Assembly (NCBI GenBank): GCA_027315255.1
Contig: DAHUYL010000065.1
Location: 1-45,779, forward strand
Length of the DNA stretch: 45,779 nucleotides
Reading direction: 5' to 3'
From: Solirubrobacterales bacterium
GTDB taxonomy: Bacteria; Actinomycetota; Thermoleophilia; Solirubrobacterales; Solirubrobacteraceae
The notes under the pieces are model-generated. The model was not told the origin of the DNA. It did not search any database and saw only the letters and a list, made by a program, of their open reading frames with translations. This document shows positions 1 to 45,779 of this stretch, in pieces (the stretch's first letter is position 1; every line of letters begins with the position of its first letter). The position numbers and the translations under genes are program-made.

Positions 1-233
1 TCGATTGGAAGCTCGACCACGTCGACCGTGGCGGAGCAGGCCTGGTGTGCCTGCTCCGCCTGATCCCCAGGGTTCGCGACCATCGTCACCGGCTCGAACG
101 CGGCGATCGCATTCGCCACCTCCGCGTAGTCGGCGCGCGCCCGCGCGAGCGTCTCGCCCCACAGCGAGCGCCGGCACGGCCACGCCATCAGCGTCCGCTC
201 GTGGGGCTCCCATTCGGCCGGGAGTCGGACCAT
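1..233 (-). CDS. aguA: Agmatine deiminase (peptidylarginine deiminase family), 5' part only
   Basis: The minus strand from an ATG at 233 reads open to the left edge (77 codons), so the C-terminal part is outside the window. The N-terminus begins MVRLPAEWEPHERTLMAWP, followed by a segment ending in SLWG and then ANAIAAFEPVTMVANPGD, which matches the start of agmatine deiminases of the guanidino-modifying family. These enzymes hydrolyse agmatine to N-carbamoylputrescine and ammonia in the cytoplasm, on the route from arginine to putrescine. The catalytic Cys and His lie in the missing part. The start is 13 bases after the stop of the LuxR-type regulator on the same strand, so the two may be co-transcribed. 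No strong Shine-Dalgarno is visible. Confidence 0.85.
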   Translation of the reverse strand, partial: MVRLPAEWEPHERTLMAWPCRRSLWGETLARARADYAEVANAIAAFEPVTMVANPGDQAEQAHQACSATVDVVELPI

Positions 234-246
234 CGTCCGGGGGAGG

Positions 247-3228
247 CTACGCGAGATGCTGGCGGTGTGCGATCGCTGCCGCCTCGGTGCGCGACGCCGC
301 GCCGAGCTTGCGCAGGATCCGCGAGACGTGCACGCTGGCGGTCTTCTCGGCCATGTACAGCGCCTGGCCGATCTGGCGGTTGGTCGCACCCGAGGCGACG
401 AGCGCCAGCACCTGGAGCTCGCGCTCGGTCAGTCCGAAGGGCGTCTCGTGGCCGCCGGCGGCGGTCGCATGCGCGCCGTTCGATTCGGTCGCGGCGGTCG
501 CACGCGGCGCGAGCTCGAGCCGACCGCGGGCCGCGAGCGCCTCCAGCTCGCCGGCCAGCCAGCCCGCGCCCAGCCGGCGCATGGACCCCAGCGCCGTCGC
601 GACGATCTCGGCGGCGGCGGCGCGATCGCCCGCCTCGACCAGCGACTCGCCCTGACGCCAGCGCGCCACTCCGGCGCGGTACGGCCGGCCCAGCGCCTCC
701 CACGCGGCAGCCGCGGCCGCCCAACGCCGGGGATCGTTGCGGGCGCGCGCGCGGGCGAGCTCAGCCGCGCCGACCGCCCGGAACGCGCGTTCCACCGGTC
801 CGCCCTCGGCGGCCGCCGCCTCGAGCCGGTCGAAGTGGATCCGCGCACGCGTGCGGGCGTCCTTCGCGGCCGCCTGAGCGCGCAGGTCACGCGCCCGCAG
901 CGCCTGGTCGGCCTCGATCGCCATCCCGACCGCCGACACGCGCGCGATCCGCATCACGTCGTCGGTGCAGACCTCGAGCTCGTCGAGCGCCCGGGCGACC
1001 GCGCCGCGAGCGCCGTCGAGGTCGCCCTGACGGCGGCGCAGCTCGCCTAGCAGCGAGCCGAAGGCGCCGTGCCATTGCGGCTCGTTGCTCGCCCGCACGA
1101 GCGGCTCGATCGCGGCCAGGGCCGTCTCGGCGGCCGCTTCGTCGCCCTCGCCGAGCGCCAGCTCGGCGTCGCGAATCTGACGGAAGATCAGCGTCGTTCC
1201 CTCGAGCCGGGCCGGCGGCGGTCCGAGATGCTCGCGCGCAAGCGGCCAATTCCCCGCCTCGAGCGCCAGCTCGGAGACGGTCAGCGAAAGCCAGTCACAC
1301 GCGCGGCGCATCCGCGGCGGCGTTCGCGCGAGCCCCTCGCGTGCGACCTCCAGCGCCTCTGCCGTGCGGCCCGCGAGGTTGAGCATGTCGGCGAGGTTCG
1401 AGTAGGCGTACGCGACGCCGTCGAGGTCGTCGGCCGAGCGCGCCAGGTCGATCGCCTCGCGGAGCTGCGCGGTGCCCGCGTCGACGTCGCCGAGCGCGCA
1501 GCGGGCCATCCCGAGCGTGTTCAGGACCTCGCCGACGAGCGCTGGGTCGTCGAGCGCCTGCGCGGCCGCGAGCGCCTCCTCGCCGTCGGCGATCGCCTCG
1601 CGGAAGCGGCCGCGGAGCACCCGCGTGCGCGCGATCCACGACAGCAGCGGGGCGCGCTCCTGCACCGCCCCGTCGCCCGCCAGCAGCGCCTGAGCCCGCT
1701 CGGCGGTCGCGAGCGCATCGCGGCCGCGACCGAGCCGCCACTGCACCCGCACGAGCCGCGCGAGCACCGCGCCGTAGCGGACCGGCTCACGGTCTGGGTC
1801 GAGCTCCGCGAGCGCCCGCTGCATCAGCTGCTCCCCCATGCCGCCGTCGCCGACGATTCCGTGGGCGCGCGCCGCGAGGATCAGGAGCTCGACGTGATCG
1901 AGCGCCTCGGGGCGCGCGTCCGGCGCCACCCGCGGCCACAGCTCGAGCGCACGGTCGGCCGCCTCCGCGACCTCGCCCCAGGCGTGGACGCGCCGGGCGA
2001 CGCGCGCCGCGGCGACGGTCGCACGGAGCGCCGCCGTCTGCTCGCCGGCCGCCGCGTAGTGCGCGGCGACCATCGAGCTGCGGTCGACCTCGGCGTCGGC
2101 GTCCTCGCGGCACGTGCGCTCGAGCTCGCGGGCGAGCGCCAGGTGCAGCTCGCCCCGCTCGCCGGGGAGCAGGTCGTCGTAGACGGCCTCGCGCAGCAGC
2201 GCGTGACGGAAGCCGAGCCGACCGTCGGCACCGGGGACGAGCACCTGCTCGGCGACCGCCTCGCGCAGCGCCGCGTGCAGGCGATCGCCGCCGATGCCGG
2301 TGAGCGTGCCGAGCGTCGCCTCGTCGAGCCGCTGCCCGACCGCGAGCGCCCGCAGGACCGATCGGGCGTCGCCCGAGAGCCGCTCGACCCGCAGCATGAA
2401 CGCGTCCCGCAGGCTCTGCGATGCGGCGCCGCGACCGTCGAGTCCGGCCGCGAGCAGCTCCTCGACGAACAGCGGGTTGCCGTCGCTGCGCTCTAGCAGG
2501 CGCTCCACCAGCGCCTGATCTGGCTGGCGCCCGAGGATGTCCGTGAGCGCCTCGGCCAGCTCGGCGCGGTCGAACGGGAGCAGCTCGAGCCGGCGCGAGC
2601 GGTCGAGCCGGTCGAGGTCGGCGAGCAGCGGCCGCAGCGGATGCCGGCGGTGAAGCTCGTCGGCGCGATAGGTGAGCACGAGCAGCAGCCGCTCGTCGCG
2701 CACGCTGCGCGCCAGGAACGAGCTGAAGGCGCGCGTCGAGCGGTCCGCCCAGTGCATGTCCTCGAACGTGAGCAGCACGGGCGCGCGCTCGGATAGGGTG
2801 TGCAGCAGCTCGAGCAGCGCCTCGAACATTCGGGCCTGACCCGCCGACTCGCCGCCGGGGCCTGCCGAGCGAGGCGCGCCGCCGTCCTCGGCGAGGCTGG
2901 GTACGAGTTCCGCGAGATGCGCGCGGCTGGCCGAGCTCAGCTGCGAGAGCGCCGGGTCCCGCTCGCGGACGAGCGGGCGCAGCGCGCCCAGCAACGGTGC
3001 GTACGGGAGCTCGCCGTCGCCCCGCTCGAGGCACTCGCCCCGGAGCAGCAGGGCATCGCTCGCGGCCCGCTCGAGCTCGAGCACGAGCCGCGTCTTTCCG
3101 ACGCCCGAATCTCCACCCAGCAGCACCAGGCCCGGGTGGCCGTCGGCGGCGTCACGAAAAGCGAGCTCGAGCTCCGCCAGCTCCGTGCGCCGGCCGACGA
3201 AGTGTCTGCTCGTCAGCCTGCCGCTCAC
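247..3228 (-). CDS. LuxR-family transcriptional regulator with N-terminal AAA ATPase (LAL/MalT-like)
   Basis: A protein of 993 aa from the GTG at 3228. The N-terminus (FVGRRTELAELE) opens an AAA_16-type ATPase with Walker A GDSGVGKT at about residues 39-46 and a Walker B-like LLTFEDMHWAD. A long alpha-helical, TPR-like middle follows. The last 60 residues are a LuxR helix-turn-helix (LTERELQVLALVASG, then ATNRQIGQALYMAEKT). Large ATP-dependent LuxR regulators of this type bind an inducer through the helical middle and activate transcription; the inducer is unknown here. The frame stays open to a GTG at 3402, but the extra 58 residues look non-domain and overlap a better small ORF, so I prefer 3228, where the ATPase domain begins. 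It precedes agmatine deiminase by 13 bases. Confidence 0.88.
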   Translation of the reverse strand: MSGRLTSRHFVGRRTELAELELAFRDAADGHPGLVLLGGDSGVGKTRLVLELERAASDALLLRGECLERGDGELPYAPLLGALRPLVRERDPALSQLSSASRAHLAELVPSLAEDGGAPRSAGPGGESAGQARMFEALLELLHTLSERAPVLLTFEDMHWADRSTRAFSSFLARSVRDERLLLVLTYRADELHRRHPLRPLLADLDRLDRSRRLELLPFDRAELAEALTDILGRQPDQALVERLLERSDGNPLFVEELLAAGLDGRGAASQSLRDAFMLRVERLSGDARSVLRALAVGQRLDEATLGTLTGIGGDRLHAALREAVAEQVLVPGADGRLGFRHALLREAVYDDLLPGERGELHLALARELERTCREDADAEVDRSSMVAAHYAAAGEQTAALRATVAAARVARRVHAWGEVAEAADRALELWPRVAPDARPEALDHVELLILAARAHGIVGDGGMGEQLMQRALAELDPDREPVRYGAVLARLVRVQWRLGRGRDALATAERAQALLAGDGAVQERAPLLSWIARTRVLRGRFREAIADGEEALAAAQALDDPALVGEVLNTLGMARCALGDVDAGTAQLREAIDLARSADDLDGVAYAYSNLADMLNLAGRTAEALEVAREGLARTPPRMRRACDWLSLTVSELALEAGNWPLAREHLGPPPARLEGTTLIFRQIRDAELALGEGDEAAAETALAAIEPLVRASNEPQWHGAFGSLLGELRRRQGDLDGARGAVARALDELEVCTDDVMRIARVSAVGMAIEADQALRARDLRAQAAAKDARTRARIHFDRLEAAAAEGGPVERAFRAVGAAELARARARNDPRRWAAAAAAWEALGRPYRAGVARWRQGESLVEAGDRAAAAEIVATALGSMRRLGAGWLAGELEALAARGRLELAPRATAATESNGAHATAAGGHETPFGLTERELQVLALVASGATNRQIGQALYMAEKTASVHVSRILRKLGAASRTEAAAIAHRQHLA

Positions 3229-3367
3229 GACGCAATAGTCGCAGCCAGCGAGGCGTGCGGTCGCTGGCGGACCGCCGGAGCTCGCGAACGCGGGCGGCAT
3301 CGGCGGCACGGGCCTGAAGATCCGCGATCCGGGCTCTGTTGACGGCATAGATGAGTGCATCCTGCAT
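3152..3367 (-). CDS. Small basic helical protein, unknown function
   Basis: A 71-aa ORF from the ATG at 3367, beginning MQDALIYAVNRARIADLQA and then an Ala/Arg-rich amphipathic helix. A clear ribosome binding site (GAGGAG, minus strand, about 3378-3383) lies 10 bases upstream, better than anything before the neighbouring LuxR gene. Its 3' end overlaps the preferred LuxR start by 77 bases in another frame, so the two could be translationally linked. I recall similar short Arg-rich ORFs of the 'A..L..ea.ar..R.ar' type in actinobacteria, but no function. No transmembrane segment or cysteines are visible. The C-terminal 20 residues, within the overlap, look like non-conserved read-through. Confidence 0.5.
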   Translation of the reverse strand: MQDALIYAVNRARIADLQARAADAARVRELRRSASDRTPRWLRLLRRERQADEQTLRRPAHGAGGARARFS

Positions 3368-3481
3368 GTCTGATCGTCTCCTCTGGACTCGACTTGCTTC
3401 ACCGACGATCAGGTTGGACTGCGCCGGGGCACCCGCCATCGGCAGATCGCAGCCGATCCGCCGCAGCGGGGCCTTACCTGA

Positions 3482-3502
3482 TGGCTTAGGTGGCCTTAGC
3501 CA
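3482..3502 (-). terminator. Candidate terminator hairpin after the oligopeptide ABC operon
   Basis: An inverted repeat, TGGCTTAGG - TGG - CCTTAGCCA, with 9-base arms (one mismatch) and a 3-base loop starts 3 bases after the stop codon of the last ABC ATPase gene on the minus strand. It has no U-rich tail, as is common in high-GC actinobacteria. The position fits the end of the importer operon. Confidence 0.45.
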
Positions 3503-3505
3503 GCG

Positions 3506-4647
<1,142 letters not shown>

Positions 4648-4651
<4 letters not shown>

Positions 4652-5694
4652 GACACCACCGCGCTCGGGCTCGCGAGGCCGATCTGGCCGTCGACCTGGC
4701 GCACGGACCGCTTCTGCTCGACCGTCAGCCAGCAACGGTCCAGGTGCGCCGGGGCGTCGGCGACGCGGGCGTTCAGCTCCGGAACCTGCATGCACTGCCC
4801 GAACGCGTGCGGGCAGCGCGGGCGGAAGTGGCAGCCCGCCGGCGGGTGCAGCAGCGACGGGGGCACACCGGGAATCGCCGGCAATCGCTTCGAGCGGTCG
4901 CGGTCGATCCGCGTGATCGAGCCGAGCAGCCCCCACGTGTACGGATGCTGCGGGTCGTAGAACAGCTCGTCGAGCGTTCCCTGCTCGACGACCCGGCCGG
5001 CGTACATCACGATCACGCGGTCGGCGATGTCGGCGACGACCGCCAGGTCGTGCGTGACGAGGATGATCCCGGCGCGGGTCTGCTCGCGCAGCTCACGCAG
5101 CTCGTCGAGGATCTGCGCCTGGATCGTGACGTCGAGCGCGGTCGTCGGCTCGTCGGCGATCAACACCTTCGGTGAGCACGACAGCGCCATCGCGATCATC
5201 ACCCGCTGGCGCATGCCGCCGGAGAACTCGTGCGGGTAGGACCGCATCCGCTCGCGTGCGCGCGGGATCCCCACCCGCTCGAGCAGCTCGACCGACCGCT
5301 CGGCCGCCTGCGCCCTGCTGACGTGCGGCTGGTGCGTGCGGATCTGCTCGATGATCTGGTCGCCGATCCGGTACACCGGGTTCAGCGAGCTCATCGGGTC
5401 CTGGAACACCATCGCGATCGAGCCGCCGCGAATCCGCTGCAGCTGGGACTCGGAAGCCTTCAGCAGCTCCTGCCCATCGAGCGTCACGACGCCGTCGATG
5501 CGAGCGTTGGGGCCACGCGTCAATCCCATGACCGTCATCGCGCTGACCGACTTGCCCGAGCCGGACTCGCCGACGATCGCGACCACCTCGCCGCGATCGA
5601 CCTCGAACGAGACGCCGTCGACGGCCTGCACGAGGCCGTCCTCGGTCGCGAACGAGACCCGGAGGTCCTCGACGTGCAGCAGCGGTTCGCTCAC
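4648..5694 (-). CDS. Oligopeptide/dipeptide ABC transporter ATP-binding protein (OppD/DppD type)
   Basis: A protein of 348 aa from the GTG at 5694 ([15 protein letters not shown]), overlapping the stop of the upstream permease gene as GTGA. Walker A GESGSGKS at 42-49, Q-loop [17 protein letters not shown] near 95-111, signature FSGGMRQR at 157-164, Walker B VLIADEP at 177-183 and the H-loop VTHDLAVV are all intact. The C-terminal extension contains [14 protein letters not shown], the oligopeptide-transporter cysteine motif. It should form a heterodimer with the downstream ATPase. The frame is open much further upstream through the permease genes, but that is antisense-like read-through; the GTGA overlap fixes the start. 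Confidence 0.92.
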
Positions 5695-6641
5695 GCCAGC
5701 CGGATCCGCGGGTCTAGCACGGCGTACAGGAAGTCGACCAGCGCCTGCAGCACGACCACCGCGATCGCCGTCAGCATCACGATCGACAGCAGCGTCACGG
5801 TGTCGAGCTTGCCGACGGACTGGGCCGCGAGATAGCCGACGCCGTGCAACCCGTAGACCGATTCGGTCAGGATCGCGCCGCCGCCGATCACCTGGGCGAA
5901 GTCGAGCCCCCACAGCGAGATGATCGGGAGCAGGCTCGTGCGCAGCACGTGATGGACCAGCACCCGCCGCGGCGACAGTCCCTTGGCGCGGGCGGTGCGC
6001 ACGTAGTCCTCGCTGAGCGTGTCGAGGATCGTCGAGCGCAGCACCCGCGAGTAGAAGCCGATGAACAGCACCGACAGCGTGAACCATGGCGCGATCAGGT
6101 GGTAGGCCCACTGGATCGGGCTCTGAGTGAACGGCACGTAGCCGTTGATCGGCAGGATCGAGGTCTTGTAACCGAGGTAGAAGATGATCACCGCCCCGAG
6201 GAAGAACGGCGGCATCGACACCCCCACCATCGACAGCACGGTCAGCACCCGGTCTGTGTAGCGGCCGGCTCGGATCGCAGCGAGCGTGCCGAACAGGATC
6301 GAGACCAGCAGCCAGATGATGCCCGCGCCGAGCGCCAGCGAGACCGTCGTCGGCAACCCCTGTCTGATCTGATCGTCGACGTTGAAGCTCGACTGGTACG
6401 AGTACGCCGAGCCGTCGAAGATGTTGGCCATCGTCTTGAAGTACTGGACGTAGACCGGCTGGTCGAAGCCGTAGCGGTGGCTGATCAGCTGCACCTCGGA
6501 CGGATTCGCCAGCCGGCCCGCGAGCATCGACGCGGGATTGCCGCCGGGCAGCACGACGATGAACAGCAGGAACGTGACGAGCGAGATCGCGAACAGCAGC
6601 GCGATCATCGTCAGCCCGCGGCGGATCAGGAAGCGCGCCAA
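5691..6641 (-). CDS. ABC transporter permease, OppB/DppB type
   Basis: A protein of 316 aa starting MARFLIRRGLTMIALLFAIS, the usual N-terminal helix of DppB-type permeases, then a periplasmic-side segment and a cluster of transmembrane helices. The cytoplasmic EAA loop is visible as YVRTARAKGLSPRRVLVHHV, which docks onto the ATPases. It ends with the conserved VLDPRIRLA. The start lies 3 bases after the stop of the other permease and the stop overlaps the OppD start, so translation is probably coupled. Predicted to form the transmembrane channel with the OppC-type subunit. The substrate (peptide, nickel or other) cannot be told from the permease. Confidence 0.92.
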   Translation of the reverse strand: MARFLIRRGLTMIALLFAISLVTFLLFIVVLPGGNPASMLAGRLANPSEVQLISHRYGFDQPVYVQYFKTMANIFDGSAYSYQSSFNVDDQIRQGLPTTVSLALGAGIIWLLVSILFGTLAAIRAGRYTDRVLTVLSMVGVSMPPFFLGAVIIFYLGYKTSILPINGYVPFTQSPIQWAYHLIAPWFTLSVLFIGFYSRVLRSTILDTLSEDYVRTARAKGLSPRRVLVHHVLRTSLLPIISLWGLDFAQVIGGGAILTESVYGLHGVGYLAAQSVGKLDTVTLLSIVMLTAIAVVVLQALVDFLYAVLDPRIRLA

Positions 6642-6644
6642 CTC

Positions 6645-7676
6645 CTAGTCTCCCTGCGAGGTGGACGCGATCGCGATCCGCACCCGCGAGCGAGGATCGA
6701 ACGCATCGCGCAGCCCGTCGCCGAAGATGTTCACCGACATGACCGCGAGCACGAGCATGATCCCCGGCACGAGCACGAGGTGGAACGCCGCCGGGATCTC
6801 GTTGATGCCGTCGCTGATCATCGTCCCCCACGAGGCGTTCGGCGGGTTGATGCCCGCGCCGAGGTACGTCAGCGCCGCTTCGAGCAGGATCGCGTTGGCG
6901 AGGATCAGCGGCACGAACACGACGATCGTGGAGGAGAGGTTGGGAAGGATCTCGCCGAGCATGATCTGACCGGCGCTCAGCCCCTGCTGGCGGGCGGCGT
7001 CGACGAACTCGCGCTCACGGAGCACCAGCACCTGAGCTCGGACGGGACGGAACACGTACGGGATGTAGACGAACCCGATCACGAGCGCGGTCGACAGCGG
7101 CGTCGTCGACTTGAACGGGCCGAGCCCGCGAACCGCGATCACGGTCCCGAGCACGATCCCGAGCAGCACCACCGGGTAGGCCCAGATCACGTCCATGATC
7201 CGGCTGAGGATCCCGTCGGCGAGGCCGCGGAAGTATCCGGCGACGATCGCCAGCAGGACGCCGAGCACCATCGTGATCAGGGTCGCGACGGCGCCGACCT
7301 CGAGCGAGGTGCGCCCGCCGTACAGCAGCCGCACGGCAACGTCGCGGCCGAGGTTGTCGGCGCCGAGGAAGTAGTGGTCGAACCGCCACGTGGGACCGAT
7401 CGGGATCCCGATCGCGTTGGTCGTGTTGATGACGTTCTGGTCGTTGGGGCCGATGTGGGCGATGTCGTTCGAGTAGACGGGCGCCAGCAGGCAGATCACC
7501 ACGATCAGCAGGAACAGCCCACCGAAGAACAGCGCAACCCGGTTGCGGCGCAGCCGCCGCCAGGCGAGCGCCCACGGGCCGACGCCGGGGCCGACCTCCG
7601 CGGCTTCGTGCAGCAGCGCGGGAGGGAGCCCCGTCTCCGGGGCTCCCTCCGCTGGGTTCGGACCGGTGATCGTCAT
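6645..7676 (-). CDS. ABC transporter permease, OppC/DppC type
   Basis: A protein of 343 aa from the ATG at 7676. The N-terminus has an OppC_N-like segment (GPWALAWRRLRRNRVALFFG) leading into the first membrane helix, then the GADNLGRDVAVRLLYGGRTS motif typical of DppC, the EAA loop (FVDAARQQGLSAGQIMLGEI) and the terminal GDGLRDAFDPRSR. Membrane partner of the OppB-type subunit. Codons 10 to 19 form one arm, loop and other arm of a perfect 13-bp hairpin (7621-7650). No convincing Shine-Dalgarno precedes the ATG, and no ATG or GTG is available just after the hairpin, so the hairpin is very likely inside the coding sequence. Confidence 0.9.
   Translation of the reverse strand: MTITGPNPAEGAPETGLPPALLHEAAEVGPGVGPWALAWRRLRRNRVALFFGGLFLLIVVICLLAPVYSNDIAHIGPNDQNVINTTNAIGIPIGPTWRFDHYFLGADNLGRDVAVRLLYGGRTSLEVGAVATLITMVLGVLLAIVAGYFRGLADGILSRIMDVIWAYPVVLLGIVLGTVIAVRGLGPFKSTTPLSTALVIGFVYIPYVFRPVRAQVLVLREREFVDAARQQGLSAGQIMLGEILPNLSSTIVVFVPLILANAILLEAALTYLGAGINPPNASWGTMISDGINEIPAAFHLVLVPGIMLVLAVMSVNIFGDGLRDAFDPRSRVRIAIASTSQGD
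7621..7650 (-). promoter_or_regulatory. Perfect 13-bp hairpin between the binding-protein and permease genes
   Basis: GGAGGGAGCCCCG, loop TCTC, CGGGGCTCCCTCC: 13 base pairs without mismatch. In the transcript it starts 45 bases after the stop codon of the substrate-binding protein gene and lies in codons 10-19 of the OppC-type gene. Hairpins at this place in other importer operons protect the 3' end of the binding-protein mRNA or partly stop transcription, so that the binding protein is made in excess of the membrane parts. That role is inferred here. Confidence 0.6.
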
Positions 7677-7695
7677 GACGACCGGCCGCCGCCCG

Positions 7696-9387
7696 CTACT
7701 TCAATGAGAACGACGTCAGGTCCCAGCCGTAGATCGGCTGGAACACGAGCGCGCCATAGTTGATCCGGCTCGAGGCGAACTCGGGGAACTTCTCGTAGCC
7801 GAACACCGCGACGTACGCCTTCTTGGCGACGTACTCGTCGAGCGCCTGCCACTGCTTCGCGACCGACTGCAGTTGCGTGGTCGGAACCGTGCCCAGCTTC
7901 TTGACCTGTGCGTTGATGTACGGGTCGTTCGTCTGGCCGAAGTTCTCGTTGTTCGTCGGCAGGATCGAGTTGCCGTCGAGCAGCGGACCGTAGAAGTCGA
8001 CCGGGTGCGGGAAGTCCTGGTTCCAGTCGGCGAAGCCGGTCTGGGGGTGGAGCTTCTTCGACTGGCCGATCGTCGTGAAGTACGTCGAGTCAGACAGCAG
8101 CTTCTGAGTCGCCTTGAAGCCGATCTGGTTGAGCATCTGCGTGTAGGCGGTCATCCATGCCTGGCGCGGCTGCCGCGTCTCGCTCCAGACGGTGACCGAC
8201 GTGCCCGCCAGGCCCGACTGCTTCAGCAGCGCCTTCGCCTTGGCGATGTTGCCGCCCTTGTCCGGGTTGCCGTACGGGCAACTCGAGTTCGGCAGCGGCG
8301 GGTGACCGACGATGTCCGGCGGCAGGAAGTAGCAGGCCGGCACCAGCGTGCCCGACCCGATCCGCGACATCGCGGGCTGGTTCAGCCCGGTGACGACGGC
8401 CTCACGGGCCAGCTGGTTGTTGAACGGCGGCTCCGACGCGTTCAGGAAGATGTAGTACGTGGAGCCACCCAGGTTGACGTACCGGAAGCGACCGGCCGCC
8501 TTCGCCTGGATCTGCTGCAGCAGGCTGCCCGGGATGTTGTCGGCCCAGTCGAAGATGTCAGCCGAGCCGTTCAGCACCGACAGCGCGTTGGCTGCGACGT
8601 TGGAGTTGGCCTTGACCTCGACCGACACCTTCGCGGACGGGATCCCCGGGATGTTGATCTTCGACCAGTAGGGGTTCGGGACCGCCTCGAACGACGTGTT
8701 CGCGACGATGTTCGTGACCATGTAGGGCCCGACGCCCGGGGGTGGCGAGGTCGCCTGCACGGTCATCGGGAAGCCGCTCGGGATCAGCCCGAGCATCGGG
8801 AACGCGAGCACGTTCGTGAACGGGCCGTAGGCCTGGCTCAGCTGGATCGTGATCTTGCCGGTGGCGTCGTTGGTGCTGACTCCGGCGATCGACTTCGCCT
8901 TGCCCGAGGCGAACGCCTGCGCGCCGACCACGTACGGGGTCAGGAATGCGCCCGAGCCACCCCACGGGATCTTCAGCGCGCGCTCCATCGTGTAGGCGAA
9001 GTCGCTTGCGACGACCGGCTTGCCGTTCGAGAAGACCAGCCCCTTTCGCAGGGTGCAGGTGTACGTCTTGCCGCCGTTCGAGATCGTCGGCAGCGCAGTG
9101 CACAGGCCGGGGATCAGCTGGGCGCCGGCGACGCCGTTCTTGTGGGCGTACGTCGCCAGACCCGTGTACACGACCCAGTTGATCTCGGATCCCTGGGTTG
9201 TGTAGTCCAGGCCCGGGTCAAGCGACTGCGGGAACGTGCCCTCGACCATCTGTACGACGCTGGCGGCGGCGTTGCGGGCCGGCCGCTTCGCGTTCGCATT
9301 GCCCGACGACAGCGCCACCAGGGTGATCGCGGCCGCCACGGCAAGTGCGGTCAGGCCGGCGAGAGCCGGCCTCAGGGTTCTACTCAC
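7696..9387 (-). CDS. ABC transporter substrate-binding protein, family 5 (peptide/nickel type)
   Basis: A 563-aa secreted solute-binding protein. A GTG start at 9387 follows a strong ribosome binding site (AGGAGGAGG at 9394-9402). The signal peptide has an Arg-containing N-terminus, a hydrophobic stretch (LAGLTALAVAAAITLVALS) and an Ala-rich cleavage region near residue 33; there is no lipobox Cys. The SBP_bac_5 fold is indicated by the early 'PQSLDPGLDY' segment, YTCTLRKGLVFSNGKPVVASD and the late NQDFPHPVDFYGPLLDG. It captures the substrate outside the membrane and delivers it to the two permeases. First gene of the A-C-B-D-F operon; the 135-base gap upstream should contain the promoter, which I cannot place with confidence. 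Confidence 0.92.
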   Translation of the reverse strand: MSRTLRPALAGLTALAVAAAITLVALSSGNANAKRPARNAAASVVQMVEGTFPQSLDPGLDYTTQGSEINWVVYTGLATYAHKNGVAGAQLIPGLCTALPTISNGGKTYTCTLRKGLVFSNGKPVVASDFAYTMERALKIPWGGSGAFLTPYVVGAQAFASGKAKSIAGVSTNDATGKITIQLSQAYGPFTNVLAFPMLGLIPSGFPMTVQATSPPPGVGPYMVTNIVANTSFEAVPNPYWSKINIPGIPSAKVSVEVKANSNVAANALSVLNGSADIFDWADNIPGSLLQQIQAKAAGRFRYVNLGGSTYYIFLNASEPPFNNQLAREAVVTGLNQPAMSRIGSGTLVPACYFLPPDIVGHPPLPNSSCPYGNPDKGGNIAKAKALLKQSGLAGTSVTVWSETRQPRQAWMTAYTQMLNQIGFKATQKLLSDSTYFTTIGQSKKLHPQTGFADWNQDFPHPVDFYGPLLDGNSILPTNNENFGQTNDPYINAQVKKLGTVPTTQLQSVAKQWQALDEYVAKKAYVAVFGYEKFPEFASSRINYGALVFQPIYGWDLTSFSLK

Positions 9388-9522
9388 GGAGTTCCTCCTC
9401 CTAGAGGCATGAGAAATTTCTGCTCTGAAGCCTATCCGGCCGGCGTGGAAAAGGTCGGGCCGCTTGGCGAAGCTGATCGCCGGCCGACACGCCCGCTGGC
9501 CGGCGTCAACGCGCCGTCAACG

Positions 9523-11238
9523 TCAGCGCGCGGCGACGGGCTCCGGCTCGCGCCCCCCGGACGGCCGGCCGAGCTCATCGCCGTAGCGGTAGATGCCGCC
9601 GCGCATCAGCGACGCCAGCGCGGCGATCAGGCACGCGGCGATCGCGAACGCGAACGCAGCGTGCAGCCCCGATCGGAACGGCCCGGAGATCAGCTGCGGG
9701 AAGAACGTGCGGCCGGTCAGGAGGTGGTGGCTGGCCGGCGTCAGCGCACGCAGGACGTGCGGTCCGGCGAGGTGCGCGATCGGGTTGAAGCCGAGGAACG
9801 CCGCGAACAGGACGGCCACCGGCGGCGTGTGCGCGATCCGCAGCGCCGCCGTGTGGCTGACCCCGTGCGCCGTCAGGCCGGCGAACAGCGAGTGCGGCAG
9901 CGACCCCGACAGGCCGGCGATCATCAGCGAGAAGAACACCCCGACCGACAGCACCTGCGCGGAGTTCTGGAAGGTCTGGTTCATGCCGCCGCCCGCGCCG
10001 CGGTCGCCGGGCGGGAGGCTGTTCATCACGGCCGCCCGGTTGGGCGAGGCGAACATCCCCATCGTGATCCCGTTGAGCGCCAGCACGACGGCGAACGCCG
10101 GGTAGGAGAAGTCGGTCGGCAGCAGCCACATCAGCACGAACGTGGCCGCAGCGCCGAGCATCCCGCCGGTCGCGAACGGGCGCGCGCCGTAGCGGTCGGA
10201 CAGGTAGCCAGAGGTCGGGCCGGCGAGCAGCATCCCGAACGTCAACGGCAGCATGTACAGACCGGCACGCAGGGGCGTCTGGGCGAAGGCGACCCCGTGC
10301 TCGGGCAGCCAGATTCCCTGGAGCCAGATGATCAGCATGAACATCAGCCCGCCGCGCGCGATCGCGGCGAGGAAGGTCGAGATCGTGCCGAACGTGAATG
10401 CCCGGATCCGCAGCAGGGCGAGCCGGAACATCGGATCGCGCGCGCGCAGCTCGATCACCACGAACGCGACCAGCGACGCCACGCCGGCGCTCAGCAGGGC
10501 CACGACGCGCGGACTCGTCCAGCCGGTCGCGCTCGAACCGTACGGCCTGATCCCGTAGGTGATCGAGACCATGATCAGGATCAGCCCGATCGCGAACGTG
10601 AGGTTCCCGGGCCAGTCGATCCGGGCGTCTCGCTGCGGAGTCGACAGCTCGCGCAGGTTGAGGTACGCCCACACCGTGCCGAACAGCCCGACCGGCACCG
10701 AGATCAGGAACACGAGCCGCCAGTCGATCGGCGCGAGCAACCCGCCGAGCACGAGCCCGACGAACATTCCGCTGACGCCGACGATGTTGTTGATCCCGAG
10801 CGCCATCCCGCGCTGGTCCGCCGGAAACGCATCGGTCAGGATCGCGGTCGAGTTGGCGAGCAGGAAGGCGCCGCCAACGCCCTGCACGAGCCGGAAGCCG
10901 ATCAGGTACAGCGCGCCCGCGCTGCCGTGCATCCAGTCGACCGTCAGCGCCAGCGAGGCTGCCGTATAGACCACGAAGCCGAGGTTGTAGATCCGCACCC
11001 GGCCGAACATGTCGCCGAGCCGGCCGAGGCTGACGATCAGCACGCTCGAGACGATCAGGTAGCCGAGCACCATCCACAGCAGGTAGAAGCTGTTGCCGGA
11101 CGCCAGCGGGTCGAGCCGGATGCCGCGGAAGATGTCCGGCATCGCGATGATCGTGATCGACGCGTCGAGTGTCGCCAGCAGGACCGCAAGCGTCGTGTTC
11201 GACAGGGCGATCCACTTGTAGGCGGTGCGGTTCCTCAC
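9523..11238 (-). CDS. MFS drug exporter, DHA2 (EmrB/QacA) type, 14 helices
   Basis: A multi-helix membrane protein of 571 aa from the GTG at 11238. The N-terminus VRNRTAYKWIALSNTTLAVL, with LDASITIIAMPDIF in helix 1, the loop after helix 2 (GRLGDMFGRVRIYNLG) and helix 5 motif C-like (NNIVGVSGMFVGLVLGG) are those of proton-driven 14-helix exporters. The frame is also open to an ATG at 11268 (MKVTCVSFVE first), but then a 20-bp palindrome would lie inside the coding sequence. With TATCCT (minus, 11247-11252) as -10 element, the GTG at 11238 would be a leaderless start and the palindrome would cover the promoter. The divergent MarR gene is the likely repressor. The substrate is unknown. Confidence 0.9.
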   Translation of the reverse strand: MRNRTAYKWIALSNTTLAVLLATLDASITIIAMPDIFRGIRLDPLASGNSFYLLWMVLGYLIVSSVLIVSLGRLGDMFGRVRIYNLGFVVYTAASLALTVDWMHGSAGALYLIGFRLVQGVGGAFLLANSTAILTDAFPADQRGMALGINNIVGVSGMFVGLVLGGLLAPIDWRLVFLISVPVGLFGTVWAYLNLRELSTPQRDARIDWPGNLTFAIGLILIMVSITYGIRPYGSSATGWTSPRVVALLSAGVASLVAFVVIELRARDPMFRLALLRIRAFTFGTISTFLAAIARGGLMFMLIIWLQGIWLPEHGVAFAQTPLRAGLYMLPLTFGMLLAGPTSGYLSDRYGARPFATGGMLGAAATFVLMWLLPTDFSYPAFAVVLALNGITMGMFASPNRAAVMNSLPPGDRGAGGGMNQTFQNSAQVLSVGVFFSLMIAGLSGSLPHSLFAGLTAHGVSHTAALRIAHTPPVAVLFAAFLGFNPIAHLAGPHVLRALTPASHHLLTGRTFFPQLISGPFRSGLHAAFAFAIAACLIAALASLMRGGIYRYGDELGRPSGGREPEPVAAR

Positions 11239-11245
11239 TTCCACG

Positions 11246-11265
11246 AAGGATACACAGGTAACCTT
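11246..11265. promoter_or_regulatory. Candidate MarR operator between the MFS exporter and its regulator
   Basis: A 20-bp palindrome, AAGGwTAC-nnnn-GTAwCCTT, 16 of 20 positions symmetrical, in the short divergent spacer. The arm spacing suits a winged-helix dimer of the MarR family. It covers a candidate -10 (TATCCT) of the exporter gene and is about 25 bases upstream of a -10 (TATAGT, 11291-11296) for the regulator gene, so one site could repress both. Confidence 0.6.
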
Positions 11266-11290
11266 CATATTTCCTGCACGGAGCGAGCCG

Positions 11291-11296
11291 TATAGT
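11291..11296 (+). promoter_or_regulatory. -10 element of the marR gene, probably leaderless transcript
   Basis: TATAGT followed by 8 bases and then the ATG at 11305. Transcription would begin at or next to the start codon, and no Shine-Dalgarno is present. No good -35 hexamer is visible. The same geometry is seen before other regulators in the window. Confidence 0.4.
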
Positions 11297-11304
11297 CCGC
11301 GCCG

Positions 11305-11730
11305 ATGACGCCCTCCCCCGAGACGACGACTCTGGCAAGCGAGCTGCGCGTCGTGCTCGGCCGCCTGATCAAGCGAATCCGGGCGGAGAACCGGCTGTCG
11401 ATGACCCAGGTGGCGGTGCTCGGCCGCCTCGATCGAGAGGGGACCCAATCGATCGGCGACCTCGCCGCGGCCGAGCGCGTGCGGCCGCAGTCGATGAGCC
11501 AGACGCTGTCGGAGCTCGAGGCCGACGGGCTGATCGCACGGCGCACCGACGAGCGCGACGCGCGCCGGACGCTGGTCGAGTTGACCCCCGGCGGGCTGGC
11601 GGCGCTCGAGCAGGATCGAGCGCTGCGGGAGGGGTGGCTCGCGCGGGCGCTTGCCGACGAGTTCAGCGCCGAGGAGCGTCAGACGCTCGCCCAGGCGCTG
11701 CCGCTGCTGAGCCGCCTGACCGAGCTGTGA
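11305..11730 (+). CDS. MarR-family transcriptional regulator
   Basis: A protein of 141 aa with the MarR winged-helix fold: helices LASELRVVLGRLIKRIRAE and LSMTQVAVLGRLDRE, recognition helix region RVRPQSMSQTLSELEADGLI and the wing RRTDERDARRTLVELTPGG, whose DxRD-type turn contacts the minor groove. It is divergent from the MFS drug exporter and is probably a ligand-responsive repressor of that gene and of itself through the palindrome at 11246-11265. The N-terminus lacks a ribosome binding site, consistent with leaderless translation. Confidence 0.92.
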   Translation: MTPSPETTTLASELRVVLGRLIKRIRAENRLSMTQVAVLGRLDREGTQSIGDLAAAERVRPQSMSQTLSELEADGLIARRTDERDARRTLVELTPGGLAALEQDRALREGWLARALADEFSAEERQTLAQALPLLSRLTEL

Positions 11731-11746
11731 CGCCTGGACGGGCCCG

Positions 11747-12988
11747 CTAATCGGTTCCGCCGAGGGCCTCACGCGCCCACGCGAGGCCGGCGCGATACGC
11801 GCTCGCGTAGATCATGAGGTCGCGGCCGAACGTCGGGTCGCGGAAGTCGCCGCGCTCGTAGCAGATCACCGACGAGAGGATCTCACCGGCCGGCCCGTCG
11901 TAGGCGGTGAGCGCGTTCGCGACCTGGTCGCTCAGCGGCAGCTCGCCGACGAGCTCGCCGATCGGCAGGCGCATCACGGCGTCGAGCGTCGACAGCAACC
12001 CGACCGTGAACAGCTCGTCGCCGGCGAGCAGGTCTCCGAGCTCGACCCCGACCAGCTCGCACGTCCGCGCGCGGGTCAGCGCAAGCAGCGCCAGCTCGCG
12101 GTGGATCGGCTCCGATCCGCCGAGCACCGCCGCGACCAGCGCCCAGCGCGCGAGCCCGCGGGAGCCGAGCATCGCCGCGGCGTGCGCGATCGAGCGGACC
12201 CGGCCCGCGAGCCCGAAGTACGCCGAGTTGATGTAGCGCAGCAGCCGCACGCCCAGGCCCAGATCCCGCTCGATCACGGTGATCAGCTGCTCGAGCGGCG
12301 CCTCGGCGCGTTGCAGCGCAGCCAACTCGCCGAGCGTGCGCAGGTCGCCCACCGGCAGCGGGCGTCCGGCGAGCAGGTTGGGCGTCGCGAAGAACGGTCC
12401 GGTGAACCACTCGAAGCCGAGCGCGCGTGCCTGCTCGCGCTCGCCGTGGTCGTGCACGCTCGCGGCCAGCGGGATCGCGCCGTGCGCACGGATCTGAGCG
12501 ACGACGGCGGGGACTGCCGCCGGGGCCCAGTCCGGCAGGTCGAGCTCGACCGCGGTGAACGGATCGAGCAGCGAGGGATCGAAGCTGGGGCCCGGGAGGC
12601 CGTCGAGCTCGAGCGCGCAGCCGCGGATCGCTTCGGCGGCGAGCAGCGCCCTGACCTCGGGCAAGGTCGCGTCGTCGTATCGGATCCGCAGCAGCGCCCG
12701 GTCGCGACGGACCGGCGGCAGGCCGTGCTCGAGCAGCATCGCGCGCGAGACCGGCAGGTGGGCCATCGTCCCGATCGACTGCTCGTCGTGCCCGATCACC
12801 GCGAGCAGGTCGTCGACGAGCTCGAGCATCTCGTCGGGGCCCGGCACGACCACCAGCGTGTGCTCGAGCACCGCGTACGGCAGCCGGTAGCCGATCACCG
12901 AGTCGCGCCCGTCGAGCACCGGCTGGCGCGAGACCAGCAGGCGCGCGTCCGGCGCGCCCCGGCTGTGGACAGGCTGCTGCACGGGCAC
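11747..12988 (-). CDS. HDOD-domain signalling protein with degenerate EAL domain (YuxH-like)
   Basis: A protein of 413 aa from a GTG at 12988. Residues 15-200 resemble an EAL phosphodiesterase fold (LVSRQPVLDGRDSVIGYRLPY, then ALELDGLPG and LDLPDWAP), but the ExL signature and the metal-binding acidic residues are not recognisable, so it is probably catalytically inactive toward cyclic di-GMP. Residues 200-390 form an HDOD domain (LRYINSAYFGLAGRVRSIAHAAAMLG, then RWALVAAVLGG), a non-catalytic relative of HD-type hydrolases. The EAL-HDOD order is known from YuxH and from the Vibrio cholerae motility regulator CdgJ. Transcribed on the same strand as the GH79 gene upstream, with a 70-base gap that can form alternative hairpins. 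Confidence 0.85.
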   Translation of the reverse strand: MPVQQPVHSRGAPDARLLVSRQPVLDGRDSVIGYRLPYAVLEHTLVVVPGPDEMLELVDDLLAVIGHDEQSIGTMAHLPVSRAMLLEHGLPPVRRDRALLRIRYDDATLPEVRALLAAEAIRGCALELDGLPGPSFDPSLLDPFTAVELDLPDWAPAAVPAVVAQIRAHGAIPLAASVHDHGEREQARALGFEWFTGPFFATPNLLAGRPLPVGDLRTLGELAALQRAEAPLEQLITVIERDLGLGVRLLRYINSAYFGLAGRVRSIAHAAAMLGSRGLARWALVAAVLGGSEPIHRELALLALTRARTCELVGVELGDLLAGDELFTVGLLSTLDAVMRLPIGELVGELPLSDQVANALTAYDGPAGEILSSVICYERGDFRDPTFGRDLMIYASAYRAGLAWAREALGGTD

Positions 12989-12990
12989 AC

Positions 12991-13030
12991 CCCGATTCTC
13001 GGCAGATCGGCCCGTCGTTTGAATCGGGCC
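12991..13030 (-). promoter_or_regulatory. Two mutually exclusive hairpins before the HDOD gene
   Basis: CCCGATTC (12991-12998) can pair with GAATCGGG (13021-13028), while GGCCCG (13009-13014) can pair with CGGGCC (13025-13030). Both pairings are perfect and share bases 13025-13028, so only one can form. They lie between the stop of the GH79 gene and the GTG of the HDOD gene and could act as a terminator or a switch; the function is inferred only from position. Confidence 0.3.
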
Positions 13031-13058
13031 GGCGGCCGCCTGCCCCGGCGGGGCTGGC

Positions 13059-14519
13059 CTACCGGGCCTGCCCCGCCGGCTGCACCGTCACCAGCGCCGC
13101 GCTGGCGGGCGGCACCGAGACCGCGTACGTGCCGGCGACCGGCGCGACGGCGGTGGCCGACGGCGGGCGTTCGAGCGTGCCCGTGGTCGTCTGCGACGCG
13201 ATCGCCGTGCCGCCGAGCGTGACGCCACCGGTCGCGGTCAGCCCGCCCGGCGCCTCGAGGCGCTGCACCCAAGCGGGTGGCAGCCGGTCGCCCGGCGTAC
13301 CTGGCACCCGGATCGTGACGGTCGCCGGCTGCGCCGCCGACTCGTTGATCAGGACGAGATGGGTGGCACCCTTCGTCGTCAGCGTCCCCCACGCGACGTG
13401 CTCGCCGTCGCCCTTGTCTGCGACGCTCAGAAGCCGCGCTCCGGGCGGCGCCGCCTCGACGAACATCAGGATGCCGTAGTACTCCGGCGCGACCGTCGCC
13501 GACCAGGTCCCCCCGCTCTGGTAGACGTCGAACAGCCGGTAGGCCGCCGCCGGCAGCGTGTGGAAGTTGACGCCGCTGACGCCGTCGCGCGCGATCGCTG
13601 CGTAGGGCGCGACGCTGTTCGCCAGCCCGATCGTCGCGGCGCGGCTGAGCAGGTTGGCGATCGTCGGATACTGGGGCGAGGCGGGCGTCGTGAAGCAGCG
13701 CTTCAGCGGGTAGCGGTGGAACGTGACGACGTCGATCCGGGGCTCGGCGTGCAATAGCCGCCCCAGCCATCGCATCCAGCCGAAGTCGCCGAGCGCAGGG
13801 GCGGCGAGCGGCACCGCCGGAAGGCCCGCCACCAGCCGCGACACCTCGCCCGCGTAGTCGCTGAAGCCGTAGCTCGACGGACGGCCGTCGACCTGCAGTC
13901 CATCCGCGGTCCTGTACCAGGGCAGCTTGGCGTAGTAGCTCGGCTCATTGCCGACCTCGAACGCCTCGAGCAGGTGACGGCCGATCCCGCGCAGCAACGC
14001 TTCGGCTTCAGCCGCGGCCAGCTGGGGCTGGTCCGCCTCGAGATTGACGCCGAGGATCAGCTGGGCCGAGAGCGTCTTGGCGAGGTTCTCGATGCTGTCG
14101 ATCCAGCTCTGCGTGAGCTCGAAGCTCAGCCCCGGCGACGGGTCGACGCCGGGCGACGGGTACCACGTGTGGTCGGTGCTGTCGCCGCCGATCCGGATCA
14201 CCGGCGACTGGCCGGGGGCGAGGTTGCGGATCAGCTGCTGGAGCACCGTGTCGGCGTCCGACGGCGGGCCGGCGAGGTCGGCGGCCGACGTGTACTCCAT
14301 CGAGACGCCGACGAAGCTCGCCGGGATCGGCGCGACGCGCATCGGCCCGCCGACCGAGACCGAGACGGCCGCCGGCCCCGGCTGCAGCGCGGCCGGGGCG
14401 TTGGCGGTGAGCGGGGCAACCGGGCTGGGCGGGCTGTCCGCGGCGATGCGCGGGGTGGCTGCCGGCGCCGCGCCGAGCAGGGCGGCAACCGCGGCGGCCG
14501 TGGCGATCGCCGACCTCAC
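13059..14519 (-). CDS. Secreted glycoside hydrolase family 79-like protein with apparent internal deletion
   Basis: A protein of 486 aa with a signal peptide (ATAAAVAALLGAAPAAT). The GH79 (heparanase/beta-glucuronidase) pattern is clear: SFVGVSMEY near 68-75, VIRIGGDSTDHTWY at 107-120, the acid/base motif EVGNEPSYY with Glu192, VVTFHRYPL near 264-272 and VNFHT at 317-321, then a beta-sandwich C-terminal domain. In family members as I know them, about 40-50 residues containing the catalytic nucleophile (E-x-NS) and a DTFASALW-like helix stand between the APY segment and VNFHT. Here VAPYAAIA (303-310) runs straight into RDGVSGVNFHT, so the nucleophile seems missing. The GTG start overlaps the stop of the ketopantoate reductase-like gene. 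Confidence 0.82.
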   Translation of the reverse strand: MRSAIATAAAVAALLGAAPAATPRIAADSPPSPVAPLTANAPAALQPGPAAVSVSVGGPMRVAPIPASFVGVSMEYTSAADLAGPPSDADTVLQQLIRNLAPGQSPVIRIGGDSTDHTWYPSPGVDPSPGLSFELTQSWIDSIENLAKTLSAQLILGVNLEADQPQLAAAEAEALLRGIGRHLLEAFEVGNEPSYYAKLPWYRTADGLQVDGRPSSYGFSDYAGEVSRLVAGLPAVPLAAPALGDFGWMRWLGRLLHAEPRIDVVTFHRYPLKRCFTTPASPQYPTIANLLSRAATIGLANSVAPYAAIARDGVSGVNFHTLPAAAYRLFDVYQSGGTWSATVAPEYYGILMFVEAAPPGARLLSVADKGDGEHVAWGTLTTKGATHLVLINESAAQPATVTIRVPGTPGDRLPPAWVQRLEAPGGLTATGGVTLGGTAIASQTTTGTLERPPSATAVAPVAGTYAVSVPPASAALVTVQPAGQAR

Positions 14520-15496
14520 CCGGCCTCCAGCCGGGCGAGCACCTGCTCAGGGGTGATCCACCCGGGCGGCCGGCGCTCGCGCACGGCCTCGTGGACGAGC
14601 TCCTGAAGCAGCCGGTTGGCGGGCGCCGGCACCCCGGCCTGGCGCGCGCGAAGCACGATCTCGCCGTTGAGGTAGTCGGTCTCGACATGGCCGGTGCCGC
14701 GGACGACGCTCTGCCAGGTCGAGCCGCCCCCGCGGGCCCGGCCCGCGATCTCGCCGACCCCCCACCGTTCCCAGCGGGCTCGCACGGCGGCGATGTCGCT
14801 GGTCTCGTCGACGTCGATCCCGGCGGCTCGCAGCACCGCCCGTCCCTCGTCGACGAGCCGCGCGCGCAGCTCGGCGGCGTCCACCTCCGGCCCGCACACC
14901 GCCTGCACCGCGTTGCCGAGGTTGGTGAGCAGCTTCTGGTGCTTGAAGCGCATGATCTCCTCTCGCGCGACCGACTCGATCCGCGACGCCGCCAGCGCGC
15001 GGCACAGCGCCCGGGTCAACGCGCCCGTGCCGCCCGGGTAGCGCCCGACGTCGATCGAGCCTGTGACCTCGGCGCCGAACGCCTGCACGACGCCGGGCTC
15101 GAGGTGAGCGCAGGGCAGCAGTACGACCGCTCCCAGCACCTCGTCGAACAGGCGTGCCGCCACGCGCTCGTTCTCGACGCCGTTCTGCAGGCACGCGACC
15201 GGGAGCCGCCGCCCGGCCGCCGCACGCACCGCCTCGAGCGCCGACCAGGTGTCCTGGCTCTTGGTGCAGAGCAGCACGAGATCGCGCGTGCTGTCGAGAC
15301 CCGCGGCTGACGCGGTGGCGGCGACCGGGATCCGCAACGTCAGCTGCTCCTGCGGCGTCTCGAATCGGAGCCCAGCGGCTCTGATCGCATCGTGGTGGGC
15401 GCCGCGGGCGATCAGGATCACGTCGTGCCCGGACTGGTGAAGCCGCGCCCCGACGACGCCGCCGACCGCCCCCGCGCCGAGGATCACGAACCGCAC
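14516..15496 (-). CDS. Ketopantoate reductase-family oxidoreductase (PanE/ApbA-like)
   Basis: A protein of 326 aa from the GTG at 15496. It begins VRFVILGAGAVGGVVGARL, the GxGxxG NADP-binding loop, with LLCTKSQDT and ACLQNGVENE typical of the ApbA N-terminal domain, then RFKHQKLLTNLGNAVQAV, which contains the catalytic Lys of the C-terminal helical domain. The family reduces ketopantoate to pantoate with NADPH in coenzyme A synthesis, but many paralogues act on other 2-oxo acids; the setting beside a GH79 gene does not support a pantothenate role, so I give no symbol. Its stop overlaps the GTG of the GH79 gene. It is divergent from the alpha/beta hydrolase gene, with only 19 bases between the starts. 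Confidence 0.87.
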   Translation of the reverse strand: MRFVILGAGAVGGVVGARLHQSGHDVILIARGAHHDAIRAAGLRFETPQEQLTLRIPVAATASAAGLDSTRDLVLLCTKSQDTWSALEAVRAAAGRRLPVACLQNGVENERVAARLFDEVLGAVVLLPCAHLEPGVVQAFGAEVTGSIDVGRYPGGTGALTRALCRALAASRIESVAREEIMRFKHQKLLTNLGNAVQAVCGPEVDAAELRARLVDEGRAVLRAAGIDVDETSDIAAVRARWERWGVGEIAGRARGGGSTWQSVVRGTGHVETDYLNGEIVLRARQAGVPAPANRLLQELVHEAVRERRPPGWITPEQVLARLEAG

Positions 15497-15515
15497 TGGG
15501 TGCGAGAGTATCCGG

Positions 15516-16131
15516 ATGGCCGTGATCGAACTGGCGACGCCACACGGGCCGGCACGGGTTCGGCTCGAGCGGCCCGCGGAGGGGTCCGCAGGCGGCGGTC
15601 GAGGTGGCCTCGTGCTCGGCCACGGCGCCGGCGGCGGGATCGACTCGCCCGACCTGACGGCCGCTACGGCGGCAGCCCTGGAGGCCGGCTGGCTGGTCGC
15701 GCGGGTCGAGCAGCCGTATCGCGTCGCCGGCCGCCGCGCACCGGCGCCCGCGCCCCAACTCGACGCCGCGTGGCTCGCGGTGATCGACCAGCTGAGGGCC
15801 GCCCCCCCTGGCCGGCCTCCTGGTCGTGGCGGGTGGCCGCTCCTCGGGCGCGCGCGTTGCCTGCCGGACGGCGGACGCGGCCCGGGTCGCCGGCGTCCTC
15901 TGCCTCGCGTTTCCGCTGCAGCCGCCGGGCCGGCCCGAGCGCTCGCGGCTGGCCGAGCTCGACGGGGTGCGCGCGCCCGTCCTCGTCGTCCAGGGCGAGC
16001 GCGACCCGTTCGGGATGCCTTTGCCCGCTCGGGGTCGCGACGTGGCCGTGGTCCCGGGAACGCACACGCTGCGGGCCACTGGCCCGATCCGCGAGGCCGT
16101 GGCTTCGTGGCTCGCTGAGCGATCGCCCTGA
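15516..16131 (+). pseudogene. Alpha/beta hydrolase (KANL3/TEX30-like), frameshifted at a C7 tract
   Basis: The first frame (15516 on) encodes MAVIELATPHGPARVRLERP and the oxyanion-hole motif GHGAGGGIDSPDL up to AVIDQLRAA. The second frame, open from before 15826 to the stop at 16131, encodes the rest: LLVVAGGRSSGARVA with nucleophile Ser in GRSSG, VLVVQGERDPFG with the acid Asp, and GTHTL with the catalytic His. The switch is at a run of seven Cs (15802-15808); removing one C joins both frames into one complete hydrolase of about 204 aa. It is either a real inactivating or phase-variable mutation or a sequencing error. Continued first-frame translation gives an Arg/Pro-rich tail with no resemblance to the family. 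Confidence 0.82.
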
Positions 16132-16140
16132 GTGACGGGA

Positions 16141-18429
16141 TCAGCGGCGCTTGCGTCTGCTCGTGATCGTCACCGTCCGCGTGCTCACGGTGATCCTGTG
16201 GCCGGGTTGGATCGAGATGAGCGTGAGCTTGAGCGATAGCCGGTGACGCGCTGCGAGCAGCCGACGCCCGGTCGCGTTGAGCGAGACCCTGACCTTCGTC
16301 GTGCGCCCGCCGATGAGTCGCGCGGTCGCGCTGCCCAGCGTGACCGTGTGGCGCCGGCGCTTGTGGCCCACACGAACGCTCTCCGTAATCGAGAGCACCA
16401 GCTTCAGGCTGCACGTCTGCGCGGCCGACCCGGCACAGCTGGTGCCGACCAAGACGGAGGTCCGGGACGTCTTCGCCGCGCCGAGCGTCGCGCGCCCGGG
16501 GCCGGTCGAGCCGCCCGAGCCGGAGGACCCGCCCGAGCCGGACGAGCCGGACGAGCCGCCCGAGCCGGACGAGCCGCCCGAACCTCCCGAGCCGGAGGAC
16601 CCGCCCGAGCCTGACCCTCCGGAGCCACTCACCTGGATGACCGCGGCTGTTGATGTACTCGACCCGGTGAAGTTGGCGTCGCCGCCATAGGTGGCCGTGA
16701 TCGAGTGCGACCCGGCCGCCGGGGTCACGGTGCAGCTCGCGAGCCCGGGTGCGGACACCGGCTGGTTTGCGCAGCCGGCGATCGTGGTGCCCCCGTCGGC
16801 AAAGGCGACCGAGCCCGTCGGGGCCCAGCCGCCGGTGACCGCGGGCGTGACGGTCGCGGTGTAGGTGACGGGCACGCCGGCGGCGACCGTGGCGCTCGAT
16901 GCCGCCACCGCCGTCGCGGTGGCCGTCCTTGCGACGGTCAGCGCGACGGGCGCGCTGGTCGAGCTCGTCAGCGTCGAGCCGGTGGGGTTGAACACGGCGC
17001 TCACCGACTGAGAGGCGGCGGCCGCGGGACCTGTGCATGTCGCCGTGCCCGCGCTGGCGCTGGTCGCGTTCAGCGGCTGTGCGGTGCAGCCGGGGATCGG
17101 CGTGGTCCCGGCGAGGAACTCGACCGTGCCCGCAGGGCCGGCGTACAGGAGGGTGCCGGCCGTCACCGCGGCGGTCAGGCTGAGCGCGCCGTTGGTGGTC
17201 GTGGTCGTCGTCGGGCTGACGGTCAGCGCTGTCGCGGTCGTCGACCCGGGGACCACGGTCGCTGTCACGCTGTTGGCCGGGTAGTTGATCCGAGCCGCGA
17301 GCGGCTGCGTGGGGCAGCTCTCGAACGGGACGATCGCCCCATCGGGGGCGTTGTCGAACGTGCCCGACAGCGTGCCGGAGGGGGTGGTGATCAGCGTGTC
17401 GGTGCTGCCGGTGCCGATCGAGCAGTTTCCGGCGATCGAGAGCGTGCCGCCGAGCGCGATGTTGCCGGCGGCGGTCAGCTGGGAGTAGTCGGTGGAGGGG
17501 ATTGTGCCGCCCTGGTCGATCTCCAGTTGCGTCACGGTGCCCGGGTTCAACGTGACGCCGCCCCCGACCGACAGGATCGCGTCGGGGACATTCCCGTCGC
17601 CGACCTGGAGGAACGCGCCCGTGGCGGTCAGCGGACCGATCGCATCGGTGTGGGGCTGGAGGTTGACGTTCGGCTCGTCGGCGAGCACGACATCGGTCAC
17701 CGACACCGGGGCGACCGGGGCCGAGTTCAGCGAGGTCGGCCAGATCGTCCCGTTCATCGCCGCCTTGAACCCGGTGTCCGCGGTGTTGGCGCCGGTTGCG
17801 GTGAACGCGCCCACCGCCATGCCGCCGCGCTCGTTGAGGTATGCCTGGTTGGCTAACTGGACGCCGAGCGTGAAGTTGCTGCCGTTGACCGGGTCGTCCA
17901 GCACCAGGTTGCCCTGAGAGTCACTGGTGCCGGGGCCGGTGAGCGACCAGCTCTGATCCGCGGTGAGGTTGAGCGCAGTCACCAAGGTGACGGCCGGGGT
18001 GGCAGTGTTCACGGGGCTTCCCGGCGTGGCGGTGATCCCGCCGCTGCCGAGCGCAAGCGCCTCGCCGGAGATCTGGTACCCGGCGGTGTCGTCGAGCGAC
18101 AGCGCGTTCGCGCTCAGGCCAGAGACGTCGTTGTCGCTGAAGTAGCAGCTCGTCGGCGCCGACCCACCACAGCTCGCCAGCTGGGGAAACGTCAGCGTGC
18201 CGAGCGATTGGTTCGGGATCGGAGCGGTGCCTCCGGCCCAGTTGCCGCCGTTCGACCACCCGTCCGAGGTGTTCACGCCGGCGCCGCTCCAGGTCAGGTC
18301 GGTCGGCGCCGCTGTAGCGACGGGCGCGACCCAGCCACAGCCGAGCGTCAGCGCGGCGACCGCGAGCACCTGCCGAGCGGGCCGCCGCGACGCCAGGCTT
18401 ACGATCCTCCCCAACATGCTCGGTCCCAT
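16141..18429 (-). CDS. Secreted surface protein with Ig-like repeats, Gly/Ser linker and basic C-terminus
   Basis: A protein of 762 aa from the ATG at 18429, preceded by a GGCAGG-type ribosome binding site; an ATG four codons on is possible. A signal peptide (RQVLAVAALTLGCGWVAPVATAA) leads to a beta-rich region of about 300 residues resembling autotransporter-like beta-helix repeats (NLTADQSWSLTG, ILSVGGGVTLNPGTV). Two bacterial Ig-like domains follow; each has a GTVEFLAG- or GSVAFADG-type strand and a conserved disulfide-like Cys pair, the second ending SITATYGGDANFTGSS. Residues about 601-643 are a Gly/Ser linker. The last 115 residues are rich in Thr, Val and Arg and end SRRKRR. No LPXTG motif or C-terminal membrane helix is seen, so attachment may be by charge to the envelope. 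No function is assigned. Confidence 0.85.
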   Translation of the reverse strand: MGPSMLGRIVSLASRRPARQVLAVAALTLGCGWVAPVATAAPTDLTWSGAGVNTSDGWSNGGNWAGGTAPIPNQSLGTLTFPQLASCGGSAPTSCYFSDNDVSGLSANALSLDDTAGYQISGEALALGSGGITATPGSPVNTATPAVTLVTALNLTADQSWSLTGPGTSDSQGNLVLDDPVNGSNFTLGVQLANQAYLNERGGMAVGAFTATGANTADTGFKAAMNGTIWPTSLNSAPVAPVSVTDVVLADEPNVNLQPHTDAIGPLTATGAFLQVGDGNVPDAILSVGGGVTLNPGTVTQLEIDQGGTIPSTDYSQLTAAGNIALGGTLSIAGNCSIGTGSTDTLITTPSGTLSGTFDNAPDGAIVPFESCPTQPLAARINYPANSVTATVVPGSTTATALTVSPTTTTTTNGALSLTAAVTAGTLLYAGPAGTVEFLAGTTPIPGCTAQPLNATSASAGTATCTGPAAAASQSVSAVFNPTGSTLTSSTSAPVALTVARTATATAVAASSATVAAGVPVTYTATVTPAVTGGWAPTGSVAFADGGTTIAGCANQPVSAPGLASCTVTPAAGSHSITATYGGDANFTGSSTSTAAVIQVSGSGGSGSGGSSGSGGSGGSSGSGGSSGSSGSGGSSGSGGSTGPGRATLGAAKTSRTSVLVGTSCAGSAAQTCSLKLVLSITESVRVGHKRRRHTVTLGSATARLIGGRTTKVRVSLNATGRRLLAARHRLSLKLTLISIQPGHRITVSTRTVTITSRRKRR
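16500..16625. repeat. Low-complexity repeat encoding the Gly/Ser linker
   Basis: Degenerate 9- to 12-base units built from 'GAGCCGCCC' and 'GAGCCGGAC' on the plus strand (Gly-Gly-Ser-type codons on the coding minus strand). Such a tract is open to length change by slippage, which would alter linker length without breaking the frame when whole codons are gained or lost. Confidence 0.7.
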
Positions 18430-19111
18430 CGCTACCTGCCCTTCGCCCGACGTGCCGCGAGAAAGGCTCCCGCCCGAACCGGCGCCAGAGCGCACACCTC
18501 CACGATCGCAGCAGCGACGGTGATCAGACGAGTTGCGGGCATTCGGAGTCCTTTCGGCCTTGCTATCTGATGAACGAGAAGTTGGTGAGGTCACGACCGG
18601 CGCTGCGATTGCCGCAACGCCACCAGCGCACGGTCAAGTCGTCCCAGCGTGGTCCGGGGCGTTGCCGTGCGCAGAAGCCCCGCTCCGCACGTAAGTCGCT
18701 TCCAGTTTACGCGGCGCTCGGCACGCTCTGCCGCAACACGACGCTTGCGTGGCGGGCGCGCTCCCCGCACGGCCGGTGGCGAAGATCCGCGTGACCTGCT
18801 CCATGCTCGCGGCGAACGCTAGATCAGGGGCGTGAGATCAACGTGATACGGACGCTTGCCGCGGCAGGCGAGCGGAGAGGAGTCCGGACGCCGGACAGCG
18901 TCGAAACCGCCTTGATGCACCGCAATTCGGGCGGCAATTGGCCCCAATCCGTACGAGGACAACGCGATGTGGGTGAAACCGTCGCTGTCAGCGGCAGTTG
19001 GCCCCAAATCGACAGGCCGCCTGGCGGATTGGGGCGATCTGCGCACTCGACCAGGCAGCCAGCCAGCGCACACACGCCCCAGCGACCTGAAAGATCAGTC
19101 CGTGCGCGGGG
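18430..19111. other. 682-base intergenic region without a recognisable gene
   Basis: It lies between the surface-protein gene and the methyltransferase gene, both on the minus strand. The open frames on either strand are short, Arg-rich and without ribosome binding sites or family resemblance. The left part must hold the promoter of the surface-protein gene, which I cannot place. The right part contains a direct repeat with 60-base spacing and an inverted third copy (separate entry). Confidence 0.6.
18931..19035. repeat. Direct repeat at 60-base spacing with an inverted partial copy
   Basis: GCGGCAATTGGCCCCAATCC at 18931-18950 recurs as GCGGCAGTTGGCCCCAAATC at 18991-19010 (17 of 20 identical, exactly 60 bases apart). 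The reverse complement of GCCCCAATCCG occurs at 19024-19034 (CGGATTGGGGC). The core TTGGCCCCAA is itself nearly palindromic. It may be a degenerate dispersed repeat or a set of binding sites. Confidence 0.55.
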
Positions 19112-19969
19112 TCAGAGACGCCGGGCGGTGACCGCGACGGCCAGCGCGGGAAGCCGGACGTGCCCACCGAACCGCTCCAGGACGCGGTGGGTGTCGGCCT
19201 CCAGCGCCGCCATCCGCTCGGGCCCGAGCCTGAACGACACCGAGGTCGTCCGCATGTGCGCGTTCAGCTGCTCCGCCGTCCGTTCGAACGGCATCGTCCG
19301 CGAGTGCAGCCGGACTTCGTCGTAGAGTCCGGCCGCCTCGGGCACCGCGAGCTCGTCGTGCTGGGAGATCCACGCCCACAGCGCCGAGACGTTCCCGCGG
19401 CGCCGCTCGGCGCCCTCCAGCACCTCGGTCGCCCGCCGTGGCGGCGGGAAGCTCGCCACGATCTCCGGCGCGATCGCCGCCATGCCGGCGAACAGCGCGC
19501 GCTCGACCTCGATCGAGTCCGGGTCCGCGCCGCCGCAGTGCGTGATCAGCACCAGCGCCCCGCCCGGCCGCAGGAGCGACGCCACCTTGGTCCAGCCGAC
19601 GGCCGGATCGATCCAGTGAAACGCGGTCGCCGAGAAGACCGCGTCGAAACGCCTCCCCGGCAGCGCCACTTCCTCGAACCTGCCGCATACGAACTCGGCA
19701 GCGTCGCCGCCGGCACGCATCCTCGCTCGCTCGATCATCCGCGGCCCCGGGTCGACCGCCAGCACGCGCAGGCCACGAGCCACGAGCGCGGCGGTCAGCT
19801 GCCCGGTCCCGCAACCGATCTCGAGCACGCGATCACCCGAGCGCACGCCCGCGGCCTCGCACGCCGTATCCACCAGCTCCTCGGGATAGGCCGGCCGATG
19901 CCGGTCATACGCCTCTGCCACCCCATCGAAACCCGTCCCGTACTGACGTACGCCCGCCGCGTCGCTCAC
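19112..19969 (-). CDS. Class I SAM-dependent methyltransferase
   Basis: A protein of 285 aa from the GTG at 19969. SAM-binding motif I is VLEIGCGTGQLTAAL, motif II VLAVDPGPRMIE, then FEEVALPGRRFDAVFSATAFHW (motif III region with the acidic residue replaced by a variable loop) and LLRPGGALVLI. The start GFDGVAEAYDRHRPAYPEEL is common in small-molecule methyltransferases of the UbiE/Methyltransf_11/25 type. The acceptor is unknown. An upstream extension in frame to 20212 is Arg/Pro-rich and overlaps the secreted-protein gene, so it was rejected. The chosen start overlaps the 3' end of that gene by 65 bases, which is long for a real overlap and suggests the neighbouring gene is altered. Confidence 0.85.
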   Translation of the reverse strand: MSDAAGVRQYGTGFDGVAEAYDRHRPAYPEELVDTACEAAGVRSGDRVLEIGCGTGQLTAALVARGLRVLAVDPGPRMIERARMRAGGDAAEFVCGRFEEVALPGRRFDAVFSATAFHWIDPAVGWTKVASLLRPGGALVLITHCGGADPDSIEVERALFAGMAAIAPEIVASFPPPRRATEVLEGAERRRGNVSALWAWISQHDELAVPEAAGLYDEVRLHSRTMPFERTAEQLNAHMRTTSVSFRLGPERMAALEADTHRVLERFGGHVRLPALAVAVTARRL

Positions 19970-20633
19970 CGACCACGACCTTACCAACCGTTCCCCGGCC
20001 ACGCTCGCGCAGCTGCAGCAGCGCGATCGGGGTTGGAAGCGGCAGTCTCCCGCTGCGACCCGCGACCTGCGGGAGTGCCGAGCGCTCGACAGTCGTGGTG
20101 GCGCCTGCGTCACCGGATGGTGAGGGGGCGCCACCGGATGGTGAGGGGGCGCCCCCGCCGGCCGGGACCGAGCTGCCGGTCGCCGCCAAGCCGCCACTGG
20201 CGCCGTTGACACCGAGCGACACGGTGTTGCCGGGCGGGCTCTGCGGTCCGCTCCAGCTCTGCTGAACGGGCGTGTCGGTGTAGACCCAGCTGCCGGCGGG
20301 GACGTTCTGCTCGGTGCAACTCGTGGAGGTCACAACCCCGGAGCAGCTCGCACCGATCGTCGCCGGCGCGCCGGTGCCGGCGTCGATCCGCCGGACGGTG
20401 TAACCCACGACCGACGCCCCACCCTGGAAGCTCGCTGCAGGCCAGCTGATCGTCACGTTCGTGCCGTAGACGCTCGCAGTCGGTGCGCTGCCGCCGGGCA
20501 TGACGGTCGCCGCGGCGCCCGCGCCGCCGCCGCCCGGCGAGGTCCACGCCGCCAGTGCGCCCGTGACCGGAGCCGCAACCACCACCGAGGCGACCAGGCC
20601 GAGCTTCGCGCAACGTCGTCTCGCCAGACTCAT
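19905..20633 (-). CDS. Exported protein with fibronectin III-like domain (SipW-type cassette, third gene)
   Basis: A protein of 242 aa. N-terminal signal region RRRCAKLGLVASVVVAAPV then GALAAWTSPGGGGAGAA, a short 'AAWTS-Gly/Ala' junction like that of actinobacterial SipW/TasA-type proteins. Residues 50-145 form one fibronectin III-like module (VTISWPAASFQGGASVVGYTVRR, a Cys pair in SCSGVVTSTSCTE, WVYTDTPVQQSWSGPQSPP). A Pro/Ser/Gly stretch (GGAPSPSGGAPSPSG) made by two 21-base repeats follows. The last 60 residues are Arg-rich, lack family character and run 65 bases into the methyltransferase gene, so the true C-terminus may have been lost by frameshift. The start overlaps the stop of the upstream gene (ATGA). 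Confidence 0.65.
   Translation of the reverse strand: MSLARRRCAKLGLVASVVVAAPVTGALAAWTSPGGGGAGAAATVMPGGSAPTASVYGTNVTISWPAASFQGGASVVGYTVRRIDAGTGAPATIGASCSGVVTSTSCTEQNVPAGSWVYTDTPVQQSWSGPQSPPGNTVSLGVNGASGGLAATGSSVPAGGGAPSPSGGAPSPSGDAGATTTVERSALPQVAGRSGRLPLPTPIALLQLRERGRGTVGKVVVGERRGGRTSVRDGFRWGGRGV
20111..20152. repeat. Two perfect 21-base tandem repeats
   Basis: The unit CACCGGATGGTGAGGGGGCGC occurs twice without mismatch (first copy begins at 20111, second at 20132) in the Pro/Ser/Gly tail of the fibronectin-like protein gene. Each unit also contains the palindrome CACC-ggat-GGTG. Unit gain or loss keeps the reading frame. Confidence 0.8.
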
Positions 20634-21157
20634 GCCCGTCTAGCCTGACCGCTGTAGGCGAATGGGAACAGGGCACCCTGGCACGCGTTCGGAGCGGCGC
20701 GTTCGAGAGTCACGGCCACGGACACGTGCACGCTCGAGTGCGACGGCACGCGCAGCGCCCCTGAGAAGGCGGCGACGGTCATGTTCGACCCGGCGCAGCC
20801 GGCGCGCGGGCGACCGACCGACGTCGTGATCGAGGTGACGACGATCGCGAACCGCTGAGGGTTGTAGACGTCGAGTGACAGCTGACGGGTTGCGCCTGGA
20901 TAGAGCCCACCGACCTTGCCGCCGATCCTGAACGCCGACCTGTCGGCATCGGTCGGGCGCCTGTGAACGACCGGCCGCCACGAGGCGCCGTCGCCGCGGA
21001 GAGCCTGCCCGGAACTCCCGTCACTCAGCGCGAGCGCCGCCAACGCGGCACCGACTGCGGCCACCGGGACCGATCGACGCCGGGCGCGCCGTGACGCGCC
21101 CGGCCCCGGCGATGCCGGCCTCGGCCCGTTGACGTTCCGACGTGGAACCGGCATCAC
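20630..21157 (-). CDS. Exported protein, paralogue of the adjacent gene (SipW-type cassette, second gene)
   Basis: A protein of 175 aa starting at a GTG (21157) directly followed by an ATG (21154), either of which could be used. An Arg-rich N-terminus leads to a short hydrophobic segment (VPVAAVGAALAALALS), so export is likely. The mature part FRIGGKVGGLYPGATRQLSLDVYNP, then a single Cys and later APNACQGALFPFAYSG, aligns with LYPGGPAAPVYFQVANPNPY and APNGCQGVAFNVPL of the next gene upstream, so the two proteins are paralogues with one conserved Cys pair. It starts 7 bases after the upstream stop and its own stop overlaps the next start as ATGA. Function unknown; probably an extracellular structural protein. 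Confidence 0.72.
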   Translation of the reverse strand: MMPVPRRNVNGPRPASPGPGASRRARRRSVPVAAVGAALAALALSDGSSGQALRGDGASWRPVVHRRPTDADRSAFRIGGKVGGLYPGATRQLSLDVYNPQRFAIVVTSITTSVGRPRAGCAGSNMTVAAFSGALRVPSHSSVHVSVAVTLERAAPNACQGALFPFAYSGQARRA

Positions 21158-21164
21158 TCGCTGC

Positions 21165-21662
21165 TTACTGCTGCGTCCCGGTGACGGTCAGGGGAACGTT
21201 GAACGCGACACCCTGGCAACCGTTCGGGGCGCTGTGCGACATGTCGAGCACGCCGTTCTCCTGGTAGGCGGTGCCGGCGGGGGTGTTCGCCGGGATCGAG
21301 ATGCTCACCGTCGTCGGCGCGCCAGTGTCGACGCTGATGTCCGCGTTCGGGCATGCCGCCGGATCGTTCGACGTCGGCGTGCCCCAGCTGAGGCCGGTGA
21401 TCGTGACCGCGTACGGGTTCGGGTTCGCGACCTGGAAGTACACCGGCGCGGCCGGGCCACCCGGGTACAACGACGCCGCCGGACCGGTCGGGGTGATCGC
21501 TGTCACGGTCAGGCCCTGGGCGATGGTCGCCGCGCCCGAGCCACTGCCGGAACCGGACGCGGACCAGACGGCCACCGCAGCCCCGGCGGTGACCCCGACC
21601 GTGACGACCGCGCTGGCAAGGCTCAGGGCGACACGCTTCCTGTTCAAGAACAACCGCTTCAT
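21165..21662 (-). CDS. Exported protein with WSASGSGSGSG junction (SipW/TasA-like cassette, first gene)
   Basis: A protein of 165 aa from the ATG at 21662, with a good ribosome binding site (GAGGAG) 8 bases upstream. The signal segment MKRLFLNRKRVALSLASA continues through VVTVGVTAGAAVAV to WSASGSGSGSGAATIAQ, which resembles the SipW-dependent signal peptides of TasA/camelysin-like proteins. The mature domain is beta-rich, with ASLYPGGPAAPVYFQVANPN, two conserved cysteines (AACPNAD and NGCQGVAF) and LTVTGTQQ at the end. No signal peptidase gene is nearby, so one would act from elsewhere. It heads a tight three-gene unit (7-base gap, then a 4-base overlap), and a role in extracellular fibres or matrix is inferred from the family resemblance only. 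Confidence 0.75.
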   Translation of the reverse strand: MKRLFLNRKRVALSLASAVVTVGVTAGAAVAVWSASGSGSGSGAATIAQGLTVTAITPTGPAASLYPGGPAAPVYFQVANPNPYAVTITGLSWGTPTSNDPAACPNADISVDTGAPTTVSISIPANTPAGTAYQENGVLDMSHSAPNGCQGVAFNVPLTVTGTQQ

Positions 21663-21932
21663 CTCTCTTCTCCTCGATGACGTTGTCTGTGAGGCGGCCT
21701 GGACCAGTTCGACCACGCTCGAGAGGCTGAACGGCAGCTGCAAAGTGAGACCAAAGAATCGCCAACGACCTGGCGCCGTTCGCTTGCGCCGGCCTCAGCG
21801 CGAGTGGTGCTCGCGCGCCCATCCCGACGGCGACTGCCACAGGCAGCTCGGGTGAGGTGCTACAGGTGCTCGCCGATGCCAGGCAGTCGACGTCCGGCGC
21901 TCGGCCCTACGTCGCGGGAACGCGTTCCCGGC

Positions 21933-22313
21933 TCATCGAGCCCTGACGGAGAACCGAAAGCGGGTCGTGCCGCCGGCGGTCCTGTACGTCAGCACGTACC
22001 GGGCGCCGCACTTTCCACGGAACTGCCAGTAGTGCCAGCTTGTCGTAGCAGTGGCGTTCTTGTGCCAGACGACGGCGCCGGTCGCATCCGTGATCCTCAT
22101 CTGGGCCCAGCGCGGGCCCCCGCTGAAGCTCTGGTACCAGATCCCGGGCCTGACGACCTGTCCGCAGGCAACGGAGCCAGGCACGATCGCGTTGACGAGC
22201 ACATCAGCGGAGGCGGCGGCAGGAACCGCGATACCGACCAGCACGACAGTCGCAAACACCAACCGCATGCGACTCGCGCGTTGACGGACGCGGGCGACCA
22301 TCCTGGCTACCAC
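21933..22313 (-). CDS. Small secreted protein, unknown function
   Basis: A protein of 126 aa at most from a GTG at 22313; an in-frame ATG at 22301 or at 22268 (MRLVFATVVLVGIAVPAAA) would leave a cleaner signal peptide ending near AAASADV. The mature part of about 90 residues has two Cys (VACGQVV and RGKCGARY), several Trp and Tyr (GIWYQSFSGG, SWHYWQFRGKC) and ends FRFSVRAR, consistent with a small disulfide-linked beta domain. I do not recognise the family. It stands alone, about 270 bases upstream of the SipW-like cassette on the same strand, and may be part of the same secreted-protein neighbourhood. It is divergent from arfB. Confidence 0.6.
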   Translation of the reverse strand: MVARMVARVRQRASRMRLVFATVVLVGIAVPAAASADVLVNAIVPGSVACGQVVRPGIWYQSFSGGPRWAQMRITDATGAVVWHKNATATTSWHYWQFRGKCGARYVLTYRTAGGTTRFRFSVRAR

Positions 22314-22468
22314 GATGATCCGACGATAGCACCGGGAATTCGCCGACCTGGGCCGAACCCGGGCGCTCCGCCGTGCAACGGGACCGGAACCCGGCGCCCT
22401 GCCGAGCTGCCGGATCCCGGCAGGTGCCTCGCGTCGGCCCGTCGTCGGGTCACGGGAGAATTGGCGCG

Positions 22469-22882
22469 ATGGATGATCCGATGGAGCTTCTGCCCGGCGT
22501 CCTGGTCCCCTTGTCGGAGATCACGGTGCGCGCTGCCCGGTCATCCGGACCTGGGGGCCAGCACGCGAACGTGACCGCGTCACGGATCACCGCGGTCTTC
22601 GACGTCGCCGGATCGTGCGCTCTCAGCGAGGAGCAGAAACACCGCGTGGCCGCCCGGCTCGGACCACGCGTCGTCGCGGTCGCTCAGGACGAGCGCAGCC
22701 AGAGTCGCAACCGCGAGCTGGCGCTCGAGCGTCTTCGCGACCGGTTGCGGTCGGCCCTCGAGGTTGCTCCGGCGCGCACGCCGACACGGCCGACGCGAGC
22801 ATCGACGGAACGTCGGCTCGAAGCGAAGCGCACACAGTCAGAGCGCAAGCGCCAGCGCCGGAACCCCGGCGACGACGACTGA
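22469..22882 (+). CDS. arfB: Peptidyl-tRNA hydrolase/ribosome rescue factor ArfB (YaeJ family)
   Basis: A protein of 137 aa from the ATG at 22469 with a GGGAGAA ribosome binding site 9 bases before it. The release-factor catalytic domain begins PLSEITVRAARSSGPGGQHAN, with the GGQ motif at 29-31 and the VNkv-like NVTASRITAVFD. The C-terminal tail is Arg/Lys-rich (RRLEAKRTQSERKRQRR), as in ArfB, where it enters the empty mRNA channel of stalled ribosomes. It hydrolyses peptidyl-tRNA on ribosomes lacking a stop codon. It has no codon-recognition domain. Convergent with ftsH, 45 bases apart. Confidence 0.9.
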   Translation: MDDPMELLPGVLVPLSEITVRAARSSGPGGQHANVTASRITAVFDVAGSCALSEEQKHRVAARLGPRVVAVAQDERSQSRNRELALERLRDRLRSALEVAPARTPTRPTRASTERRLEAKRTQSERKRQRRNPGDDD

Positions 22883-22927
22883 GCACAGCACACCCGGGCG
22901 CCAAGATCGCGCTCGCCGACTCGTCGA

Positions 22928-24982
22928 TCAGGAGCTGGTCGCCGCCGGCAACTCGGCAACGGCCGGCATCGGAACCCCGGCGGCGGCGTACGCCTCGGGA
23001 GCGTCCAGCGTCTCGGCTTCGAGCAACGCTCTCGTCAGCGACTCGAGCTGGTCGCGATGGTCGCCGAGCACGCGCATGACCTCCGCCTGCGCCTCCTCGA
23101 CGATCCGCCGCACCTCCTCGTCCACCAGGTACTGGGTCTGCGGCGAGGTCTCGGCCACGCCTGGAAGCAGGTAGCCGACCGCTCCATCGGCCGGGAGGAG
23201 CGCGATCGGCCCGAGCCGGTCGCTCATCCCCCACCGTCCGACCATCTGCCGCGCGATCTGCGTCAGCTGCTGGATGTCCGATTCCGCGCCCGTCGTGATC
23301 CGTCCGTAGACGACCTCCTCGGCAACCCGGCCGCCCAGCGCCACGTGGATCTTCGCCTCGAGCTCCTCGCGCGAGTAGCCGACGCGATCGGTGTCCGGCG
23401 TCGAGAGCGTGACCCCGAGCGCCATCCCGCGCGGGATGATCGAGACCTTGCGGACCGGGTCGGCCCCCGGCGTCAGCATCCCGACGAGCGCGTGCCCCGA
23501 CTCGTGGTACGCGGTCCGCTCGCGGTCCTCGGCGCTCAGCAGGATCCCCCGCGGCGCGCCGAGCATGATCTTCTCGAGCGAGTCGGTGAAGTCCGCCATC
23601 TGCACGGCGTGGTGATCGCGCCGGGCTGCCAGGAGCGCCGCCTCGTTGGCGAGGTTCGCAAGGTCGGCGCCGACCATCCCCGGGGTCGAGGCGGCCAGCG
23701 CGGCGAGATCGACGTCGCGGCCGAGCGGCAGCGAGCGCGTGTGCACCTCCAGGATCTTGATCCGGCCCGGCTTGTCGGGCGGCTGCACCGCCACCCGGCG
23801 GTCGAACCGGCCGGGCCGCAGCAGGGCCTGATCGAGGATCTCCGGACGGTTGGTCGCACCCAGCACGACGACCGCCTCCTTCGATGCGAACCCGTCCATC
23901 TCGGTGAGGATCTGATCGAGCGTCTGCTCGCGCTCGTCGTTGGCGCCGGTTATGCCGGCCGATCCCTGGCGCGAGCGGCCGACGGCGTCGAGTTCGTCGA
24001 TGAAGATGATCGCCGGCGCCGCCTCCTTCGCCTTCGCGAACAGATCGCGGACGCGCGCGGCGCCGACACCGACGATCGCCTCGATGAACTCGGACGCGGC
24101 GATCGAGAAGAAGGCGGCGTGCGCCTCACCCGCCACCGCGCGCGCGAGGAGGGTCTTGCCCGTTCCCGGCTGGCCGTACAGAAGCACGCCGTGTGGCATC
24201 CGCCCGCCGAGCCGCTGATAGCGCTCGGGGCTCTTCAGGAAGTCGACGATCACGGTCAGCTCGGTCTTGGCCTCGTCGATCCCGGCGACGTCGTCGAACG
24301 TCACGAGGATCTCGTTGGGGTCGATCCGGCGTGCCTGCGAGCGGCCGAAGTTGCCGAGGCCGCCGAGGCCGCCACCGGCCGAGGCCCGCCTCGCGAGCAT
24401 GAAGAACAGGCCGACGAGCAGCAGCGTCGGGCCGAAGCCGAGGAACAGCTCGGCGAGCAGCGAGGTCCCGGTCGAGGTCGACTTCGCATTGACCTGGACG
24501 TCGTGGCCCTGCAGCAGCGCGGTCAGCTCGCTGCCCGGCCAGAAGCTCGGCACCTGTGTCTTGAACAGCGTCGTCGGGGTGGCCTTGGTCGAGCTCGGCG
24601 GGTAGCGCAGCTTCAGCGTGAAGGTCCCGTTGACCGTGTCGCCGGTGGTCGAGATCGACCTCACGTGGCCGGCCTTCAGCTGCTCGATGAAGTACGGGCT
24701 GAACGGCACCGTCACGCGAGGCTGGCCGGCCGGCTGGAAGACGAGCACCGACAGCCAGTTGAGGGCCAGCAACACGCCGAAGAAGATCCAGAAGCCCCGC
24801 CACCGGTGGGGCGGCGACGGCTTGTGCTCCTCGGGCGTGCCGCGCCCGTCGGGCGCCGGCGCCACCCGCCACCCCTGGCGGTCCTGGGGCATCGGTGCCG
24901 GCGGGTGCGGCTTGCGCGAGGTGCGGCCCTCGGTCGGGATCGCGGGTCGGCGACGCGCCTCGGACGGGCTTTGATCGGCCAC
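22928..24982 (-). CDS. ftsH: ATP-dependent zinc metalloprotease FtsH
   Basis: A protein of 684 aa from a GTG at 24982. A Pro-rich cytoplasmic leader of 60 residues precedes two membrane helices ([19 protein letters not shown] at 64-82 and [15 protein letters not shown] near 183-197) flanking the extracytoplasmic domain. The AAA module has Walker A GQPGTGKT at 270-277, Walker B IIFIDE at 325-330 and the second region of homology [11 protein letters not shown]. The zinc site is HESGH at 493-497, with a third ligand expected in GAESDIQQL. The hexamer degrades misfolded membrane and regulatory proteins. The pore loop reads [15 protein letters not shown], where Escherichia coli has an aromatic Phe (EMFVGVG). 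Divergent from marR, with a strong hairpin in between. May be one of several paralogues. Confidence 0.93.
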
Positions 24983-24993
24983 ACGCTAATTCT

Positions 24994-25024
24994 GACGGAC
25001 CCGGCCTGGGGGCCGGGGTCCGTC
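24994..25024. promoter_or_regulatory. Strong hairpin in the ftsH-marR divergent spacer
   Basis: GACGGACCCGGCC (24994-25006), loop TGGG, then GGCCGGGGTCCGTC (25011-25024): 13 base pairs with one bulged base. It begins 12 bases before the ftsH start codon on the minus strand. It could cover the ftsH translation start region, act as a bidirectional terminator, or be a protein-binding palindrome. Only its structure is certain. Confidence 0.5.
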
Positions 25025-25045
25025 GAGCGTCGCGCAATGATTTGG

Positions 25046-25051
25046 TAGCCT
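25046..25051 (+). promoter_or_regulatory. -10 element of the marR-ABC exporter operon, probably leaderless
   Basis: TAGCCT followed by 6 bases and then the GTG at 25058, so transcription should start at or next to the start codon. The flanking TGGT-n6-ACCA (25043-25056) is a small palindrome that could be the operator of the encoded MarR protein. Confidence 0.4.
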
Positions 25052-25057
25052 AACCAT

Positions 25058-25591
25058 GTGGCGTCCGAACTACCCGAGCATCCAGGCAGGGTGATCGCCC
25101 GGCTCGCGCGCCAGCTCGAGCTGGCGGTCTCGACGGTCGATCTGACGATCTCCCAGTACCGCCTGCTGGGCTTGCTGGTCGACGGCCGCGAGGCCGCCTC
25201 GGCGCTGGCGGACAAGCTCGCGGTCAGCCGTCCGAGCATCACGGGAGTGGTCGACGGGCTCGTCGCCCGGGGACTGGTGGTGCGCCAGCACGGCGAGTCC
25301 GATCGCCGCCGGATCGGCGTCGAGGCGACCGCGGAGGGGCGAAACGTGCTGGCGATCGCCGACGCGGAGATCGAGCGCCGGCTCGAGGCGATCGTGGCGG
25401 CGCTCGGCGCGAGCGCCGGGCTCGAGGCGCTGGCCGGGTTGCGGCACTGGCACCACGCGCTCGAGGCGCACCGCACCGAGCACTGCGCGCGAGCGGTCGC
25501 GGCGGCCACCGACGACGCCGCTCGGATGGCCCGGTCCACCACCGCGGCGGCCACACCGGCCGCCGCGGCGAGCGTGGCGGCGGGCGGGTGA
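25058..25591 (+). CDS. MarR-family transcriptional regulator of the ABC exporter operon
   Basis: A protein of 177 aa from the GTG at 25058. The winged helix is visible in QYRLLGLLVDGREAASALAD, then KLAVSRPSITGVVDGLVARG as recognition helix and RQHGESDRRRIGVEATAEG as wing. The C-terminal 40 residues are Ala-rich and carry HRTEHCARA with a single Cys, longer than usual for the family (about 140-150 aa). The stop overlaps the start of the first ABC gene (GTGA), so regulator and exporter form one operon, the common arrangement for self-regulated multidrug exporters. The ligand is probably an exported compound, which I cannot identify. Confidence 0.9.
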   Translation: MASELPEHPGRVIARLARQLELAVSTVDLTISQYRLLGLLVDGREAASALADKLAVSRPSITGVVDGLVARGLVVRQHGESDRRRIGVEATAEGRNVLAIADAEIERRLEAIVAALGASAGLEALAGLRHWHHALEAHRTEHCARAVAAATDDAARMARSTTAAATPAAAASVAAGG

Positions 25592-27441
25592 GCACCGTGA
25601 CGGCGGCAGCGACCGCCGCCGAGGAGCGGTTCGTCCCGACGGGACTCGCGGCGCGCTACCGGCGGCCACGCGCGTGGATCGATCCGGACCGGGAGAAGTC
25701 GTGGCTGCGCCGGGCGCTGCCGATCGTGCTCTCGCACAAGGGCACGCTCTTGACCGCGCTGGCGATGTCGTTCGCCGGGCTGATGCTGCAGGTGCAGATC
25801 CCGAACCTCTTGAACGGTGCGATCACCAACTCGCTCCAGCGGCACACGGTGCCGCTGTCGCATTACACCTGGCTGGTCCTGGGGCTGTCACTGGCCGCCG
25901 GCGCGGCGGGGTACGTGTCGCGCCTGTTCCTGATGCGGACGGCGTTCAAGATCGAGTTCGACCTGCGCAACATCCTGTACGAGCACCTGACGCGGATGGA
26001 GTTCGGGTTCTACGACCGGGTCCAGTCGGGCCAGCTGATCTCGCGAGCCAACTCCGACATCCGCTCGGTGCAGATGTACCTCACGTTCGGCCCGGCGATC
26101 CTCGTCTCGTGCGCGATCGCGGTGGTCGCGTTCATCTACATGCTGACGATCGACGTGCCGCTCGCGTTCGTCTCGATGGCGACGATCCCGATCGTGTTCG
26201 CTCTCAGCGTGCGGATGCGCCGCGCGATGTTCCCGGTCTCGTGGCTGATCCAGGCGCGGCTCGCCGACGTCGCGACGATCGTCGACGAGAACATCAACGG
26301 GGTCCGGGTCGTGAAGTCGTTCGCCGCCGAGCAGCGCGAGCTGACCACGCTCGCCAAGGCCGCCGACCGGCTGGCGTGGTCCTACGTCAAGGACGCCGAC
26401 CTGCGCGCGAAGTTCACGCCGCTGGTCCAGAACCTGACGCAGATCGGGCTCGTGCTGATCGTGATCGTCGGCGGACTGCTGGTCGTTCACGGCCAGCTCG
26501 GGGTCGGCGCGATCCTCGCCTTCTCCGCCTACATCGTGATGCTGCAGGCGCCCTTCCAGATGCTCGGGATGCTCGTGATGATGGGCCAGCGGGCGGCGGC
26601 CTCGGCCGGGCGCATCTACGAGGTGCTCGACGAGCGCCCGGCGATCGTCGACGCCCCCGGCGCGCTCGACCTGGTGCGGTCCGACGGCGACGTCCGGCTC
26701 GAGGACGTCAGCTTCAGCTACGGCGACGGCCCGCTTGTGCTCGACCGGTGCTCGCTGCACCTGCGACCCGGCGAGACGGTCGCGATGGTCGGCCGCACCG
26801 CCAGCGGCAAGTCGACGGTCTCGCGGCTGCTGCCGCGCTTCTACGACGTCGACGAAGGTGCCGTCCTGATCGACGGCCACGACGTGCGCAAGCTGACGCT
26901 GCACTCGCTGCGCTCGCAGATCGGGGTCGTGCTCGACGAGCCGTTCCTGTTCTCGGCCACGATCCGCGACAACATCGCCTACGGCCGACCCGACGCCACG
27001 CTCGCCGAGATCGAGGCGGCGGCGCGGGCGGCCGGTGCCGATGAGTTCATCCGGGAGCTGACCAAGGGCTACGACACGGTCGTCGGCGAACGCGGCTACA
27101 CGCTGTCAGGCGGCCAGCGGCAGCGGATCGCGATCGCGCGGACGCTGCTCCTCAACCCGCCGATCCTCGTCCTCGACGACGCCACCAGCGCAGTCGACGT
27201 GCAGGTCGAGCAGACGATCCACGAGGGGCTGCGGATCCTGATGCAGGGTCGGACGACGCTGATCGTCGCGCACCGGCTGTCGACGATCGGGCTGGCCGAC
27301 CGGGTCGTGCTGCTCGACCGCGGCCGGATCGTCGCCGACGGCACGCACGCCGAGCTGATGGAGACGACGCCGCTGTACGTCGAGGTGCTCGCCCAGGCCG
27401 AGGCAGCCGAGCGCGAGTCTCGGGAGACGGCCGGACGATGA
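25588..27441 (+). CDS. ABC exporter half-transporter, subunit with degenerate nucleotide site
   Basis: A protein of 617 aa with a six-helix type I exporter domain (residues 50-340, coupling region GVRVVKSFAAEQRE) fused to a nucleotide-binding domain. Walker A GRTASGKS is at 402-409, signature LSGGQRQR at 506-513 and Walker B ILVLDD at 526-531, where Asp531 replaces the catalytic Glu; the Q-loop position is Asp450 (GVVLDEPFLF) instead of Gln. The H-loop VAHRLST is kept. These changes mark the subunit that supplies the degenerate site in heterodimeric exporters such as BmrCD or TM287/288. Start overlaps the marR stop, and its stop overlaps the partner gene as ATGA. Confidence 0.92.
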   Translation: MSTVTAAATAAEERFVPTGLAARYRRPRAWIDPDREKSWLRRALPIVLSHKGTLLTALAMSFAGLMLQVQIPNLLNGAITNSLQRHTVPLSHYTWLVLGLSLAAGAAGYVSRLFLMRTAFKIEFDLRNILYEHLTRMEFGFYDRVQSGQLISRANSDIRSVQMYLTFGPAILVSCAIAVVAFIYMLTIDVPLAFVSMATIPIVFALSVRMRRAMFPVSWLIQARLADVATIVDENINGVRVVKSFAAEQRELTTLAKAADRLAWSYVKDADLRAKFTPLVQNLTQIGLVLIVIVGGLLVVHGQLGVGAILAFSAYIVMLQAPFQMLGMLVMMGQRAAASAGRIYEVLDERPAIVDAPGALDLVRSDGDVRLEDVSFSYGDGPLVLDRCSLHLRPGETVAMVGRTASGKSTVSRLLPRFYDVDEGAVLIDGHDVRKLTLHSLRSQIGVVLDEPFLFSATIRDNIAYGRPDATLAEIEAAARAAGADEFIRELTKGYDTVVGERGYTLSGGQRQRIAIARTLLLNPPILVLDDATSAVDVQVEQTIHEGLRILMQGRTTLIVAHRLSTIGLADRVVLLDRGRIVADGTHAELMETTPLYVEVLAQAEAAERESRETAGR

Positions 27442-29390
27442 GCTTCGGCAGCGGACCGAGCGGCGGCGGCTTCGGCCACGGTGGCGGGCCACTCGGGCCG
27501 ACGGGCAGCGCCGCCTCCCCAGGTGGCGGCCTGCCATTCGCCGGGATCCCGCCCGAGCTCCAGCAGGGCGTCGACCGGCTGCTCGCCGAGGAGCCCGACC
27601 ACGGCGAGCCCGCCGCGCGCTTCAGCCATCGCCCCGACTCGGAACGCGGGCGGCGGCTGACGCTGCGCGGGCTGATCTTCCGCCATTGGCACCTCGGGGT
27701 GCTCGCGCTCGTGCTCGTCGCGGTCGTGAGCGTCGCCAACCAGGCCGGCCCGTGGCTGATCCAGTACGCGATCAACCACGGGATGCTCCCTCACCATCAC
27801 TCGGTCGCGGTGATCGTCGGGATCGGGCTCGCGTTCCTGGGGGCCGTGATCGTCGCCGCGCTCGCACAGCGCTGGCAGGTGATGGTCACCGGCCGGCTCG
27901 CCGCGCGCGTGATGAACGACCTGCGCGTGCGGATCTTCACGCATCTGCAGCGGCTGGGGCTCGACTTCTACACCGAGGAGAAGGCGGGCGTCGTGATGAC
28001 GCGGATGACGAGCGACATCGAGAACCTCCAGCAGCTGCTCCAGGATGGACTCGCCTCACTGCTCGTGCAGGCGCTGACGATGGTCGTGATCACGATCGTG
28101 ATGTTCACGCTGAACGTGACGCTGACGCTGATCACGCTGGCATTGGTCGTGCCGATCCTGACCGCCGGCTCGCTGTGGTTCCGCAAGGCGTCCGAGCGCG
28201 CCTACCTGCGGGTCCGCGACGGGATCGCGGCGGTGCTCGGTGACCTGTCCGAGAGCCTGCACGGGATGCGCACGATCGCCGCGTACAACCGCCAGCGCTG
28301 GAACGTGATCCAGCACCGCAACGTCGTCGGCGACTACCGCGCCGCCAACTACGAGACCGCCCAGATCAACGCGATCTACGCGCCGGGCACGCAGCTGCTC
28401 GGCTATCTCGGGCAGGCGGCGCTGCTCGCGATCGGGGGGCACATGGTCGCCGACGGGCGGCTCTCGATCGGCGCGCTGGTCGCGTTCTTCCTGTACCTGA
28501 ACCGCTTCTTCGCCCCGATCCAGCTGCTCGTGCAGCAGTACAACACCTTCCAGCAGGGGCAGTCCTCGGTGCTCAAGCTGCGCACGCTGCTCGAGCTCGA
28601 CCCCTCGACCCCGGAGGCTGCGGACGCGATCGAGCTGCCGCCCCTGAAGGGGGAGATCGCGTTCGAGCACGTGAGCTTCGGCTACGACCCGCAGCTGCCG
28701 GTGCTGCGCGACGCCGACCTGCGGATCCGGGCCGGCGAGACCGTCGCGTTCGTCGGTCAGACGGGCGCCGGCAAGTCGACTCTGGCGAAGCTGATCACGC
28801 GCTTCTACGACCCCGATTCGGGAGCGGTGCGGATCGACGGACACGACCTGCGCGACGTGACGATCGGCTCGTTGCGCCGCCAGCTCGGGGTCGTGCCTCA
28901 GGAGCCGTTCCTGTTCGCCGGGTCGCTGCGCTACAACATCGCCTTCGCCTGCCCGGACGCCTCCGACGAGGAGGTGTGGGAGGCGGTCCGCGCGGTCGGG
29001 CTGGCCGACGTGGTCGCGCGGATGCCCGATGGGCTCGACACGGTCGCGCACGAGCGCGGCCAGTCGCTGTCGAGCGGCGAGCGCCAGCTGATCGCGCTCG
29101 CGCGGGCGTTCATGGCCAGGCCGCGCGTGCTCGTGCTCGACGAGGCGACCTCGAACCTCGATCTGCTGTCGGAGACGAAGATCGAGGCGGCGCTCGACGT
29201 GCTGCTCGAGGCACGGACGGCGGTGCTGATCGCCCACCGGCTGACGACCGCGATGAAGGCCGACCGGATCGTCGTCGTCGACGCGGGCCGGATCGCCGAG
29301 GTCGGCTCGCACGACGAGCTGATCGACCGCGGCGGACGCTACGCGGAGATGTACGCGACCTGGATCAGCCACGTGGAGCTGGCCGCCTGA
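27438..29390 (+). CDS. ABC exporter half-transporter, catalytic partner subunit
   Basis: A protein of 650 aa. A Gly-rich leader of about 35 residues (SGPSGGGFGHGGGPLGPTG) is followed by FAGIPPELQQGVDRLLAEEP, typical of the longer subunit in such pairs, six membrane helices (about 85-345) and an intact ATPase: Walker A GQTGAGKS at 440-447, Q-loop GVVPQEPFLF, Walker B VLVLDE at 564-569 with the catalytic Glu and H-loop IAHRLTT. The signature is LSSGE (544-548) in place of LSGGQ, matching a partner that completes the degenerate site. With the preceding subunit it should form a heterodimeric drug or lipid exporter. Start overlaps the upstream stop (ATGA). Confidence 0.92.
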   Translation: MSFGSGPSGGGFGHGGGPLGPTGSAASPGGGLPFAGIPPELQQGVDRLLAEEPDHGEPAARFSHRPDSERGRRLTLRGLIFRHWHLGVLALVLVAVVSVANQAGPWLIQYAINHGMLPHHHSVAVIVGIGLAFLGAVIVAALAQRWQVMVTGRLAARVMNDLRVRIFTHLQRLGLDFYTEEKAGVVMTRMTSDIENLQQLLQDGLASLLVQALTMVVITIVMFTLNVTLTLITLALVVPILTAGSLWFRKASERAYLRVRDGIAAVLGDLSESLHGMRTIAAYNRQRWNVIQHRNVVGDYRAANYETAQINAIYAPGTQLLGYLGQAALLAIGGHMVADGRLSIGALVAFFLYLNRFFAPIQLLVQQYNTFQQGQSSVLKLRTLLELDPSTPEAADAIELPPLKGEIAFEHVSFGYDPQLPVLRDADLRIRAGETVAFVGQTGAGKSTLAKLITRFYDPDSGAVRIDGHDLRDVTIGSLRRQLGVVPQEPFLFAGSLRYNIAFACPDASDEEVWEAVRAVGLADVVARMPDGLDTVAHERGQSLSSGERQLIALARAFMARPRVLVLDEATSNLDLLSETKIEAALDVLLEARTAVLIAHRLTTAMKADRIVVVDAGRIAEVGSHDELIDRGGRYAEMYATWISHVELAA

Positions 29391-29398
29391 GCGACGGG

Positions 29399-29677
29399 GT
29401 GACGATCCCGGTCCGGGTGCAGCCACGCGCCCGCGCCGACGAGCTGGTCGCGGTGCGCGACGGGGTGCTCGTCGTGCGCGTGACCGCGCCGCCGCTCGAC
29501 GGCCGGGCCAACGACGCCGTCTGCCGCCTGCTGGCCGCGCGGCTCGACGTCCGCCCGGCGCGGGTCGCCGTCGTGCGCGGCGAGCGGTCGCGTGACAAGC
29601 TGGTACGGGTGAGCGGTGTCGCGCAGGCGGCGGTCGATGCGTTGCTGGACGCGCCGGAGGGCGAGCGAGGGGGATGA
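29399..29677 (+). CDS. UPF0235/DUF167 family protein (YggU-like)
   Basis: A protein of 92 aa from the GTG at 29399 (VTIPVRVQPRARADELVAVR). The family pattern is complete: LVVRVTAPPLDGRANDAVC, then LLAARLDVRPARVAVVRGERS and RDKLVRVSG. Members are small alpha/beta proteins of unknown biochemical function. The upstream codon CTG at 29387, overlapping the stop of the ABC gene as CTGA, is a less likely start. The stop overlaps the ATG of the aminotransferase gene as ATGA, so it is probably co-transcribed with the exporter genes and the aminotransferase, although no functional link is evident. Confidence 0.85.
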   Translation: MTIPVRVQPRARADELVAVRDGVLVVRVTAPPLDGRANDAVCRLLAARLDVRPARVAVVRGERSRDKLVRVSGVAQAAVDALLDAPEGERGG

Positions 29678-30870
29678 GAGCCGCAAGTCGGATCGACGGC
29701 CTCGGGACGACGATCTTCACCGAGATGACGGCGCTCGCGGAGCGGACCGGCGCGATCAACCTCGGCCAGGGGTTCCCCGACCGCGACGGCCCCGTCGAGA
29801 TCATCGACGCGGCGATCGCGGCGCTGAAGGCAGGCGCCAACCAGTACGCGCCGCTGCCGGGCGTGCCGGCGCTGCGCGAGGCGGTGCTCGAGCACCAGCG
29901 ACGCTGGTACGGGCTCGAGCCCGAGGATGTCCTGGTCACGTTCGGCGCGACCGAGGCGATCGCCGCCTCGCTGCTGGCGCTGTGCGAGCCGGGCGACGAG
30001 GTCGTCGTGATCGAGCCCTACTACGACTCGTATCCCGCGTGTATCGCGTTCGCGGGTGCGCAGCGGCGGGTCGTCACGCTGCGCCCGCCTTCGTTCCGGC
30101 TCGAGGCAGAGGGGTTGCGAGAGGCGATCGAGGGCGGCGCCGGGCGCACCCGCGCGATCGTGATCAACACCCCCCACAACCCGACCGGCCGCGTGTTCGG
30201 GCGCGACGAGCTGTCGCTCGTAGCGGACGCGTGCGTACGGCACGACCTGGTCTGCATCAGCGACGAGGTGTACGAGCACCTCGTCTACGACGGCGAGCAC
30301 GTGCCGCCCGCGACGCTGCCGGGGATGGCGGAGCGGACGCTGACGATCTCCGGCATCGGCAAGTCCTTCTCGGTGACCGGCTGGAAGATCGGCTGGTGCT
30401 CGGGGCCGGCGGAGCTGGTCGGCGCCACCCGCGCGGTCAAGCAGTTCCTCACGTTCGCCGGCGGCACGCCGCTGCAGCACGCCGCCGCGGCGGCGCTGCG
30501 CCTCCCGGCGGTCCACCTCGCGCAGCTCCGAGACCAGCTGCGGGCCAACCGCGACGCGCTCTGCACGGCGCTCGAGGCGGCCGGCTGGACGGTGTTCGAG
30601 CCCGCCGGCACCTACTTCGTGAACGCCGACGTGGGGACGGACGCCGTCCGGTTCTGCGCGGAGCTGCCGCAGCGCTGCGGCGTGGTCGCGATCCCCACGG
30701 GCGTCTTCTACGACTCGGATGTGGCGCCCGGCCTCGTCCGCTTTGCATTCTGCAAGCGGCCCGAGGTGATCGCCGAAGCGGCGGCGCGGCTTGGCCGCTT
30801 GGGCAGGCCCGGGGCTCAGCCGAGCAGCGCGGCGAAGTCCGAGTCCGCCAGCAGCGCGCCCGGCGCCTGA
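29674..30870 (+). CDS. PLP-dependent aminotransferase class I (kynurenine/methionine aminotransferase-like)
   Basis: A protein of 398 aa of fold-type I. The sequence INLGQGFPDRDGP near 28-40, the substrate-binding VIEPYYDSYPAC, NTPHNPTGRVF (165-175), ISDEVYEHLVYD with the PLP-contacting Asp and Tyr, and GIGKSFSVTGWKIGW with the Schiff-base Lys at 230 place it near kynurenine aminotransferase and YbdL-type methionine aminotransferase. It moves the amino group from a large neutral or aromatic amino acid to a 2-oxo acid in the cytoplasm; the substrate is not determined. The last 18 codons overlap the convergent orphan gene on the minus strand by 55 bases. Confidence 0.9.
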   Translation: MRAASRIDGLGTTIFTEMTALAERTGAINLGQGFPDRDGPVEIIDAAIAALKAGANQYAPLPGVPALREAVLEHQRRWYGLEPEDVLVTFGATEAIAASLLALCEPGDEVVVIEPYYDSYPACIAFAGAQRRVVTLRPPSFRLEAEGLREAIEGGAGRTRAIVINTPHNPTGRVFGRDELSLVADACVRHDLVCISDEVYEHLVYDGEHVPPATLPGMAERTLTISGIGKSFSVTGWKIGWCSGPAELVGATRAVKQFLTFAGGTPLQHAAAAALRLPAVHLAQLRDQLRANRDALCTALEAAGWTVFEPAGTYFVNADVGTDAVRFCAELPQRCGVVAIPTGVFYDSDVAPGLVRFAFCKRPEVIAEAAARLGRLGRPGAQPSSAAKSESASSAPGA

Positions 30871-31262
30871 GCAGCGCTCTCGCGGATCGCCGTGCCGAGC
30901 AGGTCGAGCCTTGACTCGAGCTCGGCCAGCACCTCGTCGCGGTCCGCGAGCAGCTCCGCGGGGCTGCCGTCGATGTTCGCGCCGAGGCGCGCGACCAGCT
31001 GCCGGGTCTCCTCGAGCAGCTCCTCGGGAGCGAGCCCGTCGAACGAGCGCAGCAGCGCGGTCACGCCCGTGATCAGCGCACCGGCCGTTGCGGCGACCGT
31101 CCACGCGACGCGGAACGCCTCGCCGCTGTCGAGACCGTCGAGGCAGCCGTCCTCGCCGAGCAGCTGGCCGATCGAGCTCCGGATCGAGGCGATCGACTCC
31201 CGCATCGAGCCGGCTGAGAGGACCGCGTCGGCCGCGTCCCGGAATCGTTCAGGTTTGACCAT
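30816..31262 (-). CDS. Conserved-looking helical protein, unknown function
   Basis: A protein of 148 aa from the ATG at 31262, chosen because a strong ribosome binding site (GGGAGGT) lies 8 bases upstream; an earlier in-frame start at 31286 would bury it. The sequence is helical: an amphipathic N-terminus (VKPERFRDAADAVLSAG), a hydrophobic stretch (VAWTVAATAGALITGVTALL, about 57-76) that could be one membrane helix, and an acidic Leu-rich C-terminus with heptad character (ADRDEVLAELESRLDLLG). I do not recognise the family. It has a near-consensus sigma-70 promoter (31318-31347), so it is probably a well-expressed single gene. Its end overlaps the aminotransferase by 55 bases, tail to tail. 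Confidence 0.72.
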   Translation of the reverse strand: MVKPERFRDAADAVLSAGSMRESIASIRSSIGQLLGEDGCLDGLDSGEAFRVAWTVAATAGALITGVTALLRSFDGLAPEELLEETRQLVARLGANIDGSPAELLADRDEVLAELESRLDLLGTAIRESAAQAPGALLADSDFAALLG

Positions 31263-31317
31263 CTTCCATGACCTCCCGTGTGCCAATTACGGGGCGAGCT
31301 CCTGGCGCTCACACCAG

Positions 31318-31347
31318 ATCATAAACGCTGCCTTTCCAGTGTGTCAA
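31318..31347 (-). promoter_or_regulatory. Near-consensus sigma-70 promoter of the helical orphan gene
   Basis: On the minus strand, TTGACA (31342-31347) is followed after 18 bases by TATGAT (31318-31323). This is the best housekeeping promoter in the window. Transcription would start near 31311, leaving a 5' leader of about 49 bases before the ATG at 31262. Confidence 0.72.
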
Positions 31348-31626
31348 CGCTCTACTCACCGGTGCGGTCCGTTGCGGATCAGCGATCAGGCGAGGGATCG
31401 AGCGCGAACGTCGCGTCGCTTGCGGCGGTGAGCGGTGAGGTCGTGCTCACCCGGTTTTGGATCGGACTCGTCGCCTACGGCCGCCGCCGCGATCGCCACC
31501 TGATGGACCCCCGCGACGCGTGGCCCGCGAGATCGACCTCGAGCGGGATAGCCGGCTCCGTAGGTTCGTCCGCTCGAGCTCGTCACGGCCCGGGAGGCGG
31601 TCGCAGCGGCGATCAGCCACCACCAC
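31348..31626. other. Intergenic stretch without a recognisable gene
   Basis: No open frame here has a ribosome binding site or family resemblance on either strand. Apart from the edge of the orphan-gene promoter, I see no regulatory motif or repeat. It leads directly into the hairpin array. Confidence 0.5.
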
Positions 31627-31995
31627 AATCCCACACACCCCCTTGAGCCAGCGGGGGGGTCGTTGGATTGAGGCTGACAGAGCGCCCGAATCCCACAACC
31701 CCCTTCCGGAACCAGGAGGTGTGTTGGATCTTGGTCGTCGCAGGGTCGGCCGGACGCCCGAGACGCCGCGCCCCGGCGTTCCAACCGGCGCCGAACCGGA
31801 CCGACATCAACGTGCCACACCCCCTCGCCGCTGCCGGGGTTGGCACCGTGGCGTCGTGACAGAGCGCGAATGTGCCAACCCTCCCGCGCGGCCGGGAGGG
31901 TATGCGGCGTTGCGACCAGTCGCGGCCCGGCGTAGTGGCAGGTTGCCTCGGGGTCGGCACCCCCTGCCGTACCGACAGGGTCGGCGCGACCTGCC
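31627..31995. repeat. Array of five hairpins, two of them as linker-joined dyads
   Basis: H1 31627-31669 (feet AATCC/GGATT, C-run against G-run); H2 31689-31730 (feet AATCC/GGAT); H3 31812-31846 (GTGCCA-ACCCC against GGGGTTGGCAC, one bulge); H4 31872-31901 (ACCCTCCCG, 6-base loop, CGGGAGGGT); H5 31937-31995 (GGCAGGTTGC against GCGACCTGCC). H1 and H2 are joined by TGACAGAGCGCCCGAA (31675-31690), and H3 and H4 by TGACAGAGCGCGAA (31857-31870). Feet differ between the dyads, but within each dyad the two hairpins share them. Upstream, non-coding, and ends about 110 bases before the monooxygenase start. It resembles a palindromic-repeat element of REP/BIME type with actinobacterial sequence; copies elsewhere in the genome cannot be tested here. 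Confidence 0.65.
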
Positions 31996-32105
31996 CACCC
32001 TCGGTGGCCCCGCCCGGCAGTACGATCGGAGCCGAACGACGGACGGAGCCGCCGAGGCCCGTCGGTCCTCCGCCCAGAGGTCCAGCGAGTCAGTCCACCA
32101 GAGAG

Positions 32106-33725
32106 ATGGCCGCGCTACACCAGTACGCCGCGGACGCCGCGGACGCCGCGGACGCCGAGCCGAGCCCCGAGCACTTCGACGTGCTGATCGTCGGCGCCGG
32201 GCTGTCCGGGATCGCGTCGGCCTGGCACCTGCAACGCCACCTGCCCGGCAAGCGGTTCGCGATCCTGGAGGCGCGCGAGGCGATCGGCGGGACCTGGGAC
32301 CTGTTCCGCTACCCCGGCGTTCGCTCGGACTCCGACATGTTCACGCTCGGCTACACGTTCAGGCCGTGGGCCGCGCCGGAGGCGATCGCCGACGGCCGTG
32401 CGATCGCCGAGTACCTGCGCGAGACGGCGCGCGAGCACGGGATCGACCGCCGGATCCGCTTCGGTCACCGCGTCACCCGGGCCGAGTGGGACTCGACCGA
32501 CGCCCGCTGGACCGTCACCTGCGAGAACGCCCGCGACGCGAGCGAGAACGCGAGCGAGAACGCGAGCAACAACGCGAGCGACGCGCCGGCGGCCCGGCTG
32601 ACATGCGACTTCATCCACTTCTGCACGGGCTACTACCGCTACGACCAGGGGCACACCCCGACCTGGCCGGGAACCGAGCGCTTCCGCGGGCGGATCGTCC
32701 ATCCGCAGCACTGGCCCGACGCGCTCGACGTCGCCGGCCGCCGGATCGTCGTGATCGGCAGCGGCGCCACCGCGGTCACGCTCGTGCCCGCGCTCGCGCG
32801 CACGGCCGCGCACGTGACGATGCTCCAGCGCTCGCCGACCTACGTGATGGGGCTGCCGGCGCGCGATCCGCTGGCCGACCTGCTCCGGCGCCGGTTGCCG
32901 GCACCGCTCGGCCACCGGCTCGCCCGGCTCAAGCAGATCGTCCTGACCGCCGCCTTCTACGAGCTCAGCCGGCGCCGGCCGGCGCTCGTCAAGCGGCTGC
33001 TGCGCGCCGGCCTGAAGCGCCGCCTGCCGGCCGGCTTCGACGTCGACCGTCACTTCAAGCCGAGCTACGCACCGTGGGACCAGCGGCTCTGCATCGTCCC
33101 CGACGACGACCTGTTCGAGGCGATCGGACAGCGGCGCGCCGCTGTCGTGACGGACACGATCGAGACGTTCACCGAGACGGGCGTCCGCCTGCGCTCCGGA
33201 ACGCAGCTGGACGCCGACGTGATCGTCACGGCCACCGGCCTCGAGCTGCTCGCGCTGGGCGGAACCGAGCTGTCGGTCGACGGGCGCCCGGTCGACGTCG
33301 CGGCGACGATCGCCTACAAGGGAACGCTGTTCACCGGGATCCCGAACGCGGCGCTCGCGATCGGATACACGAACGCGTCGTGGACGCTGAAGGCCGAGCT
33401 GATCTGCGAGTACGTGTGCCGGCTGCTCGCGTTCATGGACTCCCACGGCTACGACTGGTGCGTCCCGCTCGAGCCCGACGAATCGCAGCCGCGGCTGCCG
33501 CTGCTCAACCTCACCTCCGGCTACGTGCGGAGGGCCAGCGATCGGCTGCCGAAGCAGACCGACCGCGCGCCCTGGCGCATGAACCAGAGCTGGTTCGCCG
33601 ACGTCCGCGACCTGCGCCGCGCGCGGATCGACGACGGTGGCATCCGCTTCGGACACGCGGGCGAGCCGGTCGGCCTCGACGCCGCCTCGGACCTGCTCGT
33701 GCGCGGCGATGTGAATCTGACCTGA
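32106..33725 (+). CDS. Flavin-containing Baeyer-Villiger-type monooxygenase (EthA-like)
   Basis: A protein of 539 aa from the ATG at 32106. FAD-binding Rossmann motif GAGLSG at 30-35, the FAD-contact EAREAIGGTWDLFRYPGVRSDSD region, a Baeyer-Villiger-type fingerprint in the form FRGRIVHPQHWPD, the second NADPH Rossmann motif VIGSGATAVTLVPAL, and VTATGLEL near the end. These enzymes use NADPH and O2 to oxygenate ketones, sulfides or steroids; EthA of Mycobacterium is the closest type by motif. Two low-complexity insertions stand out: DAADAADA near the N-terminus and ASENASENASNNASDA between the NADPH strands, made by 9- to 15-base repeats. The frame is open upstream through the hairpin array, but there is no start-like context there. 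Confidence 0.9.
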   Translation: MAALHQYAADAADAADAEPSPEHFDVLIVGAGLSGIASAWHLQRHLPGKRFAILEAREAIGGTWDLFRYPGVRSDSDMFTLGYTFRPWAAPEAIADGRAIAEYLRETAREHGIDRRIRFGHRVTRAEWDSTDARWTVTCENARDASENASENASNNASDAPAARLTCDFIHFCTGYYRYDQGHTPTWPGTERFRGRIVHPQHWPDALDVAGRRIVVIGSGATAVTLVPALARTAAHVTMLQRSPTYVMGLPARDPLADLLRRRLPAPLGHRLARLKQIVLTAAFYELSRRRPALVKRLLRAGLKRRLPAGFDVDRHFKPSYAPWDQRLCIVPDDDLFEAIGQRRAAVVTDTIETFTETGVRLRSGTQLDADVIVTATGLELLALGGTELSVDGRPVDVAATIAYKGTLFTGIPNAALAIGYTNASWTLKAELICEYVCRLLAFMDSHGYDWCVPLEPDESQPRLPLLNLTSGYVRRASDRLPKQTDRAPWRMNQSWFADVRDLRRARIDDGGIRFGHAGEPVGLDAASDLLVRGDVNLT

Positions 33726-33781
33726 TCGCGGTCAGACCGCGCACCAGCTGACGCTGTCGAGGTCGATCGGCTCGAGCTCGA

Positions 33782-34582
33782 TCAACCTCGCCGGCGTCGG
33801 GACTGCGCCCACGTCCAACCCCGGCTGAGCGTGTACGCGCAGGCGCTGCCAGACCCGACGAAGAACCCGACCGGCCAGTTCGTCTGAAACGACAGCGCGA
33901 TCGCGGCCCACACGACCGCCAGCGCGATCGCGACCGACAGCGCGACCGCGACGCCTGGCCTGACCGTGAACGCGCGCGCAGCGGCGGGCGGACCGATCAT
34001 CACGCTGAAGATCAGCGTCGTGCCGACGACGGGGACCGTCATCGTCGTCACGGCCGCGACCAGTAGCAGGAACGCGAGCTCGACCGCGAACGGGGCGAGC
34101 CCCCGGGCCGAGGCGGAGTCCGGCAGCACCGAGGCGAGCAGCAGCGGCCGCCACAGCAGCGCCAGCGCCGCCATGCAGCCGGCGGCGAGCGCGAGCGTCG
34201 GGGCGAGCTGGTTCGCGCCGATCCCGAGCACCTCGCCGAACAGCAGCGACTCGAGCGCGGGCGCGTCCTGGGCCGTGAACGACAGCAGCAGCGCGCCCAG
34301 CCCGAGCATGAACACGAGCGCGAGCGCAGTCGCGACGTCGTGGCGTCCGCGCCGGCCGAGCAGGCCGATCCCGAGCGCTCCCCCGGCCGAGAACGCCGCC
34401 AGCCCGATCAGGGTGTTGATGCCGGCCAGCAGCGCAGCCGCGGCGCCGGCGAACGAGCCGCCCGGGACCGCATGGGCGACGAATGCAGAGCCGCGCAGCA
34501 CGACGAAGAAGCCGACGGCGCCGCCGACCGCCGCGACGACGCTGGCGACGATCCACGCGTTCGTCATGAACCCCGAGAACAC
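33782..34582 (-). CDS. znuB: Zinc ABC transporter permease, second subunit (ZnuB family)
   Basis: A protein of 266 aa from a GTG at 34582 with a GAGG ribosome binding site; MTNAWIVASVVAAVGG at 34567 is a second option. About eight membrane helices in the ABC-3 family pattern: VLRGSAFVAHAVPGGSFAGA after helix 1, GIGLLGRRGRHDVATALALVF, ESLLFGEVLGI and the late TTLIFSVMIGPPAAARAFT. Its start lies 12 bases after the stop of a related permease, so this locus encodes two different ABC-3 permeases, presumably a heterodimer. Last gene of the znu operon. It could be manganese-specific; zinc is inferred from the adjoining zur. Confidence 0.85.
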   Translation of the reverse strand: MFSGFMTNAWIVASVVAAVGGAVGFFVVLRGSAFVAHAVPGGSFAGAAAALLAGINTLIGLAAFSAGGALGIGLLGRRGRHDVATALALVFMLGLGALLLSFTAQDAPALESLLFGEVLGIGANQLAPTLALAAGCMAALALLWRPLLLASVLPDSASARGLAPFAVELAFLLLVAAVTTMTVPVVGTTLIFSVMIGPPAAARAFTVRPGVAVALSVAIALAVVWAAIALSFQTNWPVGFFVGSGSACAYTLSRGWTWAQSRRRRG

Positions 34583-34593
34583 TTCCGCCTCGC

Positions 34594-35469
34594 CTACCCG
34601 CCGCCCGAGCGCCGGCTCCACAGCCGCGCGCCGATGTAGCCGATCAGGACGAACGTGACGACGAAGAAGCTGACCGGCCAACCATGGTGCAGCGGTGGCC
34701 AGTAGTAGCTGTCCCAGGCGGCGAGGATCCCGAGCCAGACGGCGGCGACGCCCAGGGCAGCGGCGGCGGCGATCGCGTGGGACGGACGGCGGGTCAGCTG
34801 CAGGGCGGTCGCGGCCGGACCGACGAGCAGCGCCGTCGACAGGATCGCGCCGATCGTGACCGCGGCGAGCGCAACCGCCAGCGCCAGCGCCAGCAGGTAC
34901 AAGGCCCCGAGCGCGCGAACCGGCAGTCCCCGCGCCGCCGCCAGCTCGCCGCTGACGGACGCGAGCAGCAGTGGACGGTAGAGCACCAGCACGAGCGCCA
35001 GCGCGACTGCGCCGAAGCCCGCGACCAGTGGCAGCAGCGAGCTGTCGAGCAGGAACACGTCGCCGAACAGGATCGTGACCGGCTCGCCACTGGTCGACTG
35101 CTCGATCGTCCCCAGATACAGGAACAGCGCGGCGAGCCCGAAGCCGAAGCCGAGCACGATCCCGGTCGCGAGATCGCGGAAGGCGGCCCGCGCGTGCCGG
35201 ACGCCGATCAGCTCGATCGCGCCCGCGGCCGCGACGGCGATCGCGACGAACCCCCACAGCGGCGCGACCCCCGCCAGATACGCGCTCGAGCCACCGGCGG
35301 CACCGATGTCGCCGAGCGCCTCGCCCGCGAACGACTGCCCTCGCAGCACCGTGAACACCCCGACGCAGGCGGCGACGACCGCGACCAGCGCGCCGATTAG
35401 CGCTGCGCGCTGGACCAACCCGCTGGCGAAGAACCCCGGTTCGACGATCGCCCTCAGCACCTGCCCCAT
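34594..35469 (-). CDS. znuB: Zinc ABC transporter permease, first subunit (ZnuB family)
   Basis: A protein of 291 aa with eight or more membrane helices of the ABC-3 family: VFTVLRGQSFAGEALGDIGAA after helix 1, IELIGVRHARAAFRDLATGI, ILFGDVFLLDSSLL, LASVSGELAAARGLPVRALG as the ATPase-coupling loop and GAILSTALLVGPAATALQL. The start codon is directly next to the stop of the ATPase gene, so translation is coupled. It forms the membrane channel with the downstream permease. Compared with that permease it is longer by 25 residues and has its own N-terminus (VLRAIVEPGFFASGLVQRAA). Confidence 0.88.
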   Translation of the reverse strand: MGQVLRAIVEPGFFASGLVQRAALIGALVAVVAACVGVFTVLRGQSFAGEALGDIGAAGGSSAYLAGVAPLWGFVAIAVAAAGAIELIGVRHARAAFRDLATGIVLGFGFGLAALFLYLGTIEQSTSGEPVTILFGDVFLLDSSLLPLVAGFGAVALALVLVLYRPLLLASVSGELAAARGLPVRALGALYLLALALAVALAAVTIGAILSTALLVGPAATALQLTRRPSHAIAAAAALGVAAVWLGILAAWDSYYWPPLHHGWPVSFFVVTFVLIGYIGARLWSRRSGGG

Positions 35470-36342
35470 CTAGACGATCTCGACCGTGTCGTGATCACTG
35501 CCGGCCGCTTCGAAGGGGTGCTCGTCGTGCCCGGCACCGGCGACGACCAGCACGCGCCCGTGGACGCGCAGCACGTCGACGTGGTGGCCGTACAGCGCCG
35601 ACAGCACGTCCGAGCGGATCACCTCGTGCGCGGTGCCGGTGGCCGCGCGGCCGTCGGCCAGGTAGACGATCCGGTCCATCACGGGCAGCAGCGGGTTCAT
35701 CTCGTGCGCCGAGATCAGGATCGCGATCCGCTGCTCGGCGGCGATCTGCGCGAGCAGCCGCACGACCTCCTGGGCGCTGCGCAGGTCGAGGTTCGCGAGC
35801 GGCTCGTCGAGCAACAGCAGCCGGGGGCGGCTTGCGAGCGCGTGCGCGATCAGGATCCGCTGCTGCTCGCCGCCCGACAGCCTCCCGACCCGAGCGTCGG
35901 CGAAGGCCCCGGCGCCGACCGCCTCGACCAGCTCCTGCACGCGCGCGCGGCGGCTGCGCGAGGGCAGCGGCAGCCCGAGCCGGTGGCCGTCGAGCCCGAG
36001 CCCGACCAGGTCACGGCCGCGCAGCGGCATGTCGGGGTCGAGCTGGAACTTCTGCGGCACGTAGCCGACCTCGCCACGCTCGCCAGTGCCGGTCACGCGC
36101 CCCGAGCTCACTGCCTGCAGCCCGAGGATCACCCGGAAGAGGGTCGTCTTGCCGGCCCCGTTCGAGCCGATCAGGCCGGTGAACTCGCCGGCGCGCAGTG
36201 TGAAGCCCACGCGATCGAGCACCGTGCGGCCGCCGAGCCGGACGCTGACATCGTCGACGCCCAGGATGACGGGCGCGCCGGCGGCTTGGGGCACGCCGGC
36301 ACGCCCTGCCGCGGTCGCGGCCGGTCGGGGTCCCTCGCTCAC
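35470..36342 (-). CDS. znuC: Zinc ABC transporter ATP-binding protein
   Basis: A protein of 290 aa from the GTG at 36342, which overlaps the znuA stop as GTGA. After a Pro/Ala-rich leader the ATPase begins VILGVDDVSVRLGGRTVLD, with Walker A GSNGAGKT, Q-loop GYVPQKFQLDPDMP, signature LSGGEQQR, Walker B LLLLDEP and H-loop SAHEMNPLLPV. The PQKF...D motif and the HEMN H-loop are usual for metal-type ABC ATPases. The C-terminal tail contains several His (YGHHVDVLRVHG, HDEHPFEAAGSDHD), which could sense or buffer zinc. Energises import by the two ABC-3 permeases. Confidence 0.9.
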   Translation of the reverse strand: MSEGPRPAATAAGRAGVPQAAGAPVILGVDDVSVRLGGRTVLDRVGFTLRAGEFTGLIGSNGAGKTTLFRVILGLQAVSSGRVTGTGERGEVGYVPQKFQLDPDMPLRGRDLVGLGLDGHRLGLPLPSRSRRARVQELVEAVGAGAFADARVGRLSGGEQQRILIAHALASRPRLLLLDEPLANLDLRSAQEVVRLLAQIAAEQRIAILISAHEMNPLLPVMDRIVYLADGRAATGTAHEVIRSDVLSALYGHHVDVLRVHGRVLVVAGAGHDEHPFEAAGSDHDTVEIV

Positions 36343-37259
36343 CGCAACCGCTCGGTCGAGACGTGATCGGCGACCGCGCGCTCGAGCGCGTTCACCTCCG
36401 CGAGCATCCACGACTGGTAGTCGTAGCCCGGCTCCGGCATCGTCTCGTAGAACCCGACGACCGGGACGTGCCCGCTGCGCGCCTGCGCCAGGAACGAGGC
36501 GGTGAGCGTGTCGGTGACCTGCTGGTTGTAGACCAGCACCGCGACGCGATGGCGTGCCAGCAGCTCGTTCTGGTAGGCGATCGCCTGCGGCGCCGGGTCG
36601 ACGCCGTTCATCACGTCGGCCTGGAGCGCGAACGGGGTTGCGAGCACCGCGCCGGCAGCCCGCAGCAGGTAGTCGGCGAGCGGCTCGGTGACGGCCACCT
36701 GCGTGTGCGGATAGCGGCGCGCGAACCGGACGAGCGCCCGCTGGAACGGCTCGAGCGAGCTCTCGAACCGCCTGGCGTTGGCGGCGAAGTAGGCACGGTG
36801 CGCGGGCGCGATGGCCGACAGCTCCGCGGCCAGCTCACGCGCCAGCGCCGGCATCGTCCGCGGCATGTACCAGAGGTGCGGGTTGGCGGTCGAGTCCGGC
36901 AGCCCGAGCAGGTGCTGGACGACGATCACCCGGCGCGACCTGCTCGCCGAGCCCGACTCGATCCTGTCCATGAACGTGTCGTAGCCGAGCCCGTTCTGCA
37001 CGATCAGGCGCGCCGCGGCGACCGTCTGGGCGATGCTCGGGCTCGCCTCGAAGCTGTGCGGGTCGGCGTTCGGGCTGTGCTCGATCGCGGTGACCGCCAC
37101 ATAGCGCCCGCCGATCTGGGAGATCACGTTCGCGTACTGGTTCTCGGCCCCGACCGCGACGATCCGCCCGCCGCCGACACGGCTTGCGGCCGCGCCGCCG
37201 CATGCGGTGAGCACGAGCGCTGTGACGGCTGCCGCGAAGCTCAGTGAAACCGACTTCAC
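36339..37259 (-). CDS. znuA: Zinc ABC transporter substrate-binding lipoprotein
   Basis: A protein of 306 aa from a GTG at 37259, with a lipoprotein signal ending LTAC at Cys20. Cluster A-I metal-binding fold: NQYANVISQIGG, the ligand region HSPNADPHSFE (His68), NPHLWYMP (His128) and a late FYETMPEPG with an acidic ligand. Where many ZnuA proteins have a third His this one reads AVTEPLADYL, so the site may be 2 His plus 1-2 acidic residues. No His-rich loop. It should capture Zn2+ outside the membrane for the downstream transporter. The -10 TAGGAT (minus, 37267-37272) is 7 bases from the GTG, indicating a leaderless mRNA under control of the palindrome at 37277-37299. Confidence 0.9.
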   Translation of the reverse strand: MKSVSLSFAAAVTALVLTACGGAAASRVGGGRIVAVGAENQYANVISQIGGRYVAVTAIEHSPNADPHSFEASPSIAQTVAAARLIVQNGLGYDTFMDRIESGSASRSRRVIVVQHLLGLPDSTANPHLWYMPRTMPALARELAAELSAIAPAHRAYFAANARRFESSLEPFQRALVRFARRYPHTQVAVTEPLADYLLRAAGAVLATPFALQADVMNGVDPAPQAIAYQNELLARHRVAVLVYNQQVTDTLTASFLAQARSGHVPVVGFYETMPEPGYDYQSWMLAEVNALERAVADHVSTERLR

Positions 37260-37266
37260 GTGCGCT

Positions 37267-37272
37267 ATCCTA
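37267..37272 (-). promoter_or_regulatory. -10 element of znuA, probably leaderless
   Basis: TAGGAT on the minus strand, 7 bases before the GTG of znuA, with no ribosome binding site. The Zur-type palindrome lies directly upstream, over the spacer to the -35 region, a good place for repression. Confidence 0.4.
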
Positions 37273-37276
37273 ACAG

Positions 37277-37299
37277 AGAACGAGACCGAGTCTCACTCT
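37277..37299. promoter_or_regulatory. Candidate Zur operator, Fur-family 7-1-7 palindrome
   Basis: AGA-AC-GAGAC-CGA-GTCTC-AC-TCT: two 5-base perfect arms plus outer AGA/TCT, 23 bases in all. Written as 7-1-7 it is CGAGACC-G-AGTCTCA. It sits between znuA and zur, upstream of both promoters. The core differs from the AT-rich Zur boxes known from Streptomyces and Mycobacterium, so assignment rests on symmetry and position. Confidence 0.6.
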
Positions 37300-37343
37300 T
37301 GTCTCGGGCTCGAGCCATAGCCGTTCCGGACCGTTCGCGACTC

Positions 37344-37349
37344 TATGCT
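37344..37349 (+). promoter_or_regulatory. -10 element of zur, probably leaderless
   Basis: TATGCT followed by 7 bases and then the ATG at 37357. The earlier in-frame ATG at 37345 is part of this hexamer, so it is unlikely to be in the transcript. Confidence 0.35.
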
Positions 37350-37356
37350 TGCGACG

Positions 37357-37812
37357 ATGCTCGCCGACACCGCCACCGACTGGGCCGCCTACGCGCGTGC
37401 GGTGCTCGTCCGCGCGGGGCACCACCGCGGCGCCGCGCGGGAGCGGCTGATCGACCTGCTGGCGCGGCAGAACTGCGCGCTCAGCGCGATCGAGATCGAG
37501 GACGCGCTGCGGCGCGGACGCCGCGGCCAGCGACCCGTCGGGCGGGCGAGCATCTACCGGACGCTCGAGCTCCTGCACGCCCACGATCTCGTCATCCGGC
37601 TGGATGTCGGCGACGGCGTCGCTCGTTACGAGCCCGCCGGCCCCACCTCCGAGCACCACCATCATCATCTGCTGTGCGACCACTGCGGCCGGCTGGTGCC
37701 GTTCGAGGATGCCGCGCTCGAGCGGTCGATCGAGAAGCTGTCGGACCGGCTCGGGTTCCGCACGACCGACCACGAGGTCACGCTGCGGGGCGACTGCCCC
37801 GACTGCCGCTAG
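37357..37812 (+). CDS. zur: Fur-family zinc uptake regulator
   Basis: A protein of 151 aa from the ATG at 37357 (MLADTATDWAAYARAVLVRA); an ATG at 37345 adds four residues but overlaps the -10 hexamer. The winged helix is visible as RERLIDLLARQNCALSAIEI, then GRASIYRTLELLHAHDLVIR as recognition helix. The metal-sensing part has five successive His (SEHHHHHLLCDHCG), CDHC and the late CPDC, forming the structural Cys4 zinc site and the regulatory site. It probably represses znuA-znuC-znuB-znuB when zinc is plentiful. Divergent from znuA, with the 7-1-7 palindrome in the spacer. Ferric or manganese sensing cannot be excluded, but adjacency to znuA favours zinc. Confidence 0.88.
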   Translation: MLADTATDWAAYARAVLVRAGHHRGAARERLIDLLARQNCALSAIEIEDALRRGRRGQRPVGRASIYRTLELLHAHDLVIRLDVGDGVARYEPAGPTSEHHHHHLLCDHCGRLVPFEDAALERSIEKLSDRLGFRTTDHEVTLRGDCPDCR

Positions 37813-37825
37813 GGCAACTGCGACG

Positions 37826-38473
37826 ATGCCGCTTCCCCAGCAGTTGCGCGGCCGCATGCCCCAGGCGGTCCGCGACAACCAGGCGCTGCGCGCGCTCGCA
37901 CTCGGGGCCGGGCTGATCCCGCCGCGTCCGATGCACTCGGCGGCCGAGGGCGAGCTGCTGCGGACGCTCGTGCGCGACACGGGCGCGCGCGCGGTCGTGG
38001 AGATCGGCGTCTACGAGGGGTCGTCCGCGGTCGTGCTGTGCGATGCGCTCCAGCCGGGAGCCGACCTGCACCTGATCGACCCGTTCGTCGACGAGCGCGG
38101 CACCTCGCTGAACTTCGGCTGGCGCGCGAACCCGACCGCGACCCGCCTCGCCGTGCGTCGGGCGGCGAGCGAGATCAGGGTCCATTGGCACGTGGCCCGC
38201 AGCCAGGAAGTCGGCCGCAGCTGGCAGGCCGGCCCGGTCGACCTCGTGTTCGTCGACGGCGACCACAGTTACGCGGGCTGCATGGAGGACTGGGAGGTGT
38301 GGCATCCGCATGTCAGGCCAGGTGGCGCGATCGCATTCCACGACGCGCTCGGACCGCGGGGGAGCGAGGGGCCGACGCGGGTCGTCGCCGAGCTGTTCCG
38401 GTTGCGCGAGCCGTGGGAGTGGCGACTCCTCGCCGAGGTCGACAGGATGGTCGTCGTCCGCCGGGAGGAGTGA
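37826..38473 (+). CDS. Class I SAM-dependent methyltransferase (Methyltransf_24-type)
   Basis: A protein of 215 aa from the ATG at 37826 (MPLPQQLRGRMPQAVRDNQA), 13 bases after the zur stop. SAM-binding motif I ARAVVEIGVYEGSSAVVLCDAL, then LHLIDPFVDERGTS, VDLVFVDGDHSYAGCMEDW (the DGDHxY motif of this family, as in O-methyltransferases and cephalosporin hydroxylase-like proteins) and HVRPGGAIAFHDALGP. The metal-binding acidic residues of catechol O-methyltransferases are partly kept. The substrate is unknown. Its place directly after zur does not give a clue to function, and no ribosome binding site is clear. Confidence 0.85.
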   Translation: MPLPQQLRGRMPQAVRDNQALRALALGAGLIPPRPMHSAAEGELLRTLVRDTGARAVVEIGVYEGSSAVVLCDALQPGADLHLIDPFVDERGTSLNFGWRANPTATRLAVRRAASEIRVHWHVARSQEVGRSWQAGPVDLVFVDGDHSYAGCMEDWEVWHPHVRPGGAIAFHDALGPRGSEGPTRVVAELFRLREPWEWRLLAEVDRMVVVRREE

Positions 38474-38508
38474 GATCCGTTGCGGCCCGATACTGAGCGT
38501 GCAGCTGT

Positions 38509-38518
38509 GGAACGTTTC
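38509..38518. promoter_or_regulatory. Candidate LacI-family operator upstream of the regulator gene
   Basis: GGAACGTTTC with a central CG and symmetrical G-n-AACGTT-n-C, the usual core of LacI/GalR sites (compare TGAAACGTTTCA-type boxes). It lies 74 bases before the ATG at 38592, so autoregulation is possible. A second copy before the aromatic-degradation operon was not seen. Confidence 0.35.
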
Positions 38519-38591
38519 GCGTCTAACATCAGGCTGTGCATCACCGTGCATTCCCTGCGGCGCTCGCAGCCGGGCTAACCGGCTGGCACCG

Positions 38592-39665
38592 ATGAGCCAG
38601 GTCATGGGGGGCGGCCGCCGGCGGCCCGGGCGCGCGGTCACGATGAACGACGTGGCGGCGGCGGGGGTCGCGCAGAGCACGGTCTCGCGGATCCTCAACG
38701 ACACTCCGGCGCCGATCCCGGTGTCGCCGGAGACGCGCGAGCGCGTGCTGAAGATCGCCCGCGAGCTGGGTTATCGACCTCACCCGATCGCCCGCGCGCT
38801 GCGCGGCGCGCCGACGATGCTGCTCGGAGCGATCGTCCGCGACATCACCGACCCGTTCTTCGCCGGCGCGGTCGAGGCGCTCGTGCTCGAGGCGAAGGCC
38901 CACGGCTACTCGGTCGTGCTCGGCCACGCCCGCGCGGCCGAGGACGAGGCGCTGGCGCTGACCGCCGTGCTCGAGGCGCGACAGTGCGACGGGATCGTGC
39001 TGCTGGGTGACTTCCGGGCCGAGCAACGGCTCGTCGAGGACCTCAGCTCCGGACACGCCCATGTCGTCGGGCTGTGGCACGGAACCAGCCGCGACCACCC
39101 GTTCCCCACCGTCGGGGTCGACAACCGGGCGGGCGTGCGAGCGGCGCTCGCCCACCTGCGGGGACTGGGTCACGAGCGGATCGCGTTCGTCGGTGCAGAG
39201 TCGCTCGGCGACCAGCACGACCGCCTGGCCGCCTACCAGGAGTCGATGGACGAGCACGGTGGCATGCCTTCGTCCTGCTTCCTGCAGCGGGTCTCCAACA
39301 CGATCGAAGCCGGCTCAGGCGCGCTCGCGCTGCTGCTGGAGGCCGAGCCGCGTCCGACAGCGGTCCTCGCTGCGACCGACGCGCTCGCGCTCGGTCTGCT
39401 GCACGGCGCCTACCAGCTCGGTGTGAGGGTCCCCGACGAGCTGTCCGTCGTGGGGTTCGACGACATCCCCTGGTCGTCGGCGAGCGTGCCGCCGCTGACG
39501 ACCGTGAAGATGCCGATTGCGGAGATCATCGCCACCGGCGTCGCGCTCTGCGTCGGCGAAGGGGCGTGGGACGGCGAGGGCGCCCCGCCGCAGCAGGTGT
39601 TCCAGCCGCAGCTGATCGAGCGCCTGTCGACGGCGCGAGCCGAGCAGGCTGCACTCAGCGGTTAG
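38592..39665 (+). CDS. LacI-family transcriptional regulator
   Basis: A protein of 357 aa from the ATG at 38592. HTH region VTMNDVAAAGVAQSTVSRIL (about 16-35) with the hinge helix, then a periplasmic-binding-protein-like sensor: RVLKIARELGYRPHPIARAL, GAIVRDITDPFFAGAVEAL, GLGHERIAFVGAESL, TAVLAATDALALGLLHGA and DELSVVGFDDIPWSSASVPP. It is convergent with the aromatic-degradation operon, with only 2 bases between the two stop codons. It may control that operon by distant binding or respond to an unrelated ligand. The exact start is uncertain, as no ribosome binding site is clear; the extra Arg-rich N-terminus (MGGGRRRPGRA) is usual in actinobacterial members. Confidence 0.9.
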   Translation: MSQVMGGGRRRPGRAVTMNDVAAAGVAQSTVSRILNDTPAPIPVSPETRERVLKIARELGYRPHPIARALRGAPTMLLGAIVRDITDPFFAGAVEALVLEAKAHGYSVVLGHARAAEDEALALTAVLEARQCDGIVLLGDFRAEQRLVEDLSSGHAHVVGLWHGTSRDHPFPTVGVDNRAGVRAALAHLRGLGHERIAFVGAESLGDQHDRLAAYQESMDEHGGMPSSCFLQRVSNTIEAGSGALALLLEAEPRPTAVLAATDALALGLLHGAYQLGVRVPDELSVVGFDDIPWSSASVPPLTTVKMPIAEIIATGVALCVGEGAWDGEGAPPQQVFQPQLIERLSTARAEQAALSG

Positions 39666-39667
39666 GC

Positions 39668-40609
39668 TCAGCGGCCCGGCACGGGCGGCGTGCCGTACGT
39701 GTGGAAGCTCGGGACGGTCTGCACGCCCCACGCCTGGCCCTTCGCCCGCTCGGCCTCCGTCCACACGACGCACGGCTCGTCGGGGGCGTAGACGAACCGG
39801 CCGCCGGTCGTGACCTCGACCCGGTTGCCCCCGGGCTCGATCCCGTACAGGAAGAACCCCTGCGCGATCGCGTGCTTGGACGGCGCAGCCTCGATCTCGA
39901 CCCCGGCGTCGAGCCAGATGTCCGCCGCACGCAGGCACTCCTCGCGCGTGTCGACCCAGAATGCGGCGTGATGCAGGCGACCGTTGGCGCGCAGCGCATC
40001 GCGCGTGTAGATCAGCTCGTGCGCGGCGATCGACGCACTCATCCAGGCGCCCGCCTCGCTTCCGTCGTCGAGCTGGATCCGCTCGTACAGGCGGTAGCCG
40101 AGCCGCTCGGTGGCGAAGTCGCGGTTGGCTCGCACGTCGGCCGCGAGCAGGTTGACGTGGTCCAGCCGCTTGATCGCGCAGCCACGCCCGGTGTAACGGC
40201 CCGGCACGTTCTTCAGCGCCGGCTGAAGGTGAGGCGGAGGCCGGTAGCGCTCGCACTCGTAGTAGAGCTCGAACGTGTGGCCGTCGGGGTCGGTGAAGCG
40301 GTAGCTCCGGCCGCGTCCGCGATCGCCGTCGGTCCAGCCGAGCCCGCGACCGCTCGCCTCGACGGCCGCGACCCGGCGGTCGAGCGCATCCTGACTCGCC
40401 GCGCGCAGCCCGAGCACGCCCATCCCGGAGGTGTCGGTCGCGATCAGCTTCAGCGACCACGGCTGGTAGTCGCCCCAGCCGCGTAGGTACGTCGACGGGC
40501 CCTGCTGGTGCTCGACCTCCATTCCCATCGTCTCGACGAAGAACGCGAGGCTCTCCTCCCCCTTCGGGGTGAGCAGCTCGACCGGTCCGAGGTGGGCGAT
40601 GTCGGTCAT
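39668..40609 (-). CDS. Type-I extradiol ring-cleavage dioxygenase (VOC family, catechol 2,3-dioxygenase-like)
   Basis: A protein of 313 aa with two VOC domains: an N-terminal one (HLGPVELLTPKGEESLAFFV) without metal ligands and a C-terminal one with the Fe(II) facial triad His151 (RLDHVNLLA), His213 or 214 (RLHHAAFW) and Glu265 (NRVEV). The active-site Tyr/His pair region includes HAIAQGFFLYG. It would open a catecholic ring next to the hydroxyls with O2. Its start overlaps the upstream aldolase stop (ATGA), placing it last in the aromatic operon. Type-I enzymes in an operon with GalB/LigK-type genes are unexpected, since gallate and protocatechuate 4,5-cleavage normally use the unrelated LigAB/GalA type. 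The substrate is therefore unclear. Confidence 0.88.
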   Translation of the reverse strand: MTDIAHLGPVELLTPKGEESLAFFVETMGMEVEHQQGPSTYLRGWGDYQPWSLKLIATDTSGMGVLGLRAASQDALDRRVAAVEASGRGLGWTDGDRGRGRSYRFTDPDGHTFELYYECERYRPPPHLQPALKNVPGRYTGRGCAIKRLDHVNLLAADVRANRDFATERLGYRLYERIQLDDGSEAGAWMSASIAAHELIYTRDALRANGRLHHAAFWVDTREECLRAADIWLDAGVEIEAAPSKHAIAQGFFLYGIEPGGNRVEVTTGGRFVYAPDEPCVVWTEAERAKGQAWGVQTVPSFHTYGTPPVPGR

Positions 40610-41226
40610 TCGCCCTCGACCCTGGCACGCAGGCCGTCGAGGTCGTACGACAGCTCGCCGGCGTTCAGCTTGGCGCGCTTGACGTGCTCGTTCTGCTCGC
40701 GCGCGAGCGCGGCCGTGAGCACCGCGTCGGCGCGCTGCGCCCGCACGACGGTCGCGCCGTCGGCGTCGAGCACGATCAAGTCACCGGGGCGGATCTCCTG
40801 GCCACCGACCACGACCGCAACGTCGAGCTCGCCGACGACGTCCTTGGTCGCACCGCGCGAGCGCACCCAGCGGGTCCAGATCGGCAGCCCCATCTGCTCG
40901 AGCTCCTCGCTGTCGCGGACGGCCGCGTCGTTGAGGATCGCGACCGCCCCGCGGGCTCGCGCCTGGGTCACGAGCAGGTCGCCGATCAGCGCGACCGGGG
41001 CCGGCTCCGGCATCGTCAGCACCAGCACCTCGCCGGGCTGCAGGCGCGACATCGCGGCGTGCACCATCAGGTTGTCTCCCTGGCCGCAGCGGACCGTCCG
41101 CGCCGGCCCGCACGCCCGCGAGGACGGGATCAGCTGGCGCAGCTCGACGTCGATCAGCCCCTCGCGCCCGGACGCCTCGTACACGGTCGCGGCGCCCAGG
41201 CGGGCGAGCTCGCCGGCCACGCTCAC
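40606..41226 (-). CDS. ligK: 4-carboxy-4-hydroxy-2-oxoadipate aldolase-like protein (LigK/GalC, RraA fold)
   Basis: A protein of 206 aa from the GTG at 41226 (GTGA overlap with the upstream hydratase). RraA/HMG-CHA aldolase pattern: LGAATVYEASGREGLIDVEL, VRCGQGDNLMVHAAMSRLQP, MPEPAPVALIGDLLVTQARA with the pyruvate-binding loop, then AVRDSEELEQMGLPIWTRWV, whose Arg and Asp polarise the substrate and bind the divalent metal, and KRAKLNAGELSYDLDGLRAR at the end, typical of LigK/GalC and not of RNase-regulator RraA. It would split 4-carboxy-4-hydroxy-2-oxoadipate into pyruvate and oxaloacetate, the last step of gallate and protocatechuate 4,5-cleavage. Confidence 0.85.
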   Translation of the reverse strand: MSVAGELARLGAATVYEASGREGLIDVELRQLIPSSRACGPARTVRCGQGDNLMVHAAMSRLQPGEVLVLTMPEPAPVALIGDLLVTQARARGAVAILNDAAVRDSEELEQMGLPIWTRWVRSRGATKDVVGELDVAVVVGGQEIRPGDLIVLDADGATVVRAQRADAVLTAALAREQNEHVKRAKLNAGELSYDLDGLRARVEGE

Positions 41227-41936
41227 AGCTGCGCCACCACCTGCGGCAGGACCCGCTGGAAGGACTCGCCGTAGCGCACGGCCTGGTTTCCCGACGCGCG
41301 TCGAGCGTGGTTGCCGCGCTGCTCGCCGCGCTGGGCGTAGTAGCTCTGGAGATACTGCTGGGCCTGCATCTCCCGCATCGCGGCGAGCTTCTGGTCCCAC
41401 ACCTCGGTGATGTCGACGTGGACCGTCGGGGTGAAGTTGCACAGCTCCGGCTGGTGGGGCTCGAACAGGAACAGCTGCGGCGGCTTGATCGTCGCGAACG
41501 CGCTCTGCACACCGGCGCCGGCGGCGAGGCTGCGCGCCCGGTCGACCGCCGCGAACGCGACCGGATGATCCGGGTTGAACGGGTCCGTGCCGGTGTGGGT
41601 GATCAGCACGTCGGGCGCGAACTCGCGGATCACGTCGGCGATCTGGAGCAGCGCTCCGGTATCGATCTGCAGCGGATAGTCGCCCAGGTCGAGGCAGCGG
41701 AAGCTCGCGCCGAGATGCGCGGCGGCCCGCTCGGCCTCCCCGTGGCGGATCCGCTTGACGTTCTCGATCGTCTGGTCCTGCTGCTTCCACAGCTCGCCGG
41801 ACTCGCCGCGCTCACCGTAGGAGAGCGCGACCACCTCGGCGGCGCCGCCCAGCGCCACGGCCTTGGCCACGGCGCCGCCGGCGCGCCATACGAAATCGGC
41901 CGAATGCGCCCCGATCACCTGGACGCGCCGGCTCAT
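41223..41936 (-). CDS. galB: 4-oxalomesaconate hydratase (GalB type, PIG-L/LmbE fold)
   Basis: A protein of 237 aa from the ATG at 41936 (ATGA overlap). It has the LmbE-like zinc site in the form AHSADF (His11, Asp14) and HTGTDPFNPDHPVAF (His114, His124) and the conserved ALSYGERGESGELWK and EPHQPELCNFTPTVHVDIT. I recognise this as the hydratase branch of the PIG-L family, GalB of Pseudomonas putida, which hydrates 4-oxalomesaconate to 4-carboxy-4-hydroxy-2-oxoadipate, the substrate of the next gene's aldolase. Ending RVLPQVVAQL is usual for the branch. Gene order hydratase-aldolase matches the reaction order. It is different from LigJ, the non-homologous hydratase of sphingomonads. Confidence 0.88.
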   Translation of the reverse strand: MSRRVQVIGAHSADFVWRAGGAVAKAVALGGAAEVVALSYGERGESGELWKQQDQTIENVKRIRHGEAERAAAHLGASFRCLDLGDYPLQIDTGALLQIADVIREFAPDVLITHTGTDPFNPDHPVAFAAVDRARSLAAGAGVQSAFATIKPPQLFLFEPHQPELCNFTPTVHVDITEVWDQKLAAMREMQAQQYLQSYYAQRGEQRGNHARRASGNQAVRYGESFQRVLPQVVAQL

Positions 41937-42877
41937 GCGACGCCCGCCACGCGCCTGGTGTTCGCGACCGCCATCGTCCTGACCTCCTCGTCGGTGAAGC
42001 CGGCCGCGAAGAAGCGGTCGGCCATCAGCGCCAGCCCGTCCTCGACCGGCGGGTTGAACACCTGCCCCAGATCGCTGCCCCAGACGGTGTGCTCGGCGCC
42101 GACCGCACGCGTGGCGGCGAACAGCTGCTCCCAGCTGCACTTGCCGGTGTGGGCGGTCGTGAAGCAGCGTTCGAGCAGCGCTCCGCGCGCGGCCATCCGC
42201 TGCTGGTCGGCGGGTGGGATCGACTGGGAGGGGAACTCGGGGTGCGTGACGACGATCGTCTCGACGCCCCGCCCGACCGCGACGTCGACGACCGCCAGCG
42301 TCTCGCGAGCGCTGAGGTGGCCCGTGGCGAGCACGATCCGGTGGGATGCGACCACGTCGATCACCTCGAGCAGGGCGGGCAGCGGACGGCCGTCGGGATC
42401 GAGCACCGGGACCGCCTGGGGCCGCACCCCGGCGGCGCGCAGCTCGAGCTCGAAGCGAACCCATACGGGCACCTTGCCGTCCGGGTCGGCGTGCTCGACC
42501 TCGGCGTGCTCGGACGGGGCGCTGACGGTCGGCAGCCACACGATCCGCGCCCCCCGACGGGCCGCGACCTCGACCGCGGTCGCGTTCAGGCCACCGACGG
42601 AGTGGTTCAGCGTGATCGCCCCCAGCGCCCTGACCCCGGGCTTGGCCGCGCACACCACGGCTGCGCGCTCGGCCGTCGCGGTGTAGTGGGACTTCAGCCC
42701 GAACCCCGCGAGCCCGACCTCGACGCAGCGGTCGGCCAGCTCGAGGTCGGTGATCCGTCGCGGCGCGAAGTCGGGCGCGACGTGGACGTGGGGATCGAAG
42801 CCGCCGCGAACCGCCTCGCGAGCCCGCTCCGAGGGCACCGGATCGATTGCGCCTGCGGCCCGGCTGCGATCCGTCAT
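41933..42877 (-). CDS. Amidohydrolase-like protein (DUF6282 type), candidate lactonase of the operon
   Basis: A protein of 314 aa from the ATG at 42877 (ATGA overlap with the YciI gene). It begins with a metal-binding HxH in GFDPHVHVAPDFAPRRITD, then GLAGFGLKSHYTATAERA with a Lys-Ser-His that can supply a bridging or third ligand, ALGAITLNHSVGGLN, IVLATGHLSARETLAVVD (His), IVVTHPEFPSQSIP (His) and WGSDLGQ with a late Asp: the order His-x-His, Lys, His, His, Asp of the amidohydrolase superfamily. I place it in the uncharacterised DUF6282-like group. In the pathway, the step before 4-oxalomesaconate is hydrolysis of 2-pyrone-4,6-dicarboxylate (LigI, also this superfamily), so such a role is a reasonable but unproven guess. 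Confidence 0.8.
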   Translation of the reverse strand: MTDRSRAAGAIDPVPSERAREAVRGGFDPHVHVAPDFAPRRITDLELADRCVEVGLAGFGLKSHYTATAERAAVVCAAKPGVRALGAITLNHSVGGLNATAVEVAARRGARIVWLPTVSAPSEHAEVEHADPDGKVPVWVRFELELRAAGVRPQAVPVLDPDGRPLPALLEVIDVVASHRIVLATGHLSARETLAVVDVAVGRGVETIVVTHPEFPSQSIPPADQQRMAARGALLERCFTTAHTGKCSWEQLFAATRAVGAEHTVWGSDLGQVFNPPVEDGLALMADRFFAAGFTDEEVRTMAVANTRRVAGVA

Positions 42878-43173
42878 CGAGTTCCGGTGAGCCCGTCCAG
42901 CAGGATCGTCCAGTGCTCGACCGAGGTGATCCTCAGCATCCCGTTCTGGTGCCAGTTGTCCTGCTCCAGCCGGTGGCGGACCGCGTGCTCGGACGGCGCC
43001 GAGACGATGTGCAGGACCTCGCGGCCGCCGGCCAGCGGGCCTCCCAGCAGGATGAACCCGTCATCGACGAGCGAGTCCATGAAGCGCGCGTGCTCGGGCC
43101 ATCCGTCCTGGTCGCGCAGGTCCCGCGACCAGTCCCACGGGCCGCCACGCTCGAGCCGGACCGCGAAGTGCAT
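42874..43173 (-). CDS. YciI-family protein
   Basis: A 99-aa protein from the ATG at 43173: HFAVRLERGGPWDWSRDLRD, then WPEHARFMDSLVDDGFILLG and HIVSAPSEHAVRHRLEQDNW. It has the ferredoxin-like alpha/beta fold of YciI/muconolactone-isomerase relatives; the active His (here HARFMD) and a downstream Asp are in place. YciI proteins occur in aromatic-degradation operons, where they may act as isomerases or lyases on ring-cleavage products; the activity here is unknown. It is the first gene of the five-gene operon. TAATAC (minus, 43183-43188), 9 bases before the ATG, may be the -10 of a leaderless transcript, or the gene is read through from the ferredoxin gene 29 bases upstream. Confidence 0.82.
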   Translation of the reverse strand: MHFAVRLERGGPWDWSRDLRDQDGWPEHARFMDSLVDDGFILLGGPLAGGREVLHIVSAPSEHAVRHRLEQDNWHQNGMLRITSVEHWTILLDGLTGTR

Positions 43174-43182
43174 GGCGGAACT

Positions 43183-43188
43183 GTATTA
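43183..43188 (-). promoter_or_regulatory. Candidate -10 of the aromatic-degradation operon
   Basis: TAATAC on the minus strand in the 29-base gap between the ferredoxin and YciI genes, 9 bases before the ATG. No -35 hexamer is recognisable, so this is a weak call; the operon may instead be co-transcribed with ferredoxin. Confidence 0.25.
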
Positions 43189-43202
43189 GGGTCGAGCGGC
43201 CG

Positions 43203-43472
43203 CTAGCAGGACGCCCGCTTGTAGTAGGCGGCGTTCAGCTCGACGAAGCGCTGCCACTCCTCCGGAACCTGATCCTCCGGCGTGATCGCGTCGACCGGGC
43301 ACGCCTCGACGCAGGCGTCGCAGTCGATGCACTCCTCGGGGTCGATGTACAGCATCTCGGCGTCGGCGAAGCCCGGCTCGTCCGGGGTCGGGTGGATGCA
43401 GTCGACCGGGCACACCTCGACGCAGCTCGAGTCCTTGACGCCGATGCACGGCTCGTTGATCACGTACGCCAT
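43203..43472 (-). CDS. 7Fe ferredoxin (3Fe-4S/4Fe-4S)
   Basis: An 89-aa ferredoxin with a GGAGG ribosome binding site six bases upstream. The cysteines are C9, C17, C21, C25, C48, C51, C54 and C58. The pattern fits the Azotobacter-type 7Fe ferredoxin: C9, C17 and C58 for the 3Fe-4S cluster, C21, C48, C51 and C54 for the 4Fe-4S cluster, and C25 as the non-ligand Cys. The sequence MAYVINEPCIGVKDSSCVEV and the tail VPEEWQRFVELNAAYY are typical of actinobacterial FdxA. It transfers electrons in the cytoplasm, for example to cytochromes P450 or oxidoreductases. It is 29 bases upstream of the YciI gene on the same strand and could supply electrons to the operon, but no reductase is encoded nearby. 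Confidence 0.92.
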   Translation of the reverse strand: MAYVINEPCIGVKDSSCVEVCPVDCIHPTPDEPGFADAEMLYIDPEECIDCDACVEACPVDAITPEDQVPEEWQRFVELNAAYYKRASC

Positions 43473-43555
43473 CCGGGCCTCCGCATGATTCTCACAGTGA
43501 ACATGGGAAAAAGGCTACCGCAAGTCTCCGCGGGGCCGACCAGCCGGCGCGTCGC

Positions 43556-43903
43556 TCAGAAGACGAGCGTCCGATCGGCCCACAGGGTCCAGTCAGCCAG
43601 CTCCGCGAGGGTCGAGCGGCGGGCGCCGTCGACGAGCTGGCGCTCGTGCAGGCCGCGTGCGTCGAGGCAGGTGCCACAGCAGCCGACGGCCGCGCGGTGC
43701 AGCACGCCCTTCAGCATCCGATCGAGGTGATAATGCCCGTCCGGGAGCTGCTGGCCGGCGACCGCGCATGCGACCGCGTCGCCCATCAGGAACACCCGGA
43801 CCTCGACGCCGTCGCGCTTGGACAGCGCGTCAGCGAGCCGCAGCGCGTTGAACGGGCGCTCGGAGCCGTATGGCTGGTCGTTGACGATCACGAGCAGGTT
43901 CAC
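43556..43903 (-). CDS. DsrE/DsrF-like family protein
   Basis: A 115-aa protein from the GTG at 43903 (VNLLVIVNDQPYGSERPFNA); an upstream extension to 44014 is Arg/Pro-rich and rejected. The DsrE fold is indicated by RLADALSKRDGVEVRVFLMG and DAVACAVAGQQLPDG, then a four-residue Cys motif VGCCGTCLDARGL, near the place where the sulfur-carrying Cys stands in TusD/DsrE proteins. It may bind or pass persulfide sulfur. No other sulfur-relay gene is close by. No ribosome binding site is visible. Located upstream of the ferredoxin gene on the same strand with an 83-base gap. Confidence 0.78.
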   Translation of the reverse strand: MNLLVIVNDQPYGSERPFNALRLADALSKRDGVEVRVFLMGDAVACAVAGQQLPDGHYHLDRMLKGVLHRAAVGCCGTCLDARGLHERQLVDGARRSTLAELADWTLWADRTLVF

Positions 43904-44065
43904 CGTGCGATCGTCGGGGCTCGCCGCCGTGCCCGCATCGGGTCGGAGCCCCGACCGCCAGCGTGAAAAGCCGCACCGTGGGGGGCCGCCGGCGCCGCGC
44001 CCGGCGAGCCACAAGCCGCCGGGCGCGCAGATCGAAGCGGCCGCTGGCGGGCGACGGGCCGTCGA

Positions 44066-44716
44066 TCAGTCAGGCGAGGTCTGGAGCGGGTCGCCGAGCG
44101 GCCCGCCGGCCAGCCAGCGGGCGCCGCGCGCGTACAGCCACTCCACCTCGCCTCCGCGCAGCCCGGGCATGTCGCGCTTGACCTCGTAGCCGATCGCCGT
44201 CTGGATGTAGGCGAGGTGGCGGTAGCCGACCGGGAAGCGCGCCAGCAGCTCGCGGTCGAGCGCCAGCGTCGCCGCCGGATCGACGGGATCGAGCCGGTCC
44301 TTCTCGTAGATCGGCTGGCGCAGCACGATCGCCCAGCGATCGTCACGACGGGCGAGGAGATCGTAGAAGCGGCCGGTGCACACGACATCGCACTCGACTT
44401 CGTGGACGGCGGCCCGCTGCGAGATCGTCATCTTCGTCTGGGCGATCGCGCGGTCACCGGCGAGCTCGATCGAGCTGCCGCCGAGGAAGTGCAGGATGCT
44501 GACACCGCGCTCGAACCCCTCGCGGCTGACGCGGATGAAGTCCGCCGCCGGGCCCTGGAACCAGGTGGCCATCATGAATCCGTCCGCGTGCCAGCAGGAC
44601 GCGAACCGCTCCCAATCGCCGGCATCGCGCCACACCGCCCAGTTCTGGACGACGGCCTCGATCTCGGTTCGGTCGTGATCGCTCATCGGCGAGTCCGCTG
44701 GGTCGACTGGCATCAT
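44066..44716 (-). CDS. SnoaL/NTF2-like domain protein
   Basis: A protein of 216 aa from the first of three possible ATGs (44716, 44713, 44686). The SnoaL-like cone fold is indicated by IEAVVQNWAVWRDAGDWERF, ASCWHADGFMMATWFQG, GVSILHFLGGSSIELAGDRA and the strand TKMTISQRAAVHEVECDVVC, then GRFYDLLARRDDRWAIVLRQ. The C-terminal 60 residues (LARFPVGYRHLAYIQTAIGY and onward) are an extension not present in the shortest members, as seen in aromatic-ring hydroxylase beta-subunit-like proteins. Such folds act as isomerases, dehydratases or accessory subunits. No partner gene is evident. I cannot give a substrate. Confidence 0.78.
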   Translation of the reverse strand: MMPVDPADSPMSDHDRTEIEAVVQNWAVWRDAGDWERFASCWHADGFMMATWFQGPAADFIRVSREGFERGVSILHFLGGSSIELAGDRAIAQTKMTISQRAAVHEVECDVVCTGRFYDLLARRDDRWAIVLRQPIYEKDRLDPVDPAATLALDRELLARFPVGYRHLAYIQTAIGYEVKRDMPGLRGGEVEWLYARGARWLAGGPLGDPLQTSPD

Positions 44717-44825
44717 GCCAGACCTCGCGCCGGGCGCGAACCGGAGTGGCCAGGGCAGTTCAAGACGGTCGGCTGCGCTGCCGAATTACCGCTTGAACCC
44801 CATCCCTCTTCGACCCGAGCCCAGC

Positions 44826-45779
44826 ATGTTCCCCATCCTTGTTCTCCGCCGTACCCGTCGTTTCCGTGCCGCCTTCGGCCTGGTCGCGTCCGTCCTCGCG
44901 CTGACCGTGATCGCCCCCGCCGCCGTCCGCGCCGACGCCCGCTTCGACCCGAACGGGTTCACACTGTCCGCCCCCCAGTACTACGTGCACGAGAATGCCG
45001 GCGCCGCCGTGATCACGGTGCAACGCTCGCAGGCCGAGGCCGGCGTCGAGGCTCAGATCCGGTACATCGCGCTCGGCATGGGAGTCCCGTGCGGCCCGGT
45101 CATGTGCACCGCGGTCTCCCCCGAGGACTTCACCTCGGTCAAGGGGATGCTGAACTTCAGCAAGGGCCAGGTCAGCGCCACCTTCCGGGTGCCGATCGTC
45201 GACCACGGCGTCGACACCGTCTCGAAGACGATTCAGGTGTCGCTGTTCGGCCCCAGCGCAGGGAATGTGCCCGTCGGACTAGGACATCCGTCCAGCGGCG
45301 TGTTGACGATCGTCAATGACGACCCGCCGCTCGCGCAGGTCGCGGCGAACCCGCTCGGACTGACGAACATGCCGACCGGCGGCGACCCGCTGGCGGGCGC
45401 GAAGTTCTTCGTCGATCCCGAGAGCGAGCCGGCGGTCGCGGCGAAGCAGTTCCCCGCGCTGAAGGTGATCGCCGAGGAGCCCGGAACGGCCCGGTTCGGC
45501 ACGTTCAGCACGAACAGCGCGGTGCCGACGATCGGAATCGCGGTCTCGCGCTACCTCGCCCGGGCCGCTTACGAGGAACCCGGCACGGTGCCGCTGCTCG
45601 CCACCTACCGCCTGGTCGACGGCCACTGCGGCCACTGGGCCGACCCGCCGTCGGCGCAGGGCGCCTACCACAACTTCATCGAGAGCTTCGCCCAGGGGAT
45701 CGGCTCCTACCGGGCGGTGCTGTTCCTCGAGATGGACTCGCTGATCACGACCGGCTGCCTGTCGCCGCAGGGCGTCGCC
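44826..45779 (+). CDS. Secreted Calx-beta plus GH6-like protein, 3' end outside the window
   Basis: From the ATG at 44826, 318 codons remain open to the right edge. Signal peptide FRAAFGLVASVLALTVIAPA then AVRADA. Residues about 48-165 form a Calx-beta domain (HENAGAAVITVQR, MLNFSKGQVSATFRVPIVD, ending GVLTIVNDD). The next part aligns with glycoside hydrolase family 6: IAVSRYLARAAYEEPGTVPL, ATYRLVDGHCGHWADPPS, YHNFIESFAQGIGSYRAVLF and LEMDSLITTGCLS. In GH6 cellulases the corresponding motifs are roughly Y.LP.RDC and EPDSL; here the Asp before Cys is replaced by His, whereas the Asp of the second motif is kept. I recall such Calx-beta/GH6 hybrids as frequent in Solirubrobacterales. Substrate unknown. 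Confidence 0.85.
   Translation, partial: MFPILVLRRTRRFRAAFGLVASVLALTVIAPAAVRADARFDPNGFTLSAPQYYVHENAGAAVITVQRSQAEAGVEAQIRYIALGMGVPCGPVMCTAVSPEDFTSVKGMLNFSKGQVSATFRVPIVDHGVDTVSKTIQVSLFGPSAGNVPVGLGHPSSGVLTIVNDDPPLAQVAANPLGLTNMPTGGDPLAGAKFFVDPESEPAVAAKQFPALKVIAEEPGTARFGTFSTNSAVPTIGIAVSRYLARAAYEEPGTVPLLATYRLVDGHCGHWADPPSAQGAYHNFIESFAQGIGSYRAVLFLEMDSLITTGCLSPQGVA

What the first reader, a model, noticed from the sequence alone, without database searches (positions are those of the whole stretch)
31627..31995. Hairpin dyads joined by a conserved linker, a possible new palindromic repeat element
Five hairpins occur in under 370 bases of non-coding DNA. H1-H2 and H3-H4 form two dyads, each joined by nearly the same linker (TGACAGAGCGCCCGAA and TGACAGAGCGCGAA). 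Within a dyad both hairpins share their feet (AATCC/GGAT or GTGCCA), while the feet differ between dyads. This modular 'same linker, different feet' order is like REP/BIME elements, but the sequences match none I know. It could be mobilised by a REP-associated transposase, encode a structured RNA, or bind a nucleoid protein.
Basis: partly seen in the sequence, partly recalled or inferred. Interest (0 to 1): 0.72.

Follow-up and report, generated by a model that had tools for sequence, protein, structure and literature searches.

The report
Dispersed paired-palindrome DNA repeats, unknown role
The two hairpin pairs are copies of a scattered, non-coding DNA repeat of almost fixed length (about 119 letters) found at dozens of places in this bacterium and in some relatives; its matching arms change more slowly than the loops between them, which suggests, but does not prove, that an unknown partner molecule recognises it.

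Summary
H1-H2 (31619-31738) and H3-H4 (31801-31919) are two copies of one dispersed palindromic element of about 119 bp. I counted 60 places in the own genome, in three subfamilies. A second model, R2, trained partly on relatives, matches 19 of 28 genus genomes, 7 of them with at least 15 strand matches, and 16 of 399 sampled in the class. H5 is not a member. Arms covary strongly, best as one long hairpin. Between sister genomes G011 and G020 arms (26/440 differences) change less than loops (20/120) and flanks (70/564); against the more distant G024, arms change less than loops but not less than flanks. An inner-arm box differs as a set between lineages: TGCA at 23 of 23 printed G011+G020 loci, 0 of 8 in G024. 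The RAYT idea finds no support: no Y1 transposase in the own genome. No target duplication, no Rfam match. Closest kinds: REP/BIME, CIR, ERIC. I read it as a new family of that kind, kept by a sequence-specific trans factor that I did not find.

The parts
31619..31738 (.). Element E1 (H1-H2), subfamily A, 120 bp, near-palindromic
   Evidence: R1 101.1 / R2 93 bits plus strand, 78.2 / 73.6 minus (E1 is in the training set of both models); independent homology to own-genome copies
31619..31642 (.). E1 outer arm X
   Evidence: alignment A7, structure
31643..31655 (.). E1 loop 1, sequence not conserved between copies
31656..31674 (.). E1 inner arm Y
31675..31683 (.). E1 centre; the shared 11-mer runs 31675-31685
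31684..31702 (.). E1 inner arm Y', complementary to Y
31703..31714 (.). E1 loop 2, sequence not conserved between copies
31715..31738 (.). E1 outer arm X', complementary to X
31801..31919 (.). Element E2 (H3-H4), subfamily A, 119 bp; arms X 31801-31824, Y 31836-31854, Y' 31864-31882, X' 31896-31919; loops 31825-31835 and 31883-31895
   Evidence: R1 80.6 bits (E2 in R1's training set) and R2 54 bits, E 2.8e-8 (E2 not in R2's training set); homology; arms read from alignment A4
31857..31867 (+). E2 copy of the shared 11-mer TGACAGAGCGC
18929..19046 (.). Probable third, diverged copy in the window, between two called genes; weak
   Evidence: R2 28.6 bits, E 0.0019; centre CTGACAG; gene calls; with R1 only a 41-nt partial match, E 0.046

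Best explanation
E1 and E2 are copies of a dispersed, non-coding palindromic repeat family of the REP/CIR-like kind, but a new family. Anatomy, shown: outer arm X (about 24 bp), loop of about 12 nt with free sequence but near-fixed length, inner arm Y (about 20 bp), a short centre, then Y', loop, X'. X pairs best with X' and Y with Y'; the four arms also carry a related core (CAACCCCC here), so hairpins side by side are possible too. Single 58-bp units and 60-bp-period trimers exist. History, inferred: the unit spread as a non-autonomous mobile palindrome by an unidentified agent, subfamily by subfamily. Present state: copies compared between two sister genomes sit at the same sites and their arms change less than loops and flanks (shown for that pair only). 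Most likely mechanism, inferred: a trans-acting factor reads the arms as folded or duplex DNA in a sequence-specific way, the two inverted arm pairs acting as spaced half-sites. This would explain why loop length is kept but not loop sequence, and why the inner box differs as a set between lineages. The factor and the cellular output are unknown; a role near gene 3' ends (chromosome structure, transcript ends) fits best.
For: Dispersion: 60 own-genome places counted; R2 gives 141 strand matches. Outside R1's training genome: R1, built from 8 own copies, hits 10 of 27 other genus genomes at E<=1e-3; one-contig genome G015 has none. Pairing: on 60 copies the long-hairpin structure has 81.0% of cells paired, 41 of 43 pairs with two-sided changes, covariation 0.513 against at most 0.143 when slid; side-by-side gives 67.1% and 0.309 against at most 0.149. 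Length: 119 in 33 of 57 own dimers and 117 in 17 of 18 G011 copies, although in the A and B sets loops are only 34-37% identical and arms 52-79%. Constraint in place: five G011/G020 orthologues, arms 26/440, loops 20/120, flanks 70/564, no gap inside the elements; p=5e-4 for arms against loops and against flanks. Five G011/G024 orthologues: arms 116/435 against loops 52/118, p=4e-4. Set-wise inner box: TGTGCA and TGCACA at 23 of 23 printed G011+G020 loci, 0 of 8 in G024, including five orthologous loci (one matched by one flank only), while loops and centres stay diverse. Context: own genome 27 tandem, 19 convergent, 7 divergent, 2 overlapping, 5 undetermined; G011 8, 6, 2, 2; convergent against divergent, one count per gap, 18 to 6 (p=0.023), with G011 24 to 8 (p=0.007).
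Against: No trans factor, expression data or binding data. Against G024 the arms do not change less than the flanks (116/435 versus 150/537, p=0.67) and the elements do show gaps, so constraint on arms relative to flanks rests on the G011/G020 pair, where three of five loci supply nearly all substitutions. The window pair lies between divergent genes, not at 3' ends. Template switching between arms can create covariation without selection. The element is dispensable: G024 lacks it at one locus where G011 and G020 have it, and 9 of 28 genus genomes have no R2 match at E<=1e-4. Which inner-box state is ancestral is unresolved; G011 and G020 share loci, so the 23 are not independent. Subfamily C lies in a similar non-coding stretch of up to about 500 bp, so part of its conservation may belong to something larger. 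Covariance searches favour copies of model length, which inflates length constancy.
Confidence: 0.45

Rival explanations
1. Plain non-autonomous mobile palindromes (MITE/REP-like) spread by an unrecognised transposase, without host function; symmetry is kept because only symmetric copies move and because template switching repairs arms against each other.
For: Dispersed subfamilies; in A and B no flank similarity except overlapping windows of neighbouring copies, two short matches between unrelated loci and one rearranged duplicated pair; a presence/absence difference; partial end units repeated beside some copies; arms no slower than flanks against G024.
Against: No target duplication for k=2-9 above shuffles, no Y1 transposase in the own genome, orthologous copies at the same loci with arms slower than loops in both comparisons and slower than flanks in one, lineage-wide inner box.
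Confidence: 0.32
2. Structured RNA element at transcript ends: a long stem that stops exonucleases, is cut by RNase III, or terminates transcription in both directions.
For: With RNA parameters 54 of 57 own dimers are predicted as the long hairpin; convergent gaps exceed divergent ones.
Against: No significant wobble bias on the sense strand (66 versus 53, p=0.27; 25 tandem dimers plus one copy overlapping a called gene); no Rfam match; does not explain a set-wise sequence box; the window pair lies between divergent genes.
Confidence: 0.15
3. Covariation made purely by the mutational process: quasipalindrome template switching homogenises arms inside each element, with no selection.
For: Known process (PMC8794818, PMC7202029; abstract starts in the listing only); in G024 and G005 the inner boxes resemble the outer ones.
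Against: Arms are also more similar than loops between copies and between orthologues; if TGCA is the derived state, no arm of the same element offers it as template.
Confidence: 0.08

Closest known systems
REP / BIME / REPIN (GTAG and CGTC families with or without RAYT)
   Same: Dispersed, mostly intergenic palindromic unit, frequent dimers whose parts may fold separately or as one large stem, mainly between same-direction and convergent genes, species-specific families (abstract and passages of PMC3733652)
   Different: Unit about 58 bp with about 22-bp stem and about 12-nt loop, not 20-40 bp with 5-13 bp stem; no constant GTAG/CGTC tag; no RAYT found; dimer length almost fixed
CIR (Caulobacter CcrM-associated intergenic repeats, CIR1-CIR4)
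   Same: About 110 bp, several types, two inverted-repeat arms joined by a linker, mobility mechanism unclear (section 7 of PMC2229807)
   Different: Alphaproteobacterial; GANTC at a terminal loop is the hallmark, here 3 of 57 own dimers have GANTC in the loop regions; here the best pairing is one long hairpin
ERIC / IRU / RU-1 and other bacterial MITE-like repeats
   Same: ERIC is a 127-bp repeat; most such repeats are under 200 bp, do not code and pair 5' end with 3' end (passages of PMC2229807)
   Different: No TA ends or target duplication; G+C-rich rather than A+T-rich; two nested arm pairs with two free loops

Membership tests
REP/REPIN with RAYT | RAYT (Y1 transposase, REP type) in the genome | tested here: not met
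   PF01797 0 matches in own genome at 92.2% completeness; in relatives 4 of the 13 listed matches classified, all IS200
REP/REPIN with RAYT | Repeat flanks the transposase gene | tested here: not met
   Six of 13 Y1 matches had stored loci: no R1 match in L137-L142, no R2 match in L137-L140
REP/REPIN with RAYT | Unpaired GTAG or CGTC tag at one end | tested here: not met
   GTAG near an end in 1 of 57, CGTC in one sense in 8 and in the other in 21 of 57; no constant tag in A7
REP/REPIN with RAYT | 20-40 bp palindromic unit | tested here: not met
   58-bp single units (L068, L071); 57 dimers of 114-121 bp
REP/REPIN with RAYT | Many copies, mainly extragenic, dimers common | tested here: met
   60 places, 2 of 60 overlap a called gene
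MITE / ERIC-like | Target-site duplication or TA ends | tested here: not met
   No excess for k=2-9 in the A+B set; TA on both flanks in 0 of 57
MITE / ERIC-like | Terminal inverted repeats shared with an autonomous transposon | not tested
   No matching autonomous element was looked for beyond Y1_Tnp
CIR | Two arms joined by a linker, about 110 bp, several types per genome | tested here: met
CIR | Conserved GANTC at a terminal loop | tested here: not met
   GANTC in loop regions 3 of 57, anywhere 30 of 57
Rfam family | Match to a curated RNA family | tested here: not met
   0 at gathering score in the window; below-threshold matches only at 31400-32200

The most novel reading that the evidence does not exclude
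The elements are a genome-wide set of recognition sites for a fast-changing trans-acting DNA-binding protein or recombinase: sites stay at orthologous positions while the inner-arm recognition box is replaced as a set across loci in a lineage, a bacterial case of site/factor co-evolution by dispersed palindromes.
Probability: 0.25. Interest if true: 0.75.

Novelty: new variant of a known kind. Interest (0 to 1): 0.52.

Why it matters
If right, it adds a dispersed palindrome family in a poorly studied actinobacterial group where my searches found no such report, without the RAYT usually invoked for REPs. The orthologous copies make two open questions testable: how do REP-like repeats persist and spread without a RAYT, and are they kept by a partner protein? 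The set-wise inner box gives a handle for finding that partner.

Tried and rejected
Exact linker as family marker: rejected. RAYT/REPtron: no support. Known RNA family: none. Chance: rejected by homology searches and by hits in genomes outside R1's training set. Side-by-side hairpins as the main fold: second best. Target duplication: none. RNA wobble test: inconclusive. Element-flanked helper gene: I read translations between neighbouring copies in C185, C56 and C167 by eye; only the C167 gene was run against Pfam, a tyrosine-recombinase fragment, a single case. Exact hairpin pattern in genome contigs: 30 stretches; under R1 one full dyad (L132, Solirubrobacterales MAG clean274, at a contig end); weak single-unit-like matches in L111 (Chloroflexi MAG, E 0.003; R2 E 4e-4), L136 (E 0.011) and below, not followed. 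Window locus in the genus: 18 of 28 genomes match, own included, but relatives' matches start at the flavin monooxygenase gene, not in the intergenic stretch; the five relatives' loci stored have no R2 match. Integron attC was considered from general knowledge only. No structure prediction was made because no protein is involved.

Limits: strand matches count each place up to twice. Own-genome searches scored at most 150 candidates, genus 130, relatives 59, class 9 per genome, so counts are lower bounds and absences soft. R2 was trained on 60 copies (28 own, 32 from 12 other genomes, G043 and G330 among them), so hits there are partly by construction; G133, G032, G304, G007 and G023 were not in it. 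Gene calls come from my own codon-usage script, which missed the 30816-31286 ORF. Subfamily sets differ between (motif rules, then by eye); the A set (21) holds some copies that I would place elsewhere. In one search, 23 of 49 flank gap columns come from a contig end (L170); with 26 the test is p=2e-8. L175 was cut at 97 bp; one search gives the full 117 bp, no TGTGCA or TGCACA. L169 and L170 are one locus. Only 18 G011, 6 G020 and 8 G024 copies were printed; one search counts 41, 36 and 24 strand matches there.

Full report
What is there. The window holds two dyads, 31619-31738 and 31801-31919, between a reverse ORF (30816-31286, no Pfam match) and a forward flavin-binding monooxygenase gene (called at 32106-33725; an in-frame GTG at 31872 would overlap E2). 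Their shared exact 11-mer occurs four times in the 4.31-Mb genome; the other two lie in coding-looking sequence. Folded one by one, H2 and H3 are no more stable than shuffles. So the single locus proves little; the family does.

The family. Each dyad finds further own-genome places by DNA similarity. A covariance model R1 from eight of these copies gave 117 strand matches at E<=1. After fetching loci I counted 60 places at E<=0.01: 57 dimers of 114-121 bp, one 107-bp copy and two single 58-bp units (L068, L071). They fall into three groups: A (window type, ACGACCTCAA..TTGAGGTCGT), B (GGGGCCAAAACGTC..GACGTTTTGGCCCC) and C (CTGCCAACCCCC cores). A and B have no flank similarity beyond overlapping windows of neighbouring copies, two short matches between unrelated loci and one rearranged duplicated pair. 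C lies in similar non-coding sequence of up to about 500 bp.

Range. R1 hit the own genome and 10 of 27 other genus genomes at E<=1e-3, plus one of 33 others, G043. R2, from 28 own and 32 relatives' copies, hit 16 of 399 sampled class genomes at E<=1e-4, five of them outside the genus: G133, G032, G330, G043, G304, of which G330 and G043 gave training copies. In the genus it hit 19 of 28, with at least 15 strand matches in seven: G000 119, G011 41, G020 36, G005 31, G014 26, G024 24, G004 15. Sequences differ by genome but the architecture stays. G005 has 60-bp-period trimers.

Pairing. On A7 the long-hairpin structure pairs 81.0% of 2554 cells, covariation 0.513 against 0.105-0.143 when slid; the side-by-side structure pairs 67.1% of 2733, 0.309 against 0.098-0.149. 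In family A alone the two are closer: 81.6% and 0.235 against 71.9% and 0.205. Predicted folds favour the long hairpin in 54 of 57 (RNA) and 47 of 57 (DNA) own dimers; E2 as DNA on the plus strand is a mixed, branched fold. In B positions 6-13 pair outer with outer at 58-100% but within a hairpin at 0-47% (seven of eight at 17% or less); C is intermediate. So 'feet shared within a hairpin' is a special case. Symmetric protein sites would give the same covariation as a folded strand; the data do not separate them. The sense-strand wobble test was not significant.

Maintenance. Among own copies of the A and B sets loops are 34-37% identical and arms 52-79%, with length 119 in 24 of 37. Five orthologous pairs between G011 and G020 give arm differences 26/440, loops 20/120, flanks 70/564 (p=5e-4 for arms against each) and no gaps inside elements; two pairs are nearly identical, so three carry the signal. 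Five pairs between G011 and G024 give outer arms 54/237, inner arms 62/198, loops 52/118, flanks 150/537, with gaps in elements and flanks: arms slower than loops (p=4e-4), not slower than flanks (p=0.67). Presence is not absolute: the L181 locus has the element in G011 and G020 (L195), but in G024 the sequence between the two genes is short and has none.

Set-wise inner box. All 18 G011 copies I printed and all 6 G020 rows (5 loci) carry TGTGCA and TGCACA in the inner arms; none of 8 printed G024 copies does, where GGGGG or close variants stand instead. Five loci are orthologous by flanks (L087/L078, L089/L099, L092/L098, L178/L173, and L180/L175 by one flank). The Fisher value (1e-7) treats loci as independent, which shared G011/G020 loci are not. 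Centres and loops of the G011 copies differ from each other, so simple gene conversion of the whole inner tract is unlikely (inference). Polarity is open: G005 and G024 have inner boxes like their outer ones, while subfamily B here also has TGCA.

Context. Own genome: 27 tandem, 19 convergent, 7 divergent, 5 undetermined, 2 overlapping called genes. G011: 8 tandem, 6 convergent, 2 divergent, 2 overlapping. One count per gap gives convergent 18 to divergent 6 (p=0.023), with G011 24 to 8 (p=0.007). This resembles what is reported for REPs (abstract of PMC3733652), but the window pair is in a divergent gap.

What it is not. Y1_Tnp is absent from the own genome and present in 6 of 28 genus genomes, 3 of them among the ten other R1-positive ones, or 5 of 18 R2-positive and 1 of 9 R2-negative, a difference too small to weigh. 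Of 13 listed matches, the four classified are IS200 and the six with stored loci hold no element under R1, the four rescanned none under R2. There is no target duplication, no constant GTAG/CGTC tag, GANTC in loop regions of only 3 of 57, and no Rfam family.

Literature. Searches for REPs in Thermoleophilia and palindromic intergenic repeats in Solirubrobacter returned no paper; broader searches gave general REP, MITE and CIR papers and none. I saw abstract and passages of PMC3733652, passages and section 7 of PMC2229807, abstract and outline of PMC8266576, passages of PMC12306157 and PMC2267715, and only listing abstracts of PMC8794818 and PMC7202029. The library lacks most subscription journals, so novelty in print is provisional.

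Verdict. A real, apparently new, patchily spread palindromic repeat family of the REP/CIR-like kind: shown. Arms kept better than loops between orthologues: shown for two comparisons; better than flanks: for one sister pair only. Recognition by a co-evolving trans factor: inferred, a little under even odds as the overall mechanism.

Noticed in passing
window 31936-31998: H5 is a separate inverted repeat (GGCAGGTTGCC.., RNA z -2.95 on plus strand) upstream of the called monooxygenase start; not a member of the family, possibly an operator or leader structure.
   Followed up: partly
L187:176-1665 (own genome C167:4575-6064): A tyrosine-recombinase fragment (Phage_integrase, E 2e-8) lies between a B-type and a C-type element; its ORF ends in an RDSNPG-like stretch often seen beside tRNA genes (recalled, not tested).
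   Followed up: partly
L132:7580-7697 (G330 contig end): A copy very like the own genome's C elements sits at the very end of a contig of a MAG from another genus; transfer or assembly mix-up are both possible.
   Followed up: no
L103, L078, L096 flanks: Short tandem repeats resembling the element's outer-arm end (about 20-bp units) next to some copies in G020, G024 and G005, suggesting replication slippage or template switching at element ends.
   Followed up: no
L033:1501-1618 and L028:1726-1846: Nearly identical hybrid B/A copies with shared flank pieces at different distances; looks like a rearranged duplication.
   Followed up: partly
subfamily C loci, e.g. L032, L042, L043: C elements sit inside similar non-coding segments of up to about 500 bp with a conserved GTCGAGCGCTCSACCTGAC-like stretch downstream at variable distance from the core; nature unknown.
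   Followed up: partly
L111:139-195 (Chloroflexi MAG): A single-unit-like hairpin scoring E 0.003 with R1 and 4e-4 with R2 in another phylum; could be chance, as it was found by pattern.
   Followed up: no
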